Made by a program: the position numbers and the translations under genes
Notes under the pieces: model-generated
The model's input: the letters and a program-made list of their open reading frames with translations, nothing else
Told to the model about the DNA's origin: nothing
Database searches by the model: none
In this document: piece after piece, positions 1-64,000 of the stretch
Layout: each line of letters opens with the position of its first letter
How positions within the stretch are numbered: position 1 is the stretch's first letter
Source: Nonomuraea rubra
GTDB taxonomy: Bacteria; Actinomycetota; Actinomycetes; Streptosporangiales; Streptosporangiaceae
Assembly: GCF_014207985.1 (NCBI RefSeq)
Contig: NZ_JACHMI010000001.1
Location: 4,323,001-4,387,000, forward strand
DNA: 64,000 bases
Direction: 5' to 3'

Positions 1-1323
1 CTGGCCAGGGAAGTGGCCGACCCCACCCAGCTCACCGACGAGGATCTCGGCCTGGCCAACGTCATCCTCACCAACGGAGCCAGGCTCTACGTCGACCACG
101 CCCACCCCGAATACAGCTCGCCCGAATGCACCAACCCCCGGGCGGCCGTCATCTGGGACAAGGCCGGCGAACGAGTGATGTACGACGCCGCCACCCGCGC
201 GTCCGCCATCCCCTCCAACGCCCCCATCCAGCTCTACAAGAACAACACCGACGCCAAGGGCGCCTCCTACGGCTGCCACGAGAACTACCTCATGCGGCGT
301 GCCACCCCCTTCGCCGACATCGTCAGGCACCTCACCCCCTTCTTCGTCTCCCGCCAGGTCGTCACCGGCGCCGGCAAGGTCGGCATCGGCCAGGACTCCC
401 GCGGCGAAGGCTTCCAGATCAGCCAGCGAGCCGACTTCTTCGAGGTCGAGGTGGGCCTCGAGACCACGCTCAAGCGGCCCATCATCAACACCCGCGACGA
501 GCCGCACGCCGACCCGGAGAAGTACCGCCGCCTCCACGTGATCATCGGCGACGCCAACATGTCCGAGATCTCCACATATCTGAAGCTCGGCACCACGGCC
601 CTCGTCCTCGCCATGATCGAAGAAGGCTTCCTCACCCGCGACCTCGCCGTCGAGAACCCGGTCCAGGCCCTGCGCGCCGTCTCCCACGACCCGAGCTGCC
701 GCTACGAGATCGCCATGCGCGACGGCCGCAAGCTCACCGCAGTGCAGCTCCAGATGGAGTACCTCGAACAAGCCCGCAAGTACGTCGAGGAGCGCGGCAC
801 CGCCCAGGACGAGATGAACAAGGACATCCTCGATCGCTGGGAATCCGTCCTCACCCGCCTCGCCGAGGACCCCATGCAGCTCGCCCGCGAACTCGACTGG
901 GTCGCCAAACTGGAGCTCCTCGAGGGCTACCGCAGCCGCGACGGCCTCGCCTGGTCCCACCCACGCCTGCAGCTCGTCGACCTGCAGTACTCCGACATCC
1001 GGCCCGACCGGGGCCTCTACAACCGCCTCGTCGCCCGCGGGCGCATGCAGCGGCTCGTCACCGAGGAAGAGGTCCAGCGCGCCGTCGAGAACCCGCCCAG
1101 CGACACCCGCGCCTACTTCCGCGGCCGCTGCCTGCGCCAGTACAGCGAATCCGTCGCCGCCGCCTCCTGGGACTCCGTCATCTTCGACATCCCCGGACGC
1201 GAATCGCTCCAGCGCGTCCCCACCCTCGAACCGCTCCGCGGCACCAAGGCCCACGTCGGCGAGCTCTTCGACCGGTGCAAGACCGCCGCGGAGCTCGTCT
1301 CCGCGCTCACCGGCGGCGAATGA
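1..1323 (+). CDS. dop: Pup deamidase/depupylase Dop (5' truncated by window)
   Basis: Dop removes the prokaryotic ubiquitin-like protein Pup from substrates and, in species whose Pup ends in Gln, deamidates it. The reading frame is open from base 1 with no natural start, so about the first 80 residues lie outside the window. The visible part keeps the carboxylate-amine ligase-like core shared with Paf[14 protein letters not shown] (catalytic Asp region), [18 protein letters not shown] and [10 protein letters not shown]. It shares long blocks with PafA at 10197-11555 but is clearly distinct. The proteasomal ATPase gene (arc/mpa) usually lies just upstream and is therefore not visible. Confidence 0.95.
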
Positions 1324-1354
1324 CCATCTCTGACCGGCGGTAGGGGCCGGCCCC

Positions 1355-1762
1355 TCAGAGGAACAGGCCGATTCCCAGCATCAGCGTGCCCGCCGCCAGG
1401 CAGACGCCGCCCGCCACCGTCAGGTAGATCAGCTTGCTCGGCTTCGTGTCGCGCGGCCGCACCACCGACAGGAAGAACCCCAGCGGCATCAGGATCGGGG
1501 CCGCCACGATCAGCGTCCGCGTGACCGCCCGCAGCGCGTCCGGCAGGCCCGACTGGTCCACGTACAGCATCGCCACGAGGGCGAACAGCACCAGCACGCC
1601 CGCATGCGCGTGACCCGCCCGCCACAGGCCGCGGCGGACCGGGTTGTCCAGGTAGCCGGGGACGTTCTTCATCAGGAACGACAGCAGCGTCACGCCGCCG
1701 TAGGCCACCCCGGGGACTGTGATGAGGAGCACACCCGCGGTGCTCAGGGACGAAGGGGACAT
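1355..1762 (-). CDS. four-helix integral membrane protein
   Basis: This 135-residue protein is mostly hydrophobic, with about four membrane segments (near residues 8-30, 55-72, 85-103 and 112-134). It has no enzymatic motif I recognise. The ATG at 1762 is preceded by a clear AGGAGG, so the start is secure. The gene points toward dop and is convergent with it. An inverted repeat at 1795-1813 lies just upstream and probably controls it. Small membrane proteins of this type often sit beside a regulator, but none is adjacent here. Function unknown. Confidence 0.8.
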   Translation of the reverse strand: MSPSSLSTAGVLLITVPGVAYGGVTLLSFLMKNVPGYLDNPVRRGLWRAGHAHAGVLVLFALVAMLYVDQSGLPDALRAVTRTLIVAAPILMPLGFFLSVVRPRDTKPSKLIYLTVAGGVCLAAGTLMLGIGLFL

Positions 1763-1794
1763 CTGAACCTCCTGTAGGTACGGGGATTCATTGT

Positions 1795-1813
1795 TAGATA
1801 GGATTGCTATCTA
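1795..1813. promoter_or_regulatory. candidate operator upstream of the 1355-1762 membrane gene
   Basis: TAGATAG and CTATCTA form a perfect 7-bp inverted repeat separated by GATTG. The element is AT-rich in a GC-rich setting and lies about 33 bp upstream of the ATG at 1762. That placement fits a repressor site, for example of a MarR or PadR family protein. The regulator is not identified. Confidence 0.55.
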
Positions 1814-1907
1814 GTCAAGCGGGCAAGATCGCAGGGCGTTCGGCGCGAAATGTCGGCTCGTTCGGGGAAGATATGCCTAGAGGCAGTCCCCCAAGCGGAG
1901 GTAGGAC

Positions 1908-2117
1908 ATGGCAACCAAGGACACCGGCGGCCAGAAGCAGACCGGACGGCGCGAGTCCGAAGTCGAGGAGACCGAGGCGTCGGCGGCACCTGACGTTCAG
2001 GAGCGGCAGGAGAAGCTCACGGACGATGTCGATGCGATCCTGGACGAGATCGACGAAGTTCTCGAAGAGAACGCGGAGGAGTTCGTGCGCAGCTACGTCC
2101 AAAAGGGCGGAGAGTAA
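1908..2117 (+). CDS. pup: prokaryotic ubiquitin-like protein Pup
   Basis: Pup is the disordered protein tag that PafA joins to substrate lysines for delivery to the 20S proteasome. The 69-residue product is very acidic, has the conserved helical segment around DVDAILDEIDEVLEENAEEFVRSYVQKGG, and ends Gly-Gly-Glu. Because the last codon already encodes Glu, the tag is ready for ligation without Dop deamidation. The ATG has a GGAGG seven bases upstream. In most actinobacteria prcB follows at once; here dinB and a sugar transporter operon on the other strand intervene. Confidence 0.97.
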   Translation: MATKDTGGQKQTGRRESEVEETEASAAPDVQERQEKLTDDVDAILDEIDEVLEENAEEFVRSYVQKGGE

Positions 2118-2162
2118 GTCAAAGAGACATTCGGGAGGGTGGAGCGGAGTTCTCGCGCGCAT

Positions 2163-2182
2163 GCTCGCCCGTCAGGGCGGGC
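2163..2182 (+). terminator. weak hairpin after pup
   Basis: GCTCGCCC and GGGCGGGC can pair (one G-U) around a GTCA loop, 45 bases after the pup stop and before the convergent end of dinB. There is no T tract, so it is only a candidate transcription end. Confidence 0.35.
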
Positions 2183-2218
2183 TCTGCGCCGTTCGCAGTG
2201 ACCAGGTGGGGTGAGTGG

Positions 2219-3259
2219 TCAGCCCTCCGGCATCGTGTATTCGACGGCCACGCCGATGAGGCGGACGGGGTGGGTGAGGTCGTGGCGGTCGAGGATGCCG
2301 AGGGCGGTCCGGGTGACGAGGGCCGGGTCGGTGGTGGGGGCGGGCAGTTTTGACTGGCGGGTGCGGGTCAGGAACGGCGTGGTCCGGAGTTTGACGGACA
2401 CGCGGGTGATCTCGCGGCCGGCGTCGACGGCGTCCTGGGTGACGTGTTCGGCGAGCGCGGTGAGGTGGCGGGTGAGCTCGGCTCTGTCGGTGAGGTCGCG
2501 GGGGAAGGTGGTTTCCCGGCTGTGGCCGCGGGCGATCCAGGGTGTGGTGACGACTTCGGCCTCGCCCTTGCCGAGGGCGAGGTAGCGGTACCAGGGGCCG
2601 TTGGTGGGGCCGAAGTGGCGGGCCAGCTCGGCGGGGTCGGCGGCGGCGAGTTCGGCGACGGTGTGCAGGCCGAGCGCGGCGAGTTTCTTGGAGATCCTGG
2701 CGCCGATGCCCCAGAGCGCGTCGGTGGGGCGATGGTTCATGGTCTCGGCCCAGTTGCCGGTGGTGAGGCGGTGGATTCCGGCGGGTTTGGCGAAGGCGGA
2801 GGCGAGCTTGGCCTGGTGCTTGTTGTCGCCGATGCCGATGGAGCAGTCGAGCCGGGTGCGGTCGCGTACGGCGCGCTGGAGGTCGGCGGCGAGGGCTTCC
2901 GGGTCGTCGGTGGTGGCGCCGAGGAAGGCTTCGTCCCAGCCCCAGACCTCGACGAGCACGGGGAACTCGCGCAGGACGGCCATGACGCGCTCTGAGGCGG
3001 CCTCGTAGGCGGGCGGGTCGCTGGGCAGGAAGACGGCGTCGGGGCAGCGCCTGAGAGCGGTGCGCAGGGGCATGCCGGAGTGGACGCCGTGCTCGCGGGC
3101 CTCGTAGGTGGCGGTGGCGGCGACCGTGCGCGGCTGGGTGGGGTCGCCCGTGCCGCCGACGACGACGGGCCTGCCGCGGAGCTCGGGATGGCGCAGCAGC
3201 TCGACCGCGGCGATGAACTGGTCGAGGTCGAGGTGCAGGGTCCAGTTCCTGGTGGCCAT
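2219..3259 (-). CDS. dinB2: Y-family DNA polymerase, DinB2 type
   Basis: This is a translesion polymerase that copies damaged DNA, with no exonuclease activity expected. The 346-residue product matches the mycobacterial DinB2 branch: catalytic segment LDLDQFIAAVE (residues 10-20), WGWDEAF for the second acidic pair, SIGIGDNKHQAKLAS, then little-finger sequence. The usual steric-gate aromatic after DxDxF is Ile16, which in DinB2 enzymes goes with tolerance of ribonucleotides. No beta-clamp motif is obvious at the C terminus. It lies 21 bases after the sugar ABC ATPase, without a ribosome binding site. CATACT six bases before the ATG suggests a leaderless transcript of its own. Confidence 0.92.
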   Translation of the reverse strand: MATRNWTLHLDLDQFIAAVELLRHPELRGRPVVVGGTGDPTQPRTVAATATYEAREHGVHSGMPLRTALRRCPDAVFLPSDPPAYEAASERVMAVLREFPVLVEVWGWDEAFLGATTDDPEALAADLQRAVRDRTRLDCSIGIGDNKHQAKLASAFAKPAGIHRLTTGNWAETMNHRPTDALWGIGARISKKLAALGLHTVAELAAADPAELARHFGPTNGPWYRYLALGKGEAEVVTTPWIARGHSRETTFPRDLTDRAELTRHLTALAEHVTQDAVDAGREITRVSVKLRTTPFLTRTRQSKLPAPTTDPALVTRTALGILDRHDLTHPVRLIGVAVEYTMPEG

Positions 3260-3280
3260 GTGTCCAGTATGGCGGGGGTC

Positions 3281-4330
3281 TCACGGGGTGGTGTGGAGGG
3301 TGCCGTCGCGGTAGAGGAGGGCGCGGCGGGGGGTGGCCCACGCGGGGGTGCCGAGGGACGGTTCCTCGCCTTCGGGGACGACGGCCTGGATGAGGGTGCC
3401 GGGGGCTTCGAGGGTGACGAGGGTGTGGGTGCCGAGGTTCTCCAGGACGGTGATGACGCCGGGGAACGCGCCGGGGCCTTCGGTGGCGGAGAGGGTCATG
3501 TATTCGGGGCGTACGCCGTAGGTGAGGTGGTCGCCGGCCGTGACGCCTTCGGGGAGGGGGAGGGTGGCGCCGGCGACGTGGAGCGCGGTGGTGGTGGCTC
3601 GGGCGGGGAGCAGGTTCATGGGGGTGGAGCCGATGAACGAGGCGACGAAGGTCGTGGCGGGGCGGTGGAAGATCTCGGCGGGGGTGGCGACCTGGATCAT
3701 GCGGCCCTCGGACATGACGGCGATGCGGTCGGCGAGTGCGAGGGCTTCCGCCTGGTCGTGGGTGACGAAGACGGTGGTGACGGCGAGTTCGCGCTGGAGC
3801 CGCTTGAGGAACGTGCGGGCTTCGAGGCGGAGCCGGGCGTCCAGGTTGGACAGGGGCTCGTCGAAGAGGAAGGCGGTGGGATGGCAGGCGATGGCTCGGG
3901 CGAGCGCGACGCGTTGCTGCTGGCCGCCGGAGAGCTCGGCGGGGCGGCGGTGGAGGAGTTCGGTGAGGCTGAGCCGGGCGGCGACGCCGGCGGCCCTGGT
4001 GGTGCGTTCCGCGCGGGGGACCTTCCTGATGCGCAGGGGGTAGGCGATGTTGGTGGTGACGTCCATGTGGGGGAAGATCGCGTAGTCCTGGAAGACCATG
4101 GCGACGTCGCGGTCCCCTGGCGGGAGGCGGGTGACGTCCTTGCCGTTGATGCGGACGGTGCCGCCGGTGGGCGTCTCGAGCCCGGCGATGGTGCGCAGGA
4201 GGGTGGTCTTGCCGCAGCCGGAGGGGCCGAGGAGGGCGAAGAACTCGCCGTCGGCGATGGTGAGGTGGATGTCGTCGAGCGCGCGGACCCCGCCGGGGAA
4301 GACCTTGGTGAGGGCGTGCAGGGTGATCAC
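3281..4330 (-). CDS. sugar ABC transporter ATP-binding protein (MalK/UgpC class)
   Basis: This 349-residue subunit should power the carbohydrate importer encoded just upstream. It shows Walker A GPSGCGKTT, the ABC signature LSGGQQQR, Walker B FLFDEPLSNLDA, the switch His in FVTHDQ, and a C-terminal regulatory beta-domain of the MalK/TOBE kind. The GTG start overlaps the permease stop (GTGA), showing translational coupling. Actinobacterial sugar importers often borrow one shared ATPase (MsiK); here a dedicated ATPase is in the operon. Substrate unknown. A family also used for iron or polyamines fits less well, given the sugar-type binding protein. Confidence 0.9.
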   Translation of the reverse strand: MITLHALTKVFPGGVRALDDIHLTIADGEFFALLGPSGCGKTTLLRTIAGLETPTGGTVRINGKDVTRLPPGDRDVAMVFQDYAIFPHMDVTTNIAYPLRIRKVPRAERTTRAAGVAARLSLTELLHRRPAELSGGQQQRVALARAIACHPTAFLFDEPLSNLDARLRLEARTFLKRLQRELAVTTVFVTHDQAEALALADRIAVMSEGRMIQVATPAEIFHRPATTFVASFIGSTPMNLLPARATTTALHVAGATLPLPEGVTAGDHLTYGVRPEYMTLSATEGPGAFPGVITVLENLGTHTLVTLEAPGTLIQAVVPEGEEPSLGTPAWATPRRALLYRDGTLHTTP

Positions 4331-5145
4331 CGTTTGATCCCTCCGTGGAAGCGGAAGCCGTAGCGCTGGGAGACGAAGAGGTACATGGCGACGACGGGGA
4401 GGGAGTAGAGCAGGGAGAAGGTGGAGATGAGGTCGAGCCTGGGCGCGCCGCCCTCGGTGTAGAGGGTGTAGAGGATGACCGAGCCGGGGGCCTTGGCGGG
4501 GTCTCTGAGCAGGATGAACTGGAAGAGGAAGCCGCCCCAGACGCTGGCGAGGGCCCAGACGGCGATGGTGGCCAGGCCGGGCCTGACGAGGGGGACGACG
4601 ATGTGGCGCAGGATCTGCAGCGGGGTGGCGCCGAAGACGCGGGCGGACTCCTCGTAGGAGGTGGGGGTGTCGTCCATGAAGTCCTTGAGGATGAAGATGG
4701 CGGCGGGCAGGAGGCCGCCGGAGACGACGAGGATGACGCCGAGGTGGGTGTCGATGAGGTCGAGCCGGGTGGCGAGTTCGAAGATGGGCACCATGGCGGC
4801 GGTGCCGGTGACGACGGACGACAGCAGCAGGAGCAGGTAGAGGAGGACGTCGCGGCCGGGTACGCGGACGCGGGAGAGAGCGTAGGCGGCCAGCGCGGCG
4901 AGGACGACGACCAGGGCGGCGGCGCCCCCGCCCTGGATGAGGGAGTTGCGGATGGAGCCGAGGGCGTAGGGGTTGTCGAGGATGGCGGCGAAGTTGCGCA
5001 GGGTGAACTCGGGGATGGAGGTGGTGATGGCCGGGGTGTCGTCGAAGGGGGCGCTGGCCAGCCAGAGCATGGGGAGCGTGAAGAACGCCAGGACGACGGC
5101 GATGAAGACGGTGGCGGCGAGCCTGCCGACGGTGCGGCGGATCAT
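4327..5145 (-). CDS. sugar ABC transporter permease, MalG class
   Basis: This inner-membrane permease of 272 residues has about six transmembrane segments. The cytoplasmic coupling loop EESARVFGATPLQILRHIVVP is the EAA motif that docks on the ATPase. The ATG at 5145 overlaps the preceding permease stop by four bases (ATGA). The reading frame stays open far upstream of this, but the protein-like sequence begins here with MIRRTVGRLAAT. It is the third gene of the binding protein-permease-permease-ATPase operon. Confidence 0.9.
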   Translation of the reverse strand: MIRRTVGRLAATVFIAVVLAFFTLPMLWLASAPFDDTPAITTSIPEFTLRNFAAILDNPYALGSIRNSLIQGGGAAALVVVLAALAAYALSRVRVPGRDVLLYLLLLLSSVVTGTAAMVPIFELATRLDLIDTHLGVILVVSGGLLPAAIFILKDFMDDTPTSYEESARVFGATPLQILRHIVVPLVRPGLATIAVWALASVWGGFLFQFILLRDPAKAPGSVILYTLYTEGGAPRLDLISTFSLLYSLPVVAMYLFVSQRYGFRFHGGIKR

Positions 5146-6068
5146 GCGGGCGGCCCCGCGGCGGCGGTGATCTCCTGGTGGCGGCGCCGGCCGCGCAGGA
5201 GGCGCAGGTAGGCCAGGGCGAAGACCAGGTTGATGAGCAGGATGAGGAAGGAGATGGCGGCTCCGGCGCCGAGCTGGCCGTCTCTGAGCGCGACGCGGTA
5301 GACGTACACGGGCAGGATCTCCGAGCGGCCTTCCGGGCCGCCGCCGGTGAGGACGAACGGCGTGAAGTCGTTGAACGTCCACAGGCTGATGAGCAGCAGG
5401 TTCGTCAGGATGTGGCGGCGGATGCGCGGCAGGACGACGTCGCGGAGCTGCTGCGGGACGCTCGCGCCCGCGAGGCGGGCGGTCTCGAGGTGGGAGGGCG
5501 GCACGTTCTCGAGTGCGGCGGAGTAGAGCATCATGCTGAACGCCGTGCCGCGCCACACGTTGAAGACGATGATCGACAGCAGCGGGTGGTCGAGGAGCCA
5601 GGCGAAGCCGGGGGTGTGCAGAAGGGCGTTGAGGGTGCCGTCGTCGCGGTCGAGCAGGGCGAACCAGAGGAAGCCGACGACGGTGCTGGGCAGGATCCAC
5701 GACAGCAGGACGACGCCTTCGACGGCACGGCGCAGGGGGCCGCCGCGGGTGCGCAGGACCCAGGCGAGGGCGAAACCGAGCCCGGCCTGCCCGATGACGG
5801 CCGAGCCGCCGACGTACAGGAGGGTCAGCCACAGGGAGGACAGGAAGCGGGGGTCGCCGAGGGCGCCGGTGTAGTTGTCGGTGCCGACGAGCTGCGGGTC
5901 GGCGGCGGCCAGGCCGGTGAGGCGGTAGTCGGTGAGGCCGAGGTAGATGGTCCACAGCGCGGGGAAGACGAGGAAGACGGCGATGAGGGCGAGGGCGGGC
6001 AGGACGAACGCGATCGCCCTGCCCTGGCCGAGCCCGGCGGCGTCAGCCGCTGATGTTGGCCGCGCCAC
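5142..6068 (-). CDS. sugar ABC transporter permease, MalF class
   Basis: This 308-residue membrane subunit pairs with the product of 4327-5145. It has a long hydrophobic N-terminal helix, about six membrane segments, and the EAA coupling loop around HLETARLAGASVPQQLRDVVLP. The GTG start chosen (6068) overlaps the end of the binding-protein gene by 26 bases. A slightly later start is possible because no strong ribosome binding site is visible. Confidence 0.88.
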   Translation of the reverse strand: MARPTSAADAAGLGQGRAIAFVLPALALIAVFLVFPALWTIYLGLTDYRLTGLAAADPQLVGTDNYTGALGDPRFLSSLWLTLLYVGGSAVIGQAGLGFALAWVLRTRGGPLRRAVEGVVLLSWILPSTVVGFLWFALLDRDDGTLNALLHTPGFAWLLDHPLLSIIVFNVWRGTAFSMMLYSAALENVPPSHLETARLAGASVPQQLRDVVLPRIRRHILTNLLLISLWTFNDFTPFVLTGGGPEGRSEILPVYVYRVALRDGQLGAGAAISFLILLINLVFALAYLRLLRGRRRHQEITAAAGPPA

Positions 6069-7410
6069 CGACGATGTCCTCGAGTGCGCTCTGGTAGGCG
6101 GTGGCGGCCTCGTCGGCGGTTTTGCCGCTGACGACCGCCGCGGTGGCCTCCTGAAGGGCGGCGGAGACCTGCGGGTAGACGGCGACGCCCGGCCGGTAGG
6201 CGGTCAGGGGGAGCACCTCGTCGGCGATGTACTTGAGCATGGGGTCGGCGGTGAGCACCTCGTCGTTGACGTCGGCGCGGGCGCTGATGCGGACCTGCCC
6301 GGCGAGCTGTGACTTGGTGGCGGCGGCGGAGTGCATGAAGGCGAGCAGGTCCCAGGCGAGCCTGGGGTTCTTGGAGAACGGGTTGAGCACGCGTACGGCG
6401 CCGCCTGACATGCTGACGAAGTCCTGGCCGCGGATGCCGGCGCCGGGTTGCCTGGCGGGGATCTTGGCGTAGCCGACGGCCTGGTCGCGGTCCTTCATGG
6501 GGGCGACGCCGGCCTGGGGCTCGATGACGGAGCGCCAGAAGTAGTCGCTCTCGGCGAGGATGCCGATCTTGCCTTCCGCGAACTGGGCGAAGGACTTGTC
6601 GCGGCCCTTGGCCTCCTGCTGGAGTTTGGGGTCGCCGAGGCCGCTGCCGCCGTAGATCTGCTGGTAGAGGCCGAGGGCGTCCTTGAGTGGCTGCGCGGCC
6701 CCGGTCCACTTGCCGGCGCTGTAGATCTCGGCTCCGGCGCCGGCGAGGAGGGGGAGGAGGCCCTGCATGGTGGTGGCCTCGCCCATGGCGGTGCCGGCGT
6801 TGAGCTGGACGGGGGTGGGGACGCCGGCGGCCTTGAGCTTCGTGCCGGCGTCGACGATGTCCTGCCAGCTCGTGGGCTGCCAGGTGGCGGGCAGGCCGGC
6901 CTTGGTGAAGAGGGTCTTGTTGTAGAACAGGACGCGGCCGTCGGTGCCCTGCGGCAGGCCGTACTTCTTGCCGTCGAAGATGCCGAGGCCCTGCACGGCC
7001 TGGGGGATCTGGGCCCAGCCCTCCCACTGCTCGACGGTGGCGCCGCCGACCTCGGTGAGCGGCTTGATGTAGCCCGCCTGGGCGAACTCGCCGACCCAGA
7101 TGCCGTCGAGGTCGATCACGTCGGCGCCGGTCCTGGACTTGAGGTCGAGCGCGATCCTGGTCTTGTACTGCTCGTCGTCCACGCCGCTGCCCTGGAACAG
7201 GACCTTGACGTTGGGGTGGGTCCTCTCGAACTCCGGGATCACCCACTGCTTGATCCACTGGGCGGACTCGGCGTTCTTGCCGCCTTCGATGGAGTTGGCG
7301 GCGATGGTGAGGGTGACGCTGCCTTTGCCGGAGCCGCCGCCGGTGCCGCAGGAGGTGAGGGCGAGTGCGGCGATGATCCCGATCAGCGCGGGTCGGCTGG
7401 GGAGTCGCAT
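6043..7410 (-). CDS. extracellular sugar-binding lipoprotein of ABC importer
   Basis: This 455-residue family-1 solute-binding protein should capture a carbohydrate outside the cell. The start at 7410 is fixed by AGGAGG and by the signal peptide MRLPSRPALIGIIAALALTSC. LTSC is a lipobox, so the mature protein is anchored by its Cys. Longer in-frame starts upstream lack a signal sequence and are rejected. It is the first gene of the minus-strand transport operon, divergent from prcB. The ligand cannot be read from the sequence, and no glycosidase or LacI regulator is adjacent. Confidence 0.9.
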   Translation of the reverse strand: MRLPSRPALIGIIAALALTSCGTGGGSGKGSVTLTIAANSIEGGKNAESAQWIKQWVIPEFERTHPNVKVLFQGSGVDDEQYKTRIALDLKSRTGADVIDLDGIWVGEFAQAGYIKPLTEVGGATVEQWEGWAQIPQAVQGLGIFDGKKYGLPQGTDGRVLFYNKTLFTKAGLPATWQPTSWQDIVDAGTKLKAAGVPTPVQLNAGTAMGEATTMQGLLPLLAGAGAEIYSAGKWTGAAQPLKDALGLYQQIYGGSGLGDPKLQQEAKGRDKSFAQFAEGKIGILAESDYFWRSVIEPQAGVAPMKDRDQAVGYAKIPARQPGAGIRGQDFVSMSGGAVRVLNPFSKNPRLAWDLLAFMHSAAATKSQLAGQVRISARADVNDEVLTADPMLKYIADEVLPLTAYRPGVAVYPQVSAALQEATAAVVSGKTADEAATAYQSALEDIVGGAANISG

Positions 7411-7595
7411 TGTCGGCCTCCTGTTCAGGACGTGCAGACATACCGACAATCGCATGGGCCGTGGCGGCCGTAAAGGAACGATCTGAACACGGACCTTTGG
7501 CGCGTGAGGGGGCTTACAGGGCCTTTCCGGCGCTCTGTGGCGGGTGGTTCGCCGTGAGCTGATCGTGGGAAGTGCAGACAGCAACCCAACATGAG

Positions 7596-7608
7596 TAGGG
7601 TCGCCCTA
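7596..7608 (+). promoter_or_regulatory. inverted repeat in the prcB promoter region
   Basis: TAGGG and CCCTA flank TCG about 30 bp before the prcB start. The left arm plus one base (TAGGGT) also fits a -10 TANNNT element. It could be promoter, operator or both. Confidence 0.3.
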
Positions 7609-7636
7609 GGAACACTGAACGTTTGGAGGGAGTCGC

Positions 7637-8485
7637 GTGGCATCGCACAGGGATCTGCCCGTCGGCTTGGTGAACCAGCTCTTCCAGAACACCGGAAGTT
7701 CCTCGTTCACAGAGTTTGTCGGCTCGTACGCGCCTGAGTTGCTGCCGCGGCGGGGTGAGGTGCTGGCCACGCCGATCGGTGACCAGGTTCCGCACGCGAC
7801 CACGATCGTGGCCGCCACCTTCGCCGGTGGCGTGGTCATGGCGGGTGACCGGCGGGCGACCTCGGGCAACATCATCTCGCAGCGTGACGTGGAGAAGGTG
7901 TTCCGCGCCGACGACTACTCGTGCATGGGCATCGCGGGCACGGCCAGCACGGGCATCGAGTTCGCCCGGCTCTACCGGGTGGAGCTGGAGCACTACGAGA
8001 AGGTCGAGGGCCGGTCGATGTCGGTCCAGGGCAAGGCCAACCGGCTCGCCACCATGATCAGGGGCAACCTCGCCATGGCGATGCAGGGGCTGGTGGTGGT
8101 GCCGCTGTTCGCCGCCTACGACCCCGACAAGGACGAGGGGCGCATCTTCAGCTACGACGTGGCGGGCGGGCCGTACGAGCGGGAGAGGTTCGACGCGATC
8201 GGGTCCGGCTCGATCTTCGCGCGCGGGTCGCTGAAGAAGCTCTACCGCGACGGCGCGACGGCCGACGACATGGCGATGACGCTGATCCAGGCGCTGTACG
8301 ACGCCGCCGACGACGACTCGGCGACCGGCGGGCCCGACGTGTCGAGGAAGATCTGGCCCATCGTGTCGGTGATCGACGCCGACGGCTTCCGCCGCCTGCC
8401 GGAGGAGGAGGTCTCCGGCTACGTCCAGCAGATGCTCGACGCCCGCCTGATCTCGCCCGACGGCCCCATCGCCCCGCTGCGCTAG
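7637..8485 (+). CDS. prcB: 20S proteasome beta subunit
   Basis: This is the catalytic N-terminal-nucleophile subunit of the 20S core. The 282-residue precursor has a 54-residue propeptide. Self-cleavage before Thr55 in [13 protein letters not shown] would expose the catalytic threonine. The beta-subunit motifs [29 protein letters not shown] and the conserved GSGS follow. The GTG start is supported by GGAGGG at 7625-7630. prcA follows after 15 bases, so the two are co-transcribed. The core should receive pupylated proteins through the Arc/Mpa ATPase, which is outside the window. Confidence 0.97.
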
Positions 8486-8500
8486 AAAGGACCTCCACAC

Positions 8501-9319
8501 GTGTCCATGCCTTTCGGATATGCGTCCCCCGAGCAGATCATGCGGGACAAGGCCGACTACGCGCGCAAGGGCATCGCGCGGGGCCGTTCCGTCGTCGTGC
8601 TGCAGTACGTGGACGGCATCCTGTTCGTCGCGCCCAACCCGTCGCGGGCGCTGCACAAGATCAGCGAGATCTACGACCGCATCGGGTTCGCGGCGGTGGG
8701 CCGCTACAACGAGTTCGAGGAGTTGCGGCTCGGCGGCATCCGCTACGCCGACATCAACGGCTACACCTACGACCGCTCCGACGTGACCGGGCGCGGCCTG
8801 GCCAACCTGTACGCCTCCAACCTGGGCCGCATCTTCACCGAGTCGATCAAGTCGCTGGAGGTGGAGGTCGTCGTCGCCGAGGTGGGCGACACCAAGGAGG
8901 GCGACGCCATCTACCGGCTCACCTTCGACGGGTCGGTCTTCGACGAGCACGGCTTCGCGGCCATGGGCGGCCAGGCCGAGGCGGTGGCCGGCCGGCTGAA
9001 GGAGCGCTACCGCGAGTCGATGTCGCTGGCCGACGCGCTGGAGGTGGCGCTGACAGCGCTGACCGAGCCCGGCGGGGAGCGGCCGCCGGTGGCGCAGCTC
9101 GAGGTGGCGGTGCTCGACCGCAACCGGGAGCACCGCAAGTTCCTGCGGCTGACGGGGGCGCGGCTGGAGCGGCTGCTGGCCCAGACCAGCAACCCGCCCG
9201 CCACCCCGCCTGCCACCCCGCCTGCCACCCCGCCCGCCACGCCGCCTCAGGGCTCCGGTGACACGCCGCCGCCCACGGGGCCCGACGGGGACGTGGACGA
9301 CGGCTCCTCGCCGCTGTAG
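8501..9319 (+). CDS. prcA: 20S proteasome alpha subunit
   Basis: Alpha rings form the gate of the proteasome and bind the ATPase. The 272-residue product has the N-terminal gating segment [26 protein letters not shown], then the alpha-type fold without a catalytic Thr. After about residue 225 comes a disordered Pro/Ala/Thr tail with PPAT repeated four times and an acidic end, longer than a minimal alpha subunit. A GTG start follows AAAGGA. A strong hairpin at 9339-9366 closes the prcBA transcript. Confidence 0.97.
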
Positions 9320-9338
9320 GGCGGGCACGGGACGTCAC

Positions 9339-9366
9339 GACGGGGACCGCCACGGCGGTCCCCGTC
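9339..9366 (+). terminator. hairpin terminator after prcA
   Basis: A 12-13 bp perfect stem (GACGGGGACCGCC and its complement) encloses a very small loop, 20 bases after the prcA stop. It has no T tract, as is common in high-GC actinobacteria. Confidence 0.7.
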
Positions 9367-9530
9367 GCCGTTCCGGGCCGAGCCCCGCCGCTGTGGGGCC
9401 GGGTCGTCGAGGGTGCCGTGCGGGGCGGTGGCCGGGGTGGCGGGTCGGGTGGGTGGCGGGCGGTTCCAGTGTGACCTGTTTCACCCGGGGGCGCCCGAAC
9501 TCCGGGCGGTGATCGCGGATCTCATGATCT

Positions 9531-10055
9531 GTGAACACTCCCTTGCGTGGCCTGCTGGCGGCCGGTGCCGCGGCGGCCGTGATGCTCACCTCCGGCGTGG
9601 CTGCCGAGGCCGCCACCGCGTTCCCCAGGTACAAGGCGCCGAAGATCTTCGGCACCACGTTCCAGGCGGACCCGAAGCACGACTTCACCAAGCACATCCA
9701 CTCCCGCCACGACGGCATCCTGCGCGGCTGGTTCACCTACGTGCGCGGCGGCGTGGCCGAGTACGAGCCGATCAGGTGGAAGAAGGGCACCCAGACCGAG
9801 GGCCACTTCGAGGGCCCGCCCGAGGGCGACGCCATGGCCTACGCCTCGCCCATCGCCAAGGACGTGATCTACCTGTCGGCGTACGGCTGCAAGCCGTCCC
9901 GCTCGGAGCTGACCGTCAGCCGCAAGACGGGCCTGGGCGCCAAGCGCTGCTCCAGGGCGACGCTGATCAAGCAGCACGGCAAGACAGGCCACCCGTCCCT
10001 CATCACCGTCCACAAGGGCAGGATCGTCCAGGTCCAGGAGATCTACACCCCCTGA
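9531..10055 (+). CDS. small secreted protein of unknown function
   Basis: This 174-residue product has a typical signal peptide (basic start, hydrophobic stretch to about residue 25, cleavage near AEA-ATA). The mature part has two cysteines that could form a disulfide, in YGCKPSR and KRCSRATL. I recognise no enzymatic motif. The GTG start is chosen because it gives the complete signal peptide; no good ribosome binding site is present. It sits between prcA and pafA, but nothing ties its function to the proteasome. Confidence 0.72.
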   Translation: MNTPLRGLLAAGAAAAVMLTSGVAAEAATAFPRYKAPKIFGTTFQADPKHDFTKHIHSRHDGILRGWFTYVRGGVAEYEPIRWKKGTQTEGHFEGPPEGDAMAYASPIAKDVIYLSAYGCKPSRSELTVSRKTGLGAKRCSRATLIKQHGKTGHPSLITVHKGRIVQVQEIYTP

Positions 10056-10184
10056 GAGGGCGTGCCGCGGCACCCGCGCCCCGTGAGGGCGGGCACGGGG
10101 GCCGGAACGGGGCGAAAGCGGTCATCGGCGGCTCCGGAGGGAAAACACCTGCGAAGATCTCTCCCGCTCGCCGATCCGTGGGCA

Positions 10185-10197
10185 TAGTGTGAGGTGA
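10185..10197 (+). promoter_or_regulatory. candidate leaderless promoter of pafA
   Basis: TAGTGT (-10, TANNNT) ends six bases before ATG 10197, placing the transcript start at or next to the start codon. There is no Shine-Dalgarno sequence. No clear -35 is seen. Confidence 0.5.
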
Positions 10198-11555
10198 TGG
10201 ATCGTCGCATCTTCGGGCTGGAGAACGAGTACGGCGTGACCTGCACGTTCAGGGGGCAGCGCAGGTTGTCCCCCGACGAGGTCGCGCGCTACTTGTTCCG
10301 GCGGGTCGTGTCCTGGGGCCGATCGAGCAACGTCTTCCTCCGCAACGGCGCGCGTCTGTATCTGGACGTGGGCAGCCATCCTGAGTACGCAACACCCGAG
10401 TGTGACAACGTCATCGAGCTCGTCACCCACGACAAGGCGGGCGAGCGCATCCTCGAGGGCCTGCTCGTGGACGCCGAGAAGCGGCTGCGCGAAGAGGGCA
10501 TCGCCGGTGACATCTACCTGTTCAAGAACAACACCGACTCGGCCGGCAACTCCTACGGCTGCCACGAGAACTACCTGGTCGGCAGGCACGGGGAGTTCGG
10601 CCGGCTGGCGGACGTGCTCATCCCGTTCCTGGTGACGCGGCAGATCGTGTGCGGGGCGGGCAAGGTGCTGCAGACGCCGCGCGGCGCCGTCTACTGCGTC
10701 TCGCAGCGGGCCGAGCACATCTGGGAGGGCGTCTCCAGCGCCACCACCCGCTCGCGTCCGATCATCAACACCAGGGACGAGCCGCACGCCGACGCCGAGC
10801 GGTTCCGCCGCCTGCACGTCATCGTGGGCGACTCCAACATGAGCGAGACCACGATGCTGCTCAAGGTCGGCGCCACCGACCTGGTGCTGCGCATGATCGA
10901 GTCGGGCACGGTGATGCGCGACCTGTCGCTGGAGAACCCGATCAGGGCCATCCGCGAGGTCTCCCACGACATGACCGGGCGGCGCCGGGTGCGGCTGGCC
11001 AACGGGCGCGAGGCGTCGAGCCTGGAGATCCAGCAGGAGTACCTGTCGAAGGCGAAGGACTTCGTCGACCGCCGCGGCGGCGACGCCATCGCCCACCGGG
11101 TGCTGGAGCTGTGGGAGCGCACGCTCACCGCGGTCGACACGGGCAACCTCGACCTGGTCTCGCGGGAGATCGACTGGGTGACGAAGTACCAGCTCATCGA
11201 GCGGTACCGGCGCAAGTACGACCTGCCGCTGTCCTCGCCGCGGGTGGCCCAGCTCGACCTGGCCTACCACGACGTGCACCGCAAGCGCGGCCTGTACTAC
11301 CTGCTGCAGAAGCGCGGCTCGGTGGAGCGGGTGGCGTCCGACCTGAAGATCTTCGAGGCCAAGTCGGTGCCGCCGCAGACGACCAGGGCGCGGCTGCGCG
11401 GCGAGTTCATCCGCAAGGCGCAGGAGAAGCGGCGCGACTTCACCGTCGACTGGGTGCACCTCAAGCTGAACGACCAGGCGCAGCGCACGGTGCTGTGCAA
11501 GGACCCGTTCCGCAGCGTGGACGAGCGGGTGGACAAGCTGATCGCCGGCATGTGA
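10197..11555 (+). CDS. pafA: Pup-protein ligase PafA
   Basis: PafA uses ATP to phosphorylate the C-terminal Glu of Pup and joins it to substrate lysines. The 452-residue product starts [16 protein letters not shown], carries the catalytic Asp57 in [11 protein letters not shown], and has [20 protein letters not shown] and [10 protein letters not shown], all hallmarks of the family. ATG 10197 is preferred over the GTG three bases earlier because the TAGTGT element places leaderless initiation there. It is a paralogue of Dop at the start of the window, and length and motifs are complete. Confidence 0.97.
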
Positions 11556-11561
11556 GCGGAG

Positions 11562-11588
11562 CCGGCCGGCCGGACGGCGGCCGGCCGG
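11562..11588 (+). terminator. hairpin after pafA
   Basis: CCGGCCGGCC and GGCCGGCCGG can pair around a seven-base loop, seven bases after the pafA stop. The very strong GC stem lacks a T tract. It is a likely transcription end or mRNA stabiliser. Confidence 0.55.
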
Positions 11589-11678
11589 GTAACGCGGAAC
11601 GTGGGACTCCGTTTACCTCGGCCCTACCGGCAAGTCGGGTAGTGTGACGCGAATCTGACGTCTTTCCGAGGGAAATCC

Positions 11679-12647
11679 ATGCGCCGCGCTCTGGCCGTAC
11701 TGGCCGCCGTGCCATTGATCTTGTCCGCCGCAGCGTGCGGCTCCGACGGCGCCACCACGGGTGCCACCACGGGCGCCACCACGGGCGCGACCGCGAGCGG
11801 CTCCGCCGCCGGCGCGCCGTCGGGGGTCAAGGTCGCCGGGAACGTGGGCGCCAAGCCCACGGTGACCTTCCCCTCCGGCTCGCCCGCCACGAAGTCGTCG
11901 TACGAGGTGATCCAGCCGGGCACCGGCACCGGCGTCAAGGCCGGTGACCGGGTGATCGTCAACCTGACCGTCTACAACTGGGACGGCAAGACCAACGCCG
12001 TCGCGGGCTCGTCCTACGACACCAAGGCGCCGGAGACGATCGCGGTCACCGAGCAGCTCCCGCAGGTGCTGCAGGAGGGCTTCACGAAGGTCAAGCACGG
12101 CGGCCGGCTGCTGGCCGTGCTGGCCAACGACTCCGTCGCCCAGCAGCAGACGACGACGCCGGCCGAGCCGACCAAGGTGTTCGTCTTCGACGTGGTCGGC
12201 ACCCAGCCGCCTGCGCTGAAGGCCGCCGAGGGCAAGGAGACCGGCGAGTCGATCAAGGGCGTCACGGTGGACAACCCGGGCGGCGAGAAGGCGCCCACGC
12301 TGACCACCAAGACGGACGAGAAGGCGCCCAAGGAGCTGGTCGTCAAGACGCTCATCCAGGGCACCGGCGCGAAGACGCAGGCCAACCAGACGCTCGTGGT
12401 CCACTACACCGGCAAGATCTGGGGCACCGACCAGCAGTTCGACTCGAGCTGGGAGCGGGGCCAGCCGGCCGAGTTCCCGCTCGCGCAGGTCATCCAGGGC
12501 TGGCAGAAGGGCCTGGCCGGGGTGCCGGTCGGCAGCCGCGTGGTGATGAGCATCCCGCCGGACCTCGGGTACGGCAGCCAGGCGCAGCAGGGCATCCCCG
12601 CCAACAGCACGCTGGTGTTCGTGGTGGACGTCCTGGGCGCCTACTGA
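11679..12647 (+). CDS. tandem FKBP-type peptidyl-prolyl isomerase lipoprotein
   Basis: This cell-surface folding catalyst candidate has 322 residues. Signal peptide MRRALAVLAAVPLILSAAAC ends in a lipobox Cys, followed by a short TTGA repeat linker. Two FKBP-like domains follow. The first (about 65-175) is degenerate in the active-site region. The second (about 215-322) keeps VHYTGKIWGTDQQFDSSW, FPLAQVIQGWQKGLAGVPVGSR and IPPDLGYG, so it is likely active. A GAGGGA lies before the ATG. It is the first of two paralogous FKBP genes between pafA and pafB, a common actinobacterial arrangement. Confidence 0.92.
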   Translation: MRRALAVLAAVPLILSAAACGSDGATTGATTGATTGATASGSAAGAPSGVKVAGNVGAKPTVTFPSGSPATKSSYEVIQPGTGTGVKAGDRVIVNLTVYNWDGKTNAVAGSSYDTKAPETIAVTEQLPQVLQEGFTKVKHGGRLLAVLANDSVAQQQTTTPAEPTKVFVFDVVGTQPPALKAAEGKETGESIKGVTVDNPGGEKAPTLTTKTDEKAPKELVVKTLIQGTGAKTQANQTLVVHYTGKIWGTDQQFDSSWERGQPAEFPLAQVIQGWQKGLAGVPVGSRVVMSIPPDLGYGSQAQQGIPANSTLVFVVDVLGAY

Positions 12648-12757
12648 CCGGACCGGAGGCTCTGCTGACGGGCGGTCTCCTCTAGCGGTAGCATCGCGAG
12701 CCCGGCGGCGCCCTCTGCGGGCGAGCCGCCGGGCCGTCGCGTGCTGGGAGGACACCG

Positions 12758-13654
12758 ATGCGCCGCGCCGCCACGTCACTGCTGCTGGTGCCCCTGCTGC
12801 TGGCCGGCTGCACGGGCGAGGCGGCCGGGGACCTGGACCTGCGGGTGGGCGGCGCGTTCGGCGCCCGCCCGACGATCGACTTCCCCGACGGGAAGCCGGT
12901 GGCCGGGCTGCAGGTGGACGAGCTGGCCACGGGCAAGGGCGAGCGGCTCGGCGCGGACGACGTGGCGATCGTCCAGTACACCGCGCACGTGTGGGACGGC
13001 CGGGGCAACCGCCTGGTGGACTCCAGCTTCAACCGGGGCACCCCGGCGGCGTTCCCGGTGGGGGAGCTGCTGCCGGGCCTGGAGCGGGCGCTGAAGGGCC
13101 GCAGGGTGGGCAGCCGCGTGATCGCCGCCATCCCGCCGGGGGACGGGTTCGGCGCGAACCCGCCGCAGGGCGTGGCCGCCGGCGAGGAGCTGTTCTACGT
13201 CGTCGACATCCTCGGCGCGCACCCCAGGGGCGCCTCGGTCCAGTCGGAGGGCGGCACGCTGGCCGGGGTGCGGGTGGGCGGCGGCGCCAGGCCGGCGCTG
13301 ACGGTGCCCGCGGGCCCGCCGCCGGCCAGGTTCGCGGCCAAGGTGCTGGCCAGGGGAGAGGGCCGCGCGGCGCGGCCGGGACAGCTCGTCGTCACCCAGT
13401 ACGAGGCCGCCGTCTGGGGCCGCCGCAAGGTGTTCGAGGCGACCTGGGCGAGCGGCGGGCCGAAGGCGTTCAAGCTGGGCGACGGCAGCGTGATCAGGGC
13501 GTGGGACAGGGCGCTGGCGGGCGTGCCCGCGGGCAGCCGCGTGCTGATGATCGTCCCGCCCGCCGACGGGTACGGCCGCGCCGGCAACCCGGCGTACGGG
13601 ATCAAGGGCTCGGACACGCTCGTCTTCGTCGTGGATCTCCTCGCCGCCTACTGA
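12758..13654 (+). CDS. second tandem FKBP-like lipoprotein
   Basis: This 298-residue paralogue of the preceding gene has lipobox LLAGC at the end of a short signal peptide and two FKBP-like repeats (about 45-155 and 185-298). Repeat 1 keeps VDSSFNRGTPAAFPVGELLPGLERALKG and IPPGDGFG. Repeat 2 keeps the fold (GVPAGSRVLMIVPPADGYG) but has VFEATW where active FKBPs have Phe-Asp, so isomerase activity of that domain is doubtful. The two genes probably arose by duplication and act outside the membrane. Confidence 0.88.
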   Translation: MRRAATSLLLVPLLLAGCTGEAAGDLDLRVGGAFGARPTIDFPDGKPVAGLQVDELATGKGERLGADDVAIVQYTAHVWDGRGNRLVDSSFNRGTPAAFPVGELLPGLERALKGRRVGSRVIAAIPPGDGFGANPPQGVAAGEELFYVVDILGAHPRGASVQSEGGTLAGVRVGGGARPALTVPAGPPPARFAAKVLARGEGRAARPGQLVVTQYEAAVWGRRKVFEATWASGGPKAFKLGDGSVIRAWDRALAGVPAGSRVLMIVPPADGYGRAGNPAYGIKGSDTLVFVVDLLAAY

Positions 13655-13670
13655 GGTCGGGTCCTGCTCG

Positions 13671-13683
13671 TAGACTCCCGCTG
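13671..13683 (+). promoter_or_regulatory. candidate leaderless promoter of the SufR-like regulator
   Basis: TAGACT lies six bases before the GTG start at 13683, with no ribosome binding site between. This matches the TANNNT leaderless pattern seen elsewhere in the window. Confidence 0.5.
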
Positions 13684-14339
13684 TGAGTAGCGACGACCTC
13701 GAGGCGCTGGCCCTGTTGCACGACCCCGTCCGCCGCAGCCTGTACGACGTCGTCGCCTCCCGGGGCGGTGACGTCGGCCGGGGCGAGGCGGCGGAGGCGG
13801 CGGGCGTGTCCAGGACGCTGGCCGGCCACCACCTGGACAAGCTGGTGGAGGCGGGGCTGCTGGAGAGCGGGTTCCGGCAGCAGGAGAGGAAGGGGCCCGG
13901 CAGCGGCCGGCCGGCGAAGGTCTACCGCCGGGCCAGGGGCGAGCGGTCGGTGAGCCTGCCGCCGCGCGACTACGTCACGCTCGCCTCGGTGCTGGCCGGC
14001 GTGGTGGAGGCGCTGGGCGCCGAGGAGCGGGCCGAGGAGGTGGCGCGCGGGGCGGGTGCCGCGATCGCCGAGGGCCGCCGGGGCGAGCCCGTCGAGCGGG
14101 TGCTGGGCGAGCGCGGCTACGAGCCGTACGCCGAGGGCGGGAAGGTGCGGCTGCGCAACTGCCCGTTCCACGTGCTGGCCGAGGAGCAGCCGCTGCTGGT
14201 GTGCTCCATGAACCTCGCGCTGTGCCAGGGGCTGCTGGAGGGGCTCGGCGACGACCCCGGGCGGGCGGCGCTGGACCCGCGGCCGGGGGAGTGCTGCGTC
14301 TCTCTAAAACAAACGGATATTGACATAGAAGGCGGGTGA
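13683..14339 (+). CDS. SufR-like (ArsR/COG2345) transcriptional regulator with cysteine cluster
   Basis: This 218-residue protein has a winged helix-turn-helix in residues 5-80 (GEAAEAAGVSRTLAGHHLDKLVEAGLLE). A C-terminal domain carries Cys160, Cys174, Cys181, Cys204 and Cys205 in CPFHVLA...LLVCSMNLALCQGLL...GECCV. This resembles SufR, the iron-sulfur repressor of the suf operon, so a bound Fe-S cluster is plausible. No suf genes are in the window, so its target is unknown. The last codons (KQTDIDIEGG) lie in an AT-rich patch and may be a recent extension. Confidence 0.82.
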   Translation: MSSDDLEALALLHDPVRRSLYDVVASRGGDVGRGEAAEAAGVSRTLAGHHLDKLVEAGLLESGFRQQERKGPGSGRPAKVYRRARGERSVSLPPRDYVTLASVLAGVVEALGAEERAEEVARGAGAAIAEGRRGEPVERVLGERGYEPYAEGGKVRLRNCPFHVLAEEQPLLVCSMNLALCQGLLEGLGDDPGRAALDPRPGECCVSLKQTDIDIEGG

Positions 14340-14355
14340 TGGTGTGCTGGCTCCC

Positions 14356-14850
14356 ATGAATCCACCAGCCATGCATCTCGCCGAGCTGAACATCGCCCAC
14401 CTGCGCGCGCCCATCGACAGTGCCGAGCTCGCCGAGTTCGTCGCCCTCCTGGAGCCCATCAACGCCGTCGCCGACGCGGCGCCGGGGTTCGTGTGGCGGC
14501 TCAAGGAGAGTGAGGTCGACCCCACCGCCACCGTCGTGCACGACTACGGCGACCACCTGCTGATCAACTTCTCGGTGTGGGAGTCGCTGGAGACCCTGTG
14601 GAACTACGCCTACCGCAGCGAGCACCTGGCCGTGCTGCGGCGGCGCAGGGAGTGGTTCCTGCGCATGATGGAGCCGTACATGGTGCTGTGGTGGGTGCCC
14701 GCCGGGCACATCCCCACCCTGGCGGAGGGCATGCGGCGGCTGGAACGCCTCAGGAGCGAGGGGCCCGGCCCCGAGGCGTTCACGTTCAAGGACTCCTACG
14801 ACAGCAGCGAGGCCGTCAGCCTGCCCGCCGCCGCCGAGGCCAGGAAGTAG
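14356..14850 (+). CDS. DUF3291 family protein
   Basis: This 164-residue product matches the DUF3291 pattern: HLAELNIAHLRAPIDSAELAEFV at the start, PGFVWRL, LLINFSVWESLETL, then HLAVLRRRREWF and YMVLWWVPAGHIPT. The fold resembles small antibiotic-biosynthesis monooxygenases, but no catalytic role is established. The start is uncertain: GTG 14344, ATG 14356 or ATG 14374. The last 55 bases overlap the end of the convergent DUF3866 gene, so the tail of one of the two products may be an annotation artefact. Confidence 0.8.
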   Translation: MNPPAMHLAELNIAHLRAPIDSAELAEFVALLEPINAVADAAPGFVWRLKESEVDPTATVVHDYGDHLLINFSVWESLETLWNYAYRSEHLAVLRRRREWFLRMMEPYMVLWWVPAGHIPTLAEGMRRLERLRSEGPGPEAFTFKDSYDSSEAVSLPAAAEARK

Positions 14851-15863
14851 GGCAGGTCCTCGTCCAGGCCCCGGCCCATCGTCGACAACCGCACCGGCGA
14901 GGTCTCCAGCGCCTCACGCAGGCCGTCCACGGGGACGGAGACCAGCCGGTGCCGTACGGCCAGCAGCTCGGCCTGGTCCCTGACCCGCACCCCGAACTCG
15001 CCCGGCAGCTCCGGCACCGGCACCTGCGCGGGTGACAGCGCGACCCGGCCGTAGGCGGTCAGCGAGTGGTGCGAGACGCCGTAGTGGCGCTCGCGCCGGT
15101 CGCCCTCGCTGACCCGCAGCGCCGCCACCGGCTGCCCCCGCAGCACGCCCGCCGCGTTGACCGCCTCGCCCGCCGCCACCCCCGAGAAGCCCCACCGGGT
15201 GCCCGTGCCCAGGTTCCCCGGGCCCTGCGTGACGATCGCCACCTCGGCCTCCAGCACGTGCCTGGCCGCCAGCAGCCCCGTGTGCACGGTGACCGCCTCC
15301 AGGTCGCCGCCGAACGACTGGCCCACCGTCACCACGCCGGCCAGCCAGCCGGTCTCCCGCAGCCGGGCCGCCGCCATCGAGAACCAGACGGGCAGCGCCC
15401 CGCCGTCCTGCATCACGTACGCCACCCGCACGCCCGCCCTGGCGGCGTACAGGCCGCACAGGATCGGGGCCAGCGCCGAGTGCAGATCGGCCACGATCAC
15501 GGGCATGCCGTCGAGCGAGTCCGCCTCGCGCAACCGCTCGTGGAACGGGGAATCCTGCTCGTCGGCGCCCTGCACCGTGGCCTGCAGCGGCGTGTACCTC
15601 GCCTTCACCAGGTGGCCAGGACCGACGGGATCTTCCGGCAAACGGTTCGGGACGGCCACCACCATGGCGTAACCTCCCGTACCGAGACCCATCGCGAGCG
15701 CGGTCGTGTTGAGCAGCACCTCATCGCCGGGTTCCGGGCGGCCCACCAACGGTGGATACGCCAGCGCCCGGCACTCCCCCTCGGGGACGGTGACGTCCAG
15801 CTCCACCGCTCCCGGCCACTCGCGTCGGATCCGTACGACCTCGCCCTTGCGCCATCTGATCAC
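14796..15863 (-). CDS. DUF3866 family protein
   Basis: This 355-residue protein of the actinobacterial DUF3866 family is usually found beside pafB/pafC. It has an N-terminal beta-rich part (VVRIRREWPGAVELDVTVP) and Gly-rich segments LLNTTALAMGLGTGGYAMV and QGPGNLGTGTRWGFSGV. The role is unknown; the conserved link to the Pup locus is known for the family, not proven here. GTG 15863 is preceded six bases upstream by TACCCT, so a leaderless transcript is likely. It is divergent from pafB and convergent with the DUF3291 gene. Confidence 0.85.
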   Translation of the reverse strand: MIRWRKGEVVRIRREWPGAVELDVTVPEGECRALAYPPLVGRPEPGDEVLLNTTALAMGLGTGGYAMVVAVPNRLPEDPVGPGHLVKARYTPLQATVQGADEQDSPFHERLREADSLDGMPVIVADLHSALAPILCGLYAARAGVRVAYVMQDGGALPVWFSMAAARLRETGWLAGVVTVGQSFGGDLEAVTVHTGLLAARHVLEAEVAIVTQGPGNLGTGTRWGFSGVAAGEAVNAAGVLRGQPVAALRVSEGDRRERHYGVSHHSLTAYGRVALSPAQVPVPELPGEFGVRVRDQAELLAVRHRLVSVPVDGLREALETSPVRLSTMGRGLDEDLPYFLASAAAGRLTASLLS

Positions 15864-15901
15864 GGGGGCAGGGTAGCGTCGATGAAGGAGGAGTGAGGCA
15901 G
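15864..15901. promoter_or_regulatory. overlapping divergent promoters for DUF3866 gene and pafB
   Basis: On the minus strand TACCCT (15870-15875) ends six bases before GTG 15863. On the plus strand TAGCGT (15874-15879) is followed by AAGGAGGAG at 15885-15893 before pafB. The two -10 elements overlap by two bases, so the promoters would compete. Confidence 0.45.
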
Positions 15902-16852
15902 ATGTCGCGCCGGAAGACAGAACGGTTGCTCAATCTGGTGATCTGCCTGCTCGCCACCCGGCGCCCGCTGTCGGCCGAGCAGATCCGCCAGGCCGTCCCC
16001 GGATACGACCGCGATGGCGACGAGGCGTTCCAGCGGATGTTCGAGCGGGACAAGAACGAGCTGCGCGAGATCGGCATCCCGATCGACGTCGTGCGCGACC
16101 CGTGGGAGGACGAGCCGGGCTACCGGATCGAGCGGGAGTCGTACGAGCTGCCCGAGATCACCCTGGAGCCCGACGAGGCCGCCGTGCTGGGCCTGGCCGC
16201 CCAGGTGTGGCAGCGCGCCAGCCTGGCCGAGGCCGCGTCGGGGGCGCTGCTGAAGCTGCGGGCCGGCGGCGTCGCCACCGACCAGCCGGTCGGCACCGGG
16301 GCGCTGGAGCTGCGGGTGGACACCCGCGACCCGGCCTTCCCCGCGCTGTGGGACGCCGTGCGCGACCGGCGCGTGGTCCGCTTCGACTACCGCGGCGCCG
16401 GCAGCGAGTCCGTCCGCAGCCGCACCGTGGAGCCGTGGGGCGTGGTCAGCCGGCGCGGCCGCTGGTACCTGGCCGGGTACGATCGCGACAGGGACGCGCC
16501 GCGCGCCTTCCGGCTCAGCCGCATCACCGGGCAGGTCACCACCGTGGGCCGGCCGGGCGCCGTCGAGGTGCCCGAGGGCATCGACCTGCGGGCCATGGTG
16601 GGCTTCCCCGACGAGACGACCGACGAGCGGGTCGCCGTCGTCCGCGTGCGCCAGGGGGCGTGCGAGGGGCTGCGGCAGCTCGCCAGGGCCGTGCATCCCG
16701 GCACCGACGGGTGGGACGAGGCCGAGCTGGCCTTCACCGACCCCGAGCGGCTGGCCGGATGGATGGCCAGCCTCGGCGCCGACGTCGAGGTGGTCGAGCC
16801 GCCGGACGCCCGCGAGGCGGTCATCAGGCGTTTGAAGGGGGCTATGGCGTGA
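15902..16852 (+). CDS. pafB: WYL-domain regulator PafB
   Basis: PafB forms a heterodimer with PafC and activates the LexA-independent DNA damage response (known from mycobacteria). The 316-residue product has an N-terminal winged helix (RKTERLLNLVICLLATRRPLSAEQIRQAV), a WYL domain near residues 150-230 (VVRFDYRGAG, PWGVVSRRGRWYLAGYDRDRDAPRAFRLSRI) and a WCX-type C terminus. ATG 15902 is preferred because GGAGG lies about ten bases upstream; the GTG at 15893 is too close to it. The stop overlaps the pafC start. Confidence 0.93.
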   Translation: MSRRKTERLLNLVICLLATRRPLSAEQIRQAVPGYDRDGDEAFQRMFERDKNELREIGIPIDVVRDPWEDEPGYRIERESYELPEITLEPDEAAVLGLAAQVWQRASLAEAASGALLKLRAGGVATDQPVGTGALELRVDTRDPAFPALWDAVRDRRVVRFDYRGAGSESVRSRTVEPWGVVSRRGRWYLAGYDRDRDAPRAFRLSRITGQVTTVGRPGAVEVPEGIDLRAMVGFPDETTDERVAVVRVRQGACEGLRQLARAVHPGTDGWDEAELAFTDPERLAGWMASLGADVEVVEPPDAREAVIRRLKGAMA

Positions 16853-17814
16853 GTGGTTCCGCGGATCGGCTGCCGAGGTTGCTGGCGCTGGTGCCGTACC
16901 TGATGTCCCACCCGGGGGCGCAGGTCGGCGAGGTGGCCTCGGTGTTCGGGCTGAGCGAGAAGCAGCTCATCGACGACCTGCAGCTCGTCTGGATGTGCGG
17001 GCTGCCCGGCCACACCCCCGGCGACCTCATCGACGTCTCCTGGGACGGCGGCGAGATCCTCATCGACAACGCCGACACCATCGCCAGGCCGCTGCGGCTG
17101 GGCATCGACGAGGCCAGCGCGCTGCTGGTCGCGCTGCGCATGCTGGCCGCCACCCCCGAGCTCGCCGAAGTGCCGGGCGACGCGCTGCCGCGCGTGACGG
17201 CCAAGCTGGAGCGGGCCGCGGGGGAGGGCGCCGCCACCGTCAGCACCCAGGTCGCCGTGGACGTCGAGGCCGCCCCCGACGCGCTGCCGCGCGTGCGCGA
17301 GGGCCTGACCAGGGGCAGGCGGCTGTCGCTGCGCTACTACGTGCAGGGCCGCGACGAGGTGACGCCGCGCGAGGTGGACCCGATGCGGGTCGTCGTCGTG
17401 GACGGCCGCGCCTACCTGGAGGGCTGGTGCTACCGGGCCGAGGCGATGCGGCTGTTCAGGCTCGACCGGGTGCTCGGCGTGGACGTGCTCGAGGTGCCGG
17501 CCGACCCGCCCGCCGAGGCCGAGCCGCGCGACGTCACCGCCGGCGTCTTCCGCCCCTCCCCGACCGACGAGCTGGTGGAGCTGGAGCTGAGCGCGGCCGG
17601 GCGGTGGGTGGCCGAGTACTACCCGTGCGAGCAGGTCACCGAGCTGGGCGAGGGGCGGCTGCGGGTGGCGCTGCGGGCCCGCGACCAGGACTGGATACTC
17701 AAGCTGGCGCTGCGCCTGGGCGACACCGGCCGGGTCGTCTCGCCGCCCGACATGGCCGAGACCGTGCGCCAGGAGGCCGAGCGTGCCCTGGCCCTGTACG
17801 CTCACCACTCATGA
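16849..17814 (+). CDS. pafC: WYL-domain regulator PafC
   Basis: This 321-residue partner of PafB has the same layout: winged helix (PRLLALVPYLMSHPGAQVGEVASVFGLS), WYL domain with LSLRYYVQGRDEVTPREVDPMRVVVVDGRAYLEGWCYRAEAMRLFRLDRV, and WCX domain. The GTG start lies inside the pafB stop (GTGA), showing translational coupling. A long open frame extends upstream in pafB, but protein-like sequence begins here. The gene overlaps the next small membrane gene by four bases. Confidence 0.93.
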   Translation: MSGSADRLPRLLALVPYLMSHPGAQVGEVASVFGLSEKQLIDDLQLVWMCGLPGHTPGDLIDVSWDGGEILIDNADTIARPLRLGIDEASALLVALRMLAATPELAEVPGDALPRVTAKLERAAGEGAATVSTQVAVDVEAAPDALPRVREGLTRGRRLSLRYYVQGRDEVTPREVDPMRVVVVDGRAYLEGWCYRAEAMRLFRLDRVLGVDVLEVPADPPAEAEPRDVTAGVFRPSPTDELVELELSAAGRWVAEYYPCEQVTELGEGRLRVALRARDQDWILKLALRLGDTGRVVSPPDMAETVRQEAERALALYAHHS

Positions 17815-18011
17815 CCTGGATCTTCGTGTCGGCAGGGCTGGGCGTGGCCGGGCTGGTCGTGCTCGGCATCGCCGGTGCCCGTGTCGTCGCCGCGGCACGT
17901 AATCTGAAGAGGGAAATCGCCGCGGCGCAGGCGCAGCTTGAGCCAAGGCGGGCCAGATTGGCGGGCCAGGGGGGTGAGACCTCGCCCCAGGCAGCGTACG
18001 ATCGTGGCTGA
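17811..18011 (+). CDS. small single-pass membrane protein between pafC and tatA
   Basis: This 66-residue product has one transmembrane helix (MTWIFVSAGLGVAGLVVLGIAGARVVAAA), then a basic, coiled, cytoplasm-facing tail. ATG overlaps the pafC stop as ATGA, which supports translation. A small gene in this place is common in related actinobacteria, but I know of no function. It may assist the downstream Tat proteins, which is speculation from position. Confidence 0.78.
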   Translation: MTWIFVSAGLGVAGLVVLGIAGARVVAAARNLKREIAAAQAQLEPRRARLAGQGGETSPQAAYDRG

Positions 18012-18040
18012 AACAGGCAACTCGCTAGAAAGGGCGTTTC

Positions 18041-18400
18041 ATGCCGAACCTCGGAGTGCCCGAACTCCTGATCATCCTCCTGGCGCTCGTGCTGCTGTTC
18101 GGTGCCAAGAAGCTGCCTGACATGGCTCGCGGCATCGGCCGGTCGCTGCGGATCTTCAAGTCGGAGACCGCCAAGCTTCGCGATGACGACGACGAGACCC
18201 AGCACACGGTGCAGCAGGCCCCGATGCAGGCCCAGCCTCACCCGCAGCCCCAGCCCGTGCAGCCGCAGCAGATCCAGGCCTCCGCGCCCGCTCCGGCCCC
18301 GGCTCCGGTGCTGTCGGCCGAGGAGCAGGCCCGCCAGCTCGAGGAGCAGGCCGCCAGGTTGCGCGCGGGCGCCGCCTCGCAGGCCGACAAGCACGCCTGA
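18041..18400 (+). CDS. tatA: Sec-independent translocase subunit TatA
   Basis: TatA oligomers form the passage for folded proteins in twin-arginine export. The 119-residue product has the short N-terminal membrane helix [26 protein letters not shown], an amphipathic helix, then a long Gln/Pro/Ala-rich tail typical of actinobacterial TatA. An AGAAAGGG precedes the ATG. tatC follows after 32 bases. No tatB is in the window. Confidence 0.95.
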
Positions 18401-18432
18401 TCCCCATCCCTCCTCGTCACCTGGACTGCTAG

Positions 18433-19329
18433 ATGGCGCTGCTCAAACGATCGAGCACTACGGCACCCGACCCCGAGGGTCGCATGCCGCTGATGGAGCA
18501 TCTGCGGGAGCTGCGCAACCGCCTGGTCATCGCGCTGGCCGCCGTGCTCGTCGGCATCGTGGTGGGCTTCATCGTCTTCGATCCGGTGTGGGCGTTCATC
18601 AAGGAACCGTTCTGCGAGACACCGCAGGCCGGTCAGCTCCGCCCCGGCGAGTGCACGCTCATCTTCGGCGGCATCTTCCAGTCGTTCTTCCTGACGCTGA
18701 AGGTGTCGGCGCTGGTCGGCGTCGTGGTGTCCTCGCCCGTCTGGCTGTACCAGATCTGGGCGTTCGTCACGCCCGCGCTCTACCGCAACGAGAAGCGGTA
18801 CTCCTTCACCTTCCTGGCGCTGGCGGTCCCGCTGTTCCTGCTCGGCACCGCGCTGGCGTACTTCATCATGGACACCAGCCTGGCGATCCTGCTGGGGTTC
18901 GCGCCGACCGACTCCGTCGCGGCCATCCAGATCGACGAGTACGTCAGCTACGTGCTCATCATGCTGGTGATCTTCGGTATCTCGTTCGAGCTGCCGCTGC
19001 TGCTGGTGTTCCTGAACATCATCGGCGTCCTGTCCCACGCCACGGTCAAGAAGCACCGCCGTACGGTCATCTTCGTCATGTTCATCTTCGGCGCGGTCAT
19101 CACGCCCGGCGGAGACCCGCTGACGATGATGGCGCTGGCAGCGCCGATGGTCGTGCTGTACTTCGTGGCCGAGGGCTTCATGTACCTCCGCGAGCGGCGC
19201 CTGCCGAACACGGAGGACTTCTCCCACCTGTCCGACGACGAGGCCTCGCCGCTGGCCGAGGACACCTCGTCCCCCGACGACGACCCGACGCCTCTCGACG
19301 AGGAGCCGCCCGCGGCGGACAAGCGTTAA
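18433..19329 (+). CDS. tatC: Sec-independent translocase subunit TatC
   Basis: TatC is the six-helix receptor for twin-arginine signal peptides. The 298-residue product has the N-terminal MPLMEHLRELRNRL motif, the conserved loop around QIWAFVTPALYRNEKRY, and FGISFELPLLLVFLNIIGV. The C-terminal tail is acidic and Pro/Asp/Ser-rich and probably disordered. Co-transcription with tatA is likely. Confidence 0.95.
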   Translation: MALLKRSSTTAPDPEGRMPLMEHLRELRNRLVIALAAVLVGIVVGFIVFDPVWAFIKEPFCETPQAGQLRPGECTLIFGGIFQSFFLTLKVSALVGVVVSSPVWLYQIWAFVTPALYRNEKRYSFTFLALAVPLFLLGTALAYFIMDTSLAILLGFAPTDSVAAIQIDEYVSYVLIMLVIFGISFELPLLLVFLNIIGVLSHATVKKHRRTVIFVMFIFGAVITPGGDPLTMMALAAPMVVLYFVAEGFMYLRERRLPNTEDFSHLSDDEASPLAEDTSSPDDDPTPLDEEPPAADKR

Positions 19330-19356
19330 GGCATTCCGGTCGCGCCCGGCAGGCGA

Positions 19357-19369
19357 TACATTCCGGGCG
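19357..19369 (+). promoter_or_regulatory. candidate leaderless promoter of the lipid kinase gene
   Basis: TACATT is followed by six bases and the GTG start at 19369, with no ribosome binding site. Confidence 0.5.
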
Positions 19370-20262
19370 TGTCCTCATCGCCGCAACTCGCCCTGCTCGT
19401 CAACCCCGCCGCGCGCGGCGGGCGTACGCTGCGCCTGCTCGAGCCCGTGGCGCGCCGGCTGCGTGCCGGAGGGGCCGAGCTGACGGTGATCGTCGGCGAC
19501 GACGCCACCGACGCGCTGGAGCGTGCCTGCACCGCCGTGTCCGAGCGCCCCGACGCCCTGGTGGCCTTCGGCGGCGACGGCCTGGTGCACCTGGCCGTGC
19601 AGGCGGTGGCCGGCACTGACGTGCCGCTCGGCATCATCCCCGCCGGCACCGGCAACGACTTCGCCGCCGCGCTCGGCCTGCCCCGCCACGACCTCGTGGC
19701 CGCCGCCGCGACCGTGCTGCGGATGAAGTCGCGCCGCGTCGACGCCGCGCGCATCCGCGCGGGCACGACCGAGGAACTGTTCGCCGGAGTGGCGTGCTGC
19801 GGGTTCGACTCGCGCGTCAACGAGCGGGCCAACCGGCTCACCTGGCCGCCGGGGACGGCCCGGTACCTGGTGGCCACGGCGCGGGAGCTGCGCTCGTTCC
19901 GGCCGGTCCCGTTCCGCCTGACGCTGGACGACGGCGAGGTGGTCGAGCGGGAGGCCATGCTGGTGGCGGTGGCGAACACGCGCTCGTACGGCGCGGGCAT
20001 GCGGGTCTGCCCGGACGCCAGGCCCGACGACGGGCTGCTGGACGTGGTGATGATCGGAGCCGTGTCCAAGCTGGAGTTCCTGCGGGTCTTCCCCGGCGTG
20101 TACCGGGGCAGGCACGTGACGCATCCGGCCGTGTCGGTGTGGCGGGTGCGCAGCGTACGCGTGGAGGCCGAGAACCTGGTCGCCTACGCCGACGGCGAAC
20201 GGGTGGGCGCCGTGCCGGTCCACTGCGAGGTCCGGCCGGGGGCGCTGCGCGTCATCGTATGA
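19369..20262 (+). CDS. diacylglycerol kinase-like lipid kinase
   Basis: This 297-residue protein of the DagK/YegS family should phosphorylate a lipid such as diacylglycerol or sphingosine-like substrates. It has NPAARGG near the start, the nucleotide motif GGDGLVH (Leu where GGDGT is usual), and PAGTGNDFAAALGLP. The C-terminal lobe includes YGAGMRVCPDARPDDGLLDVVMI. No signal peptide is seen. It lies between tatC and the helicase, an order shared by many actinobacteria. Substrate not deducible. Confidence 0.9.
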   Translation: MSSSPQLALLVNPAARGGRTLRLLEPVARRLRAGGAELTVIVGDDATDALERACTAVSERPDALVAFGGDGLVHLAVQAVAGTDVPLGIIPAGTGNDFAAALGLPRHDLVAAAATVLRMKSRRVDAARIRAGTTEELFAGVACCGFDSRVNERANRLTWPPGTARYLVATARELRSFRPVPFRLTLDDGEVVEREAMLVAVANTRSYGAGMRVCPDARPDDGLLDVVMIGAVSKLEFLRVFPGVYRGRHVTHPAVSVWRVRSVRVEAENLVAYADGERVGAVPVHCEVRPGALRVIV

Positions 20263-20288
20263 GATCTACTTTGTAAAGGCGCCTGGCC

Positions 20289-20306
20289 GGGACGGCGCCG
20301 CGTCCC
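20289..20306 (+). terminator. candidate hairpin between lipid kinase and helicase genes
   Basis: GGGACG and CGTCCC flank the self-complementary GCGCCG, 26 bases after the lipid kinase stop. No T tract follows. Confidence 0.35.
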
Positions 20307-20371
20307 TGACGGACGCCCGCGGGCGCGGCGAGGGCCGGAATAGGCGGGACGGACCGGAATGGCGATTTCGG

Positions 20372-20385
20372 TAGGCTGGCGGGTA
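20372..20385 (+). promoter_or_regulatory. candidate leaderless promoter of the helicase gene
   Basis: TAGGCT ends seven bases before ATG 20385, and there is no Shine-Dalgarno sequence. Confidence 0.5.
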
Positions 20386-23108
20386 TGACAACGCCAGCGG
20401 AACGCTACGCGGCCTTCCGTCAGAAGCACGGGGACGACGGGGCCGCTCTGAGCTCGTTCCGAGGTCTCTACGACTTCGAGCTGGACGACTTCCAGCTGGA
20501 CGCCTGCAGGGCCCTGGAGGCCGGTGACGGAGTCCTCGTGGCGGCGCCCACGGGCTCGGGCAAGACGGTCGTTGGGGAGTTCGCCGTCCATCTCGCCCTG
20601 GAGCAGGGCCGCAAGTGCTTCTACACGACGCCGATCAAGGCGCTGTCGAACCAGAAGTACAACGACCTGGTCAAGCGGTACGGCACCGCCAAGGTCGGCC
20701 TGCTGACCGGCGACAACAGCGTCAACGGCGAGGCGCCCATCGTGGTCATGACGACCGAGGTGCTGCGCAACATGCTCTACGCCGGCTCGGCGACGCTGGC
20801 CGGGCTCGGGTTCGCCGTGATGGACGAGGTGCACTACCTGGCCGACCGGTTCAGGGGCGCGGTGTGGGAAGAGGTCATCATCCACCTGCCCGACTCGGTG
20901 CGGCTGGTGGCGCTGTCGGCGACGGTGAGCAACGCCGAGGAGTTCGGCGAGTGGATGGGCGAGGTGCGCGGCGACACCACGGTGATCGTCGACGAGCACC
21001 GGCCGGTGCCGCTGTGGCAGCACATGATGGTCGGCAACCGCATCTACGACCTGTTCATGACCGACGACCTGACGCCGCGCATCAACCCGACGCTGATGCG
21101 GGTGACGCGTGACGCCGAGCGGCTGACGGCGGGGCGGGGCCGGCGGGGTTACGGCAGGCCGCAGCGCTCGCGCCCGCCGGACCGGGTGCAGGTGATCGAG
21201 AAGCTGGACTCCGAGGGGCTGCTGCCGGCGATCACGTTCATCTTCTCGCGGGCGGGCTGCCAGGCGGCGGTGCAGCAGTGCCTGTACGCGGGCATCCGGC
21301 TGACCACCGACCGCGAGCGGCACGAGATCAGGCAGCTCGTGGACGAGCGCACGGCGCACCTGCCCGATGAGGATCTGGCGGTGCTGGGCTACCTGGAGTG
21401 GCGCGACTGCCTGGAGCGGGGGCTGGCGGCCCATCACGCGGGCATGCTGCCGGCGTTCAAGGAGGTCGTGGAGGAGCTGTTCACGCGCGGCCTGGTCAAG
21501 GCGGTGTTCGCGACCGAGACGCTGGCGCTGGGCATCAACATGCCGGCCCGCAGCGTGGTGATCGAGAAGCTCGACAAGTGGAACGGCGAGACTCACGCCG
21601 ATCTCACGCCGGGGGAGTACACCCAGCTCACCGGCCGGGCCGGGCGGCGCGGCATCGACGTCGAGGGTCACGCGGTGGTGCTGTGGCAGCCGGGCATGGA
21701 TCCGCTGTCGGTGGCGGGGCTGGCGGGCACCCGTACGTATCCGCTGCGCTCCAGCTTCCAGCCGTCGTACAACATGGCGGTCAACCTGGTCGGGCAGTTC
21801 GGCCGGGAGCGTGCCAGGACGCTGCTGGAGGAGTCGTTCGCGCAGTTCCAGGCGGACCGGGCGGTCGTCGGGCTGGCCAAGCAGCTGCGCAAGCACGAGG
21901 AGGCGCTGGAGGGCTACCAGGAGGCGATGACGTGCCACCTGGGCGACTTCCCCGAGTACGCGGCGCTGCGGCGTCGGCTGTCGGACCGGGAGGCGGAGCT
22001 GTCGCGCCAGCGGGGCGCCGCGCGCCGGGCGGCGGCGGTGCGGTCGCTGGAGGCACTGCAGCCCGGTGACGTCATCCGGGTGCCCGGCGGGCGCCGGGCG
22101 GGGCTGGCGATCGTGCTGGACCCGGGCCGCAACCCGCGCGGCACCGGGCCGAGCCCGCTGGTGCTGACGATCGGCAAGCAGATCAAGAAGCTCGATCCGG
22201 CCGACTTCCCGGTGCCGGTGGAGCCGCTGGAGAAGCTGCGCATCCCGAAGAACTTCAACGGCCGCTCGCCGAAGGAGCGTGCCAACCTCGTCTCCACGCT
22301 GCTGGCCAAGATCGGTGATCGTGATCTGGGCAAGCCGGTCAGGGCGCGTGACCACACGGTGGAGGACGACGAGGTCAACGAGCTGCGCCGGCGCATCCGC
22401 CAGCACCCGTGCCACGGCTGCGACGATCGCGAGGATCACGCGCGCTGGGCCGAGCGGTACTACAAGCTGCTGCGGGAGACCGAGGGGCTGCGGAGGAGGG
22501 TCGAGGGGCGTTCGCACGTCATCTCGCGTACGTTCGACCGCATCTGCTCGGTGCTGGAGCAGCTCGGTTACCTCGACGGCGAGGCCGTCACCGACGAGGG
22601 GCGGCGGCTGGGCCGTCTCTACACGGAGCTGGACCTGCTGACCGCGGAGTCGCTGCGCAAGGGGCTGTGGGAGGAGCTGGACCCGGCGGAGCTGGCGGCG
22701 TGCGTGTCGGCGCTGGTGTTCGAGTCGCGGGCGTCCGACGACACCCGCCGCCCGAAGATCCCGGCGGGGCGGGCCCAGGACGCGCTGTCGGCGATGATCC
22801 GGCTGTGGGGCGAGCTGGAGGGCATCGAGTCCGACCACGGGCTGTCCACGATCAGGGAGCCCGATCTGGGGTTCGCGTGGGCGGCGTTCCGGTGGACGAA
22901 GGGGCACAGCCTCGACGCGGTGCTGATGGAGGGCGTCAACGGCAACGAGCTGGCGGCCGGTGACTTCGTCCGGTGGATCAAGCAGCTCATGGACCTGCTC
23001 GGCCAGCTCGGGAACGCGGCGCCGCCCGGCAGCAAGATCAAGCAGACCGCGGTGAAGGCGATGGACGCGATGCGGCGGGGTGTGGTGGCGTACTCGTCGC
23101 TCACCTGA
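20385..23108 (+). CDS. helY: SKI2/Mtr4-like DEAD/DEAH helicase (HelY type)
   Basis: This large RNA helicase candidate has 907 residues. Motif I is APTGSGKT (about residues 48-55), motif Ia TTPIKALSNQKY, motif II DEVH in VMDEVHYLAD, motif III SATVSN, and motif VI TGRAGRRGID. A C-terminal DSHCT-type region is typical of Ski2/Mtr4 relatives, and a Cys pair (HPCHGCDD) sits near residue 675. Related enzymes unwind RNA for decay or processing. A strong terminator follows at 23122-23160. It is not near the RNB nuclease gene (26374-27804), though the two could act on the same RNAs. Confidence 0.92.
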   Translation: MTTPAERYAAFRQKHGDDGAALSSFRGLYDFELDDFQLDACRALEAGDGVLVAAPTGSGKTVVGEFAVHLALEQGRKCFYTTPIKALSNQKYNDLVKRYGTAKVGLLTGDNSVNGEAPIVVMTTEVLRNMLYAGSATLAGLGFAVMDEVHYLADRFRGAVWEEVIIHLPDSVRLVALSATVSNAEEFGEWMGEVRGDTTVIVDEHRPVPLWQHMMVGNRIYDLFMTDDLTPRINPTLMRVTRDAERLTAGRGRRGYGRPQRSRPPDRVQVIEKLDSEGLLPAITFIFSRAGCQAAVQQCLYAGIRLTTDRERHEIRQLVDERTAHLPDEDLAVLGYLEWRDCLERGLAAHHAGMLPAFKEVVEELFTRGLVKAVFATETLALGINMPARSVVIEKLDKWNGETHADLTPGEYTQLTGRAGRRGIDVEGHAVVLWQPGMDPLSVAGLAGTRTYPLRSSFQPSYNMAVNLVGQFGRERARTLLEESFAQFQADRAVVGLAKQLRKHEEALEGYQEAMTCHLGDFPEYAALRRRLSDREAELSRQRGAARRAAAVRSLEALQPGDVIRVPGGRRAGLAIVLDPGRNPRGTGPSPLVLTIGKQIKKLDPADFPVPVEPLEKLRIPKNFNGRSPKERANLVSTLLAKIGDRDLGKPVRARDHTVEDDEVNELRRRIRQHPCHGCDDREDHARWAERYYKLLRETEGLRRRVEGRSHVISRTFDRICSVLEQLGYLDGEAVTDEGRRLGRLYTELDLLTAESLRKGLWEELDPAELAACVSALVFESRASDDTRRPKIPAGRAQDALSAMIRLWGELEGIESDHGLSTIREPDLGFAWAAFRWTKGHSLDAVLMEGVNGNELAAGDFVRWIKQLMDLLGQLGNAAPPGSKIKQTAVKAMDAMRRGVVAYSSLT

Positions 23109-23121
23109 TCCGCCCCTTGAG

Positions 23122-23160
23122 GATGCTCCTGAGAACTGGTTCTCAGGAGCATCTTTTGTT
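23122..23160 (+). terminator. Rho-independent terminator after the helicase gene
   Basis: A perfect 14-bp stem (GATGCTCCTGAGAA and complement) with a CTGG loop is followed by TTTTGTT. It is the clearest intrinsic terminator in the window and insulates the helicase from the peptide/exporter region. Confidence 0.93.
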
Positions 23161-23257
23161 CTGGTTTGACCTCCCCCTGTCGTTTTACCTGTCGGCGGGC
23201 GCCTTTACATCTTCTCCTGCAGTGCCTTTCCGGCTTGGTTTTACCAGTCAAGACTGC

Positions 23258-23286
23258 TTGAAATCGCCGAGTATCTGCTGATTTAT
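23258..23286 (+). promoter_or_regulatory. candidate promoter of the Cys/Arg/Trp peptide gene
   Basis: TTGAAA and ATTTAT are separated by 17 bases in a clearly AT-richer stretch between the terminator and the small peptide gene. The fit to consensus is moderate. Confidence 0.4.
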
Positions 23287-23342
23287 CGCATTTCGGGTGC
23301 TAGCGTCCGATTTGTCAGTGTTCAGCCAACGGGGGAGGAATC

Positions 23343-23459
23343 ATGGCGAACACGCAACTGTCTCAGGCCGGATACCAGCAGGGATGGGGCTGCCGACGCC
23401 GCCGCCGCTGCTACCGCAGGTGGAACTGCTGCCACCGTCGCAGGTGGTGGGGGTGCTAG
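23343..23459 (+). CDS. 38-residue Cys/Arg/Trp-rich peptide, possible exported or modified peptide precursor
   Basis: A strong GGGGGAGGA lies about six bases before ATG 23343. The peptide has a neutral, Gln-rich front (MANTQLSQAGYQQGWG) and a highly basic back half with five Cys (17, 23, 29, 30, 38), ten Arg and three Trp, ending CHRRRWWGC. There is no signal peptide. A leader-like front and Cys-rich core next to an ABC exporter resemble precursors of ribosomally made modified or antimicrobial peptides. No modification enzyme is nearby. Alternatively it is a regulatory leader peptide, since a strong hairpin begins 12 bases after the stop. I recognise no family. Confidence 0.6.
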   Translation: MANTQLSQAGYQQGWGCRRRRRCYRRWNCCHRRRWWGC

Positions 23460-25504
23460 AGCGCCCCGTTGAGAGCCGGCGGCTCAGCCGCCGGCTCTCA
23501 TTGAGCGCCTCCGGCCGTGAACTCGCGCCGGCGATTTCCATTCGCCGCACCTTTCGCGAATTCTGGCCGGACACCCGCGGATTGCGGAAGCTGTTCGCGG
23601 CGGGGGTGGTGTTCGCCATTCTGGCCGCGCTCTGCGAGGTGGCCGCGATCCGCCTGTTCGGGCACATCACCGACGAAGTGCTGACGACCCGGGACCTCGG
23701 GGCCTTCTGGGCACCCGCGATCTGGTGGCTCGGGCTCGCGGCGCTCGCCGGGGTGACGTCCTTCGCGGGGGCCTACGCCACCGCGCTGGGCGCCGAACGG
23801 TTCCTGCTGGCCCTGCGCGACCGCGTGTACGCGCACGTGCAGACGCTCGCTCCCGACTTCTCCGAGAAGCGGCGGCTGGGCGACCTGATGGCCCGCCTGA
23901 CGGACGACATCGAGGCCATCGAGGAACTCGTCGGGTCCGGGCTCGTGAAGATCATCACCACGGTCGCCGGCGTGATCTTCTTCGCCGGGGCGGCCTTCGT
24001 CATCCGATGGGACCTCGCGCTGCTGACCATGGCGCTGATCCCGCTGTTCCTGGTGGTCTCGAAGGTGTTCGCGGGCAGGTTCAGGTCCGCGGCGGCGCTC
24101 GAGCGCGCCAGCAACGGCGCGATGAACAGCGTCCTGGAGGAGGGGCTGGCCAACCAGCCGCTCGTGCAGGCCTACAACAGGCAGGACGCCGAGTCCCGCC
24201 GGCTGCACAACGAGGGCCGCGGCTGGCTGAGCGCCAACATGGCCCAGGCCTGGCTGGCCGGCCTCTACAGCCCGGTCGTCCAGCTCATCGAGACCGTGTG
24301 CCTGATCGTCATCCTCGGGTTCGGCGCGTGGGAGATCGCGGCCGGCCGGCTGACGCTCGGCGGGCTGCTCGCCTTCGCCGCCTACCTGGCCCTGCTCTAC
24401 CCGGCCGTCCAGAGCCTGGGAGAGCTGGCCCTGACGGTCTCGGAGGCGGCGGCCGGCTCCGACAGGGTCATCGAGATCCTGCGGAACGGGCCCGCCGTGA
24501 CCGACGCGCGCGACGCCGGGCCCACGGGCCGCAGCCAGGGCCGCGTCGCCTTCGAACGGGTCGGCTTCGCCTACCCGGGACGGGGGCGGCCGGTGCTGCG
24601 GGACCTGTCGTTCACCGCGGAACCCGGCGACGTGGTCGTCCTGGCCGGGCCCAGCGGGGCGGGCAAGTCCACCGTGGCCAAGCTGCTGCTGCGCTTCTAC
24701 GACCCGGACGAGGGACGCATCCTGCTGGACGGCACCGACCTGCGGTGCCTGACGCGGGAGTCGCTGCGTGACAACGTGACGATCCTGCACCAGGAGACGA
24801 TGCTGTTCTCCGGCTCCGTACGCGACAACATCGCCTACGGCCGGCCCGGCGCCTCGCTCGACGAGGTGATCAGGGCGGCGGAGGCGGCCGGGGTGCACGA
24901 CTTCGTCAAGCTGCTGCCCCAGGGGTACGACACCCGGGTCGGGCAGCGGGGGCGCCTGCTGTCCGGGGGGCAGCGGCAGCGGGTCGCGATCGCCAGGGCC
25001 ATCCTGCGGGACTCGCCGGTGCTCGTGCTCGACGAACCCACCGCCGGGCTCGACGACGCCACTGCCGCCCAGGTGATGCGGGTGCTGGAGCGGCTCATGG
25101 CCGGGCGTACGACGCTGCTGATCACGCACGACCTGCGGCATCTGCCGGACAGGGCGCGGGTGGTGGCGGTGGAGCCGGTGCCGCGGGAGGAGCGGATCCG
25201 GCTCAAGCGCGTCGGCATGCCACCCCGCGGGCTCCGCGGGCCCCGTGCCTCCGCGTCGGACCGTGCGCCCGTGCTGGACCGTGTGTCGGGCACAGTTCGT
25301 GCTCCGGCGCCGGCCCGTGCTCCGGCGTCCGGGCGGGCGGCCGGGGCCGGTGCCGAGCGGGTGATCGGCACCGTGCCGGTGCCCGGCCGGTCGGCCGTGT
25401 CCGGGGGGTCGTCCGGCTGCTCGTCCAAGTCCGGCCGCTCGCCGGTGCCGCCTGCTGGAGGGGCCGGCTGTGAGGAGGCGCCGGCGTCGCCCGGGTCGTC
25501 GTGA
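23453..25504 (+). CDS. ABC exporter, fused membrane and ATPase domains
   Basis: This half-transporter has about six helices (first near KLFAAGVVFAILAALCEVAAI) and one ATPase domain: Walker A GPSGAGKST, signature LSGGQRQR, Walker B VLVLDEPTAG, switch His in LITHDL. It should work as a dimer exporting a peptide, lipid or drug; there is no peptidase domain. The start is unclear. GTG 23453 overlaps the peptide stop (GTGCTAG) and would couple translation, but puts the hairpin in the coding region; TTG 23501 starts after the hairpin. The last 120 residues are a low-complexity Ala/Pro/Ser/Arg tail, unusual for the family. Confidence 0.85.
   Translation: MLERPVESRRLSRRLSLSASGRELAPAISIRRTFREFWPDTRGLRKLFAAGVVFAILAALCEVAAIRLFGHITDEVLTTRDLGAFWAPAIWWLGLAALAGVTSFAGAYATALGAERFLLALRDRVYAHVQTLAPDFSEKRRLGDLMARLTDDIEAIEELVGSGLVKIITTVAGVIFFAGAAFVIRWDLALLTMALIPLFLVVSKVFAGRFRSAAALERASNGAMNSVLEEGLANQPLVQAYNRQDAESRRLHNEGRGWLSANMAQAWLAGLYSPVVQLIETVCLIVILGFGAWEIAAGRLTLGGLLAFAAYLALLYPAVQSLGELALTVSEAAAGSDRVIEILRNGPAVTDARDAGPTGRSQGRVAFERVGFAYPGRGRPVLRDLSFTAEPGDVVVLAGPSGAGKSTVAKLLLRFYDPDEGRILLDGTDLRCLTRESLRDNVTILHQETMLFSGSVRDNIAYGRPGASLDEVIRAAEAAGVHDFVKLLPQGYDTRVGQRGRLLSGGQRQRVAIARAILRDSPVLVLDEPTAGLDDATAAQVMRVLERLMAGRTTLLITHDLRHLPDRARVVAVEPVPREERIRLKRVGMPPRGLRGPRASASDRAPVLDRVSGTVRAPAPARAPASGRAAGAGAERVIGTVPVPGRSAVSGGSSGCSSKSGRSPVPPAGGAGCEEAPASPGSS
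23471..23499 (+). terminator. strong hairpin between peptide gene and exporter
   Basis: GAGAGCCGGCGG pairs perfectly with CCGCCGGCTCTC around CTCAG (12 bp; two further bases could pair across the loop). It begins 12 bases after the peptide stop. With no T tract, it may be a terminator, an attenuator or an mRNA-processing structure giving more peptide than exporter. Confidence 0.7.
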
Positions 25505-25540
25505 CGGCGCCGCCCGTTCACACGGCGCCCGTCCCACCGG

Positions 25541-25670
25541 TGTGGGGCGGGCGCCGTCCCGCTCGTGCGGCGCCCGTCTCGCCGGGGTGGGGTGGGTGTC
25601 GTCCCGTTCGTGCGGCGTCCGCGTCGCCGACGTGCGGCGCGCGTCGCGGCGGTGTGGGTGGGGCGTGGGG
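25541..25670 (+). repeat. degenerate GC-rich tandem repeat between exporter and TetR genes
   Basis: The unit containing CGTCCCGCTCGTGCGGCG recurs in altered form as CGTCCCGTTCGTGCGGCG about 50 bases later, and partly a third time as GACGTGCGGCGCGCGTCGC. This 257-bp gap (25505-25761) has no convincing gene. Confidence 0.5.
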
Positions 25671-25720
25671 CGGGGGCAGGTTCGTTGGGCTGGTATGGAG
25701 GGGAAAGTCCTCGGTAGAAT

Positions 25721-25736
25721 CGGAGAGCTCTCTCCG
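25721..25736. promoter_or_regulatory. candidate TetR operator
   Basis: CGGAGAG and CTCTCCG form a perfect 7-bp inverted repeat around CT, 25 bp before the TetR start. Autoregulation through this site is likely. Confidence 0.55.
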
Positions 25737-25761
25737 TTTGTCGTGAAGGCAGGTCGAGGTC

Positions 25762-26361
25762 ATGGGCGACGATCACAGCGCCGCCAGGCCGCTGCGCGCC
25801 GACGCCCGCCGCAACCGCGAGCGGGTCCTGCAGATCGCGCAGGAGGCCCTGGCCAGTGACGGGCTGACGATCTCCTTCGACGAGATCGCCCGGCGGGCCG
25901 GGTTCGGGGTCGGCACCGTCTACCGGCACTTCCCGACGAAGGAGGCGCTGGTCGAGGCGGTGCTGGTGGGCCGGATCGAGCGGTTCGTGGCCGACGCCAG
26001 GGCGCTGGCCACCGCCGAGGACGCGGGCCGGGCGTTCTTCGGCTGGTTCACGGCGGTGGTCGAGCAGGCCGCGGCCAACCAGGCGCTGTGCGACATGCTG
26101 GAGAGCGGCTCGGGGATGGCGTTGCGGCCCGGCTCCACGCTGGCCGACGACTTCGCCGCGGCGCTGGCCAGGCTGCTGGCCCGGGCGCAGCGGGTCGGGG
26201 CGGTGCGGGGCGACCTGGAGGCCGGGGACGTCCACGACCTGCTGCGCGGCTGCCTGGCCGCCGAGCGCCGCGCCCTGGCCAGGGGCGGCGCGGTGCGGAT
26301 GGCGGAGGTCATCTGCGAGGGCATGCGCGCGAAGTCCTCCGCGCCGCCGCCCACCTTCTGA
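25762..26361 (+). CDS. TetR family transcriptional regulator
   Basis: This 199-residue repressor candidate has an N-terminal helix-turn-helix (RERVLQIAQEALASDGLTISFDEIARRAGFGVGTVYRHFPTKEALVEAVL, residues about 18-67) and a helical ligand domain. AGGCAGGTCGAGGTC lies before the ATG. A palindrome at 25721-25736 is a probable binding site. TetR proteins often control neighbouring exporters, so the ABC exporter upstream is a reasonable target, but there is no direct proof. Confidence 0.9.
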   Translation: MGDDHSAARPLRADARRNRERVLQIAQEALASDGLTISFDEIARRAGFGVGTVYRHFPTKEALVEAVLVGRIERFVADARALATAEDAGRAFFGWFTAVVEQAAANQALCDMLESGSGMALRPGSTLADDFAAALARLLARAQRVGAVRGDLEAGDVHDLLRGCLAAERRALARGGAVRMAEVICEGMRAKSSAPPPTF

Positions 26362-26373
26362 CAGCGGGCCCGG

Positions 26374-27804
26374 TCAGGTGGCCAGGGTGAAGCGCACCTC
26401 GCGGGTGGCCGGGTCGGCCTGGGTGAGCCGTACCGTGACCTGCTCGCCGAGCGGGAGGGCGCCGTCGCAGCGGGCGATCACCGCCGGGTCCACGAGCTGC
26501 ACCTGCCCGCCTCCGCGCCGCTCGTCCACGTCGATCACCACCGCCTCGAACGCCTGCCCGATCCGGTCCCGCAGCAGGAACGCCTCCACCAGGTCCACGC
26601 ACGCCCGCTCCACCGCCCCCGCGCGCCGTCCGGAGGCCGCCATGAGGTCGGGCAGGAGCGGGAGCGCGGCCCGGACGGAGGCCGGGACGGGCTCGCCCGC
26701 CGCGACCGCCAGGCACACCTCCGTCGCGTACCGGTCGACCAGGCGCCGCAGCGGGGCCGTGACGTGCGCGTACGGGGCCGCGACCGCCGAGTGCTCCGCC
26801 AGCCGGGGCGGGGCGCCGTCGAAGGCCACGTAGGCGGCGCCGCGGAGCAGCACCTTCGACTCGTGCAGGAACGCCGCGTGCCGCCCCGCCTTCGGGTCCA
26901 GGCCGTGCACCACGGCGCCGTACCCGGTGCCCTCCGGCCACGCCACGCCGAGGGCCTGCGCCACCCTGCGTACCTTGGCCAGGTCGCCCGGCTGCGGGCG
27001 GGGCAGCACGCGCAGCACGCCGATCTCGGCGTCGAGCATCATCGTGGCGGCGGCCATGCCGGTCAGCAGGGAGATCTGCGCGTTCCACGCCTCGGCGGGC
27101 AGCGGCACCCGGAACTCCAGCCGGTAGCCGCCGTCGTCGCGCACCACCTCCTGGTCGGGCGTGGGCAGCGTGACGCCGCCGCGCTCGCGTTCCAGTGCCA
27201 GCCTGAGCTCGCCGATCTCGGCCAGCAGCTCCAGTACGCCGTCGGCGGTGCCGGTGTCGTGGACCGCCTGCACGTAGTCGTAGTCGTAGCGCTCGCGGCT
27301 GCGTACGAGGGCCCGCTGGACGTCGGCGCCCAGGGTGCGGCCGTCGGAGTCGAGGTCGATGCGCCACACGACGGCGGGCCGCAGCGCGCCGGGCAGCAGG
27401 CTGGCCGCGTCCTCCGACAGCACCGGCGGGTGCAGCGGCACCTTGCCCGCCGGCAGGTAGACGGTCTCGCCCCGGGTGCGGGCCTCGGCGTCGAGCACGC
27501 CGCCCGGGCGCAGGAACGCGCCGACGTCGGCGATGGCGTACCAGACGCGGTAGCCGGCCCGCAGGCGCTCCAGATGCAGGGCCTGGTCGAGGTCCATGGA
27601 GCCGGGCGGGTCGATGGTGACGAACGGGACGTCCGTCAGGTCCCTGGCGTCCATCCGAGGCACCTTGGCCACCCAGGCGGCCTCGTCGAGCACGGCGCGG
27701 GGGAAGCCGCCGGGCAGCTTCAGCTCCCGCCTGATCCGTTCGAACCCGTCCTCCAGCTTGAGGGGTATCTGATCGGGGACCTGAATCGTAGGCACGCGTG
27801 ACAA
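26374..27804 (-). CDS. RNB-domain ribonuclease (RNase II/R family)
   Basis: This 476-residue 3'-5' exoribonuclease candidate has its catalytic acidic cluster in TIDPPGSMDLDQAL and ADVGAFL. Further RNB motifs are GETVYLPAGKVPLHPPVLSEDAASL and the AHVTAPLRRLVDRYA block. It is shorter than E. coli RNase II or R and lacks clear N-terminal cold-shock domains, like the compact actinobacterial form; a small C-terminal beta domain may bind RNA. It converges with the TetR gene (12-base gap) and follows the STAS gene's strand. Confidence 0.9.
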   Translation of the reverse strand: MSRVPTIQVPDQIPLKLEDGFERIRRELKLPGGFPRAVLDEAAWVAKVPRMDARDLTDVPFVTIDPPGSMDLDQALHLERLRAGYRVWYAIADVGAFLRPGGVLDAEARTRGETVYLPAGKVPLHPPVLSEDAASLLPGALRPAVVWRIDLDSDGRTLGADVQRALVRSRERYDYDYVQAVHDTGTADGVLELLAEIGELRLALERERGGVTLPTPDQEVVRDDGGYRLEFRVPLPAEAWNAQISLLTGMAAATMMLDAEIGVLRVLPRPQPGDLAKVRRVAQALGVAWPEGTGYGAVVHGLDPKAGRHAAFLHESKVLLRGAAYVAFDGAPPRLAEHSAVAAPYAHVTAPLRRLVDRYATEVCLAVAAGEPVPASVRAALPLLPDLMAASGRRAGAVERACVDLVEAFLLRDRIGQAFEAVVIDVDERRGGGQVQLVDPAVIARCDGALPLGEQVTVRLTQADPATREVRFTLAT

Positions 27805-27828
27805 CCTACAGGCGCGGGATCGCCGGAG

Positions 27829-28152
27829 TCAGCTGAGGTGCTGGTCCAGGCCGGTGATGCGGAGCAGGCGGCGCATGTTCGGTGGCGCGCCCTCGATGTG
27901 CAGCCGGGTGTGCTGGTTGACGGCCTGGTTCTGGACGGAGACGAGGATGCCGAGCCCGGCAGCGTCGATGAAGGACAGGCGGCTCACCTCGATGACCAGC
28001 TCCGTGTCGGCGCGGCGCGAGTGGCCCGCCTCCTGCAGCAGCGCGAGCAGGTGGCTGCGGAACTGCTCGGTGGTGGCGATGTCGAGCTCACCGGCCACGC
28101 TCACGGTGAGTGTGCCGTTACGGCGGCTGGTGGTCAGGTGTAGCAGGTCCAT
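27829..28152 (-). CDS. STAS-domain protein, anti-sigma antagonist-like
   Basis: This 107-residue single STAS domain has LLHLTTSRRNGTLTVSVAGELDIATTEQFRSHLLAL at the start and the signature loop VSRLSFIDAAGLGIL. Classical antagonists carry Ser/Thr after the loop Asp (DSSG or DSTG) that is phosphorylated by the partner kinase. Here both positions are Ala, so regulation by phosphorylation is not expected. No anti-sigma factor or sigma gene is adjacent, so the partner is unknown. Upstream lies a 368-bp gene-free region. Confidence 0.85.
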   Translation of the reverse strand: MDLLHLTTSRRNGTLTVSVAGELDIATTEQFRSHLLALLQEAGHSRRADTELVIEVSRLSFIDAAGLGILVSVQNQAVNQHTRLHIEGAPPNMRRLLRITGLDQHLS

Positions 28153-28520
28153 ATCCGGCTCCGCGCTCTCTCAGGGCCGGGATCATCCCGTCGGTAGCGC
28201 GGACCCGCCCTTTGGCACCAGATGTCATGCGTCACATAGAGCGACTGTGTGCTTCCGGATTGGAGTGTACATGCCTGTACGTCCACGTCGAGAGGGCGGC
28301 TGCGTTTCGGGTGGACAGGAGAATTCCTCAGGAAAACAATTCCGGTTACCAGATAGAAGAAACTTCACCCTTTGGACACGGTGGCGGGTGGAGCGCTCCT
28401 TCGTGTCCGAACAGGCGCCGCCCAAGCTGATCTTAATTTGCGGAAATATCCGCATTTGTCGGGGGCGATCACTACGCTGCTAGCCCTGTCGGAAATACGA
28501 GGGGAAAGCGAACCAAGATC
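28153..28520. promoter_or_regulatory. gene-free, AT-richer divergent region with an inverted repeat
   Basis: No convincing gene is present. The region is less GC-rich than its surroundings. It contains TGCGGA and TCCGCA around AATA (28439-28454), a perfect inverted repeat, and GTACA and TGTAC around TGCC near 28268. TACGCT near 28471 may be the -10 for the gene at 28521. It should hold promoters for the STAS gene and for the membrane pair. Confidence 0.45.
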
Positions 28521-29594
28521 GTGTTAATCGCAGTCGCAGTACTGGCCGCCGCCGTGGTGGGCGCGGTGGCCTGGTGGCTCCGCCGGAACGGGGCCTCCGG
28601 CGGGGACCCGGTGGGCGGTGAGGGCCCGGGCACGCCCGGGGCCGGGCCGGGGCGGGGATGGGAGCTGCCGCTGACGTCCGAGGCGCAGGCGGCGTTCATG
28701 GAGGGCCTGCGGGCCTACCACGAGGGGGGCGGGGCGCTGCGGGTGAGTGCGGAGCAGGGGGTGCTCACCACGTACGAGCCGCCGCGGCTCATCTCCCTGC
28801 ACCTGCTCGCCGACGCCTTCGCGGCCCGGGGGGACGCGGCCCTGCACGACCCGCAGGGGACGGTCGAGACGCTGCTGGAACGCCTGGCCGCCGCCGAGCG
28901 CCCCGGGGTGCTGCACCTGCGGCCCGGCTGGCTGGAAGGGGAGGTGGACGGCCTGGACGCCGTCCGCTTCGCCGCGGCCGTGGGCGAGGCGGTACGCGCG
29001 GGCGGCTGGACGGCCGAGGCCGGCGTTGGAGCGTTGCAGGTGACCGTGCCGGACGACGAGAACGGCGAGGCGCCCGACAGGGAGCGGGGCGAGGAGCGGG
29101 GCGAGAACGCGCCCGTGAGCGGCGGCAGGACGCTGACGCACGTCAACGGCACGCCGATCAAGCCGCTCGCCGCCAAGGGCGCCGTTACGGGGAAGGAAGC
29201 GACCGGGGACGCCGGCGGGAGCGCTCGCGATGCGAGCGGCACCGGCGACAGCAGGTCCGGGGGGAGCGGCGCAGAGGTGCCCGGCGTTGACGTGAGTGGC
29301 GTTGAGGTGAGCGGCGTTGACGTGAGTGGCGTTGACGGCAGCGGCGTTGGCGGGAGCGGCGCCGTCCCCAGGGTGGGGGCGGGTGAGGCGAACACGATGA
29401 TGCTGGACCTGGCCCGCGTGCTCGACCTCTACCGCGAGGCCCGTGCCCAGCGGCCGGACGCCGGCACGGAGACGCTGCTGCGCGAGGTCGTCCCCCGGCT
29501 GATCGCCGGCGGGGGACCCGGCGTGACGTGGAGCAGACCGCCGAGACCAGGGGAGCTGCGCACCGTGCTGGGGAGCTCACCGGAGCTGCGCTGA
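28521..29594 (+). CDS. single-pass membrane protein of unknown function, with pentapeptide repeats
   Basis: This 357-residue product has an N-terminal membrane helix (LIAVAVLAAAVVGAVAWWL), then a folded part (about 45-175) with no motif I recognise. A disordered linker follows with VDVSG, VEVSG, VDVSG, VDGSG and VGGSG in tandem, and then a helical C-terminal segment (MMLDLARVLDLYREARAQ). The GTG start follows GAGGGG. Its stop overlaps the start of the next gene (TGATG), so the two act together, perhaps as subunits of one membrane complex. Confidence 0.75.
   Translation: MLIAVAVLAAAVVGAVAWWLRRNGASGGDPVGGEGPGTPGAGPGRGWELPLTSEAQAAFMEGLRAYHEGGGALRVSAEQGVLTTYEPPRLISLHLLADAFAARGDAALHDPQGTVETLLERLAAAERPGVLHLRPGWLEGEVDGLDAVRFAAAVGEAVRAGGWTAEAGVGALQVTVPDDENGEAPDRERGEERGENAPVSGGRTLTHVNGTPIKPLAAKGAVTGKEATGDAGGSARDASGTGDSRSGGSGAEVPGVDVSGVEVSGVDVSGVDGSGVGGSGAVPRVGAGEANTMMLDLARVLDLYREARAQRPDAGTETLLREVVPRLIAGGGPGVTWSRPPRPGELRTVLGSSPELR
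29285..29365 (+). repeat. 15-bp tandem repeat inside the 28521-29594 gene
   Basis: About five degenerate copies of GTTGACGTGAGTGGC encode the Val-x-x-Ser-Gly pentapeptides. Copy number could vary between strains. Confidence 0.75.
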
Positions 29595-32557
29595 TGGCCA
29601 GGGACAGATCACCCGCACGGGTGCGGCGCGGCTCGCTGGCAGTGCTGGCCATGCTGCTGGTCTTCGGGGCAGGGCTGTGGACGGTGTCCCGGATCGATCC
29701 CACCGCCGCCCGGCCGCAGGCGGAGCCCACGTCCGAGTCAACGTCCGAGTCCACGTCCGAGTCCACGTCCGAGCCCGCCGGGGAGGCCGGGGAGGGGGAG
29801 CCGCTCCGGGTCGGCGTCGAGCCGCGCCGCGTGCCCGCCGGTACGCGGGCGGTGCGGGTGACCGCCTTCTGCACGGCGCCCGCGAACGAGGTCGCCGCCC
29901 AGTCCGGCGCCTTCGCCGCGAGCCCGGTCTTCGCCGGAAGCCCGTCCGGCGCGGCCATGTCCGCCGACGTCGCGCTGGATCCCGCGCTCCCGCCTGGCAG
30001 GCATCATGTGTTCGCCAGGTGCGGCACCCGGTTCGGCACCGCCGAGCTGGAGATCACGCGGGGCCCGGGCCGTACGGAGCGCACGGAGCCGGAGCGCTCC
30101 GCCACGACGAGGATCGCCCTCGCCCCGGCCCGCCCGGGGGATTGGCGCGACCACCCGGACGGCGAGCCGGCCGACACCACGCTCGACCCGAGCTGGACCC
30201 TCTGCCGGGTCCAGATCACCCATGAGGTGCGGATGCCCGCCGACGATCCCGACGTGGCCGCCGTGCGTGCGGGCGCCGCCGCCCGTGACCCCGGCGGGTT
30301 CGTCGCCGAGCGGCTGGGCGCCTTCGAGGTGGTGTCGTCCGAGTTCCTGCTCGATCTGGCGTACTCCACGCCGGTCGTCAGGACGGAGAGCGGCTCGCGC
30401 GAGGCGGTCATCACCTTCACCGGCGTCCACTACGGTGTCGTCTTCGCGGACACGAACCGCTTCGTCGGGGTCGAGTACCAGCCGCCGGGCGAGACCGTTC
30501 CCCGGCCGGCCGCCCACGAGATCGTCGTCACCGCCACGGGCTGGACGGTGGCGGGGGTGAGCGGCCCGCCACCGCTTGCGCAGGACGCGCACCTGCTGCG
30601 GCTCAACGGCGGCGGCAGTCCCATGAAGGTGGCCTTCACCGAGGACGGCCGGAACGCGTCCGTGGCCGGCTACGTCGGCCAGGACAAGGGGATCGCGACC
30701 CACCTGGAGGGCGGCGACCCCGGGGAGCAGGAGGCCGAGGAGCAGGACGGGCCGCCGGGGGACTGGTACGCCGAGGAGTCCGTCACGTTCCTGGGGCGGG
30801 TCTGGACGGCGTCGCTGACGGTGGGGCTGGCGGCGGCCGGGCTGATCCTGCTCTACACCCTGGCTCGCGCACTCGGCGGCGCATGGTGGCGCCGGCCCCG
30901 CAACGGGGTGCTCGCGGCCCTGGTGGTGGGCGGCACCGCCGTGTTCTGGTTCGCCTCCTGGGCCGTGAGCGTGGAGGCCACGGCGCTGGCGATCGTGGCG
31001 GGCGTTCCGGCGCTGGCCCTGTACTCGACGTTCCGTGCCGCCCGGGGGCGCAGCGACCTGCCGGTGATGGTGGCGGCGCTGTCCGGGGCGGTGGCGGGGC
31101 TCGTCCTGGCGGCGTGGCCGCTGGTGGCCTCCTTCGGCGCCTGGCCCGCGGCGGGCGTGCTGGCCGTCGCGGCGGCGCTCGCGGGCGTGACGGCCGCCGT
31201 CCCCGGGCAGCGTCGCCGCCTGCCGGCGGCCTGCCTGGCGCTGCTGGGCGCCGGGGTGATGCTGGCCGGCATGGCGGTGCTGTCCGGGCTCACCCCGCCG
31301 CACCTCCTGTGGCTGGCGCTGCTGGTGCTCGGCTGGTTCGTCCTGGTGTTCGGCTGGGTGACCGAGGCGAGTCACCGGTGGTCGGCGGCCAGCGCGATCC
31401 GGTGGGTGGTGACGGCGTCGGTCGTGCTCGGCGTGCAGCTCTACGCCACGAGCATGATGGACTACTCCAGCATCTGGACGGGCCTGCCGTGGGACTCCCT
31501 GACGATCATCGCCGTCACGGTGGCGTTCTCGGGTGTGCCGCTGCTGGCGCTGGTGATGCTCGTCGTGCGCGTGCGCCGCCTCGGCCAGGGCCCCGCCGGC
31601 CTCACCGAGCCGGTCGCCTTCCATACGGCGGTGTTCTTCCTGCTGCTCATGCGCGTCTCGACCGGCGGTGCCGCCTCGGGTCTCCTGGTGCTGCTGGTGT
31701 GGGCGGGCGTGTTCGTCCTTCTGCCGCCGGCGCGGGCGGAGCTGCTCCGGCCGGTCCAGCCGGACGAGCACCGGCTGCTCGTCCGCGATCTGGTCAAGCG
31801 ACGGTCGGCCCGCGCCGCGCTGACGGGGCTGCTGCGGGAGCCGGGTGAGGGCGAGGACTTCGAGCAGCGGCGGCAGGCGCTGGAGCAGGCGGGCGACAGG
31901 CGCGAGGGGCCGCTCGACTCCGACCTCGCGCTCACCACCCTGTCCGGGCGCACCCCCTGGCAGAACGGGCTGGCCTCGCTGGGGGTGGGAGCGCTGCTGT
32001 CGCTGCCGTACTCGGTGGTGCGGATCGCGGAGTCGGTGCGTGGCCAGCAGAGCAGCGCGACCGAGCTGGCCGCCGCCGCGCTGGCGCTGCTGTCGCTGCC
32101 CGTCCTGAGCATGGTGTTCGGCTACTTCTATCCGCGCGTACGCGGCACGCACCCGATCGCCAAGTCCCTGGCGTTCTTTCTCACGGCTCTGCTCGTCGAG
32201 CTGCCCACGTACGTGTACACGCTCGTGATGGCCACCATCGCGCAGACCGGGCTGCCGGAGCCGGGCCAGCCCACCGCCGACGAGGCGCTCATCGGCGTGC
32301 TCGTGGCGGTGGGCAACATCGCCGTGGTCAGCATCGGGCTGGGCCTGTGGTGGGAGTGGCGGCTCATGTGGCTGGCGGGCGAGCCGTGGGGCCGGATCAG
32401 GGACGTGCGCACGCTGCGCGCCCTGGCCGCGCCGCTGGCCGCGGTGGCCATCGCCATCGCGACGACGGCGGCGACCGCGCTGGTCAACAACGTGATCGCG
32501 CCGCTGCCCAGCGGACCGGCCGTGGAGACGACTCCGACACCGTCGCGCACTCCATGA
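29594..32557 (+). CDS. large polytopic membrane protein of unknown function
   Basis: This 987-residue product has an N-terminal helix (LAVLAMLLVFGAGLWTV), a short SEST repeat, and an extracellular-type region of roughly 370 residues. More than ten membrane helices follow from about residue 415. A cytoplasmic segment (LLRPVQPDEHRLLVRDLVKRRSARAALTGLLREPGEGEDFEQRRQALEQ) interrupts them. I recognise no family. It is translationally coupled to the preceding gene. A membrane-bound complex for sensing or transport is possible, but nothing in the sequence decides it. Confidence 0.75.
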   Translation: MARDRSPARVRRGSLAVLAMLLVFGAGLWTVSRIDPTAARPQAEPTSESTSESTSESTSEPAGEAGEGEPLRVGVEPRRVPAGTRAVRVTAFCTAPANEVAAQSGAFAASPVFAGSPSGAAMSADVALDPALPPGRHHVFARCGTRFGTAELEITRGPGRTERTEPERSATTRIALAPARPGDWRDHPDGEPADTTLDPSWTLCRVQITHEVRMPADDPDVAAVRAGAAARDPGGFVAERLGAFEVVSSEFLLDLAYSTPVVRTESGSREAVITFTGVHYGVVFADTNRFVGVEYQPPGETVPRPAAHEIVVTATGWTVAGVSGPPPLAQDAHLLRLNGGGSPMKVAFTEDGRNASVAGYVGQDKGIATHLEGGDPGEQEAEEQDGPPGDWYAEESVTFLGRVWTASLTVGLAAAGLILLYTLARALGGAWWRRPRNGVLAALVVGGTAVFWFASWAVSVEATALAIVAGVPALALYSTFRAARGRSDLPVMVAALSGAVAGLVLAAWPLVASFGAWPAAGVLAVAAALAGVTAAVPGQRRRLPAACLALLGAGVMLAGMAVLSGLTPPHLLWLALLVLGWFVLVFGWVTEASHRWSAASAIRWVVTASVVLGVQLYATSMMDYSSIWTGLPWDSLTIIAVTVAFSGVPLLALVMLVVRVRRLGQGPAGLTEPVAFHTAVFFLLLMRVSTGGAASGLLVLLVWAGVFVLLPPARAELLRPVQPDEHRLLVRDLVKRRSARAALTGLLREPGEGEDFEQRRQALEQAGDRREGPLDSDLALTTLSGRTPWQNGLASLGVGALLSLPYSVVRIAESVRGQQSSATELAAAALALLSLPVLSMVFGYFYPRVRGTHPIAKSLAFFLTALLVELPTYVYTLVMATIAQTGLPEPGQPTADEALIGVLVAVGNIAVVSIGLGLWWEWRLMWLAGEPWGRIRDVRTLRALAAPLAAVAIAIATTAATALVNNVIAPLPSGPAVETTPTPSRTP

Positions 32558-32560
32558 TCG

Positions 32561-33457
32561 CTAGTTCTCGGCGCGGCCGTCCCGCCAGTAGCCCATGAAC
32601 GCCACCGAGCGCCGGTCCATGCCGCGCTCGGCCACGAGGTGCCGGCGGAGCGTCTTGATGACGGACGCCTCGCCGGCCAGCCACGCGTACAGCGGCCCGT
32701 AGTCGACCTCCTCCTCCGGCGGCACCTCCCACAGCTCCTCGGCGTCCACGTCCACGTCCACGAAGTCGGGGGACGCGGCGGCGGGCGAGGAGGGCAGCAG
32801 GCGGCCGGCGGCGGCGCGGACGGCGGGGATGAGCCGGGCGCCGCGCTCGCCGCCGTTCCTGGCCAGCCAGGTGACCTTGACGGAGGCGGGGGTCTCGACG
32901 AGCAGGGCGTCGTCGTCGCAGGGCACCTCCATGAACACCTCGCCGTTGAGGTGGGCGGGCAGGCGCTCCAGGATGCCGCAGATGGCGGGGACGGCGGTCT
33001 CGTCGCCGGCGATGAGCACGCAGCCCGTGCCGGCGGGCGGGTGGAACTCCAGCCCGCCGTGGCGGCCCTCGAAACGGGAGGTCGGGCCGTAGAGCGCCGC
33101 GACGTCGCCGGGCTGCACGCCTTCCGCCCAGCGGGCGACGGGGCCGCCGTCGGGGTGCATGACGACGTCCACGTCCACCTCGCCGGCCTCGGGGCGGACG
33201 AGCCTGGCCGTGTACGTGCGCATCGGGTTGCGCTTGGCCTGATCCAGCTCGCGCCAGCGCAGGTACCAGTCCTGGCCGGTGGGCAGGTGCGCCATGCCGT
33301 GCTCGGGGACCGGGAGGAGGAGCTTGAGCCGCTGGTCGAAGCCGTTGTCCGCGAAGTGGTGCAGGTCCTCGCCGGTGAAGGTCACCCGCAGGAACGACGG
33401 GCTCAGCCGTTCGAGCCGGTCCACCCGTACGTGGAACATGTGATAGGGCTCGGTCAT
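32561..33457 (-). CDS. siderophore-interacting protein (ferric-siderophore reductase, ViuB/SIP type)
   Basis: This flavin-dependent reductase candidate should release iron from imported siderophores in the cytoplasm. The 298-residue product has a flavin-binding domain (RLERLSPSFLRVTFTGEDL, RTYTARLVRPEAGEVDVDVVMH, WAEGVQPGDVAALYGP) and a C-terminal NAD(P)H domain with LIAGDETAVPAI and the late WLAGEASVIKTLRRHLVAERG and GYWRDGRAEN. An iron box at 33479-33497 lies 22 bases upstream, so expression should rise when iron is scarce. No siderophore biosynthesis genes are adjacent. Confidence 0.93.
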   Translation of the reverse strand: MTEPYHMFHVRVDRLERLSPSFLRVTFTGEDLHHFADNGFDQRLKLLLPVPEHGMAHLPTGQDWYLRWRELDQAKRNPMRTYTARLVRPEAGEVDVDVVMHPDGGPVARWAEGVQPGDVAALYGPTSRFEGRHGGLEFHPPAGTGCVLIAGDETAVPAICGILERLPAHLNGEVFMEVPCDDDALLVETPASVKVTWLARNGGERGARLIPAVRAAAGRLLPSSPAAASPDFVDVDVDAEELWEVPPEEEVDYGPLYAWLAGEASVIKTLRRHLVAERGMDRRSVAFMGYWRDGRAEN

Positions 33458-33478
33458 CCCCGAAATCTCCGATCTAGA

Positions 33479-33497
33479 TTAGGTGAGCCTAACCTAA
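33479..33497. promoter_or_regulatory. DmdR/IdeR iron box
   Basis: Read on the minus strand the 19-mer is TTAGGTTAGGCTCACCTAA, which matches the streptomycete DmdR1 iron-box consensus. It lies just upstream of the siderophore-interacting protein gene and predicts iron-dependent repression. Confidence 0.9.
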
Positions 33498-33533
33498 ACG
33501 ATCGTGGCGATTTAGGCCACTCGGGCGTGCTCG

Positions 33534-33550
33534 CCTGAGGTGACCTCAGG
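33534..33550. promoter_or_regulatory. 17-bp perfect palindrome in the intergenic region
   Basis: CCTGAGGT and ACCTCAGG flank a single G. It lies between the iron box and the pectate lyase promoter. It could be an operator for either gene; the regulator is unknown. Confidence 0.5.
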
Positions 33551-33613
33551 GTTGCCGTCCGTGGATACGGGCAGGTCGCGGCCGGTGCTCGCAGCGTGAA
33601 ACCGGCGGTGTGA

Positions 33614-33660
33614 TGAAAGTTTCACGGCCGATTGACAGTGGGAAAGCGCTTACCTATGTT
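33614..33660 (+). promoter_or_regulatory. pectate lyase promoter with two embedded operators
   Basis: TTGACA (33632-33637) and TATGTT (33655-33660) are 17 bases apart, close to the sigma-70-type consensus. The spacer contains GGAAAGCGCTTACC, a near-palindrome centred on AGCGCT, as in LacI-family operators. Just upstream is TGAAAGTTTCA, a perfect palindrome resembling actinobacterial hemicellulase operators. Carbon-source control is likely. Confidence 0.75.
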
Positions 33661-33740
33661 GTGGGCTGTTCGCTCGCTGGGGGGACACCAAGCGGCAGGC
33701 CGGGCCGGCCTGCTCGAGGCCACAGCAAGGAGCGTGGATC

Positions 33741-35183
33741 GTGCGACAGAGAATCAACGGCAGCGCGGCTGCTCTCGCCGCGATCGTCCTGGCCCTGGCC
33801 GGCGCCACGGTGGCCGGCGTCGCAGGCGCCTCCTCGGCCGCCGCCGCACCGGCGCCGGGGGCGTACACCGTGGTGAACAACGGCAGCGGCCTGTGCCTCA
33901 CCGTGCCGGGGGCCAGCACGTCCGACGCCGTGCAGCTCACGCAGACCGCCTGCGGCGGCGCCGCGCAGACCTGGACGCTGGCCGCGAGCGGCGGCGGCTA
34001 CACGCTCAGGGCCGCCCACAGCGGCAAGTGCGCGGGCGTCAGGGACGCCAGCACCTCCGCGGGCAAGGCCGTGCAGCAGGAGAGCTGCACCGGCGCCTCC
34101 TCCCAGACGTGGACGCTGCCCGAGTCGGGATCCACCGTCAGGGTCGTCAACGCCAACGGCGGCAAGTGCCTCAACATCAAGGACAACTCGACCGCGTCCG
34201 GCGCCCTGGTGCAGCAGAACTCGTGCGACTCGGTCGCGACCAAGCAGTGGCGGCTCGTCCCGTCCGGTGGCGGCCCCACCGACCCGCCGGACCCGACCGA
34301 CCCGCCCACCACGCCTCCTCCCGGCAACCCGACCGGCCTGGTCGGCTGGGCCACCCAGGGCGGCGGCACCACCGGCGGCGGCAACGCCTCGCCGACCACC
34401 GTCACCAGCGCCTCGGCCCTGACCAGCGCCCTGTCGTCCGGCAGCGCCGCGGTGATCAGGGTGTCGGGCACGATCTCCTGCTCCGGCATGCTGCGCGTGG
34501 CCTCCAACAAGACCGTGCTGGGCAACTCGGGCGCGGTGATCTCCGGCTGCGGGTTCAACATCGCCGAGGCCTCGAACGTGATCGTCCGCAACCTCACCTT
34601 CCGCGGCTGGGGCGACGACGCGATCAACGTGCAGTACTCGACCCGCGTGTTCATCGACCACAACACCTTCAGCAACGGCGGCGACGGCGCCGTGGACGTC
34701 AAGCGGGCCAGCGACTACGTCACCATCTCCTGGAACCGGGTCTTCGACCACGACAAGACCATGCTGCTCGGCCACGACGACGGCAACGGCTCCGAGGACC
34801 GCGGCCACCTGCGCGTGACGTACCACCACAACTGGTTCGACGGAACCAACCAGCGCCACCCGCGCGTGCGGTTCGGCAACCCGGTGCACGTCTACAACAA
34901 CTACTACGCCAACGTCGGCGGCTATGGCGTGGCCTCCACCGAGGGCGCGGGCGTGCTCGTCGAGGGCAACTACTTCGAGAACACCGAGGACCCGTTCCAC
35001 CTCGGCGAGGGTGACTCGGGGCCGGGCACCCTGGTCGCGCGGAACAACCACTTCGTCAACTCCGGCAGCGGGCAGAGCGGCGGCAGCGTCGCCTCCATCC
35101 CGTACTCGTACGCGCTCGACAGCGCCTCCGGCGTCAAGTCGATCGTGACGGCGGGGGCCGGCGCGGGACGCATCTCCGTCTGA
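33741..35183 (+). CDS. secreted pectate lyase (PL1 type) with ricin-type carbohydrate-binding domain
   Basis: This exported enzyme should cleave polygalacturonate in plant cell walls by beta-elimination. The 480-residue product has a signal peptide to about residue 34 and a ricin B/CBM13-like domain with QTW/KQW repeats (about 37-170). A Pro/Thr/Asp linker and a right-handed beta-helix domain follow. The latter carries NVIVRNLTFRG, YSTRVFIDHNTFSNGGDGAVDVKRASDYVTISWNRVFDHDKTMLLG and HHNWFDGTNQRHPRVRFGNPVHVYNNYY, with the family-1 Arg in RHPRVR. The GTG start follows AAGGAG. A strong terminator follows. Confidence 0.93.
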   Translation: MRQRINGSAAALAAIVLALAGATVAGVAGASSAAAAPAPGAYTVVNNGSGLCLTVPGASTSDAVQLTQTACGGAAQTWTLAASGGGYTLRAAHSGKCAGVRDASTSAGKAVQQESCTGASSQTWTLPESGSTVRVVNANGGKCLNIKDNSTASGALVQQNSCDSVATKQWRLVPSGGGPTDPPDPTDPPTTPPPGNPTGLVGWATQGGGTTGGGNASPTTVTSASALTSALSSGSAAVIRVSGTISCSGMLRVASNKTVLGNSGAVISGCGFNIAEASNVIVRNLTFRGWGDDAINVQYSTRVFIDHNTFSNGGDGAVDVKRASDYVTISWNRVFDHDKTMLLGHDDGNGSEDRGHLRVTYHHNWFDGTNQRHPRVRFGNPVHVYNNYYANVGGYGVASTEGAGVLVEGNYFENTEDPFHLGEGDSGPGTLVARNNHFVNSGSGQSGGSVASIPYSYALDSASGVKSIVTAGAGAGRISV

Positions 35184-35194
35184 GCCCCCATCCC

Positions 35195-35232
35195 CGAGGC
35201 CCCTCCGGCACCCGCCCGCCGGAGGGGCCTCG
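35195..35232 (+). terminator. hairpin terminator after the pectate lyase gene
   Basis: A perfect 15-bp stem (CGAGGCCCCTCCGGC and complement) encloses an eight-base loop, starting 12 bases after the stop codon. Confidence 0.85.
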
Positions 35233-35310
35233 TCGTGCGCCCGCGAGAGCGGGGGAGGTAGCGTCGTAGCCGCTGAACAGGTGTCCCCCTCCCTGCGTTA
35301 GGAGCCCGAC

Positions 35311-37374
35311 TTGTCTCCTGTGATCCTCTCCGCGGCGGGCGTCGCGCTGGTGCTCGACGACTCCGGCCCCGGCCTGCCGCGGGTGCGGCACTTCGGCGCC
35401 GGGCTCGGGCCCGTCGCCGGGCCCGACCTGCTGCCCGCGCTGGCCGCCCCCGCCCCGCCGCTGCTGCCCGCCCAGGGCGACGGCTGGTACGGCCGCCCCG
35501 GCCTGTCCGGCGGCCGGGACGGCGAGCACTGGCCGGTCCGGTGGGCGGTGGACGGGATCGGCGTGACGGCCGAGCCGGGCTCCGGCGGGTCGGTGACCGT
35601 GACGGCCTCCGACGCCAGGGCGGGCCTGCGGCTGGTGAGCGAGCTGGTCATGGACGGCGAGGGCCTGGTGCGGATGCGGCACACGGTGACGAACACCGAA
35701 ATATCGCCCTATCGGGTGGCGGGGCTGGTGTGCGGGCTGCCGGTGCCGGCGCGGGCCGGTGAGCTGCTGGACTTCACCGGCCGGTGGGCGCTGGAGAAGG
35801 CGCCGCAGCGCAGGGCGTTCGGGCAGGGGGTGTGGTCGAGGGAGAACCGGCGCGGCCGTACCGGGCACGACGCGACGGGGCTGCTGGTGGCGGGCACCGA
35901 GGGGTTCGGGTTCCGCGGCGGCGAGGTGTGGGCGGTGCACGCCGGCTGGAGCGGCGACCACGTGCACTACGCCGAGCGGCTGGCCGAGGGCGTGGCGCTG
36001 CTGGGCGCGGGCGAGCTGCTCGAACCCGGCGAGGTCGTGCTGGCCGAGGAGGCGAGCTACAGCACGCCGTGGGTGTACTTCGCCTGGTCGGGCGGCGGGC
36101 TGGACGACGCGAGCGCGCGCCTGCACGCGCACCTGCGCTCGCGCCCGCTGCCGGTGCGCCCCGTCACGCTGAACAACTGGGAGGCCACCTACTTCGACCA
36201 CGGCCTCGACCGGCTGCTGGAGCTGGCCGGCCGGGCCGCCGAGGCCGGGATCGAGCGGTTCGTGCTCGACGACGGGTGGTTCCGCCACCGCCGCCACGAC
36301 CGGGCCGGCCTCGGCGACTGGTACGTGGACGAGGGCGTCTGGCCGGACGGCCTGCACCCGCTGGCCGACCGCGTACGCAAGCTGGGCATGCAGTTCGGCC
36401 TCTGGTTCGAGCCCGAGATGGTCAACCCGGACTCCGACCTGGCCCGCGAGCACCCCGACTGGATCCTCGGGCACGCCGAGCGGATGCCGCCGCCCCAGCG
36501 TCACCAGCAGGTCCTCGACCTGGCCAGGCCGGAGGCGTACGCGTACCTGCTGGAACGGCTGGACACGCTGGTCGGCGAGTACGCGCTGGACTACATCAAG
36601 TGGGACCACAACCGCGACATCGCCGAGCCGGTGCACGACGGCGTGCCGGGCGTGCACGCGCAGACGCTGGCCACGTACCGGCTGCTGGACGAGCTGCGCG
36701 CCCGCCACCCCGGGCTGGAGATCGAGTCGTGCTCGTCCGGCGGCGCGCGCGTCGACTACGGCATCCTGGCCCGCACCGACCGGGTGTGGACCTCCGACAG
36801 CAACGACGCGCTCGACCGGCAGCGGATCCAGCGCTGGACGGGGCTGCTGGTGCCGCCGGAGCGGCTGGGCTGCCACGTCGGCGCGCCGCGCGACCACGTC
36901 ACCGGCCGGGTGCTGCCGCTGGCCTTCCGCGCCGCGACCGCGCTGTTCGGGCACATGGGCGTGGAGTGGGACCTGACCGCGGCGAGCCAGGAGGAGCTGG
37001 ACGAGCTGGCCACCTGGATCGCGCTGCACAAGCGGCTGCGGCCGGTGCTGCACGCCGGGCGCGTGGTGCGCGCCGACCACCCGGACCCGTCGGCGCTGCT
37101 GCACGGCGTGGTGCTGCCCGAGCGGGCCGTGTACGCGTACGTGCAGGCCGGCTCCAGGCTCGAGATCATGCCCGGCCCGCTGCTGCTGCCCGGCCTCGAC
37201 CCGGAGGCCGTGTACGAGGTGCGCGTCGCCGGGCCCGTCCCCGAGCGGGCGGCGATGCCGGAGTGGGCGGCGGCGCCGGTGCGGCTGCCGGGCGCCGTGC
37301 TGGGCGAGCTGGGGCTGCCCGCCCCGGTGCTGCGGCCCGCGTCCGCGCTGATCGTGGAGCTCGAACGCGTCTAA
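35311..37374 (+). CDS. alpha-galactosidase, glycoside hydrolase family 36
   Basis: This 687-residue enzyme should release terminal alpha-galactose from oligosaccharides such as raffinose or galactomannan fragments. It has an N-terminal beta-supersandwich domain, then a (beta/alpha)8 barrel with FVLDDGWF and LWFEPEMVNPDSDL. The nucleophile is Asp432 in DYIKWDHNRD, and the acid/base is Asp496 in VWTSDSNDALDRQRIQ. No signal peptide is present, so it acts inside the cell. A TTG start is chosen because TTAGGAG precedes it. It is convergent with the XpaC-like gene, eight bases apart. Confidence 0.93.
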   Translation: MSPVILSAAGVALVLDDSGPGLPRVRHFGAGLGPVAGPDLLPALAAPAPPLLPAQGDGWYGRPGLSGGRDGEHWPVRWAVDGIGVTAEPGSGGSVTVTASDARAGLRLVSELVMDGEGLVRMRHTVTNTEISPYRVAGLVCGLPVPARAGELLDFTGRWALEKAPQRRAFGQGVWSRENRRGRTGHDATGLLVAGTEGFGFRGGEVWAVHAGWSGDHVHYAERLAEGVALLGAGELLEPGEVVLAEEASYSTPWVYFAWSGGGLDDASARLHAHLRSRPLPVRPVTLNNWEATYFDHGLDRLLELAGRAAEAGIERFVLDDGWFRHRRHDRAGLGDWYVDEGVWPDGLHPLADRVRKLGMQFGLWFEPEMVNPDSDLAREHPDWILGHAERMPPPQRHQQVLDLARPEAYAYLLERLDTLVGEYALDYIKWDHNRDIAEPVHDGVPGVHAQTLATYRLLDELRARHPGLEIESCSSGGARVDYGILARTDRVWTSDSNDALDRQRIQRWTGLLVPPERLGCHVGAPRDHVTGRVLPLAFRAATALFGHMGVEWDLTAASQEELDELATWIALHKRLRPVLHAGRVVRADHPDPSALLHGVVLPERAVYAYVQAGSRLEIMPGPLLLPGLDPEAVYEVRVAGPVPERAAMPEWAAAPVRLPGAVLGELGLPAPVLRPASALIVELERV

Positions 37375-37382
37375 CCGTATGG

Positions 37383-38003
37383 CTAGCTCAGGTCGAGCCC
37401 GGAGCCGCCGAACCGGTCGCGCAGGAACCGGCCCTGGTCGCGCAGCGCCTGCTCGTCGCCCCGGTGTATCGCCTCGGCGACCTTGCCCATCTGGGCGTCG
37501 AGCAGGGCGAGCTGCTCCAGCAGCTCCTCGTGGGCGCTGCGCTCCCGCCCGGCCCGCCTGGTCAGGGCGTAGCGGCGGGGCAGGTTCGCGTACGCCTCCA
37601 GGCTGGCGGGCAGGTAGCGGCGGATGGTCTGCGAGACCACGTGGAGCTGGTCGGGGGAGGCGGTGAGCTGCTCGGCCCTGGCCAGCACGCCGCCGATGAC
37701 CTCGGCCAGCCCGTGCACGGCGGCCCGCACGTCGTCGGGGAACCGCCCGTCGATGCGCCGCAGCAGCCCGTCCAGGTCCTCGCGCAGCGCCCGCGTCTCG
37801 ACCTCGGCGTGCGAGATCGTCAGCCGGACCCGGTCGGGCGGGGTGAGCAGCGCGCCCGCCCCGTACAGGGCGACCACGACGACCGGCCAGTACGCGCCCG
37901 CCAGCCCCAGGAAGTGCGCCACCAGGCCGAGCAGCGCCAGGCAGGAGCCGACGATGTTCCTGGTCGAGCCCAGATACCGCAGGGCCCGCTCACTGAAAGC
38001 CAC
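37383..38003 (-). CDS. XpaC-like membrane protein of the TelA operon
   Basis: This 206-residue product has two N-terminal membrane helices (NIVGSCLALLGLVAHFLGLAGAYWPVVVVALYGAGALL), then a long helical cytoplasmic domain (ALREDLDGLLRRIDGRFPDD to the end). The layout resembles the XpaC (5-bromo-4-chloroindolyl phosphate hydrolysis) family, which pairs with TelA in many bacteria. The GTG start overlaps the vWA gene stop by 14 bases. It is the last gene of the four-gene operon. Biochemical role unknown. Confidence 0.75.
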   Translation of the reverse strand: MAFSERALRYLGSTRNIVGSCLALLGLVAHFLGLAGAYWPVVVVALYGAGALLTPPDRVRLTISHAEVETRALREDLDGLLRRIDGRFPDDVRAAVHGLAEVIGGVLARAEQLTASPDQLHVVSQTIRRYLPASLEAYANLPRRYALTRRAGRERSAHEELLEQLALLDAQMGKVAEAIHRGDEQALRDQGRFLRDRFGGSGLDLS

Positions 38004-39546
38004 GGATCTCCTTGAACGCGCTGGTCAGCGACGTTTCGCGGGCGTCGAACACGGCGCCGCCGGTCAGCTCGGCCACCCGGCGCATCTCCTCAGCGTCGCT
38101 CTCCCCGAACAGCACCACGAACGTCGGCACGCGGCGCCTGTCCTCCGGCAGCGACCGGTAGTGGCTCTCGAAGCCGGCGTAGTCGGAGCCGTCGGTGTTC
38201 TCGCCGTCCGTCATGAGCACGATCGAGCCGTAGTGGCCCGCCTCGACCGGCCGGTCGTAGGCGGCCTTGAGGCTGTCGTAGATCGCGGTGCCGCCGTTGG
38301 CGTCCAGCCCTTCGGCGAAGCTCCTGATCTCGGCGAGCACCGCCTCGGGGTTCCGCTCGGGCACGGTGAACGGCACGGGCGGCCGCGGCGAGCCGCTGAA
38401 CGGGATCATCGTCACGGTCTCGCGGTTGCTGAAGCGGGTGAAGGCGCCGGAGACGGAGGTGTCCGCGCCGGTCAGCGCCACCAGCGCCTGCCGCAGCGCG
38501 TCGATCCTGCCGCCCTTCATCGAGCCGGACGTGTCCAGCACGAACGTGGCCTGGGCCGGGACGCGCACCTGGTTGAGGTAGGTGGCGATCAGCTCGTCGG
38601 CCGTGCTGCGCCGGTTGGGGAACGGCAGCTCGATCAGCTGGGCGGAGCTGAAACGCGGCTCCAGCGGGACGCCGCCGGAGATCGGCCGGCGGTGCGTGCC
38701 GGTCATGATCTCCTTCTGCACGGCGGGGGTGCGCAGCCAGGCGGCGAGCTTGCCGTACAGGACCTTCTTCTCCTCCGGGGCGGAGGCCAGCAGCGTGAGC
38801 GGGTAGTCGGCGCTGACGACGCCGTCGCCCGGGTAGACGAGCGTGAGCGGTTCGCGGGCGCCCAGCAGCACCGACTCGTAGTTGACCATGCCGTCCACGC
38901 TCGGGTCGCGGGCGTAGGCGTCGGCCAGCCAGCCCGACGAGCCGGCCGTCAGGCGCTGCGCGGAGAAGAAGTCCTTCAGCCGGGGCGTCACCGCGGCGAC
39001 CTGCTCGGCGCTGAGCGCCCCGTCGGCGTCCGAGAGCGCGGCGGCCACGCCGACCAGGGCGGAGAAGCCGGAGTTGGAGGAGGCGGGGTTGGTCATGCCG
39101 AAGCTGAACCTGCCGTCCCTGGCCGCCGCGGCGATGTCGGCCCAGGTGACCTGCTCGGCGTCCCAGCCGAGCTCGGCGGCCTTGGCGGGCTTGAGGCCCA
39201 GCACCACCGGCGAGACCATGATCTTGGTCTGGGTGGACAGCTTGGCCTGGGCGCCGTCGATCAGGGACAGGTAGCGGTTGGAGGAGAACCAGGTGGCGTC
39301 CAGCTTGCCGTCGGCGCGGCCGCCGGCGACCTGGTCGGCGCCGTCGAGCGTGCCGGTGTAGGTGAGCTTCACCCGCACCCCGGCCTCGCTCGCGGCCCGT
39401 TCGAGCAGCGGCTCCAGGTCCTTGATCTCGCTGCCGGCCAGGACGCGCAGCACGTCGGGGCCGTCGGTGACCTCCCCGCTCTCACCTGTGCAGGCGGCGG
39501 TCAGCAGCAGGGCGGGAACGAGGAGCGCGGCCAGGGGACCTCTCAT
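37990..39546 (-). CDS. substrate-binding plus vWA domain lipoprotein
   Basis: This 518-residue surface protein has signal peptide and lipobox LLLTAAC. A periplasmic-binding-protein-like region spans about 30-325 (VLRVLAGSEIKDLEPLLERAA, NYESVLLGAREPLTLVYPGDGVV). A von Willebrand A domain follows, with an intact MIDAS DTSGS (Asp338, Ser340, Ser342) and a later TDGENTDGSD. Such a fusion suggests metal-dependent binding of a partner. The ATG overlaps the telA stop (ATGA) and has AAGGAGG. A longer open frame upstream is antisense-like and rejected. Confidence 0.88.
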   Translation of the reverse strand: MRGPLAALLVPALLLTAACTGESGEVTDGPDVLRVLAGSEIKDLEPLLERAASEAGVRVKLTYTGTLDGADQVAGGRADGKLDATWFSSNRYLSLIDGAQAKLSTQTKIMVSPVVLGLKPAKAAELGWDAEQVTWADIAAAARDGRFSFGMTNPASSNSGFSALVGVAAALSDADGALSAEQVAAVTPRLKDFFSAQRLTAGSSGWLADAYARDPSVDGMVNYESVLLGAREPLTLVYPGDGVVSADYPLTLLASAPEEKKVLYGKLAAWLRTPAVQKEIMTGTHRRPISGGVPLEPRFSSAQLIELPFPNRRSTADELIATYLNQVRVPAQATFVLDTSGSMKGGRIDALRQALVALTGADTSVSGAFTRFSNRETVTMIPFSGSPRPPVPFTVPERNPEAVLAEIRSFAEGLDANGGTAIYDSLKAAYDRPVEAGHYGSIVLMTDGENTDGSDYAGFESHYRSLPEDRRRVPTFVVLFGESDAEEMRRVAELTGGAVFDARETSLTSAFKEIRGFQ

Positions 39547-40685
39547 GCGGAGGCCTCCTTGGCGCGGTCCAGGTACGTCCTGGCGTGCTCCAGCTCCGAC
39601 GACAGGCTGTCCACCGTGACGGCCATGCTGTCCACGGCCTTGGCGCGGAAGGAGTCGATCAGGTCCATCGTGGCGTAGACGTTGTCGAACGCCTGGCGCA
39701 GCGTGTCCAGGTCCACGGTCGTGGAGGCGGCCTGGTTCTGGATGGCGCCGGCCTGCGTGCGCAGCATCTCGCTGGTGGCCAGGATGAGGTCGCCGGTCGT
39801 CGCGTTCAGCGCGGTGATCTGGTCGAGCACCAGCTTCTGGTTCGCCAGCGCCTGCGCGACCGTCACCGCCGTGCGCAGGGCGGCGACGGTGGTCGTGGTG
39901 GCGCGGTCCACGCCCTTGCTGAGCTCCAGGTTGTTCTTGCGTACCAGGTCGAGGGCCAGGTAGCCCTGGGCGGAGACGGCGAGCTGGGTGAGCAGGTCCT
40001 GGTGCTTCTGGCGGACGGCGAACAGCGCGTCCGAGCGCAGCGCCGTGGCCTGCGTCTCGTCCGCCACCGCGATGCGCTCCTCCAGGGCCGCGTCCATCGC
40101 CTTGGCCATGACCGCGTACTCCTGCAGCCGCGTCATCGCCTCCCACAGGTTCGCCTTCTCGCCCTCGATGGCGGCGTTGTCGCGCAGCAGCTCGTCCTGG
40201 CCCGACTTCAGCGCGCGGATGATGTCGTCGAGATGCTTCTGCGCGGAGTGGAACTTGGCGAAGTAGTCGCGCAGCCGGTCGCCGAACGGGATGAGCCCCA
40301 GCAGCTTGCGAGTCCCGCTCGCCGCCTGCTTCGGGTCCAGGTCCACGACGGTACGGCGCAGCGCCACCAGGCCGCTCGCCACCCTGCCCTGGGCGTCGGC
40401 GCCCTCGCCCCCGGCGGCGTCGAGGGCCGCGACGGGGCGCTTCAGCATGCGGTTGGCCACCTGAGAGGCGGACCTGATCTCGGTGTCGCCCATCGAGGAG
40501 ATGTCGTGGACCTTGCGGGTGAACTCCGGCGAGCGCGGGTCGATCCCGCCCAGCTCGCCGGCGAACTCGCGCGCCTTGGCGGTCAGCTCGGCCGCGCGCT
40601 CGTCGGTCATCGGCAGCATGGTGGCCGCCGTCTCGGCCGGTACCGGAGTGACCGGCGCGGGCGGCGTGAGCACCAGATCGGACAC
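39543..40685 (-). CDS. telA: toxic anion resistance protein TelA family
   Basis: This 380-residue, almost entirely helical cytoplasmic protein of the TelA/KlaA family is linked historically to tellurite and membrane-stress resistance; its mechanism is unknown. Visible family features include IPFGDRLRDYFAKFHSAQKHLDDIIRALKSGQDELLRDNAAIEGEK and LRTAVTVAQALANQKLVLDQITALNATTGDLI. The GTG start has AAGGAG upstream. It is the second gene of an operon with two binding-protein-like products and an XpaC-like protein. No TerD-type genes are present. Confidence 0.9.
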   Translation of the reverse strand: MSDLVLTPPAPVTPVPAETAATMLPMTDERAAELTAKAREFAGELGGIDPRSPEFTRKVHDISSMGDTEIRSASQVANRMLKRPVAALDAAGGEGADAQGRVASGLVALRRTVVDLDPKQAASGTRKLLGLIPFGDRLRDYFAKFHSAQKHLDDIIRALKSGQDELLRDNAAIEGEKANLWEAMTRLQEYAVMAKAMDAALEERIAVADETQATALRSDALFAVRQKHQDLLTQLAVSAQGYLALDLVRKNNLELSKGVDRATTTTVAALRTAVTVAQALANQKLVLDQITALNATTGDLILATSEMLRTQAGAIQNQAASTTVDLDTLRQAFDNVYATMDLIDSFRAKAVDSMAVTVDSLSSELEHARTYLDRAKEASA

Positions 40686-40701
40686 GTGCGGGATCTCCTT
40701 G

Positions 40702-41784
40702 CTAGGGGCGTGCGGCGTCGATGGTGGTGATGAGCCGGTCCAGCCGCTCGTACGTGGGCGGCTCGACGACGTCCACCAGGTCGGCGGCGGCGGGCGCCTT
40801 CGTCCTGGCGACGAGGCCGGCGAACGCCTGCGGGTCGGTGGTGCGGAAGCCGAACTGCGCGGCCAGCGACTGCAGATCGGGATCCTTGGTGAGCAGCTCG
40901 CCGACCCGGGTGCCGTCCGCCGACAGGGGGACGAGGGTGTGCTTGCTGAGCACGGTCGGCGACGGGTAGATCAGCCGCATCTCCGGCTTGATCGCGCCGT
41001 CGCCGGCGAAGACGTGCGCCAGGTACTGCGCCTCGTAGACGACCAGCATCGGCGTCTTGCCGGCGCCCAGCGCGAGGTAGTCGTCGAAGGACGCCTCGCT
41101 GGTGGACTCGGAGAAGCCCTGGTCGAGTACGGCGGGGGCGAGGACGGGCGCGATCTTGGCGACCTGGTCGTCGGAGGTGATGACGTCCTCGCCGTTGGCC
41201 ACGTAGCCGATCACGGACAGGTACATGGCGGCGGAGTTCGAGGTGCGGATGTCGGTGGTCGTCAGCAGCACCCGCTTGCGGGCCTTGTAGGTCGAATTAT
41301 CCGGAATTTCGTCCCAGCGAGTGCCTTTGGCTACTATGTCGAGATATTTCTTTATGTCGAGGGTTTGGTGGCTTTTGTCGGAATCGTTGAGGACCCCGGC
41401 CTTCGCCAGCAACCGCACGATCGGCTCGAACGTGGCCACCGCCATCGGCGAGTAGAACGGCGAGTACGTGACCGTGGCGCCGCGGTCGCGCTTGATCCGC
41501 TCGGCGGCCGGGACGCTGGAGGGGAAGGCGAAGGCGTACCGGCTCAGGTCCACGTCGGTGACGATCTGCCGGGAGCCCGCGGTGTCCACCTCGACGCGCA
41601 GGCCGTGCTTGGCGAAGGCCGCCCTGACGTGCGGGTCGTCGAAGAACGGTTTCTTCTCCGATCCGATGACGCCCCGCACCACCGCCACCTCGGGCTGGTC
41701 GTCCCCCTGGTTCCCGGTGACGATCGCGACCACCGCCACCCCGGCCAGAACCGCCGCCAGAATGACGCCGATCCACCGCTTCAT
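40702..41784 (-). CDS. membrane-anchored substrate-binding-like protein of the TelA operon
   Basis: This 360-residue product has an N-terminal membrane anchor (WIGVILAAVLAGVAVVAIVTG) without a lipobox, then an extracellular part. Its pattern (GSEKKPFFDDPHVRAAFAKHGLRVEVDTAGSRQIV, TPMLVVYEAQYLAHV) resembles periplasmic binding proteins and the binding half of the downstream vWA fusion. It starts the operon; telA follows after 16 bases. Codons in 41290-41390 (DSDKSHQTLDIKKYLDIVAKG) are clearly AT-richer than the rest. CATAAT, about 38 bases upstream of the ATG on the same strand, may be the -10 element. Confidence 0.82.
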   Translation of the reverse strand: MKRWIGVILAAVLAGVAVVAIVTGNQGDDQPEVAVVRGVIGSEKKPFFDDPHVRAAFAKHGLRVEVDTAGSRQIVTDVDLSRYAFAFPSSVPAAERIKRDRGATVTYSPFYSPMAVATFEPIVRLLAKAGVLNDSDKSHQTLDIKKYLDIVAKGTRWDEIPDNSTYKARKRVLLTTTDIRTSNSAAMYLSVIGYVANGEDVITSDDQVAKIAPVLAPAVLDQGFSESTSEASFDDYLALGAGKTPMLVVYEAQYLAHVFAGDGAIKPEMRLIYPSPTVLSKHTLVPLSADGTRVGELLTKDPDLQSLAAQFGFRTTDPQAFAGLVARTKAPAAADLVDVVEPPTYERLDRLITTIDAARP

Positions 41785-41935
41785 TGAGCCCCGTTTCTTG
41801 AAATGACCCCCATGGCGGAATTATGGGACGGGGTGAGAGGGGGGCGCGTGGGTGTGAAGGCGAACGTACGGCAGAATTCATTCGCCGTTCACGGGCAGGG
41901 CGAAAGTGGCGGGTGGCCGCGCCTTTCCGGTGTTA

Positions 41936-42017
41936 CGGGATTACGCCGGCGTGCCGGGATGACGCGCAGTTACGGGGCGACGTGGAGATGCGGGATGACC
42001 GGCGTTACGGGATGACG
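41936..42017 (+). repeat. degenerate 18-bp-period tandem repeat
   Basis: Five copies of CGGGATGACG (allowing one or two changes) start at 41936, 41955, 41973, 41991 and 42008. The spacing is 17-19 bases, so it is a minisatellite rather than dispersed repeats. The last copy overlaps the end of the broken gene 42005-42448. The rest of 41785-42004 holds no gene. Confidence 0.7.
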
Positions 42018-42448
42018 TCGGCGACGATCGTGGTGCCGCCCTTGCGGCAGGACGTCAGCCTGCCCGTCCTCATGCTCTCGGCCGCGGTGTTGCTGACGCA
42101 CTCCCAGCCCGCGACGGTGGCGACCCCGGCGCTGCCCTGCTTGGGGGTCCCCGGCCGGTAGTAGGCGCGCAACACGCGCACGGCCTCCGCGCAGTCGGCC
42201 CGCCCCCGCCGTACGGCGACGGCCGCCAGGGAACCGTTCGCGGCCTCGGCCTCCCCGCACACCGTCCCGGGGCCGGCCATGGGGTTGCCGTCCGGGGCCC
42301 GTTCGGCAGGCTCCGGGGTGGTGGCGGCCCGTTCGGAAGCGGCGGGCTCCGGGGTGCCGGCGGAACGCCCGGGAGCGGCGGGCTCGGAGGTGCCGGCGGA
42401 ACGTTCGGGAGCGGCGATCTGGAGCTCCCGGGGCGGGCCCGAGCTGTC
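42005..42448 (-). pseudogene. 5'-truncated secreted-protein gene (small Cys domain)
   Basis: The frame is open from a stop at 42449 down to 42005 but has no signal peptide or good start. It begins with a Pro/Ala/Thr/Glu linker of repeated SAGTSEPA-like units (about 55 codons) and ends in a small domain with CAEAVRVLRAYYRPGTPKQGSAGVATVAGWECVSNTAAES and SCRKGG. Domains with a GW-x-C motif of this kind are common at the end of actinobacterial lipoproteins. An internal ATG at 42280 would give 91 residues, but the secretion part is missing, so it looks like a remnant. Confidence 0.55.
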
Positions 42449-42463
42449 CTAGTATGGCTTCCG

Positions 42464-42962
42464 GCGAGCCAGTGCACGGAGCGCGAGGTGAGGCCGAACG
42501 ACGTCGCCATGGCCAAGAGCTACCTGACGAAGGTGTTCAACTGCCTCAACGCCTCCTGGGGTGCCTGCTTCAAGCGCGCCGGCCTGCCGTTCAGCAACGC
42601 CAGGATCGGCTTCATCACCAAGAAGAAGCGCTTCTGCGGGGAGTCGTGGGGCGAGGCCGCCGGGGCGTACTGCCCGGACGAGCGGCAACAAGAGCGAGCT
42701 GAACGAGCAGTCGCGCCGCATGGAGCTGCAGGCCGAGTGCCTGGCGGGCGTCTTCATCGGCAGCGTGTGGGACAGCCTGGACCGCACCGAGGACGACTGG
42801 GAGTACCTGCTCGACCTCCAGGTGGAGGGCGGCGACGAGCAGACCGGCGTGCGCGATCACGGCAAGGGGCGCAACATCGCCGCCTGGCTGGACAAGTGTT
42901 ACGAGGCCGTCTCGCCCGCGGCGTGCAACACCTGGACGGCCTCCGCCTCCAAGGTCGCCTGA
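42464..42962 (+). pseudogene. broken neutral zinc metallopeptidase gene
   Basis: Two pieces in different frames match the start and end of a Zn_peptidase (YpfJ/KPN_00944-like) family protein. Piece 1 (to about 42680) reads MAKSYLTKVFNCLNASWGACFKRAGLPFSNARI then FCGESWGEAAGAYCPDE. Piece 2 (from about 42680, another frame) reads SELNEQSRRMELQAECLAGVF, ending CYEAVSPAACNTWTAS. The section that should hold the HExxH zinc site is absent, and the signal peptide is missing at the front. A deletion with frameshift explains both. The product cannot be an active protease. Confidence 0.75.
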
Positions 42963-43084
42963 CGGCTGGAGGACAACCGCCGGTAAAACGGGGACAGATT
43001 CGGGCCGGGTGGTGAACCGGGTTTAATGCCGCCGCAACCCTGAGACTCATGATCAGGAAACACGGTCCGCGCAGACTGGGGGTC

Positions 43085-43978
43085 ATGAGCGATGCACCGA
43101 AGGTGATTGACGCACGTACCGGACCTGGCCGTTCCTGGGGGCGGGAGATCGGCGAGCTCGCCGCGCTGTTTCTCGCGGTCGGCCTGGCGCACCTGCTCGC
43201 GACCCTGCTCGGCCACGGGGAACCTGGGCCCTTCGTCCTGGTCGGGCTGGGGATGGCGCTGATCGCCGGCGCCGCGATCCACAAGCGGCTCGTCCACCGC
43301 CCCGCAGGCTCCGGCTACCGTTCTGGGGCTGGGGCCGGGCCGGCGGGGCGGTTCCGCCGTCGTTCGCGTGCCGGTCGTGAGAAGGCTCCGCTGCCTGTCG
43401 AGGGCGGGGCCGGCGGGCCCATGGCGTTGTGGCGGATCCGGATGCGGGTGGTGGAGCGGCCCGGGCGGCTCGCCACCGTGGCGGCGGCGTTCGGGCGGCT
43501 GGAGTGCAACATCCTGGCGCTGCACATCGCGCCGACCGGCGGCAGCGCCATCACCCCGGCCGGGTGCGACGCGCTCGACGAGTTCGTCATCGAGGCGCCG
43601 CGCGGGCTGGCGCTGGACGCGATGGCCGGGGCGCTGACGGAGGCCGGCGGGCAGGACGTGGTGATCGTGCCCGCGCGGGTGAAGGACCTCACCGACCCCG
43701 GCGTCCAGGCGCTGGTGCTGGCGCAGCGCGTCAGCGACGACCCGGACCGGCTGCCCGAGGCGCTGGCCGAACTGCTGCGCGTCTCGCACGTCGAGTGGCG
43801 GCGGCCCGGCGACACCGTGGACGAGGGCGCCGAGCTGAACACCACCATGGTCATCTCGGTCAACCCCGACCGGGCGCTGCTCGTCCGGCGGCCCGAGCTG
43901 CCGTTCACCCCTACGGAGGCGGCCCGGGCGGCGGCCCTGACAGCCGCCGCCACCCACGCCCGCTACACCGCCCGGTAG
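43085..43978 (+). CDS. membrane protein with C-terminal ACT domain
   Basis: This 297-residue product has two predicted membrane helices near the start (ELAALFLAVGLAHLLATLLG, FVLVGLGMALIAGAAI), a basic linker, then an ACT-type domain (about 113-190: WRIRMRVVERPGRLATVAAAFGRLECNILALHI). A further 100 residues are not recognised. ACT domains bind amino acids, so membrane-linked amino-acid sensing is possible. ATG 43085 is chosen (GGGGGT upstream); ATG 43049 would add 12 residues. It is convergent with the peptidase operon, seven bases apart. Confidence 0.75.
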   Translation: MSDAPKVIDARTGPGRSWGREIGELAALFLAVGLAHLLATLLGHGEPGPFVLVGLGMALIAGAAIHKRLVHRPAGSGYRSGAGAGPAGRFRRRSRAGREKAPLPVEGGAGGPMALWRIRMRVVERPGRLATVAAAFGRLECNILALHIAPTGGSAITPAGCDALDEFVIEAPRGLALDAMAGALTEAGGQDVVIVPARVKDLTDPGVQALVLAQRVSDDPDRLPEALAELLRVSHVEWRRPGDTVDEGAELNTTMVISVNPDRALLVRRPELPFTPTEAARAAALTAAATHARYTAR

Positions 43979-43985
43979 CCGGCGG

Positions 43986-44876
43986 TCAGCGGTAGCCCTT
44001 GGCGAGCACCGCCTCCGTGTCGCGGGTGATCCGGGCCGCGACCTCGGGCGCGAGGGCCAGGCGCGGCGGCCGGCAGGGGCCGCCCCTGCGCCCGGCCAGG
44101 TCCATCGACAGCTTGATCGACTGCACGAACTCGGTCTTGGAGTCCCACCGCAGCAGCGGGTGCAGGTCCCGGTAGATGGGCAGGGCCTTGGCCACGTCGC
44201 CCGCCACCGCCAGGTGGTAGAGCTCCACGGTGGCGCGGGGAATCATGTTCGGGTAGCCGGCGATCCAGCCGACCGCGCCGGCGATGCCCAGCTCCAGCAG
44301 CACGTCGTCCGACCCGACCAGCACGTCCAGCCCGGGCGCCAGCTCGGCGATCTCGTACGCCCTGCGCACGTCCCCGGTGAACTCCTTCACCCCGACGATC
44401 AGCCCCTCCTGGTGCAGCTCCGCCAGCAGCGGGGGCGTCAGGTCCACCTTGGTGTCGATCGGGTTGTTGTAGGCCACCACCGGCAGCCCCGCCCTGGCCA
44501 CCTCGCGGTAGTGGGCGACGACGGCGCGGCGGTCGGCGCGGTAGGCGTTCGGCGGGAGCAGCAGCACCGACGAGGCCCCCGCCTCGGCCGCCTGCTCGGC
44601 CCAGCGCCGCGACTCGGCGGACCCGTACGCGGCCACGCCCGGCATGACGTGGAAGCCGTCGGGCGCGGCCTCGACGGCGGTGCGCACCACGCGGGCGCGT
44701 TCCTCGTCGGTCAGCGTCTGGTACTCGCCGAGCGAGCCGTTGGGGCACACGCCGTGGCAGCCGCCCTCGGCCAGGAAACGCACGTGCTCGGCGTAGGCGT
44801 CGTAGTCGACGGACAGGTCGTCGCCGAAGGGGAGGGCGGTCGCGACGTGCACGCCGTGCCACACAGGGGCGGTCAT
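43986..44876 (-). CDS. DapA-family lyase/deaminase, probable pyrroline-4-hydroxy-2-carboxylate deaminase
   Basis: This 296-residue (beta/alpha)8 class I aldolase-type enzyme has Schiff-base Lys164 in VGVKEFTGD and the partner Tyr136 in AYNNP. It lacks the usual DapA pattern. It resembles the hydroxyproline-pathway branch as I remember it: YNNPIDTKVDLTP, GSDDVLLELGIAGAVGWIAGYPNMIPR, ALPIYRDLHPLLRWDSKTEFVQSIKL, RPPRLAL. That branch converts pyrroline-4-hydroxy-2-carboxylate to 2-oxoglutarate semialdehyde. The start overlaps the aminopeptidase stop (ATGA). It is the last gene of the nine-gene operon. Other DapA-family functions (sialate or keto-acid aldolases) remain possible. Confidence 0.8.
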   Translation of the reverse strand: MTAPVWHGVHVATALPFGDDLSVDYDAYAEHVRFLAEGGCHGVCPNGSLGEYQTLTDEERARVVRTAVEAAPDGFHVMPGVAAYGSAESRRWAEQAAEAGASSVLLLPPNAYRADRRAVVAHYREVARAGLPVVAYNNPIDTKVDLTPPLLAELHQEGLIVGVKEFTGDVRRAYEIAELAPGLDVLVGSDDVLLELGIAGAVGWIAGYPNMIPRATVELYHLAVAGDVAKALPIYRDLHPLLRWDSKTEFVQSIKLSMDLAGRRGGPCRPPRLALAPEVAARITRDTEAVLAKGYR

Positions 44877-46198
44877 ACGTTCTTCTCCTTGGTCCAGTTC
44901 TCCAGCCCGCTCGCGTCGATGGGCAGCGCGGCGGACAGGTTCTCCGCGCCGTCCGCCGTCACGAGCAGGTCGTCCTCGATGCGCACGCCGATGCCGCGCA
45001 GCTCCGGCGGCACCGTGCGGTCGTGCGCGTGGAAGTACAGCCCGGGCTCGACGGTCAGCACCATGCCCGGCGCCATGGCCGCCCCGTGGTACGCCTCGGG
45101 ACGCGAGCGCGCGCAGTCGTGCACGTCCAGGCCCAGATGGTGGCCGATGCCGCAGATCAGGTAGCGGCGGTGGTGCTGGCCGGTGTCCGACAGGGCCTCG
45201 TCCACCGACACCGGCAGCAGCCCCCAGTCATGCAGGCCACGCGCGATGACCTCCATGGCCGCGTGGTGGAAGGCGGTGAACGGGCGGCCGGGCGCCACCT
45301 GCGCGAGCCCGGCCCGGTGCGCCCGTTCCACCAGGTCGTGCACCTGCCGCTGGGCCGGGCTGAACGCGCCGCCGACGGGGAAGGTGCGGGTGACGTCGGC
45401 GGTGTAGTGGGAGCGCGTCTCCACGCCCAGGTCGAGCAGCAGCGCCTCGCCCTCCAGGACGGGGCCGTCGCAGCGCACCCAGTGCAGGGTGGGGGCGTGC
45501 GGGCCGCTGCCGACGATGGAGGCGTAGCCGGGGCCGTTGCCGTACGTCCTGGCGTACCGGTCGAACGTGCCCTGCAGCCACCGCTCGCCCCCGCCGGCCA
45601 CCGCGGCGGGCACCTCGGCGAGCACGGCGGCGAAGCCCTCGACCGTGCGGTCCACGGCCTCGCGCAGCTGCCCGGCCTCCCACTCGTCCTTGATCATGCG
45701 CAGCTCGGCGAGCACCCGGCCGACGTCGTCGGCGGGCACGCCGGGATCGGTGAAGTCGGCCAGCGGCAGCACCTCGACGCCGAGCGCGGCCGACCACTCG
45801 GCGAGCGACGGGGACGGGCCGACCCACAGCTCGCCGTAGGCGGCGTCGGCGAAGAAGCCGGTCTCGCCGGGGCGGGCGGGCGGCGGCAGGTACAGGGTGG
45901 CCGCGCCGTCACGGACGATGGCCACCGCGTGCTCCACCGCGCAGCCGGTCAGCCAGTAGAAGTCGCTGTCCACGCGGAAGTCGTAGGCGGTGTCGTTGCT
46001 GCGGACCGGCGCGTGGCCGGCCTTCACCACGACGGTCCGGCCGGGCAGCGCCGCGGCGAGCCTGGCCCGGTGGGCGGCGGCGGCCTCGGCCGCGCCGGGG
46101 ACCACGTCCGGCGTGCGGGCGGGGGAGTCCCAGCCCTGGGCGATGTACTGGGTGAACGCGGGGATGTCGACCAGTTTGGGCAGCTTGCCGTCACCCAT
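44873..46198 (-). CDS. pepP: Xaa-Pro aminopeptidase (M24B)
   Basis: This cytoplasmic metallopeptidase should remove the N-terminal residue before Pro, and perhaps before Hyp. The 441-residue product has an AMP_N domain (about 35-175, DFYWLTG) and a pita-bread domain. All five metal ligands are visible: Asp in LLLDLGVE, Asp in YTADVTRTF, His in GIGHHLGLDVHD, Glu in LTVEPGLYF, Glu in GVRIEDDLLV. Its start overlaps the upstream hydrolase stop by eight bases. With the iminopeptidase-like gene and an oligopeptide importer it fits breakdown of proline-rich peptides. Confidence 0.93.
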   Translation of the reverse strand: MGDGKLPKLVDIPAFTQYIAQGWDSPARTPDVVPGAAEAAAAHRARLAAALPGRTVVVKAGHAPVRSNDTAYDFRVDSDFYWLTGCAVEHAVAIVRDGAATLYLPPPARPGETGFFADAAYGELWVGPSPSLAEWSAALGVEVLPLADFTDPGVPADDVGRVLAELRMIKDEWEAGQLREAVDRTVEGFAAVLAEVPAAVAGGGERWLQGTFDRYARTYGNGPGYASIVGSGPHAPTLHWVRCDGPVLEGEALLLDLGVETRSHYTADVTRTFPVGGAFSPAQRQVHDLVERAHRAGLAQVAPGRPFTAFHHAAMEVIARGLHDWGLLPVSVDEALSDTGQHHRRYLICGIGHHLGLDVHDCARSRPEAYHGAAMAPGMVLTVEPGLYFHAHDRTVPPELRGIGVRIEDDLLVTADGAENLSAALPIDASGLENWTKEKNV

Positions 46199-47465
46199 CG
46201 GTGAGTCCTCCTCCTAGCTCGCGGACGAGCTGCGTCAGGCGGGCGAAGACGCGTTCCTCGCCGATGCCGTCGTGCTCGTACTCGTTGGTGACCCAGGCCT
46301 GCGTGTTGCCCACCCGGGAGGCGGTGTCCAGTTGCAGGCCCGAGTCGACGTACATGTCGTCGAAGTAGACGGCGGCGGCCACCGGCACGTCGTTGGCGGC
46401 CAGCCGGTCCACGTCGTACAGCGGCGGCCAGTCGTCCCGCTCGGCGAGCAGCTCGACGGCGCCGCGGAAGGGGCGCAGCGCGCGGATCTCCTGGAACATC
46501 CAGGGATAGATCATCTCCCCGGTGAACAGCAGCGGCCTGGCGTCCTCGGCGAAGGCGGGGTGGCAGGCGCGCTCGCGCTGGGCCGCCCACGCGGTCGCGC
46601 CGGCCCCGTGCCCGTAGATGCTCTCCTGCAGCGCGGCGAACAGCGGGTTGTCGGCGTAGGAGGAGCGGGCCAGCACCTGGTGCAGGAACGTCTCCGGCAG
46701 CCCGTCCGATTCGTCCAGCAGCCAGTGCATGCGCTCGTAGCCGGGCTTCATGCCGAAGTCGATGCCCAGCGACTGCAGCCGCCGAACGGTCAGCGTGTCA
46801 CCGTCGGGCAGCAGCACGCCGCCCTCGGCCAGCCGGTCGGCCAGCCGCGCCGTCGTCTCGGCGTGGTGCGGGTAGCGGCGGTAGAACTCGGCGTTCTTGG
46901 CCGCCACCCGCGGGTACGTGCGCCGGTAGACCTCGGCGGCGTCCGGGTCGAGCGACGGCAGGCCGCCCGCCACGTAGCAGGCGCTGAGCCCCTCGGGCGC
47001 GTTCGACAGGTACGTGAGCGTCAGGAAACCCCCGTAGCTCTGCCCCAGCGTCGACCAGCGCCGCCCGCCGAACACCGTCCTGCGCAGGTGCTCCGCGTCG
47101 GCGACGATCGAGTCGGCGCGGAAGCGCGCCAGGTAGTCGGCGCCCTCCCGCGCGCCGAGCGCGCTCATCACCCGGCCGTCGATGCGCGAGCTGCGGCCCG
47201 TGCCCCGCTGGTCGAGCAGGATCACCCGGTACGACTCCAGCGCCCGCCCCAGCCAGCCCGAGGTGCCGACCGGGCGGGGCCCCTTGCCGCCGGGCCCGCC
47301 CTGAAGGTAGAGCAGGCAGGGCAGGTCCTCGCCGTCGCGGGCCGGGTCCACCAGCTCGCGGGCGAACACCGTGATGGTCGCCTCCGGGTCGGCCCAGTCC
47401 AGGGGCACCCGTTCGACGTGGTCGCGCACCCGCATCCCGGGGATGGTGTACGTCGCGGTGATCAA
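46191..47465 (-). CDS. alpha/beta hydrolase, proline iminopeptidase-like (S33)
   Basis: This 424-residue enzyme should remove N-terminal Pro or Hyp from peptides. Family marks are YLQGGPGG (oxyanion region), DQRGTGRS, and the nucleophile Ser143 in GQSYGGF. There is no signal peptide, so it acts on imported peptides. A TTG start at 47465 is chosen because GGAGGGAGAG precedes it and it overlaps the upstream ATPase stop (TTGA). The long open frame further upstream belongs to the ATPase region in another frame. Confidence 0.87.
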   Translation of the reverse strand: MITATYTIPGMRVRDHVERVPLDWADPEATITVFARELVDPARDGEDLPCLLYLQGGPGGKGPRPVGTSGWLGRALESYRVILLDQRGTGRSSRIDGRVMSALGAREGADYLARFRADSIVADAEHLRRTVFGGRRWSTLGQSYGGFLTLTYLSNAPEGLSACYVAGGLPSLDPDAAEVYRRTYPRVAAKNAEFYRRYPHHAETTARLADRLAEGGVLLPDGDTLTVRRLQSLGIDFGMKPGYERMHWLLDESDGLPETFLHQVLARSSYADNPLFAALQESIYGHGAGATAWAAQRERACHPAFAEDARPLLFTGEMIYPWMFQEIRALRPFRGAVELLAERDDWPPLYDVDRLAANDVPVAAAVYFDDMYVDSGLQLDTASRVGNTQAWVTNEYEHDGIGEERVFARLTQLVRELGGGLTDG

Positions 47466-48270
47466 GACCTCTCCCTCCTGCGGCGGTCCCACTCCGGGTC
47501 GATCCGGGGGACGGCCGCCAGCAGCGTGCGCGTGTACTCGTCCTGCGGATCGCGGAAGACCTGCTCGGCGGGCCCGAGCTCGACGATCCGGCCCTTGCTC
47601 ATGACCGCCACCCGGTGCGCGATCTGCCGCACCACGGCCAGGTCGTGGGCGATGAACACGTAGCTGAAGCCGCTCTCGCGCTGCAGCCGCCGCAGCAGCT
47701 CGATCACCTGCGCCTGCACCGACACGTCCAGCGCCGACACGGCCTCGTCGCAGATCACCAGCTTGGGGTTGACGGCCAGCGCGCGGGCGATGCCGATGCG
47801 CTGCGCCTGCCCGCCGGAGAACTGCGCGGGGTAGCGCAGCGAGTGGTCCGGGTTGAGCCCGACCCGCTCCATCAGCTCCTTGGCGTGCTCGCGGCGGCTG
47901 CCCTTGGGGGCGAGGCCCTGGTAGACCAGCGGCGCCATGAGGATGCGCTCCACCGTGTGGCGGGGGTTCAGCGAGGAGAACGGGTCCTGGAAGACGACCT
48001 GCACGTTCGCGCGGAAGCGGGCCAGTGCCGCGCCTCTGGCGTGCGTGACGTCCTCGCCCTCGAACTCCAGCGTGCCCCCGCTCGGGTCCATCAGCTTGGC
48101 GATCATACGGGCGGTGGTGGACTTGCCGCTGCCCGACTCGCCGACGACGGCCAGCGTCTCGCCCAGCCGTACCTCGAAGCCGACCTGGTCCACCGCGGTG
48201 AACTCGGCCCTGGCGCCCAGCGGGCCGCGCGAGACGAACCGCTTGGTCAGGCCCTCGGCACGCAGCAACG

Positions 48271-48274
<4 letters not shown>
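47462..48274 (-). CDS. oligopeptide ABC importer ATPase, DppF/OppF class
   Basis: This 270-residue ATPase of the peptide importer has Walker A GESGSGKST, signature FSGGQAQR, Walker B LVICDEAVSALD, the switch His in FIAHDL, and the C-terminal oligopeptide-type extension PQDEYTRTLLAAVPRIDPEW. It overlaps the DppD-class gene by four bases. It forms a heterodimer with that product. Confidence 0.93.
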
Positions 48275-49067
<793 letters not shown>

Positions 49068-49071
<4 letters not shown>

Positions 49072-50066
49072 GGGGTCGTGATCCTCACTCTCGGGTCCAG
49101 CCTCGTGTAGACGAGGTCCACCAGCACGTTGCCGATCACCACGAAGAACGCCGCCAGCAGCGTGACCGCCATGATGACCGGCTGGTCGTTCTTGGCGATC
49201 GAGTCGGCGGCCATCTTGCCGACGCCGTTCAGCCCGAACACGGTCTCGGTGATCAGCGCGCCGCCGAGCAGCGCGGCGAAGTCCATGCCGAAGATCGTCG
49301 CGATCGGCGTCAGCGCCGGGCGCAGCGCGTGCCTGCGCATGGTCAGCGCCGGGCTGAGGCCCTTCGACCTGGCGGTGCGCATGAAGTTCTCCGCCAGGGT
49401 GTCGATCACGTTGGCGCGGGTGAGCCGGGCGTACAGGCAGGCGTAGCCGGTGGCGAGCACGATCCACGGCATCAGGTACGACTGGAACCACACCACCGGG
49501 TCGTCGGAGAACGCCACGGCCTGCGGGAACGGCAGCACCTGGAGCTGCACGACGAGCACGTACTGCAGGGCCAGCGCCAGCACGTAGTTGGGGATGCTGG
49601 AGCCGCCGAGCGCCAGCCCCATCGCGGTGCGGTCCCACCAGGTGCCCTCCTTGACCGCGCTGAGCAGCCCCGCGGCGATCCCGACGAGCAGCCACAGCAC
49701 GGCCGCGCCGATCGCGACCGTGGCGCTGACCGGCAGCCGCTCCACCACCATGTCCATCACGGACTGGTTGGTCTGGAAGCTGTAGCCCAGGCACGGCGCG
49801 GCGCAGTGCACGAGGTTCGCGCCCTCGCCGTAGTCGCGGCCGGCGAAGATGCCGCCGAGGAAGCCGAGGAACTGCGTCAGGAACGGCTGGTTGAGCCCCA
49901 GCACGTCGCGGATCTGGTCGATGCGCTCCGGCGTGCACGTCTTCCCGCAGATCATCACCGCCGGGTCCGGCTGCAGGGTGAAGAACAGCACGAACGTGAA
50001 CAGGCACACCAGGAAGAGGATCACCACGACGCCGGCCAGGCGTCCGATCACGTAGCGCGCCATCAT
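49068..50066 (-). CDS. oligopeptide ABC importer permease, DppB class
   Basis: This 332-residue membrane subunit starts MMARYVIGRLAGVVVILFLVCLFTF, a typical DppB opening, with about six helices. A periplasmic loop has three Cys (MICGKTCTPERID and CAAPC), and the coupling loop is NFMRTARSKGLSPALTMRRHALRPAL. ATG 50066 overlaps the DppC stop (ATGA). It pairs with the DppC product to form the channel. Confidence 0.92.
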
Positions 50067-50998
50067 GAGGCGTCCCCCGCGTCGAAGGCGGCCCGGATCC
50101 TGTCGCCCAGCACCGTCAGCGACAGCACCGTGAGGAACAGGAACGCGCCGGGAATGACGAAGTACATCGGGTCGACGACGTACCAGCCGACCGAACTGGA
50201 GATCATCTGACCCCACGACGGGGTGGGCGGCGTGACGCCGACCCCCAGGAACGACAGCCCCGCCTCCGTGCCGACGTAGCCGGGCACGGCCAGGGTGGTC
50301 ATCACGATCAGGGAGCTGCGCAGGTTCGGCAGGATCTCCTTGAACACGAGCTGCCCCGTCGAGGCGCCCGAGGCCCGCGCGGCCTCCACGAACTCCCGGT
50401 TCACCAGCGTGAGCGTCTGCCCGCGCACCACCCGGGCCAGGTACGGCCAGCCGAACACGCTGATCACCACGACCAGCAGCACCGGCCGGTTGCCCTGCGG
50501 CAGCGCGGACAGGATCGCGATCATGAAGATGAGCGCGGGGAACGCCATCAGGAAGTCCATGACCCGGCAGATCACCTGGTCCACCCAGCCCTGGTAGAAC
50601 CCGGCCAGCATGCCCAGCACCACGCCGAGCAGCGTGGTGAGCGCCGTGGCGGAGACCGCGATGATCAGGGAGACCCGGGCCCCGTACGCGATGCGGGCCA
50701 GGATGTCGCGGCCGTTCTGCGGCTCGACGCCCAGCAGGTGCTCGGCGCTGATGCCGCCGAGCGAACCGTAGGGCACCCCGCCCAGGTCGGTGTTGACCGC
50801 GGCCGTGTCGAAGTCGTTGGGGCCGTGCCCGGTGATCGCGCTGATCAGCGGCGCGCCGATCGCCATCAGCACGATCAGCGCGAGGTAGGCGCCGCTGACC
50901 ACGGCGCCCCGATCACGCAGCAGCACGCGGAGAACGCGCCGGCCCGAGGTGGCGGGCGCGCCGCCCGCCACCTGCTCTGGATGCGCTGCGACCGTCAT
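50063..50998 (-). CDS. oligopeptide ABC importer permease, DppC class
   Basis: This 311-residue permease has a cytoplasmic N terminus, a first helix near residues 35-55, the DppC-type loop HLLGVEPQNGRDILARIAYGARVSL, and the coupling loop REFVEAARASGASTGQLVFKEILPN. Its ATG follows directly on the binding-protein stop (TAG then ATG). Together with the other three transport genes it completes an ATP-driven peptide importer. Confidence 0.92.
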   Translation of the reverse strand: MTVAAHPEQVAGGAPATSGRRVLRVLLRDRGAVVSGAYLALIVLMAIGAPLISAITGHGPNDFDTAAVNTDLGGVPYGSLGGISAEHLLGVEPQNGRDILARIAYGARVSLIIAVSATALTTLLGVVLGMLAGFYQGWVDQVICRVMDFLMAFPALIFMIAILSALPQGNRPVLLVVVISVFGWPYLARVVRGQTLTLVNREFVEAARASGASTGQLVFKEILPNLRSSLIVMTTLAVPGYVGTEAGLSFLGVGVTPPTPSWGQMISSSVGWYVVDPMYFVIPGAFLFLTVLSLTVLGDRIRAAFDAGDAS

Positions 50999-52693
50999 CT
51001 ACTTCGTCGGCTTCGCCAGCCCGACGGTGACCAGGTCGACGCCGCCGGAGTAGGAGTTGGACTGGTAGGCGCCCGCGATGTTCGCGCCGTTGACCAGGAT
51101 CAGCTTCTCGTAGGCCAGCGGCACGACCGGCGCCAGCTCCATGATCTGCTTGTCCAGCTCGCCGTAGGCCGCGTTGGCCTGCTCGACGTCGGTCATCGCG
51201 GCGATCTCGTCGATCTTGGCGTTGATCGCCTTGTCGTTGAGCTGGGCGAGGTTGGAGTTGCCCTTGGCGGTGATGTTGCGGCCGTCGAACAGCGGCGGCA
51301 GGAACGTCGCGCCGGACGCCCAGTCGGGGCACCAGCCGGTCACGGCCATGTCGCTCTGCTTGGCCGGGGTGCCGATGACCTCGTAGTACGTCGAGGCGTC
51401 GATGTTGTTGATCTTGACGTCGATGCCCACCTGCTTCAGCGCCTCCTGGACGGCGACCGAGACCGCCGCCATCTTCGGCTGCGCCCTGCCGTCCAGGGTC
51501 AGCGAGAACCCGCCCGACAGGCCCGCCTCGGCCAGCAGCTTCTTGGCCTGCTCGACGTTGTGCGGGTACGGGTCGTAGTCCACCCGGCCGGCGACCGTGG
51601 GCGGCTGGATCGAGGTGCCCTTCTGCGCCAGCAGCGACCCGCCCATCGCCGCCACGATGGTGTCCTTGTCGATCGCGTAGTTGATCGCCTGGCGCACGCG
51701 CACGTCGTTCAGGGGCTTCTTGGTGGTGTTCAGGCCCATGTAGGTCGTGCAGCCGTTGAGCCCGGACAGCGTGCGCGCCTTGATCTGCGGCGTCTGCACC
51801 CGCGCCACGGTCGCCGCCTGGATGCTCGGGCCGAGCGCGTCGGCGTCGGTGCCTTGCCCGGCCAGCAGGCGCTCGTCGATCGTGGCCGCGTCCAGGCCGA
51901 ACGTCCACTCGAACGCGTCCGGCTTGGCCGTGCGCACCTGGTCGGTCTCCTGCTTCCACTGCGGGTTGCGCACCAGCTTCAGCGACGCGTTGCGCTGGTA
52001 GCTCGCGACCTTGTACGGCCCGCTCGCGATCGGCTTGGTGTCGAACGCCGCGCCCGCCCCGGTGCCCTTGGGGAACGGGGTGAAGTTCGCCAGCGCCAGC
52101 GCGCTCGGGAAGTCGGCGTACGGCTTCTTGAGGTGGATGACGACCGTCTTGTCGTCCGGCGTCTCGATCGTGTCCAGGTCGCCCGACAGGTACGGCCCCT
52201 TGTAGTCCTTCGGCGCGTCGAGCAGCAGCTTGCCGTACGGCGAGCCGATGCCCGCCTCCGGGTCGAAGGCCCGCGAGAAGCCGAACTTGACCGCCTCGCT
52301 GGTGATCGGCGTGCCGTCCTCGAAGAAGAGGTTGTCCTTCAGCGTGAACGTCCACGTCTTGGCGTCGCTGGACGGCGTGCCCGTGTCGGTCGCGAGGTCC
52401 GGCACGATCTTCGTGCCCTCGGCCCCCGGGCCGGCGCCGAACGTCGTCAGCCCCCGGTAGATGAGCCGGTAGAAGTTGTTCACGCCGCCGTCGAAGCCGC
52501 GTACCGGGTCCAGGTGGGAGAAGTCCGAGATGGCCAGGACGCGTACCGTGCCGCCCGTCGCGGGGGCCGCCGATGAGCCGGCCGCGCCGGTGCCGGTGCC
52601 CGGGCCTGGGGCCGTGCCGCCGCCACCGCCGCACGCCGACAGTGCCAGCACGGCGGTCATCGTGACGCTCGTGAGCGCCGCCGATCTCCTCAT
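50999..52693 (-). CDS. peptide-binding lipoprotein of ABC importer (SBP family 5)
   Basis: This 564-residue extracellular binding protein has signal peptide with lipobox ALSAC, then a Gly/Ala/Ser linker. The family-5 fold includes PDLATDTGTPSSDAKTWTFTLKDNLFFEDGTPITSEAVKFGFSRAFDP and NDVRVRQAINYAIDKDTI. It should select the peptide or glycopeptide to import. Its ATG overlaps the GH127 stop (ATGA), which ties uptake to the arabinosidase. Ligand specificity cannot be read from sequence; family-5 proteins also bind nickel, opines or oligosaccharides. Confidence 0.92.
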   Translation of the reverse strand: MRRSAALTSVTMTAVLALSACGGGGGTAPGPGTGTGAAGSSAAPATGGTVRVLAISDFSHLDPVRGFDGGVNNFYRLIYRGLTTFGAGPGAEGTKIVPDLATDTGTPSSDAKTWTFTLKDNLFFEDGTPITSEAVKFGFSRAFDPEAGIGSPYGKLLLDAPKDYKGPYLSGDLDTIETPDDKTVVIHLKKPYADFPSALALANFTPFPKGTGAGAAFDTKPIASGPYKVASYQRNASLKLVRNPQWKQETDQVRTAKPDAFEWTFGLDAATIDERLLAGQGTDADALGPSIQAATVARVQTPQIKARTLSGLNGCTTYMGLNTTKKPLNDVRVRQAINYAIDKDTIVAAMGGSLLAQKGTSIQPPTVAGRVDYDPYPHNVEQAKKLLAEAGLSGGFSLTLDGRAQPKMAAVSVAVQEALKQVGIDVKINNIDASTYYEVIGTPAKQSDMAVTGWCPDWASGATFLPPLFDGRNITAKGNSNLAQLNDKAINAKIDEIAAMTDVEQANAAYGELDKQIMELAPVVPLAYEKLILVNGANIAGAYQSNSYSGGVDLVTVGLAKPTK

Positions 52694-54612
52694 TTCGCCT
52701 TCTTTCCGTAGGTTGCGTCGGGGGTCCTGACCCAGACCCGCATGGCTTCGGGGCCGCGGTTGCCCCAGAGGAAGTAGGGGACGAAGGTCGCCGTGACCGT
52801 CGTCTCCGGGAGCGCCTGCTCCAGCGGGAGCTCCGGGTAGAGCTCGGCGGAGGGCGGGGGAGCGGCGGTGGCGGTGAGGGTCAGCACCACGGCCTCGTCC
52901 CGCCGGCCGATGTTCGCGTTGACAATGTCGGGTACGCCGATCACCAGGTCGTCCACGGCGGCGTCCGGGCTGTCCTGTTGCTCCACGCAGTAGACGAGCG
53001 GGCCGCGGGCCAGGCTGACCGTGCCCCTGGTGGCGTCGAGGTGGGGGTGCGAGCCGTGCGCCCTGACCGGCATCGGCAGCGTGAGCCGTACCTCGTCGCC
53101 GGCCTTCCACCGGCGCTCGACGCGCAGCCAGCCGTCCACCGGCTCTGCCACCAGCGGCTCGCCGTTGATCGTGAGCGTCGCGCCGCGGGACCAGGCCGGG
53201 ATGCGCAGGAGCAGCCCGTACGGCCCGTCCGGCGCCCGCTCGACCGTGAGCCGCACGTCGCCGTCCCACGGGTAGGCGGTCTCCACCGCCAGGTCCAGCT
53301 CCGTGCCCTCGATCCGGCCCTCGGCGTAGGCGGCGACCAGCAGCGCGCCGTCCCGCTCGGCCGCCACGTAGTCGGCGAGCTGGGCCATCCAGCGCACGAT
53401 GTTCGGCGGGCAGCACGGGCAGGTGAACCAGGCGCGGCGCAGCGGCTCGCCGCCGGCCTCCGCGCCGCTGCGCTGCTCGTGGTCGGGACGGCGCTGCAGC
53501 GGGTTGTCGTAGAAGAACGCCCGGCCGTCCGCCGACAGGCCCACGGCGTAGGCGTTGTAGAGCACGCGCTCGAACACGTCGAGGTACGTGGCGCCGCCCG
53601 TGGCCAGGAACATCCGCCAGGCCCACTGCATGACCGCGATGGCCGCGCAGGTCTCGCTGTAGGCGCGCTCGGACGGCAGCTCGTACCGGTCGCCGATCGC
53701 CTCGTCGGAGTGGCGGCTGCCGAGGCCGCCGGTGACGTACAGCTTGGTCGCCACCATGTCGTCCCAGAGCCGCTCCAGCGCCTCGAACAGCGACCGGTCG
53801 CCGGTCTCCAGGTGCACGTCGGCCGCGCCGGCCGCCAGGTACGCCATCCGCACCGCGTGCCCCGTCACCGACGGCAGCTCGCGGAAGGGCAGGTGGTCCT
53901 GGAAGTAGTCGCTGGCGAAGATGCTGTGCTTGAGCTGCCCGGAGCCGCGCCGGTCCACGAACGCGGCGGCCAGGTCGAGATAGGCACGCCGCCCGGTCTC
54001 CCTGAACAGCTCGACCAGCGCCATCTCCACCTCGGGATGGCCGCACACCCCCTCGTCCGCGAACCGCTCCACGACCAGGTCCGCGAACCGCCGCGCCACC
54101 CGCAGCAGCCGATCGTCGCCCATCCGGCGCGCCGCGGCCACGGCGGCCTGGACGAGGTGACCCAGGTTGTACAGCTCGTGCCCCCAGGACAGGTCCTCCC
54201 ACGGCTTCTTCGTGGCGGCCGGGTCCTGGAAGAAGGAGTTGAGGTAGCCGTCCTCGGCCTGGACCCGCTCCAGGAGGCCGACGACCTCCTCGAAGAACTC
54301 CCGTACGGGCTCCCCCGCGCGGCCGTCGCCCAGCTCGTAGGCCAGCCCTTCCAGGGTCTTGTACAGGTCGGTGTCCAGGAACGGGTAGCGGCCGCGGTAC
54401 GGCGCCGGGTCCTGCTCCAGGAGGCGGCCCAGGTTGGCGACGTTGCCCGCCGCGCGGAGCTGCTCGATGGTGTGCGGGATCGTGGCCGTGCCGTTCCGGC
54501 GCTGCCAGTGGTGCAGCAGACCACCGGTGATCCGCACGCCCGGGAGCGGCCGTACGGCCCCGGCGGACGTGCGTACGGCACCGGACAGCGGCTTGACCTG
54601 CTTAGACGTCAT
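52690..54612 (-). CDS. beta-L-arabinofuranosidase, glycoside hydrolase family 127
   Basis: This 640-residue enzyme resembles HypBA1 of Bifidobacterium longum, which cuts beta-L-arabinofuranose from hydroxyproline-linked chains. It has HELYNLGHLVQAAVAAARR, GHPEVEMALVELFRETG and YELPSERAYSETCAAI. Glu320, Cys322 and the Cys400/Cys401 pair match the family's zinc-thiolate site, with Cys400 in the nucleophile position. There is no signal peptide, so it acts inside the cell on imported substrate. ATG 54612 begins MTSKQVKPL; a longer frame to 54675 is unlikely. It is the first gene of the nine-gene operon. Confidence 0.92.
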   Translation of the reverse strand: MTSKQVKPLSGAVRTSAGAVRPLPGVRITGGLLHHWQRRNGTATIPHTIEQLRAAGNVANLGRLLEQDPAPYRGRYPFLDTDLYKTLEGLAYELGDGRAGEPVREFFEEVVGLLERVQAEDGYLNSFFQDPAATKKPWEDLSWGHELYNLGHLVQAAVAAARRMGDDRLLRVARRFADLVVERFADEGVCGHPEVEMALVELFRETGRRAYLDLAAAFVDRRGSGQLKHSIFASDYFQDHLPFRELPSVTGHAVRMAYLAAGAADVHLETGDRSLFEALERLWDDMVATKLYVTGGLGSRHSDEAIGDRYELPSERAYSETCAAIAVMQWAWRMFLATGGATYLDVFERVLYNAYAVGLSADGRAFFYDNPLQRRPDHEQRSGAEAGGEPLRRAWFTCPCCPPNIVRWMAQLADYVAAERDGALLVAAYAEGRIEGTELDLAVETAYPWDGDVRLTVERAPDGPYGLLLRIPAWSRGATLTINGEPLVAEPVDGWLRVERRWKAGDEVRLTLPMPVRAHGSHPHLDATRGTVSLARGPLVYCVEQQDSPDAAVDDLVIGVPDIVNANIGRRDEAVVLTLTATAAPPPSAELYPELPLEQALPETTVTATFVPYFLWGNRGPEAMRVWVRTPDATYGKKAK

Positions 54613-54645
54613 GAACCTTCCCAGTAATGTGTGGCATTGCACTGA

Positions 54646-54675
54646 ACGATAGGTGTCTGGGAGGTGTGTTGCCAA
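54646..54675 (-). promoter_or_regulatory. candidate promoter of the nine-gene glycopeptide operon
   Basis: On the minus strand TTGGCA and TATCGT are 18 bases apart, about 34 bases before ATG 54612. A weak mirror of CAGTAATG and CATT-GC-ACTG lies between promoter and gene and might be an operator. Confidence 0.5.
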
Positions 54676-54742
54676 GGGTTGCGGGGGTGACGAAAAGAGA
54701 AAGTAACCCGTCCGGAATCTGGGACAGGGAAGCGCGGACGGC

Positions 54743-54755
54743 TACAGTGGCGCGG
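54743..54755 (+). promoter_or_regulatory. candidate leaderless promoter of the P-loop gene
   Basis: TACAGT lies six bases before GTG 54755, with no ribosome binding site. Confidence 0.5.
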
Positions 54756-55282
54756 TGCGACGCGTATCCGTGGTGGGCAACAGCGGCTCGGGAAAGTCCA
54801 CGCTGGCGGCCGGTCTGGCGGCGCGCCTCGGCGTGCCGTGGCTCGAACTGGACTCCATCTTCCACATGCGGGACTGGACGCCGCGGCCGGAGCAGGAGTT
54901 CCGCGCCGAGGTCGACGCGTTCACCTCCGGCGGCGGGTGGGTGGTGGACGGCAACTACTCCGCCGTACGCGACCTGGTGTGGCGGCGGGCCGACACCGTG
55001 GTCTGGTTCGACCTGCCCAGGCGTACGGTGATGCGCCAGCTCGCCGCCAGGACACTGCGCCGGATGGCCACGGGGGCCGAGCTGTGGAACGGTAACAAGG
55101 AGTCGTTCCGCTTCCTGCTCGACAGGAACGAGTCGATCCTCCATTGGGCGTGGACCAAGCACGCGACCTACCGGGACCGCTACCACCGCGCAGCCGTCGA
55201 TCCGGTGAACGCGCATCTGACGTTCGTCCGCATCGCCTCCAGGGCCGACGCCGAGAGCCTGCTGAGCGCCGGCGCCCCGTGA
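54755..55282 (+). CDS. P-loop NTPase, topology-modulation/adenylate-kinase-like
   Basis: This 175-residue small kinase-like protein has Walker A GNSGSGKST at residues 8-16, then LGVPWLELDSIFHMRDWTPRP and GGGWVVDGNYSAVRDLVWRRADTVVWFDLPRRTVMRQLAARTLRR, the pattern of so-called DNA topology modulation (FlaR-like) proteins. Substrate unknown. It is divergent from the GH127 operon with a 142-base gap. A leaderless GTG start is likely. Confidence 0.85.
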   Translation: MRRVSVVGNSGSGKSTLAAGLAARLGVPWLELDSIFHMRDWTPRPEQEFRAEVDAFTSGGGWVVDGNYSAVRDLVWRRADTVVWFDLPRRTVMRQLAARTLRRMATGAELWNGNKESFRFLLDRNESILHWAWTKHATYRDRYHRAAVDPVNAHLTFVRIASRADAESLLSAGAP

Positions 55283-55345
55283 ACCCCCGGCGCGGTCCCA
55301 CCGGGCCTGGCCGGTCACCTCCGGCGTGCCGACGATCCGGCGGAG

Positions 55346-56230
55346 TCAGCGGGCCGTCCGCGACTCCGTCCCTGGGTGCGCCGGCGGTTCCCCGGTAGGG
55401 GGCCGGTCGCCGAGCGGGGTCAGCGCGAGGTGGGCCGTCCGGCCGAACCTCGCGCGGCCCAGGCGGTGCGCCAGGGGCACGAGCACGCCGTGCAGCATCG
55501 GGTACTTGCGGGCGAGCAGCCGCCCGGCGTGCCGGAACTCGGCGCCGTCGAGCAGCCGGGCCGACATGCGCACCGCCGGGCCCGTCGCCCTGCCCGACCC
55601 GGTGCACGGGGCGATCTCCACCACGGGGTTGTTGCGGATCCGCTTGATCTTGCCGCCCTCGCCGGGGCTGCGCACGTACGCGCGGTCCCCGTCGACCACC
55701 ACGCTGACCGGCGCACCGACCGGCCTGCCGTCACGCCGGAAGCTGGTCAGCAGGATCGTCTTCTGGCGGACGAACGGCGCCAGCGCCGCGCTCGTGACGG
55801 TCGTGGCGACCTCGCCGGCCACCCAGCCGAGCCCGCGCATCCGCACCAGCAACGCGGCGAGCACCACCAGCGAACCCATCCCCAGGACCCACGGATCCCA
55901 GCCGTGCCCGCCGGCTTCGAGATCGATCGCGTGGTTGACGGCGTGCAGGCTGTTGCCGGCCAGGAACCCGGCCAGCACGACGGCCACCACGTCGGCCCAG
56001 ACGGCGGCGAGGAGCAGCGTCACCCCGATCCCGATGCTGAACGCCCCGGCGTCGTGCACGAAGTGCGGGTGGTACGCGAAGCCGGTGAAGGCGGCGAACG
56101 AGCGCGGCGCGAGCTCCGCCCACCCGCCGCCGGCGAGCATCACCAGCCCGGAGACGATCAGGACCATTGCAGGGAACGCCCGTGACGGCCCGCCCATCGC
56201 CGCCGGGCCGATCCGATCCGCCGAACCCAT
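55346..56230 (-). CDS. membrane domain fused to PPOX-class F420-dependent enzyme
   Basis: This 294-residue fusion has four hydrophobic segments in the first half (residues about 18-140, including FVHDAGAFSIGIGVTLLLAAVWADVVAVVLAGFLAGNSLHAVNHAIDLE). A split-barrel flavin/F420-binding domain follows from about residue 155 (RQKTILLTSFRRDGRPVGAPVSVVVDGDRAYVRSPGEGGKIKRIRNNPVVEIAPC), like the Rv2061 family. It may reduce a membrane-near substrate with F420. ATG 56230 has AGGAGG upstream, so the longer frame is rejected. Confidence 0.85.
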   Translation of the reverse strand: MGSADRIGPAAMGGPSRAFPAMVLIVSGLVMLAGGGWAELAPRSFAAFTGFAYHPHFVHDAGAFSIGIGVTLLLAAVWADVVAVVLAGFLAGNSLHAVNHAIDLEAGGHGWDPWVLGMGSLVVLAALLVRMRGLGWVAGEVATTVTSAALAPFVRQKTILLTSFRRDGRPVGAPVSVVVDGDRAYVRSPGEGGKIKRIRNNPVVEIAPCTGSGRATGPAVRMSARLLDGAEFRHAGRLLARKYPMLHGVLVPLAHRLGRARFGRTAHLALTPLGDRPPTGEPPAHPGTESRTAR

Positions 56231-56326
56231 CCGGTGCCTCCTCGCACCTCCCGCCTGACCGCGGCGACGGTCCCCACTGCCCCCGGCGAGCCGCTTCATG
56301 CCATCGGCAGGCCGAATCACTGCCAG

Positions 56327-57067
56327 TCAGCGCTCGATGAGCGTGACCTCCAGGGAGTAGTGGGAGGCGCGGTAGACGTGCGAGCCGTGCTCGACGGCGC
56401 GGCCCTGGTCGTCGTAGGTGGTGCGGACCATCGTCAGCAGCGGCGCCCCGCGGCGCTCCTCCAGCAGCCGGGCCTCGGCCTGGGTGGCCGCCCTGGCGCC
56501 GATGCGCTGGTTGGCGACCCGCATCCGCACCCCCGCGCCGCGCAGCAGCTCGTACAGGCCGCGCCCCTCCAGGTCGGCCGGCGTGAGCGGGGCCAGCCCC
56601 TGCGGCAGCCAGTTGTGCAGGACGGCCAGCGGCTCACCGGCCGCGAACCGCACCCGCTCCAGGTAGAGGATCTGCGCGCCAGGCTGCACGCCCAGGATCG
56701 GCGCGATCTCCTCCTCCACCGGCCGCGACTCCAGCGCCAGCACCTGCGTGGCCGGCTCCTGACCCGCCCTGCGCAGGTCGTCGTAGAGGCTCGTCAGCTC
56801 GACCGAGCGCTTGACCTGGCCGTGCACCACCTGGGTGCCGACACCGCGCTTGCGCACCAGCAGGCCCTTGTCCACCAGGTACTGGATCGCCTGCCGGATC
56901 GTGGGCCGCGACAGGCCCAGCTTGTCGGCCAGCAGGATCTCGTTGTCCAGCCGCGAGCCGGGGGCCAGGTCGCCGCGGCGGATCGCCTCCGCGATCTGCT
57001 CGGCCACCTGGAAATAGAGCGGCACGGGACTGGACCGGTCCAGGTCGATGGCCAGGTTCGCGGTCAT
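56327..57067 (-). CDS. GntR family regulator with UTRA domain
   Basis: This 246-residue HutC-type regulator has a winged helix in residues about 10-75 (PLYFQVAEQIAEAIRRGDLAPGSRLDNEILLADKLGLSRPTIRQAIQYLVDKGLLVRKRGVGTQV). The UTRA ligand domain follows (YLERVRFAAGEPLAVLHNWLP, MVRTTYDDQGRAVEHGSHVYRASHYSLEV). Such proteins sense sugars, phosphorylated amino sugars or amino-acid derivatives. A palindromic site at 57094-57103 upstream suggests autoregulation. No obvious metabolic target is adjacent. Confidence 0.92.
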   Translation of the reverse strand: MTANLAIDLDRSSPVPLYFQVAEQIAEAIRRGDLAPGSRLDNEILLADKLGLSRPTIRQAIQYLVDKGLLVRKRGVGTQVVHGQVKRSVELTSLYDDLRRAGQEPATQVLALESRPVEEEIAPILGVQPGAQILYLERVRFAAGEPLAVLHNWLPQGLAPLTPADLEGRGLYELLRGAGVRMRVANQRIGARAATQAEARLLEERRGAPLLTMVRTTYDDQGRAVEHGSHVYRASHYSLEVTLIER

Positions 57068-57093
57068 GCTGATCAGCTTAACCGACGTCAGAA

Positions 57094-57103
57094 TGTCCTG
57101 ACA
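57094..57103. promoter_or_regulatory. candidate GntR operator
   Basis: AATGTCCTGACAAA contains TGTCCTGACA, a near-palindrome of the kind bound by GntR/UTRA proteins. It is about 27 bp upstream of the GntR start at 57067. A second GTCAG half lies just beside it (57087-57091). Confidence 0.5.
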
Positions 57104-57124
57104 AACGTGTCGTGCGCGGGTGTC

Positions 57125-57964
57125 TCAGGCATCTCCGCCGCCGCAGCCGCACCCGCCGTCCCCGCCCGCGTCGCCGTCCCCGTCGTCGTCCCCGTCGTCG
57201 TCCGCCCTGCCGCGTTCGGGTGCGGGGGCGGGCACGGTCTCGGGCGGGCGCTCGCCCCGGATCACGTACGACTCCAGGCTGCCGTCATGGTCGGGGTGCG
57301 CGGCCAGCACCTGCTGGTGGACCGCCTCGCCCAGCAGCGTCCTGTCATCGGCGGGCGTCCTCATCCACTCGATGACCATCAGGAACGCCACGGTGAGCGG
57401 CGGCGCGAGCAGCGCCGGCCACCACTGCCCGAGCCGGGGCCACACCGGCTCTCCCGTCAGCAGATCGCCGGCGGTGTCGATCGCGAGCAGGAAGGTGGAG
57501 ATGTTCGTGCACAGCACCGGGATCACGGTCAGCCCCGACAGGATGAGCGTCCACGACATCCAGCCGGGACGCAGCAGCCCGCGCCGTACGAGCTCGGCCC
57601 GCATCCGGGACTCCAGCGGCGGCCAGCCGGGCGCGACCGCGATCTCCCCGCGGGTGGCGCGGCCCGCCCGCGCGGCCAGGAAGTCCAGCACCAGGCGTTC
57701 GGCAGGCTCCTCGGCGGAGGCGCCGGCGACCGCGGTGCACAGGCCCGAGCGGGATTCGCGGACGGCGTTCCGCCTGACCAGCGCGGTGATCGCCGTGTGT
57801 GCGAGCGAGTGGCGGCCCTTGACGAACACGGCCAGCTCGCACGCGCTCCTGAGCTCGTCCGCCGTGCCGTGCCGGAGCCGCCACCGCAGCAGGCACTCCA
57901 CCAGGACGAGTGCCACGACGGCCACCAGGCCGAGGGCGAGCACGGCTGCGACGATCACCACCAT
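57125..57964 (-). CDS. TIGR04222 family membrane protein
   Basis: This 279-residue protein matches the actinobacterial TIGR04222 pattern: N-terminal helix, a cytoplasmic region, two or three central helices (WMSWTLILSGLTVIPVLCTNI, WWPALLAPPLTVAFLMVIEWM), and a disordered tail ending in Gly/Cys-rich GGCGCGGGDA. The terminal Cys-Gly cluster is a family mark of unknown purpose. The gene starts with ATG 57964 and ends 57 bases before the divergent side of the GntR gene region. Confidence 0.85.
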   Translation of the reverse strand: MVVIVAAVLALGLVAVVALVLVECLLRWRLRHGTADELRSACELAVFVKGRHSLAHTAITALVRRNAVRESRSGLCTAVAGASAEEPAERLVLDFLAARAGRATRGEIAVAPGWPPLESRMRAELVRRGLLRPGWMSWTLILSGLTVIPVLCTNISTFLLAIDTAGDLLTGEPVWPRLGQWWPALLAPPLTVAFLMVIEWMRTPADDRTLLGEAVHQQVLAAHPDHDGSLESYVIRGERPPETVPAPAPERGRADDDGDDDGDGDAGGDGGCGCGGGDA

Positions 57965-58003
57965 CGGGCACCTCCGGGTGCGGGACCGCTGTACCGAAGA
58001 TAA

Positions 58004-58100
58004 CCGCGTCAGCGCCGTCCGGGTATGCCGATGGCCGCGTCAGCGCGGTCCGGGCATGCCGTGGTCCGTGATGACCGCGTCAGCGCCGCCGGGTACCCCG
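58004..58100 (+). repeat. three direct repeats of about 27 bp
   Basis: Copies of CCGCGTCAGCGCCGTCCGGG (with one to three changes) followed by TATGCCG-like ends start at 58004, 58035 and 58075. They fill the gap between the TIGR04222 gene and the HAD gene. They could be a regulator binding array or a decayed duplication. Confidence 0.65.
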
Positions 58101-58108
58101 TGCTCCGT

Positions 58109-58807
58109 TCAGCGCGCGACGAGCCGCGGCAGCTCCGACAGGGACGTGATGCGGGGGAACCCGCCGGGCGGCGGGCCGGCCGCGAGCCGGTCCAGCCAGA
58201 CCGAGCGCATCCCGGTCACCGCGGGGCCCGTCACGTCGTTCTCCACGTCGTCGCCCACCAGCAGCACCTCCTCCGGCGCCAGCCCCAGCGCCGCGGCGGC
58301 CCCGGTGTAGCAGGCGGGGGCGGGCTTGAAGTGCCCGCCCAGGACCTCGCCCGTCAGCACCGGCCCGACCAGCCCCGCCAGCCCGATCGTGCGGACCTTC
58401 TCCTCCTGCATCGGCAGCGTGCCGTTGGTCAGCACCCCGAGCGCGTACCCGCCCAGCCCCGCCAGCGCCCCGGCCACGTCGGGGAACGCCGCCCAGTGCC
58501 GCCGGTACAGCTCGGCGAAGCCCGCGTACGCCTCGTCCAGGTCGCCGGGCACGGGCACGGCCAGCTCGGCGCAGAGCGCGGCCAGCCGCAGCCGCCGCTG
58601 CTCCTCCACCGAGCACCGCCCCGCCTGCCACATCGCCAGGTACGGCCCCTCCAGCGCCGCCCAGACCGCCGCCGCCTCCTCCAGGCGCGGATGGCCGGGG
58701 AACCGCCCCGCCACCCACGCCGTGATGCCGGCGTCGGCGGCGCCGCGATGGTCGAACAGGGTGCCGTCGAGGTCGAACAGGATGCCCTTGATCCCCGGCC
58801 GGGTCAC
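58109..58807 (-). CDS. HAD-superfamily hydrolase
   Basis: This 232-residue phosphatase-like enzyme has the nucleophile motif DLDGTLFDH (motif I), LGVLTNGT (motif II), and HFKPAP with LLVGDDVENDVTGP (motifs III/IV). The helical cap lies between motifs I and II, as in phosphoglycolate or nucleotide phosphatases. Substrate unknown. The GTG start overlaps the stop of the upstream unknown gene (GTGA), so the two form an operon. Confidence 0.9.
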   Translation of the reverse strand: MTRPGIKGILFDLDGTLFDHRGAADAGITAWVAGRFPGHPRLEEAAAVWAALEGPYLAMWQAGRCSVEEQRRLRLAALCAELAVPVPGDLDEAYAGFAELYRRHWAAFPDVAGALAGLGGYALGVLTNGTLPMQEEKVRTIGLAGLVGPVLTGEVLGGHFKPAPACYTGAAAALGLAPEEVLLVGDDVENDVTGPAVTGMRSVWLDRLAAGPPPGGFPRITSLSELPRLVAR

Positions 58808-59541
58808 TGGGCCGCTTCCGCGAGGATGCGGGCGGCCGTCTCCCGTGGCGGGTAGCCGAGCGTGAGGCCGCGCACCGACAGGGCGGCCTGCGCGAACAGC
58901 GGCTCGGCGTCCTCCGTGAGCACGTAGTTCAGCGCGGGGGAGCTGGACCGGTGGGCGTCCAGCGCCTGCGCCTCCCGTTCTGCCAGCTCCTTCGGCAGCG
59001 CCTCGCGGTAGTCGGCGATCAGCGCGTCGAGGTCGAAGAGCTGCGCGTACCGCTCCGACGTGCCGGCCACCACCCGCACCAGCTCGCCGTCCGCCTCGGC
59101 CTCCAGCCGGGCGCGGTAGACCAGGTTCGTGCCGCCGGCCTTGGCGAACCAGCGCATCGCCTCGCCGGCGGGCAGCGTGAACGCCCCGTACGGCTTGCGC
59201 GCGTACAGCAGCGCCTCGGCGATCCACCGGTCGCACCACAGCTCGTCGCGGTAGGGTGCCGGGGCGTGCGGATCGACGGACAGGCCCTGCGCCAGCACCG
59301 GGTTCCAGGCCGACACCATCGGGCTGCTGAACCGCGGCATGCGCGGGCCGCGCCAGTGGCTCAGCGGGTAGCCGTACCAGACGGTCACCACCTCGACCCG
59401 GCGCTTGGGCAGGGGGCGCTCGTAGGTGCCGTTCATGATCTGGCCGCCGTCAGGATGCCGCCACGGTCCGGGGGCGAGGCCGAGGTCTGTGGGGGCCGGA
59501 GGAGTCCGGTAGTCGGGATGGAGTATCCACGCGTCCGCCAC
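58804..59541 (-). CDS. conserved-looking protein of unknown function, partner of HAD hydrolase
   Basis: This 245-residue soluble protein has no motif I recognise. Distinct stretches are DAWILHPDYRTPPAPTDLGL, VEVVTVWYGYPLSHWRGPRMPRFSSPM and WCDRWIAEALLYARKPYGAFTLPAGEAMRWFAKAGGTNLVYRARLE. GTG 59541 is preferred; an ATG at 59610 gives an unlikely front. It is coupled to the HAD gene and divergent from the XRE regulator, which may control it. Confidence 0.72.
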   Translation of the reverse strand: MADAWILHPDYRTPPAPTDLGLAPGPWRHPDGGQIMNGTYERPLPKRRVEVVTVWYGYPLSHWRGPRMPRFSSPMVSAWNPVLAQGLSVDPHAPAPYRDELWCDRWIAEALLYARKPYGAFTLPAGEAMRWFAKAGGTNLVYRARLEAEADGELVRVVAGTSERYAQLFDLDALIADYREALPKELAEREAQALDAHRSSSPALNYVLTEDAEPLFAQAALSVRGLTLGYPPRETAARILAEAAQ

Positions 59542-59677
59542 AGTTTCTCTGCCTTTCCGATTGGCGTATGCATGACGTGTCTGACCACTAGAGTGGCCAT
59601 CGTGCAACACCCGTCACTCGGTTTCAATAGACCAGGTGTAAAGGCTGATATTTGTCATCGATGGTTGTGACAGACGT

Positions 59678-60514
59678 ATGCAGTTAAGCGTTGTCGCGGC
59701 CCGGCTCTGCTCGTTGCGCGCGGCGGCCCGGCTGTCGATGAAGGCCGCGGCGGACGCCGCGGGGCTCAACACCTCCACGATCTTCCGGATCGAGCACGGG
59801 CTGGTGGCGCCGCGCGAGGCCACCGTACGCACCCTGCTGGAGCTGTACGGCCACGGCGAGCACACGCCGCGGCTGCTGTCGCTGCTGCGGGAGGAGCGGG
59901 TGCCCGGCTGGTACGACGCCCCCGGGGTGCCGCTGGCGCTGTCGGCGTTCCTGGAGATGGAGGATCAGGCGCAGATCATCTACACGTACTGCCCGATGCA
60001 GGTGCCCGCGCTGCTGCAGGCGCCGGCGTACGCGCTGTCCGCCGCGCTGGCCGGGCTGCCCGCCGGAGCCACCTACGAGCGGGCGGCCGGCGCGGCGGAG
60101 CTGGTCGCGATCCGGCAGCGGGTGCTCGACCGGCACCAGGGGCCGCACCTGTGGGCGGTGCTCGACCGGGCGGCGCTGACCGACCCGCCGCTGAGCCGGG
60201 CCGAGGACCGGCTCGCCCAGCTCGACGCGCTCACCAAGGCCGCCAGGCAGCCGCACCTGGCCGTGCAGGTCGCCCGGCCCGTCAGCGAGAGCGGGTACCT
60301 CTACCAGGGGCCGCCGTTCACGCTGCTGCGCTTCCCCGAGCAGGACCGGCCCGACGCGCTGGTGCTGCACCTGCTGCACGCCCCGGTCGTCATCGAGGAC
60401 CGGCGGCGGGTCGAGGAGCACCAGCAGGCGTTCGCGCGGCTGTCGCTGTCGGCGCTGCCCGTGGAGTCCACCCCCGACGTGCTGGACGAGGTCCGCGCCA
60501 CGCTGCCGGGCTGA
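59678..60514 (+). CDS. XRE family regulator with DUF5753 domain
   Basis: This 278-residue product has an N-terminal helix-turn-helix (LCSLRAAARLSMKAAADAAGLNTSTIFRIEHGLVAPREATVRTLLELYG). A DUF5753 domain follows (EMEDQAQIIYTYCPMQVPALLQAPAYALSAALAG, AIRQRVLDRHQGPHLWAVLDRAALTDPP). Such actinomycete proteins usually pair with a small DUF397 protein, and some act as toxin-antitoxin-like or developmental switches. No DUF397 gene follows; the next gene is convergent after eight bases. The divergent unknown gene is the likeliest partner. The upstream gap is AT-rich for this genome. Confidence 0.9.
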   Translation: MQLSVVAARLCSLRAAARLSMKAAADAAGLNTSTIFRIEHGLVAPREATVRTLLELYGHGEHTPRLLSLLREERVPGWYDAPGVPLALSAFLEMEDQAQIIYTYCPMQVPALLQAPAYALSAALAGLPAGATYERAAGAAELVAIRQRVLDRHQGPHLWAVLDRAALTDPPLSRAEDRLAQLDALTKAARQPHLAVQVARPVSESGYLYQGPPFTLLRFPEQDRPDALVLHLLHAPVVIEDRRRVEEHQQAFARLSLSALPVESTPDVLDEVRATLPG

Positions 60515-60522
60515 GCTCGTCG

Positions 60523-61176
60523 TCAGTGGTGCTGGCGGAACTCGCCGGCGCGGCGCACGTGGTCGATCATGATGCGTTCGGCCGTCTCCGCGTCGCCCGA
60601 CTCCAGGGCCGCCAGGATGCCTTCGTGCGCTTCCAGCTGCGCCTTGACCTGCGTCTCGTCCAGCCACAGTGACGCCTCGGCGGGCACGGGGAAGCTGTTG
60701 CGCACCGACCTGGCGTGCGCGCCCAGGAAGGCGGGGCCGCCGATGTCGACGATGCGCAGGTGGAAGCGCCTGCTCTGCTCGCCGAGCCGGTCGTGTCTGC
60801 CCCGCGCGGCGTCCTCGGCCATCGAGGCGTGCAGCTCGCGCAGCCCGGCCAGCTCCTCCGCCGTGATCCTGGCCGCCGCCAGCCGCGCTCCCAGCCCTTC
60901 GACGACGGCGCGCACCCCGTAGTACTCGGCCAGCGCCTCGTCGCCCAGGTCCACCACGGTCGCGCCGTGATGGGCCTCGTAGCTGATCAGCCGGTCCTTC
61001 TCCAGCCTGCGCAGCGCCTCGCGCACGGGCGTGACGGACACCCCGAGGCGCTTGGCCACCTCCCCGGCCCGCAAGGCCGTGCCCCCGGGGATCCGGCCGG
61101 TGCGGATCTCCTCCAGGAGCACGCTGTAGACGTACTCGGCCTTGCTCATGGGCGGCCGGGGCTCGGTGGCTGACAT
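60523..61176 (-). CDS. GntR family regulator with FCD domain
   Basis: This 217-residue FadR/FCD-type regulator has a winged helix in residues about 10-75 (GTALRAGEVAKRLGVSVTPVREALRRLEKDRLISYEAHHGATVV). The helical FCD domain carries the His/Asp residues that bind metal and carboxylate ligands (LRELHASMAEDAARGRH, RRFHLRIVDIGG). It is divergent from the CoA-transferase gene, with a 68-bp shared promoter region. Control of that organic-acid operon is the natural inference. Confidence 0.9.
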   Translation of the reverse strand: MSATEPRPPMSKAEYVYSVLLEEIRTGRIPGGTALRAGEVAKRLGVSVTPVREALRRLEKDRLISYEAHHGATVVDLGDEALAEYYGVRAVVEGLGARLAAARITAEELAGLRELHASMAEDAARGRHDRLGEQSRRFHLRIVDIGGPAFLGAHARSVRNSFPVPAEASLWLDETQVKAQLEAHEGILAALESGDAETAERIMIDHVRRAGEFRQHH

Positions 61177-61244
61177 GTCCTCAAGTGTCTCGCAGAACGG
61201 GCACGTTCTTGACCTATGACATATTTCTTATAAGTTACATATCC
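61177..61244. promoter_or_regulatory. divergent regulator/operon promoter region
   Basis: TTGACC (61209-61214) and TAAGTT (61231-61236) are 16 bases apart on the plus strand. The predicted start of transcription falls at or within two bases of ATG 61245, so the CoA-transferase mRNA may be leaderless. The stretch CATATTTCTTATAAGTTACATATC is partly palindromic and a candidate GntR/FCD site. Confidence 0.5.
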
Positions 61245-62420
61245 ATGACGAGCCTCGACGACCTGAGGATCATCGACGCGGCGACGCTGTTCGCCGGTCC
61301 CTCCGCCGCCATGATGCTGGGCGACTTCGGCGCCGACGTGATCAAGATCGAGCACCCCCGCCGGGGCGACCCCTCGCGCGGGCACGGTGCCGCCGGCCTG
61401 TGGTGGAAGACGCTGGCCCGCAACAAGCGCGCCGCGGCCGTGGACCTGTCGCGGGCCGAGGGGCAGGAGATCCTGCGCCGCCTGGCCGAACGGTCCGACG
61501 TGCTGATCGAGAACTTCCGCCCCGGCACCCTCGAACGCTGGAACCTCGACCCGCAGGACCTCCTGGAGCTCAACCCGCGGCTCATCGTGGCGCGGATGAC
61601 CGGGTTCGGGCAGTTCGGGCCGATGGCCAACCGGCCGGGGTTCGGCACGCTGGCGGAGGCCATGAGCGGCTTCGCGGCCATGACGGGGGAGCCCGACGGG
61701 CCGCCGACGCTGCCGCCGCTGGCCCTGGCCGACGGCATCGCGGGCCTGGCCATGTCGTACGCGATCATGGTCGCCCTGCACGCCCGCGAGCGGACCGGTC
61801 GCGGGCAGGTCATCGACCTGGCCATCATCGAGCCGATCCTCGGCCTGCTCGGGCCGCAGATGAGCATCTACAAGGCGCTCGGCCTCGTCCAGCAGCGCAC
61901 CGGCAACCGCTCCAGCAGCAACGCGCCGCGCAACACCTACCGCACCCGCGACGGCCGCTGGCTGGCCATCTCCACCAGCGCGCAGCCCATCGCCGAGCGC
62001 GTGGTCACCCTCGTCGGGCGGCCCGACCTGGTCGAGCAGCCGTGGTTCGCCAGCGGGCACGGCCGGGTGCAGCACGTGGACGAGCTGGACGAGGCCGTCG
62101 CCTCCTGGATCGCCGAGCGGGACGCCGCCGAGGTCATCGCCAGGTTCGAGGAGGTGCAGGCCGCGGTCGCGCCCATCTACGACGTCACCGACCTGGCCGA
62201 GGACCCGCAGTACGCGGCGCTGAACACGTTCGTGGAGGTGCCCGACGCGGAGTTCGGCACGCTCACCATGCAGAACGTCATGTTCCGCATGTCCGAGACG
62301 CCCGGCGAGATCCGATGGCCGGGGCGAACCCTTGGCCAGGACACCGACGAGGTGCTCGGCGAGCTGGACTACCCCGCCGAGCGGATCGCCGCCCTGCGCG
62401 AGGACGGGGTGATCGCGTGA
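61245..62420 (+). CDS. CaiB/BaiF-type (family III) CoA-transferase
   Basis: This 391-residue enzyme should move CoA between carboxylic acids. Family marks are MMLGDFGADVIKIEHPRRGDPSR near the start, NKRAAAVDLSRAEGQEILRRL, and the catalytic Asp163 in LALADGIAG. An earlier ATG at 61185 would add 20 atypical residues across the promoter and is rejected. The stop overlaps the CitE-type gene (GTGA), so the two enzymes form one pathway: activation of a hydroxy-dicarboxylate, then cleavage. Substrates such as citramalate, malate or itaconate are possible. Confidence 0.92.
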   Translation: MTSLDDLRIIDAATLFAGPSAAMMLGDFGADVIKIEHPRRGDPSRGHGAAGLWWKTLARNKRAAAVDLSRAEGQEILRRLAERSDVLIENFRPGTLERWNLDPQDLLELNPRLIVARMTGFGQFGPMANRPGFGTLAEAMSGFAAMTGEPDGPPTLPPLALADGIAGLAMSYAIMVALHARERTGRGQVIDLAIIEPILGLLGPQMSIYKALGLVQQRTGNRSSSNAPRNTYRTRDGRWLAISTSAQPIAERVVTLVGRPDLVEQPWFASGHGRVQHVDELDEAVASWIAERDAAEVIARFEEVQAAVAPIYDVTDLAEDPQYAALNTFVEVPDAEFGTLTMQNVMFRMSETPGEIRWPGRTLGQDTDEVLGELDYPAERIAALREDGVIA

Positions 62421-63361
62421 GCCCGCTGCTCCCCGTGACCTGGCTGTACGTGCCCGGCGACCGGCCCGAGCGGTTCGGCAAGGCCGTGGAGTCGGGTGCC
62501 GACGTGGTCATCATCGACCTGGAGGACGCCGTCGCGCCCGTGAAGAAGGACGAGGCCCGGCAGAACGCGGTCACCTACCTGCGCGACCGGCGCAACAGCG
62601 GCGGCGTCGAGGTGCACGTGCGGGTCAACGACCCCGCCACGGCCCGCGGGCGCGACGACCTGGCCGCCGTCGGGCAGCTCGCCGACGCCGTACGGCTGCC
62701 GAAGGTCGAGTCGGCGGCCGTGCTCGACACGCTCACCGGCGCGCCCGCGTACGCGCTGCTGGAGTCGGCGGCCGGGATCGTCGCGGCCAGGGAGATCGCC
62801 GCGCACCCGCGCGTGGCCGGGGTGGCGCTCGGCGAGCAGGACCTGGCCGCCGAGCTGGCCATCACCGGCGAGCAGGCGCTGAACCACCTCAGGCTCCAGG
62901 TCGTCCTCGCCGCCGCCGCGGCCGGGCTGCCACCGGTGCCCATGTCCGTCTACCCGGACGTCAAGGACGAGGCCGGGCTGCTCGCCTCCTGCCGGGCGGG
63001 CCGCGCGCTCGGGCTGTTCGGCAGGACCGCCATCCACCCGCGCCAGATCCCCGTGATCAGGCGGGCGTTCCGGCCGACGGAGGAGGAGGCCGCCAGGGCC
63101 GCCGAGATCGTCGCCGCGGCGGAACGGGCCGAGCAGGCGGGCATCGGCGCGGTGGCGCTGCCCGACGGCCGGTTCGTGGACGCCCCGATCGTCGTCAGGG
63201 CCCGCCGCACCGTGGACCTGGCCCGCCGCCTCGCCGACCCGCCCCCGCCACAGTCCCCGCCCCCGACCCCGCCACAGTCCCCGCCACAGTCCCCGCCGCA
63301 GTCCCCGCCGCAGTCCCCGCCGCAGTCCCCGCCCTCGTCCCCGCCGGGAGCCGGCGTCTGA
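62417..63361 (+). CDS. HpcH/HpaI-CitE type lyase (malyl- or citramalyl-CoA lyase-like)
   Basis: This 314-residue (beta/alpha)8 enzyme has YVPGDRPERFGKAVESGADVVIIDLEDAVAP, the Arg in VRVNDP, metal ligands Glu in LLESAAGI and Asp in GEQDLAAEL, and GRTAIHPRQIPVI. It probably splits the CoA ester made by the preceding enzyme into acetyl-CoA plus a keto or aldehyde acid. The last 40 residues are a PQSPP-repeat tail not found in the typical family and likely disordered. GTG overlaps the upstream stop. Confidence 0.9.
   Translation: MSPLLPVTWLYVPGDRPERFGKAVESGADVVIIDLEDAVAPVKKDEARQNAVTYLRDRRNSGGVEVHVRVNDPATARGRDDLAAVGQLADAVRLPKVESAAVLDTLTGAPAYALLESAAGIVAAREIAAHPRVAGVALGEQDLAAELAITGEQALNHLRLQVVLAAAAAGLPPVPMSVYPDVKDEAGLLASCRAGRALGLFGRTAIHPRQIPVIRRAFRPTEEEAARAAEIVAAAERAEQAGIGAVALPDGRFVDAPIVVRARRTVDLARRLADPPPPQSPPPTPPQSPPQSPPQSPPQSPPQSPPSSPPGAGV
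63241..63350 (+). repeat. 12-bp-type tandem repeat coding for PQSPP tail
   Basis: Copies of CCGCAGTCCCCG / CCACAGTCCCCG run in tandem near the 3' end of the CitE-type gene. Slippage could change copy number without breaking the frame when whole units are lost or gained. Confidence 0.8.
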
Positions 63362-63417
63362 CCATCGGCCGAGGGCCGTTCACCCCCAGCACAACCCCCC
63401 ATTGGAGGTCATTCGCC

Positions 63418-64000
63418 ATGGGAATCGCCGTATGGGCGCTCATCGCCTACATCGCCATCATCGTCGTCTGGAACGGCGTGCTGAAACGCAACATCGGTGA
63501 AGCGATGCTCATCGGTTTCGCGGGCGTGTGCCTCTTCGGCGGCACGAGCTTCCTCGACCTGGCGTGGGCGGGCATCGCCGACGCCATGGCCGAGGAGGTC
63601 GTCTTCGCCGCCCTGGCCTTCGTCTTCATGGGTTACCTGCTCACCAGGCTGGGCCTCATCCAGGAGCAGGTTACCGTACTGAACTCGATCTTCGGCAGGC
63701 TGCGCGGCGGCGCGGGATACGTCTCGACCTCCGCCTCCGCGCTGCTGGGCGGCCCCTCCGGGTCGGGCTCCGGCATCTCCGCGTCCGTCGGCTCCGTCAC
63801 CATCCCCTGGATGATCCGCTCGAACTGGCGGCCCGACCTGGCCGCCTCGCTGGTGGCGGGCAATGCCGGGCTGGGCATCTCGATCCCGCCGAGCTCGTCG
63901 ATGTTCCTGCTGCTCGGCTCGGCCGCCGTGGCGCCCGTGCTGATCGCCGACCAGCTCTTCGTGCCCGCCCTCGTGGGCGGGTTGTGGACGGTGGCCTACC
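63418..64000 (+). CDS. TRAP transporter large permease (DctM type), 3' end outside window
   Basis: The first 194 residues of a polytopic membrane protein are visible. It reads MGIAVWALIAYIAIIVVWNG, then helices and LTRLGLIQEQVTVLNSIFGRLRGGAGYVS, GGPSGSGSGISASVGS and LGISIPPSSSMFLLLG, typical of DctM-like TRAP permeases. TTGGAGG precedes the ATG. It probably imports the acid that the CoA-transferase and lyase process, driven by an ion gradient. The binding protein and small subunit should follow downstream. Confidence 0.85.
   Translation, partial: MGIAVWALIAYIAIIVVWNGVLKRNIGEAMLIGFAGVCLFGGTSFLDLAWAGIADAMAEEVVFAALAFVFMGYLLTRLGLIQEQVTVLNSIFGRLRGGAGYVSTSASALLGGPSGSGSGISASVGSVTIPWMIRSNWRPDLAASLVAGNAGLGISIPPSSSMFLLLGSAAVAPVLIADQLFVPALVGGLWTVAY

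Follow-up and report, generated by a model that had tools for sequence, protein, structure and literature searches.

Plant walls and some peptide hormones contain arabinosylated hydroxyproline (Hyp), and the bacterial routes in the literature examined, as far as the available texts extend, treat the sugar and the amino acid separately. An operon of the soil actinomycete Nonomuraea rubra, which encodes a GH127 family protein, an oligopeptide-type importer, two predicted proline peptidases and a DapA-family protein, raises the question of whether both halves of such molecules can be taken up and dismantled together. The operon lies in a window of 64,000 nucleotides (assembly GCF_014207985.1, contig NZ_JACHMI010000001.1, positions 4,323,001-4,387,000 of the forward strand), and all coordinates below are those of the window. 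We consider it likely that the operon serves the uptake and catabolism of Hyp-peptides that still bear beta-L-arabinofuranose and that it is probably repressed by a HypR-type regulator. If this is true, glycopeptide import followed by intracellular dismantling of both halves would represent a new catabolic strategy, and the conserved groups of importer and S33 genes would acquire a suggested function with testable ligands, enzymes and a regulator.

Operon architecture and encoded proteins

The earlier note described a nine-gene operon joined by overlaps or direct abutment. ORF reading and a Pfam search confirmed it: all nine ORFs and their Pfam families were found on the minus strand at 43986-54612 (Table 1), with overlaps of 0-8 bases (from GH127 to DapA, 4, 0, 4, 4, 4, about 4, 8 and 4 bases).

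Table 1. Genes and putative control elements of the operon (window coordinates).
Feature	Position	Strand	Evidence
GH127 family protein, 640 aa, first gene	52690..54612	-	PF07944 and middle/C-terminal GH127 domains
SBP_bac_5 oligopeptide-type binding lipoprotein, 564 aa	50999..52693	-	PF00496, 282 bits; lipobox LALSAC (by eye)
Dpp/OppC-type permease	50063..50998	-	PF00528, PF12911
Dpp/OppB-type permease	49068..50066	-	PF00528, PF19300
Dpp/OppD-type ATPase	48271..49071	-	PF00005, PF08352
Dpp/OppF-type ATPase	47462..48274	-	PF00005, PF08352
S33 alpha/beta hydrolase, prolyl-aminopeptidase-like, about 424 aa	46191..47465	-	likely TTG start at 47465
Xaa-Pro aminopeptidase (M24 with AMP_N)	44873..46198	-	PF00557, 158 bits; PF05195, 63 bits
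DapA-family protein, predicted 1-pyrroline-4-hydroxy-2-carboxylate deaminase	43986..44876	-	PF00701, 153 bits
HypR-like operator CAGTGCAATGCCACACATTACTGG, upstream of GH127	54621..54644	-	conservation and motif comparison
Putative promoter (by eye): -35 TTGGCA 54675-54670, -10 TATCGT 54651-54646, spacer 18	54646..54675	-	

The three GH127 domains all scored above the Pfam cut-offs (286 bits for PF07944, 79 for the middle and 71 for the C-terminal domain). Among known structures, 4qjy (365 bits) and 6ex6 (332 bits) outscore HypBA1 (296 bits). In a hand-counted alignment to 3wkw, equivalents of Glu322, Glu338, Cys340, Cys417 and Cys418 of HypBA1 are all present; Glu338, Cys340 and Cys418 are, in the numbering that we assume for HypBA1, part of its Cys3-Glu zinc site. 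Cys417 and Glu322 of HypBA1 are the nucleophile and the acid/base residue, respectively (PMC8106489). A crude hydrophobicity scan of relatives found signal-peptide-like stretches in none of 23 GH127, 74 S33 and 34 M24 proteins, and in all 32 binding proteins. None was seen in the GH127 protein and the two peptidases of the window either, and a cytoplasmic location is predicted for all three.

In Bifidobacterium longum, HypBA1, HypBA2 and HypAA work with an ABC importer for beta-Ara2; the sugar is cut outside the cell and the disaccharide is taken up by a sugar importer (PMC8106489, PMC7263609, PMC5928203). As far as the available parts of these papers go, that system shares with the one predicted here a cytoplasmic GH127 downstream of an ABC importer, directed at the arabinose of hydroxyproline-rich glycoproteins. 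Unlike that system, the window operon combines peptidases and a DapA-family enzyme with an importer of the peptide type, and Pfam recognizes no glycosidase other than GH127 among the nine proteins. Neither GH121 nor a sugar-type ABC importer was found among them, the importer being of the SBP_5/Dpp type. The GH127 homologue of the Xanthomonas euvesicatoria XeHypBA1/BA2/AA set releases arabinose from Ara-Hyp; it was reported as extracellular (its authors' data not shown), and the word transporter does not appear in the available text (PMC6085000).

The S33 protein is encoded by a single gene in the genome and carries the nucleophile motif GQSYGG. Its nearest solved structures are 8jgn (376 bits) and 8jgm (375 bits), the nearest solved relative being AT3g61540 (376 bits). 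We take it to resemble prolyl aminopeptidase 2, but this activity is a prediction because the protein scored below the NCBIfam cut-offs for prolyl aminopeptidases (35 bits for the best model vs 260). Prolyl aminopeptidase 2 (MEROPS S33.008, P46547) is an S33 enzyme that releases N-terminal proline, and the available part of its description does not tie it to glycosidases or Hyp catabolism (PMC9147577). The M24 protein has both the catalytic and the AMP_N domain expected of an aminopeptidase P; its best PDB matches are aminopeptidases P, with 4pv4 as the nearest solved structure.

Based on these assignments, the SBP_5 lipoprotein and the Dpp/Opp-type importer would import short Hyp-peptides or Hyp-glycopeptides, and inside the cell GH127 would cleave off the Hyp-linked arabinose. 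Aminopeptidase P and the S33 enzyme would then alternate, the former removing the residue before Pro/Hyp and the latter the N-terminal Pro/Hyp. An arabinosylated peptide is our best inference for the importer ligand. Extensin can be named only tentatively as the specific source because the data suit other arabinosylated Hyp peptides just as well.

DapA-family protein and hydroxyproline pathway

Free Hyp would be passed to an epimerase and a D-Hyp dehydrogenase encoded elsewhere in the genome, and the operon DapA would deaminate the resulting pyrroline-4-hydroxy-2-carboxylate to 2-oxoglutarate semialdehyde. A grouping of this DapA with sialate or other aldolases, which the earlier note named as fatal to its reading, was not observed. 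The protein falls among the DapAs of Hyp clusters and apart from its own paralogues: it is 73-75% identical (73% by BLASTP) to the DapA of the Hyp cluster in the same genome and 26-30% identical to seven other paralogues. In the tree, a group of 22 rows with a support of 99/100 includes HypE-adjacent DapAs of Micromonospora, Streptomyces, Actinacidiphila and Microbacterium; these references are proteins encoded beside a Hyp epimerase, none of them biochemically proven as a deaminase. Lys164 is the candidate Schiff-base residue (by eye), and the top PDB match is 3na8 (125 bits), presumably P. aeruginosa PA1254.

L-2-Keto-3-deoxyarabonate dehydratase/aldolase and Hyp deaminase both belong to the DapA superfamily, and their routes can meet at 2-oxoglutarate semialdehyde. 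The operon DapA might thus serve oxidation of the arabinose that GH127 would release, and not Hyp. We find this scarcely credible given the 75% identity to the Hyp-cluster DapA, the grouping with HypE-linked DapAs and an L-arabinose isomerase encoded in the genome, which provides another route for the sugar.

The remaining Hyp enzymes, for which the earlier note proposed a genome search, all have candidates, and the second condition that would have refuted its reading, a genome without the rest of the Hyp pathway, did not hold either. The epimerase-like protein scores slightly below its cut-off (359 vs 376 bits), and DAO- and SoxA-type proteins (D-Hyp-dehydrogenase type) and a GntR/FCD regulator are also encoded. 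The semialdehyde-dehydrogenase-like enzyme is a 47% match, an aldehyde dehydrogenase left unnamed by NCBIfam at the E-value used; its PDB relatives 3v4c and 1eyy are compatible with this function without proving it. About 250 kb separate the operon from the epimerase and dehydrogenase genes, and about 5.7 Mb separate it from the semialdehyde dehydrogenase gene. The route had been called complete within the operon, but in this genome the operon alone is incomplete because these three enzymes are encoded at such distances.

Conservation among relatives

We surveyed the best 80 of 570 relatives of the S33 protein with 10-kb flanks, a set selected by S33 likeness and not a random sample. GH127 was found in 32 of the 80 loci, a related importer in 41, M24 in 41 and a DapA relative in 27. 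GH127 was undetected in 48 loci, and in five of the 80 the sequence upstream is too short for a GH127 placed as in the window to be visible; DapA or other parts are missing from the flanks in seven Nonomuraea and seven other relatives. All 17 importer-positive loci that are negative for GH127 retain M24, and the peptide module is therefore independent of arabinose.

Agrocinopine is an example of the non-peptides that SBP_5 proteins can bind, and AccA, an SBP_5 protein that binds it, is among the weaker structural matches of the window binding protein. An importer for arabinosides, with the peptidases as general housekeeping enzymes, is nevertheless highly improbable. The best structural matches are mostly peptide-binding proteins, the nearest being oligopeptide binding protein 2 (2wok, 278 bits), the importer occurs together with M24 in 35 loci vs 24 with GH127, and S33 is not duplicated in the genome.

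GH127 lies near S33 in Nonomuraea, Sphaerisporangium, Kribbella, Streptomyces, Okibacterium, Agromyces, Plantibacter and Isoptericola. Among 394 genomes sampled from the class, six, including that of N. rubra, encode GH127 at an identity of at least 60%. Five of them have S33 on the same strand 5.2-5.5 kb away; in the sixth (G342), the importer and M24 follow GH127 and S33 is absent. In four of the 80 loci (L059, L061, L093 and L096; Plantibacter, Okibacterium and Agromyces), GH127, five importer parts, S33, M24, GntR, DAO, SoxA-like, DapA, HypE and KGSADH-like genes form a single one-strand cluster of 18 kb; L093 and L096 are nearly identical, and the four loci span three genera. The operon, whose conservation the earlier note left to be checked, is thus conserved, and in these four loci it is joined to relatives of all the Hyp-pathway genes. 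The gene arrangement is not due to chance. In a distant version from Martelella (L078), S33 and GH127 lie beside a DapA-family gene, an Opp importer and an M24 gene from a different subfamily.

The two substrates could also enter separately: the importer would take up bare Pro/Hyp peptides derived from collagen or from plant glycoproteins already stripped of their sugar, GH127 would act on beta-Ara2 or Ara-Hyp that enters by another way, and co-expression of the genes would reflect the common origin of both substrates in plant hydroxyproline-rich glycoproteins. Microbacterium has the importer, peptidases and Hyp genes without GH127, the S33-adjacent GH127 of the only Rhizobium locus scanned (L064) sits in a LacI/MalK-type sugar importer operon, and B. 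longum HypBA1 acts on imported beta-Ara2 (PMC8106489, available in part). We regard separate entry as unlikely, although with a real chance, since GH127 opens the importer operon and overlaps the next gene by 4 bases, and that operon has no sugar importer. Moreover, of 24 binding proteins analysed from operons with GH127, 23 share a single clade of 25 members (support 96/100), outside which lie the binding proteins of GH127-less Microbacterium. The exception is the GH127-positive Isoptericola; GH127 was undetected for two clade members, and for one of these the contig stops short of the position concerned. Import and breakdown of arabinosylated Hyp peptides, as first proposed, is the reading supported by the DapA grouping, the Hyp-pathway genes and the conservation.

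Operator, regulator and known systems

The first 21 bases of the operator are invariant in 10 of 10 GH127-bearing Nonomuraea and Sphaerisporangium loci, and promoter hexamers (TTGGCA and TATGGT-like) are retained in Nonomuraea relatives. The operator core has two mismatches to the Streptomyces coelicolor HypR motif CTNTGC(A/C)ATGTCAC; the window contains two such matches, with 1.5 expected, so that judged by this motif alone the operator does not exceed chance. The operator copy of TGCAATGYCAC is its sole occurrence in the 12.9-Mb genome. In the 80 S33 loci, the HypR-like pattern gave 28 sites in 24 loci, 25 of them at most 130 bases from an estimated GH127, S33 or DapA start; the reversed motif gave no site, and 60 permuted motifs gave a mean of 4.5 and a maximum of 22. 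Five loci without detected GH127 have the site before S33, and in N. wenchangensis (L046) it lies upstream of S33-M24-DAO-SoxA. In seven of 10 Kribbella loci, the S. coelicolor core TGCAATGTCAC stands without mismatch ahead of GH127 or S33, and the same seven also bear a GntR relative.

A HypR-like operator precedes GH127 in 16 of 24 loci of the eight genera with GH127 near S33. The sole NCBIfam match of the window GH127 is aceric acid hydrolase, whose cut-off of 950 bits it misses with a score of 396; this match would suit an enzyme acting on another beta-arabinoside or an acid sugar (e.g., of rhamnogalacturonan-II) and placed in the operon by accident. The recurrence of both gene pair and operator makes this very unlikely. 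The conserved HypR-like operator ahead of GH127 is a new observation here, together with its presence before S33 in the five loci noted above.

The operon is probably under a HypR-type repressor. A candidate from the Hyp cluster of the genome, P0001, has GntR and FCD domains and is a FadR-type GntR by domains; its relatives (45-66% identity) occur in 24 of the 80 loci, with FCD confirmed by Pfam in L048 only. In that Hyp cluster, the published motif occurs once with two mismatches, within a gene (0.55 such matches expected), and what the promoter shares with the operator is limited to the right half; a full 24-mer match this good is expected 0.08 times per such promoter. The link between the two promoters rests on this weak right-half match because the published motif matched only inside the gene. 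A shared-operator pattern, built from the two sites of this genome that it retrieved, has 14 genome matches at two mismatches, 12 beyond these two sites, vs nine for the reversed control. ORF reading at six of the 12 gave nothing linkable to Hyp. The GntR gene at 56327-57067 was rejected as the specific regulator; its product is of the UTRA (HutC-like) type, and other ORFs separate it from the operon.

The S. coelicolor HypR regulon (SCO6289-SCO6293 and hypR) serves Hyp catabolism; it has the operator core, a GntR repressor of the FadR type and a DapA-family enzyme predicted to be a deaminase. In contrast to the window operon, neither an oligopeptide importer nor a GH127 or a proline peptidase is listed in its regulon table, and words beginning with arabino, extensin, peptide or aminopeptidase are absent from the text (PMC6608401). 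An in silico model of Latescibacteria assigns GH127 to extensin and, separately, ABC uptake to oligopeptides; in the available text, no operon joins the two (PMC4454575). A genome-neighbourhood study of proline racemases notes families of peptidases and transporters in the vicinity of some relatives, and its available text has no word beginning with arabino (PMC4113996). Among the open-access papers searched, judged by titles and abstract beginnings and by the available text of those cited here and of PMC8012813, none presented a system that joins an arabinosidase, a peptide importer and proline peptidases.

CLV3/CLE2 and PSY1 are small secreted peptide hormones with a single Hyp-Ara3 chain. 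They are plausibly of a size for the importer, and soil and plant-associated bacteria with the operon could therefore remove and inactivate arabinosylated hormones near roots. That the module also scavenges such signals, besides wall debris, is a long shot.

Operon layout and gene products

The genome of N. rubra comprises 12.9 Mb, with the window at C1:4323001-4387000. The tightly packed nine-gene operon claimed in the earlier note was borne out, because all nine genes were assigned by Pfam, lie on one strand and overlap by 0-8 bases at their junctions. A divergent ORF with a P-loop motif (recognized by eye) starts at 54755, upstream of GH127, and an opposite-strand ORF downstream ends at 43978, 7 bases from the DapA-family gene.

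Features of the operon, in window positions
Feature	Position	Strand	Assignment
Nine genes	54612 (GH127) to 43986 (DapA-family)	minus	
GH127	begins at 54612	minus	Pfam, 286 bits
SBP_bac_5 binding protein		minus	Pfam, 282 bits
Two Dpp/Opp-type permeases		minus	Pfam
Two ATPases		minus	Pfam
S33 alpha/beta hydrolase	TTG at 47465, most likely start	minus	Pfam alpha/beta hydrolase
M24 with AMP_N		minus	Pfam
DHDPS (DapA-family)	ends at 43986	minus	Pfam, 153 bits
Putative HypR-like operator	54621-54644	minus	

In the alignment with HypBA1, GH127 keeps all residues aligned to the zinc site, the nucleophile and the acid/base; Cys417 and Glu322 of HypBA1 are given catalytic roles in PMC8106489. The closest solved structure of the binding protein is the 'clavulanic acid biosynthesis oligopeptide binding protein 2' (278 bits), and for the M24 protein the best structural hits are to aminopeptidase P. 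The S33 gene is present in one copy in the genome, and its closest named relatives are from Nonomuraea (among the best 80 of at least 570). Because the S33 protein falls below the NCBIfam prolyl aminopeptidase cut-offs (35 versus 260 bits) and has AT3g61540 as its closest solved structure (376 bits), we infer prolyl aminopeptidase activity from its family only. Contig C1 holds 11 PF07944 matches (L001-L008 and three weaker ones), which puts the number of GH127-family genes at eight or more; a single one of them belongs to the operon.

Hydroxyproline pathway and proposed route

Cluster L012, elsewhere in the genome at C1:4.117-4.125 Mb, encodes DAO-type, SoxA-type and DapA-family proteins, a GntR/FCD regulator (P0001) and an epimerase-like protein (359 bits against a cut-off of 376), together with a trans-3-hydroxyproline (Hyp) dehydratase-like protein and an ornithine-cyclodeaminase-type reductase. 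Since the epimerase-like, dehydratase-like and reductase-like genes occur together (L012:6993-14782), the cluster may use both Hyp isomers. The Hyp set described for Streptomyces coelicolor likewise consists of DAO-type, SoxA-type, DapA-family, epimerase and FadR-type regulator genes, all common to L012, and a mutant deleted for the epimerase gene no longer grew on Hyp (PMC6608401).

In line with the earlier note's reading, the operon DapA groups with DapAs of Hyp clusters. It is 75% identical to the L012 copy versus 26-30% to seven other paralogues (9 of 11 genome matches compared), and in a 39-row tree it falls with the L012 copy in a group of 22 (support 99/100) that includes DapAs adjoining Hyp epimerase (HypE) in Micromonospora, Streptomyces, Actinacidiphila and Microbacterium. 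A search for the remaining pathway families found, besides the epimerase-like and DAO/SoxA-type proteins of L012, a semialdehyde-dehydrogenase-like enzyme at C1:10.09 Mb (47% to that of the Plantibacter cluster). An arabinose isomerase lies at C1:2.67 Mb. The semialdehyde-dehydrogenase-like gene adjoins another DapA paralogue, L014 (C1:10087968-10091140), so this last step may be common to the Hyp route and a sugar-acid route.

A crude hydrophobicity scan of relatives detected signal-peptide-like stretches in all 32 binding proteins and in none of the GH127 (0/23), S33 (0/74) and M24 (0/34) proteins, so both the sugar and the peptide cuts are predicted to be cytoplasmic, following import. Going beyond what is observed (gene content, its conservation, the joining with Hyp genes and the conserved upstream site), we infer that the ligands are arabinosylated Hyp-peptides. 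The operon's transporter would import them, GH127 would strip off the arabinose, and aminopeptidase P together with the S33 enzyme would shorten the peptide; the freed Hyp would then pass through epimerase and dehydrogenase to yield what the operon's DapA enzyme acts on. For Ara4-Hyp, a further enzyme would have to remove the alpha-1,3-linked terminal arabinose, as in Xanthomonas (PMC6085000). Extensin fragments could be ligands and, more speculatively, so could the CLV3/CLE2 or PSY1 hormones, which bear Hyp-Ara3 (PMC8012813).

The enzyme families are all known already; what would be new is the joining of the sugar half and the amino acid half in one operon. The Bifidobacterium importer is described as taking in only the sugar, whereas glycopeptide import is suggested here; the amino acid half falls to the HypR regulon. 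A search of open-access literature, judged largely by titles and abstract openings, found no paper joining sugar import and the Hyp amino acid route.

Conservation and variant loci

An S33-anchored scan of genome contigs gave at least 570 relatives, the best 80 of which were kept as loci. Among these the operon is conserved: GH127 occurs in 32, the importer (at least 4 of 5 parts) in 41, M24 peptidases of one type or the other in 41 and a DapA relative in 27. P0001-like GntR regulators (24/80), proline-racemase-family enzymes (21/80), DAO-type dehydrogenases (18/80) and KGSADH-like (semialdehyde-dehydrogenase-like) enzymes (8/80) are also found; three of the 21 racemase-family enzymes are from Rhizobium, one of which was tested and proved to be a trans-3-Hyp dehydratase by family assignment. 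Twenty-four GH127 proteins match at 58-92% (Nonomuraea, Sphaerisporangium, Kribbella, Streptomyces, Okibacterium, Agromyces, Plantibacter and Isoptericola) and eight, from Alphaproteobacteria, at 33-35%. The sugar and Hyp genes are joined in one cluster in L059, L061, L093 and L096, which run from GH127 through the KGSADH-like gene on a single strand over ~18 kb; in Streptomyces L072 and Isoptericola L099, GntR and some Hyp genes are divergent neighbours.

Micromonospora L040 has the order S33-M24-DapA-HypE-GntR-DAO-SoxA-KGSADH, and neither GH127 nor importer was found there. Seven of eight Microbacterium loci carry importer and M24, six of them also DapA, HypE and DAO, and GH127 was detected in none of the eight at the threshold used (a 26% match occurs in L088). 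All 17 loci with an importer and no detected GH127 carry an M24 peptidase. In a class-wide sample of 394 genomes, S33 (E <=1e-120) occurred in 28 and GH127 (>=60% identity) in six, N. rubra included; five of these have a same-strand S33 5.2-5.5 kb from GH127, whereas in the remaining one the operon lacks S33.

In Martelella mediterranea (L078:9473-20728), S33 and a distant GH127 adjoin genes for a DapA-family protein, an M24 of the Creatinase_N type and an Opp importer, which together may form a remote counterpart of the operon. In six Rhizobium-type loci (L064, L066, L067, L068, L071 and L076), S33 adjoins a GH127 of 34-35%; L064, the one scanned with Pfam, combines GH127 with a LacI regulator gene and with sugar importer genes of SBP_1 and MalK type; S33 and GH127 are paired there in a second way. 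In Streptomyces sp. NBC_01669 (L072:9855-11128), a binding-protein fragment (66%, 99 bits) directly precedes S33, whose match begins at residue 59. GH127 has no importer behind it in this locus, and the arrangement looks like a deletion scar. Nonomuraea sp. SYSU D8015 (L032) keeps importer, S33 and M24, with no GH127 found in the available upstream sequence, and possibly lost it.

In a 39-row binding-protein tree, a clade of 25 (support 96/100) holds 23 of the 24 proteins from GH127-carrying operons and two without detected GH127; the Microbacterium proteins and that of Isoptericola (GH127-positive) lie outside. This split fits a ligand difference, and fits also inheritance of the operon as one unit.

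Putative operator

All ten Nonomuraea and Sphaerisporangium GH127 loci share, without a single difference, the first 21 bases of CAGTGCAATGCCACACATTACTGG. The site directly follows a -10-like hexamer, as would be expected of a repressor site. Fragments bound by HypR in S. coelicolor carry the cores TACAATGTCAC, TGCAATGTCAC, TGCCATGTCAC and TGCAATGTGAC (PMC6608401 Table 1). Counting against a HypR-type operator, the site in the window resembles the published HypR motif no more closely than would be expected by chance. The pattern TGC[AC]ATG[TC][CG]AC covers TGCAATGTCAC, TGCCATGTCAC, TGCAATGTGAC and the window form; across the 1.66 Mb of the 80 loci it gave 28 sites, spread over 24 loci, with 25 of the sites <=130 bases from an extrapolated GH127, S33 or DapA start; four lie just inside that start, where the alignment begins late. 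Over the same loci the reversed motif gave no sites, and 60 permuted motifs averaged 4.5 sites, the highest count being 22.

Also on the negative side, the exact pattern is absent from 8 of 24 actinobacterial GH127 promoters, which have variants, and the promoter of the genome's own Hyp cluster shares the right half of the operator, no more. A pattern site precedes S33 in five loci without detected GH127 (L027, L036, L042, L046 and L053), and in L046 the run continues M24-DAO-SoxA. The exact core TGCAATGTCAC occurs in 7 of 10 Kribbella loci, the same seven that carry a GntR relative.
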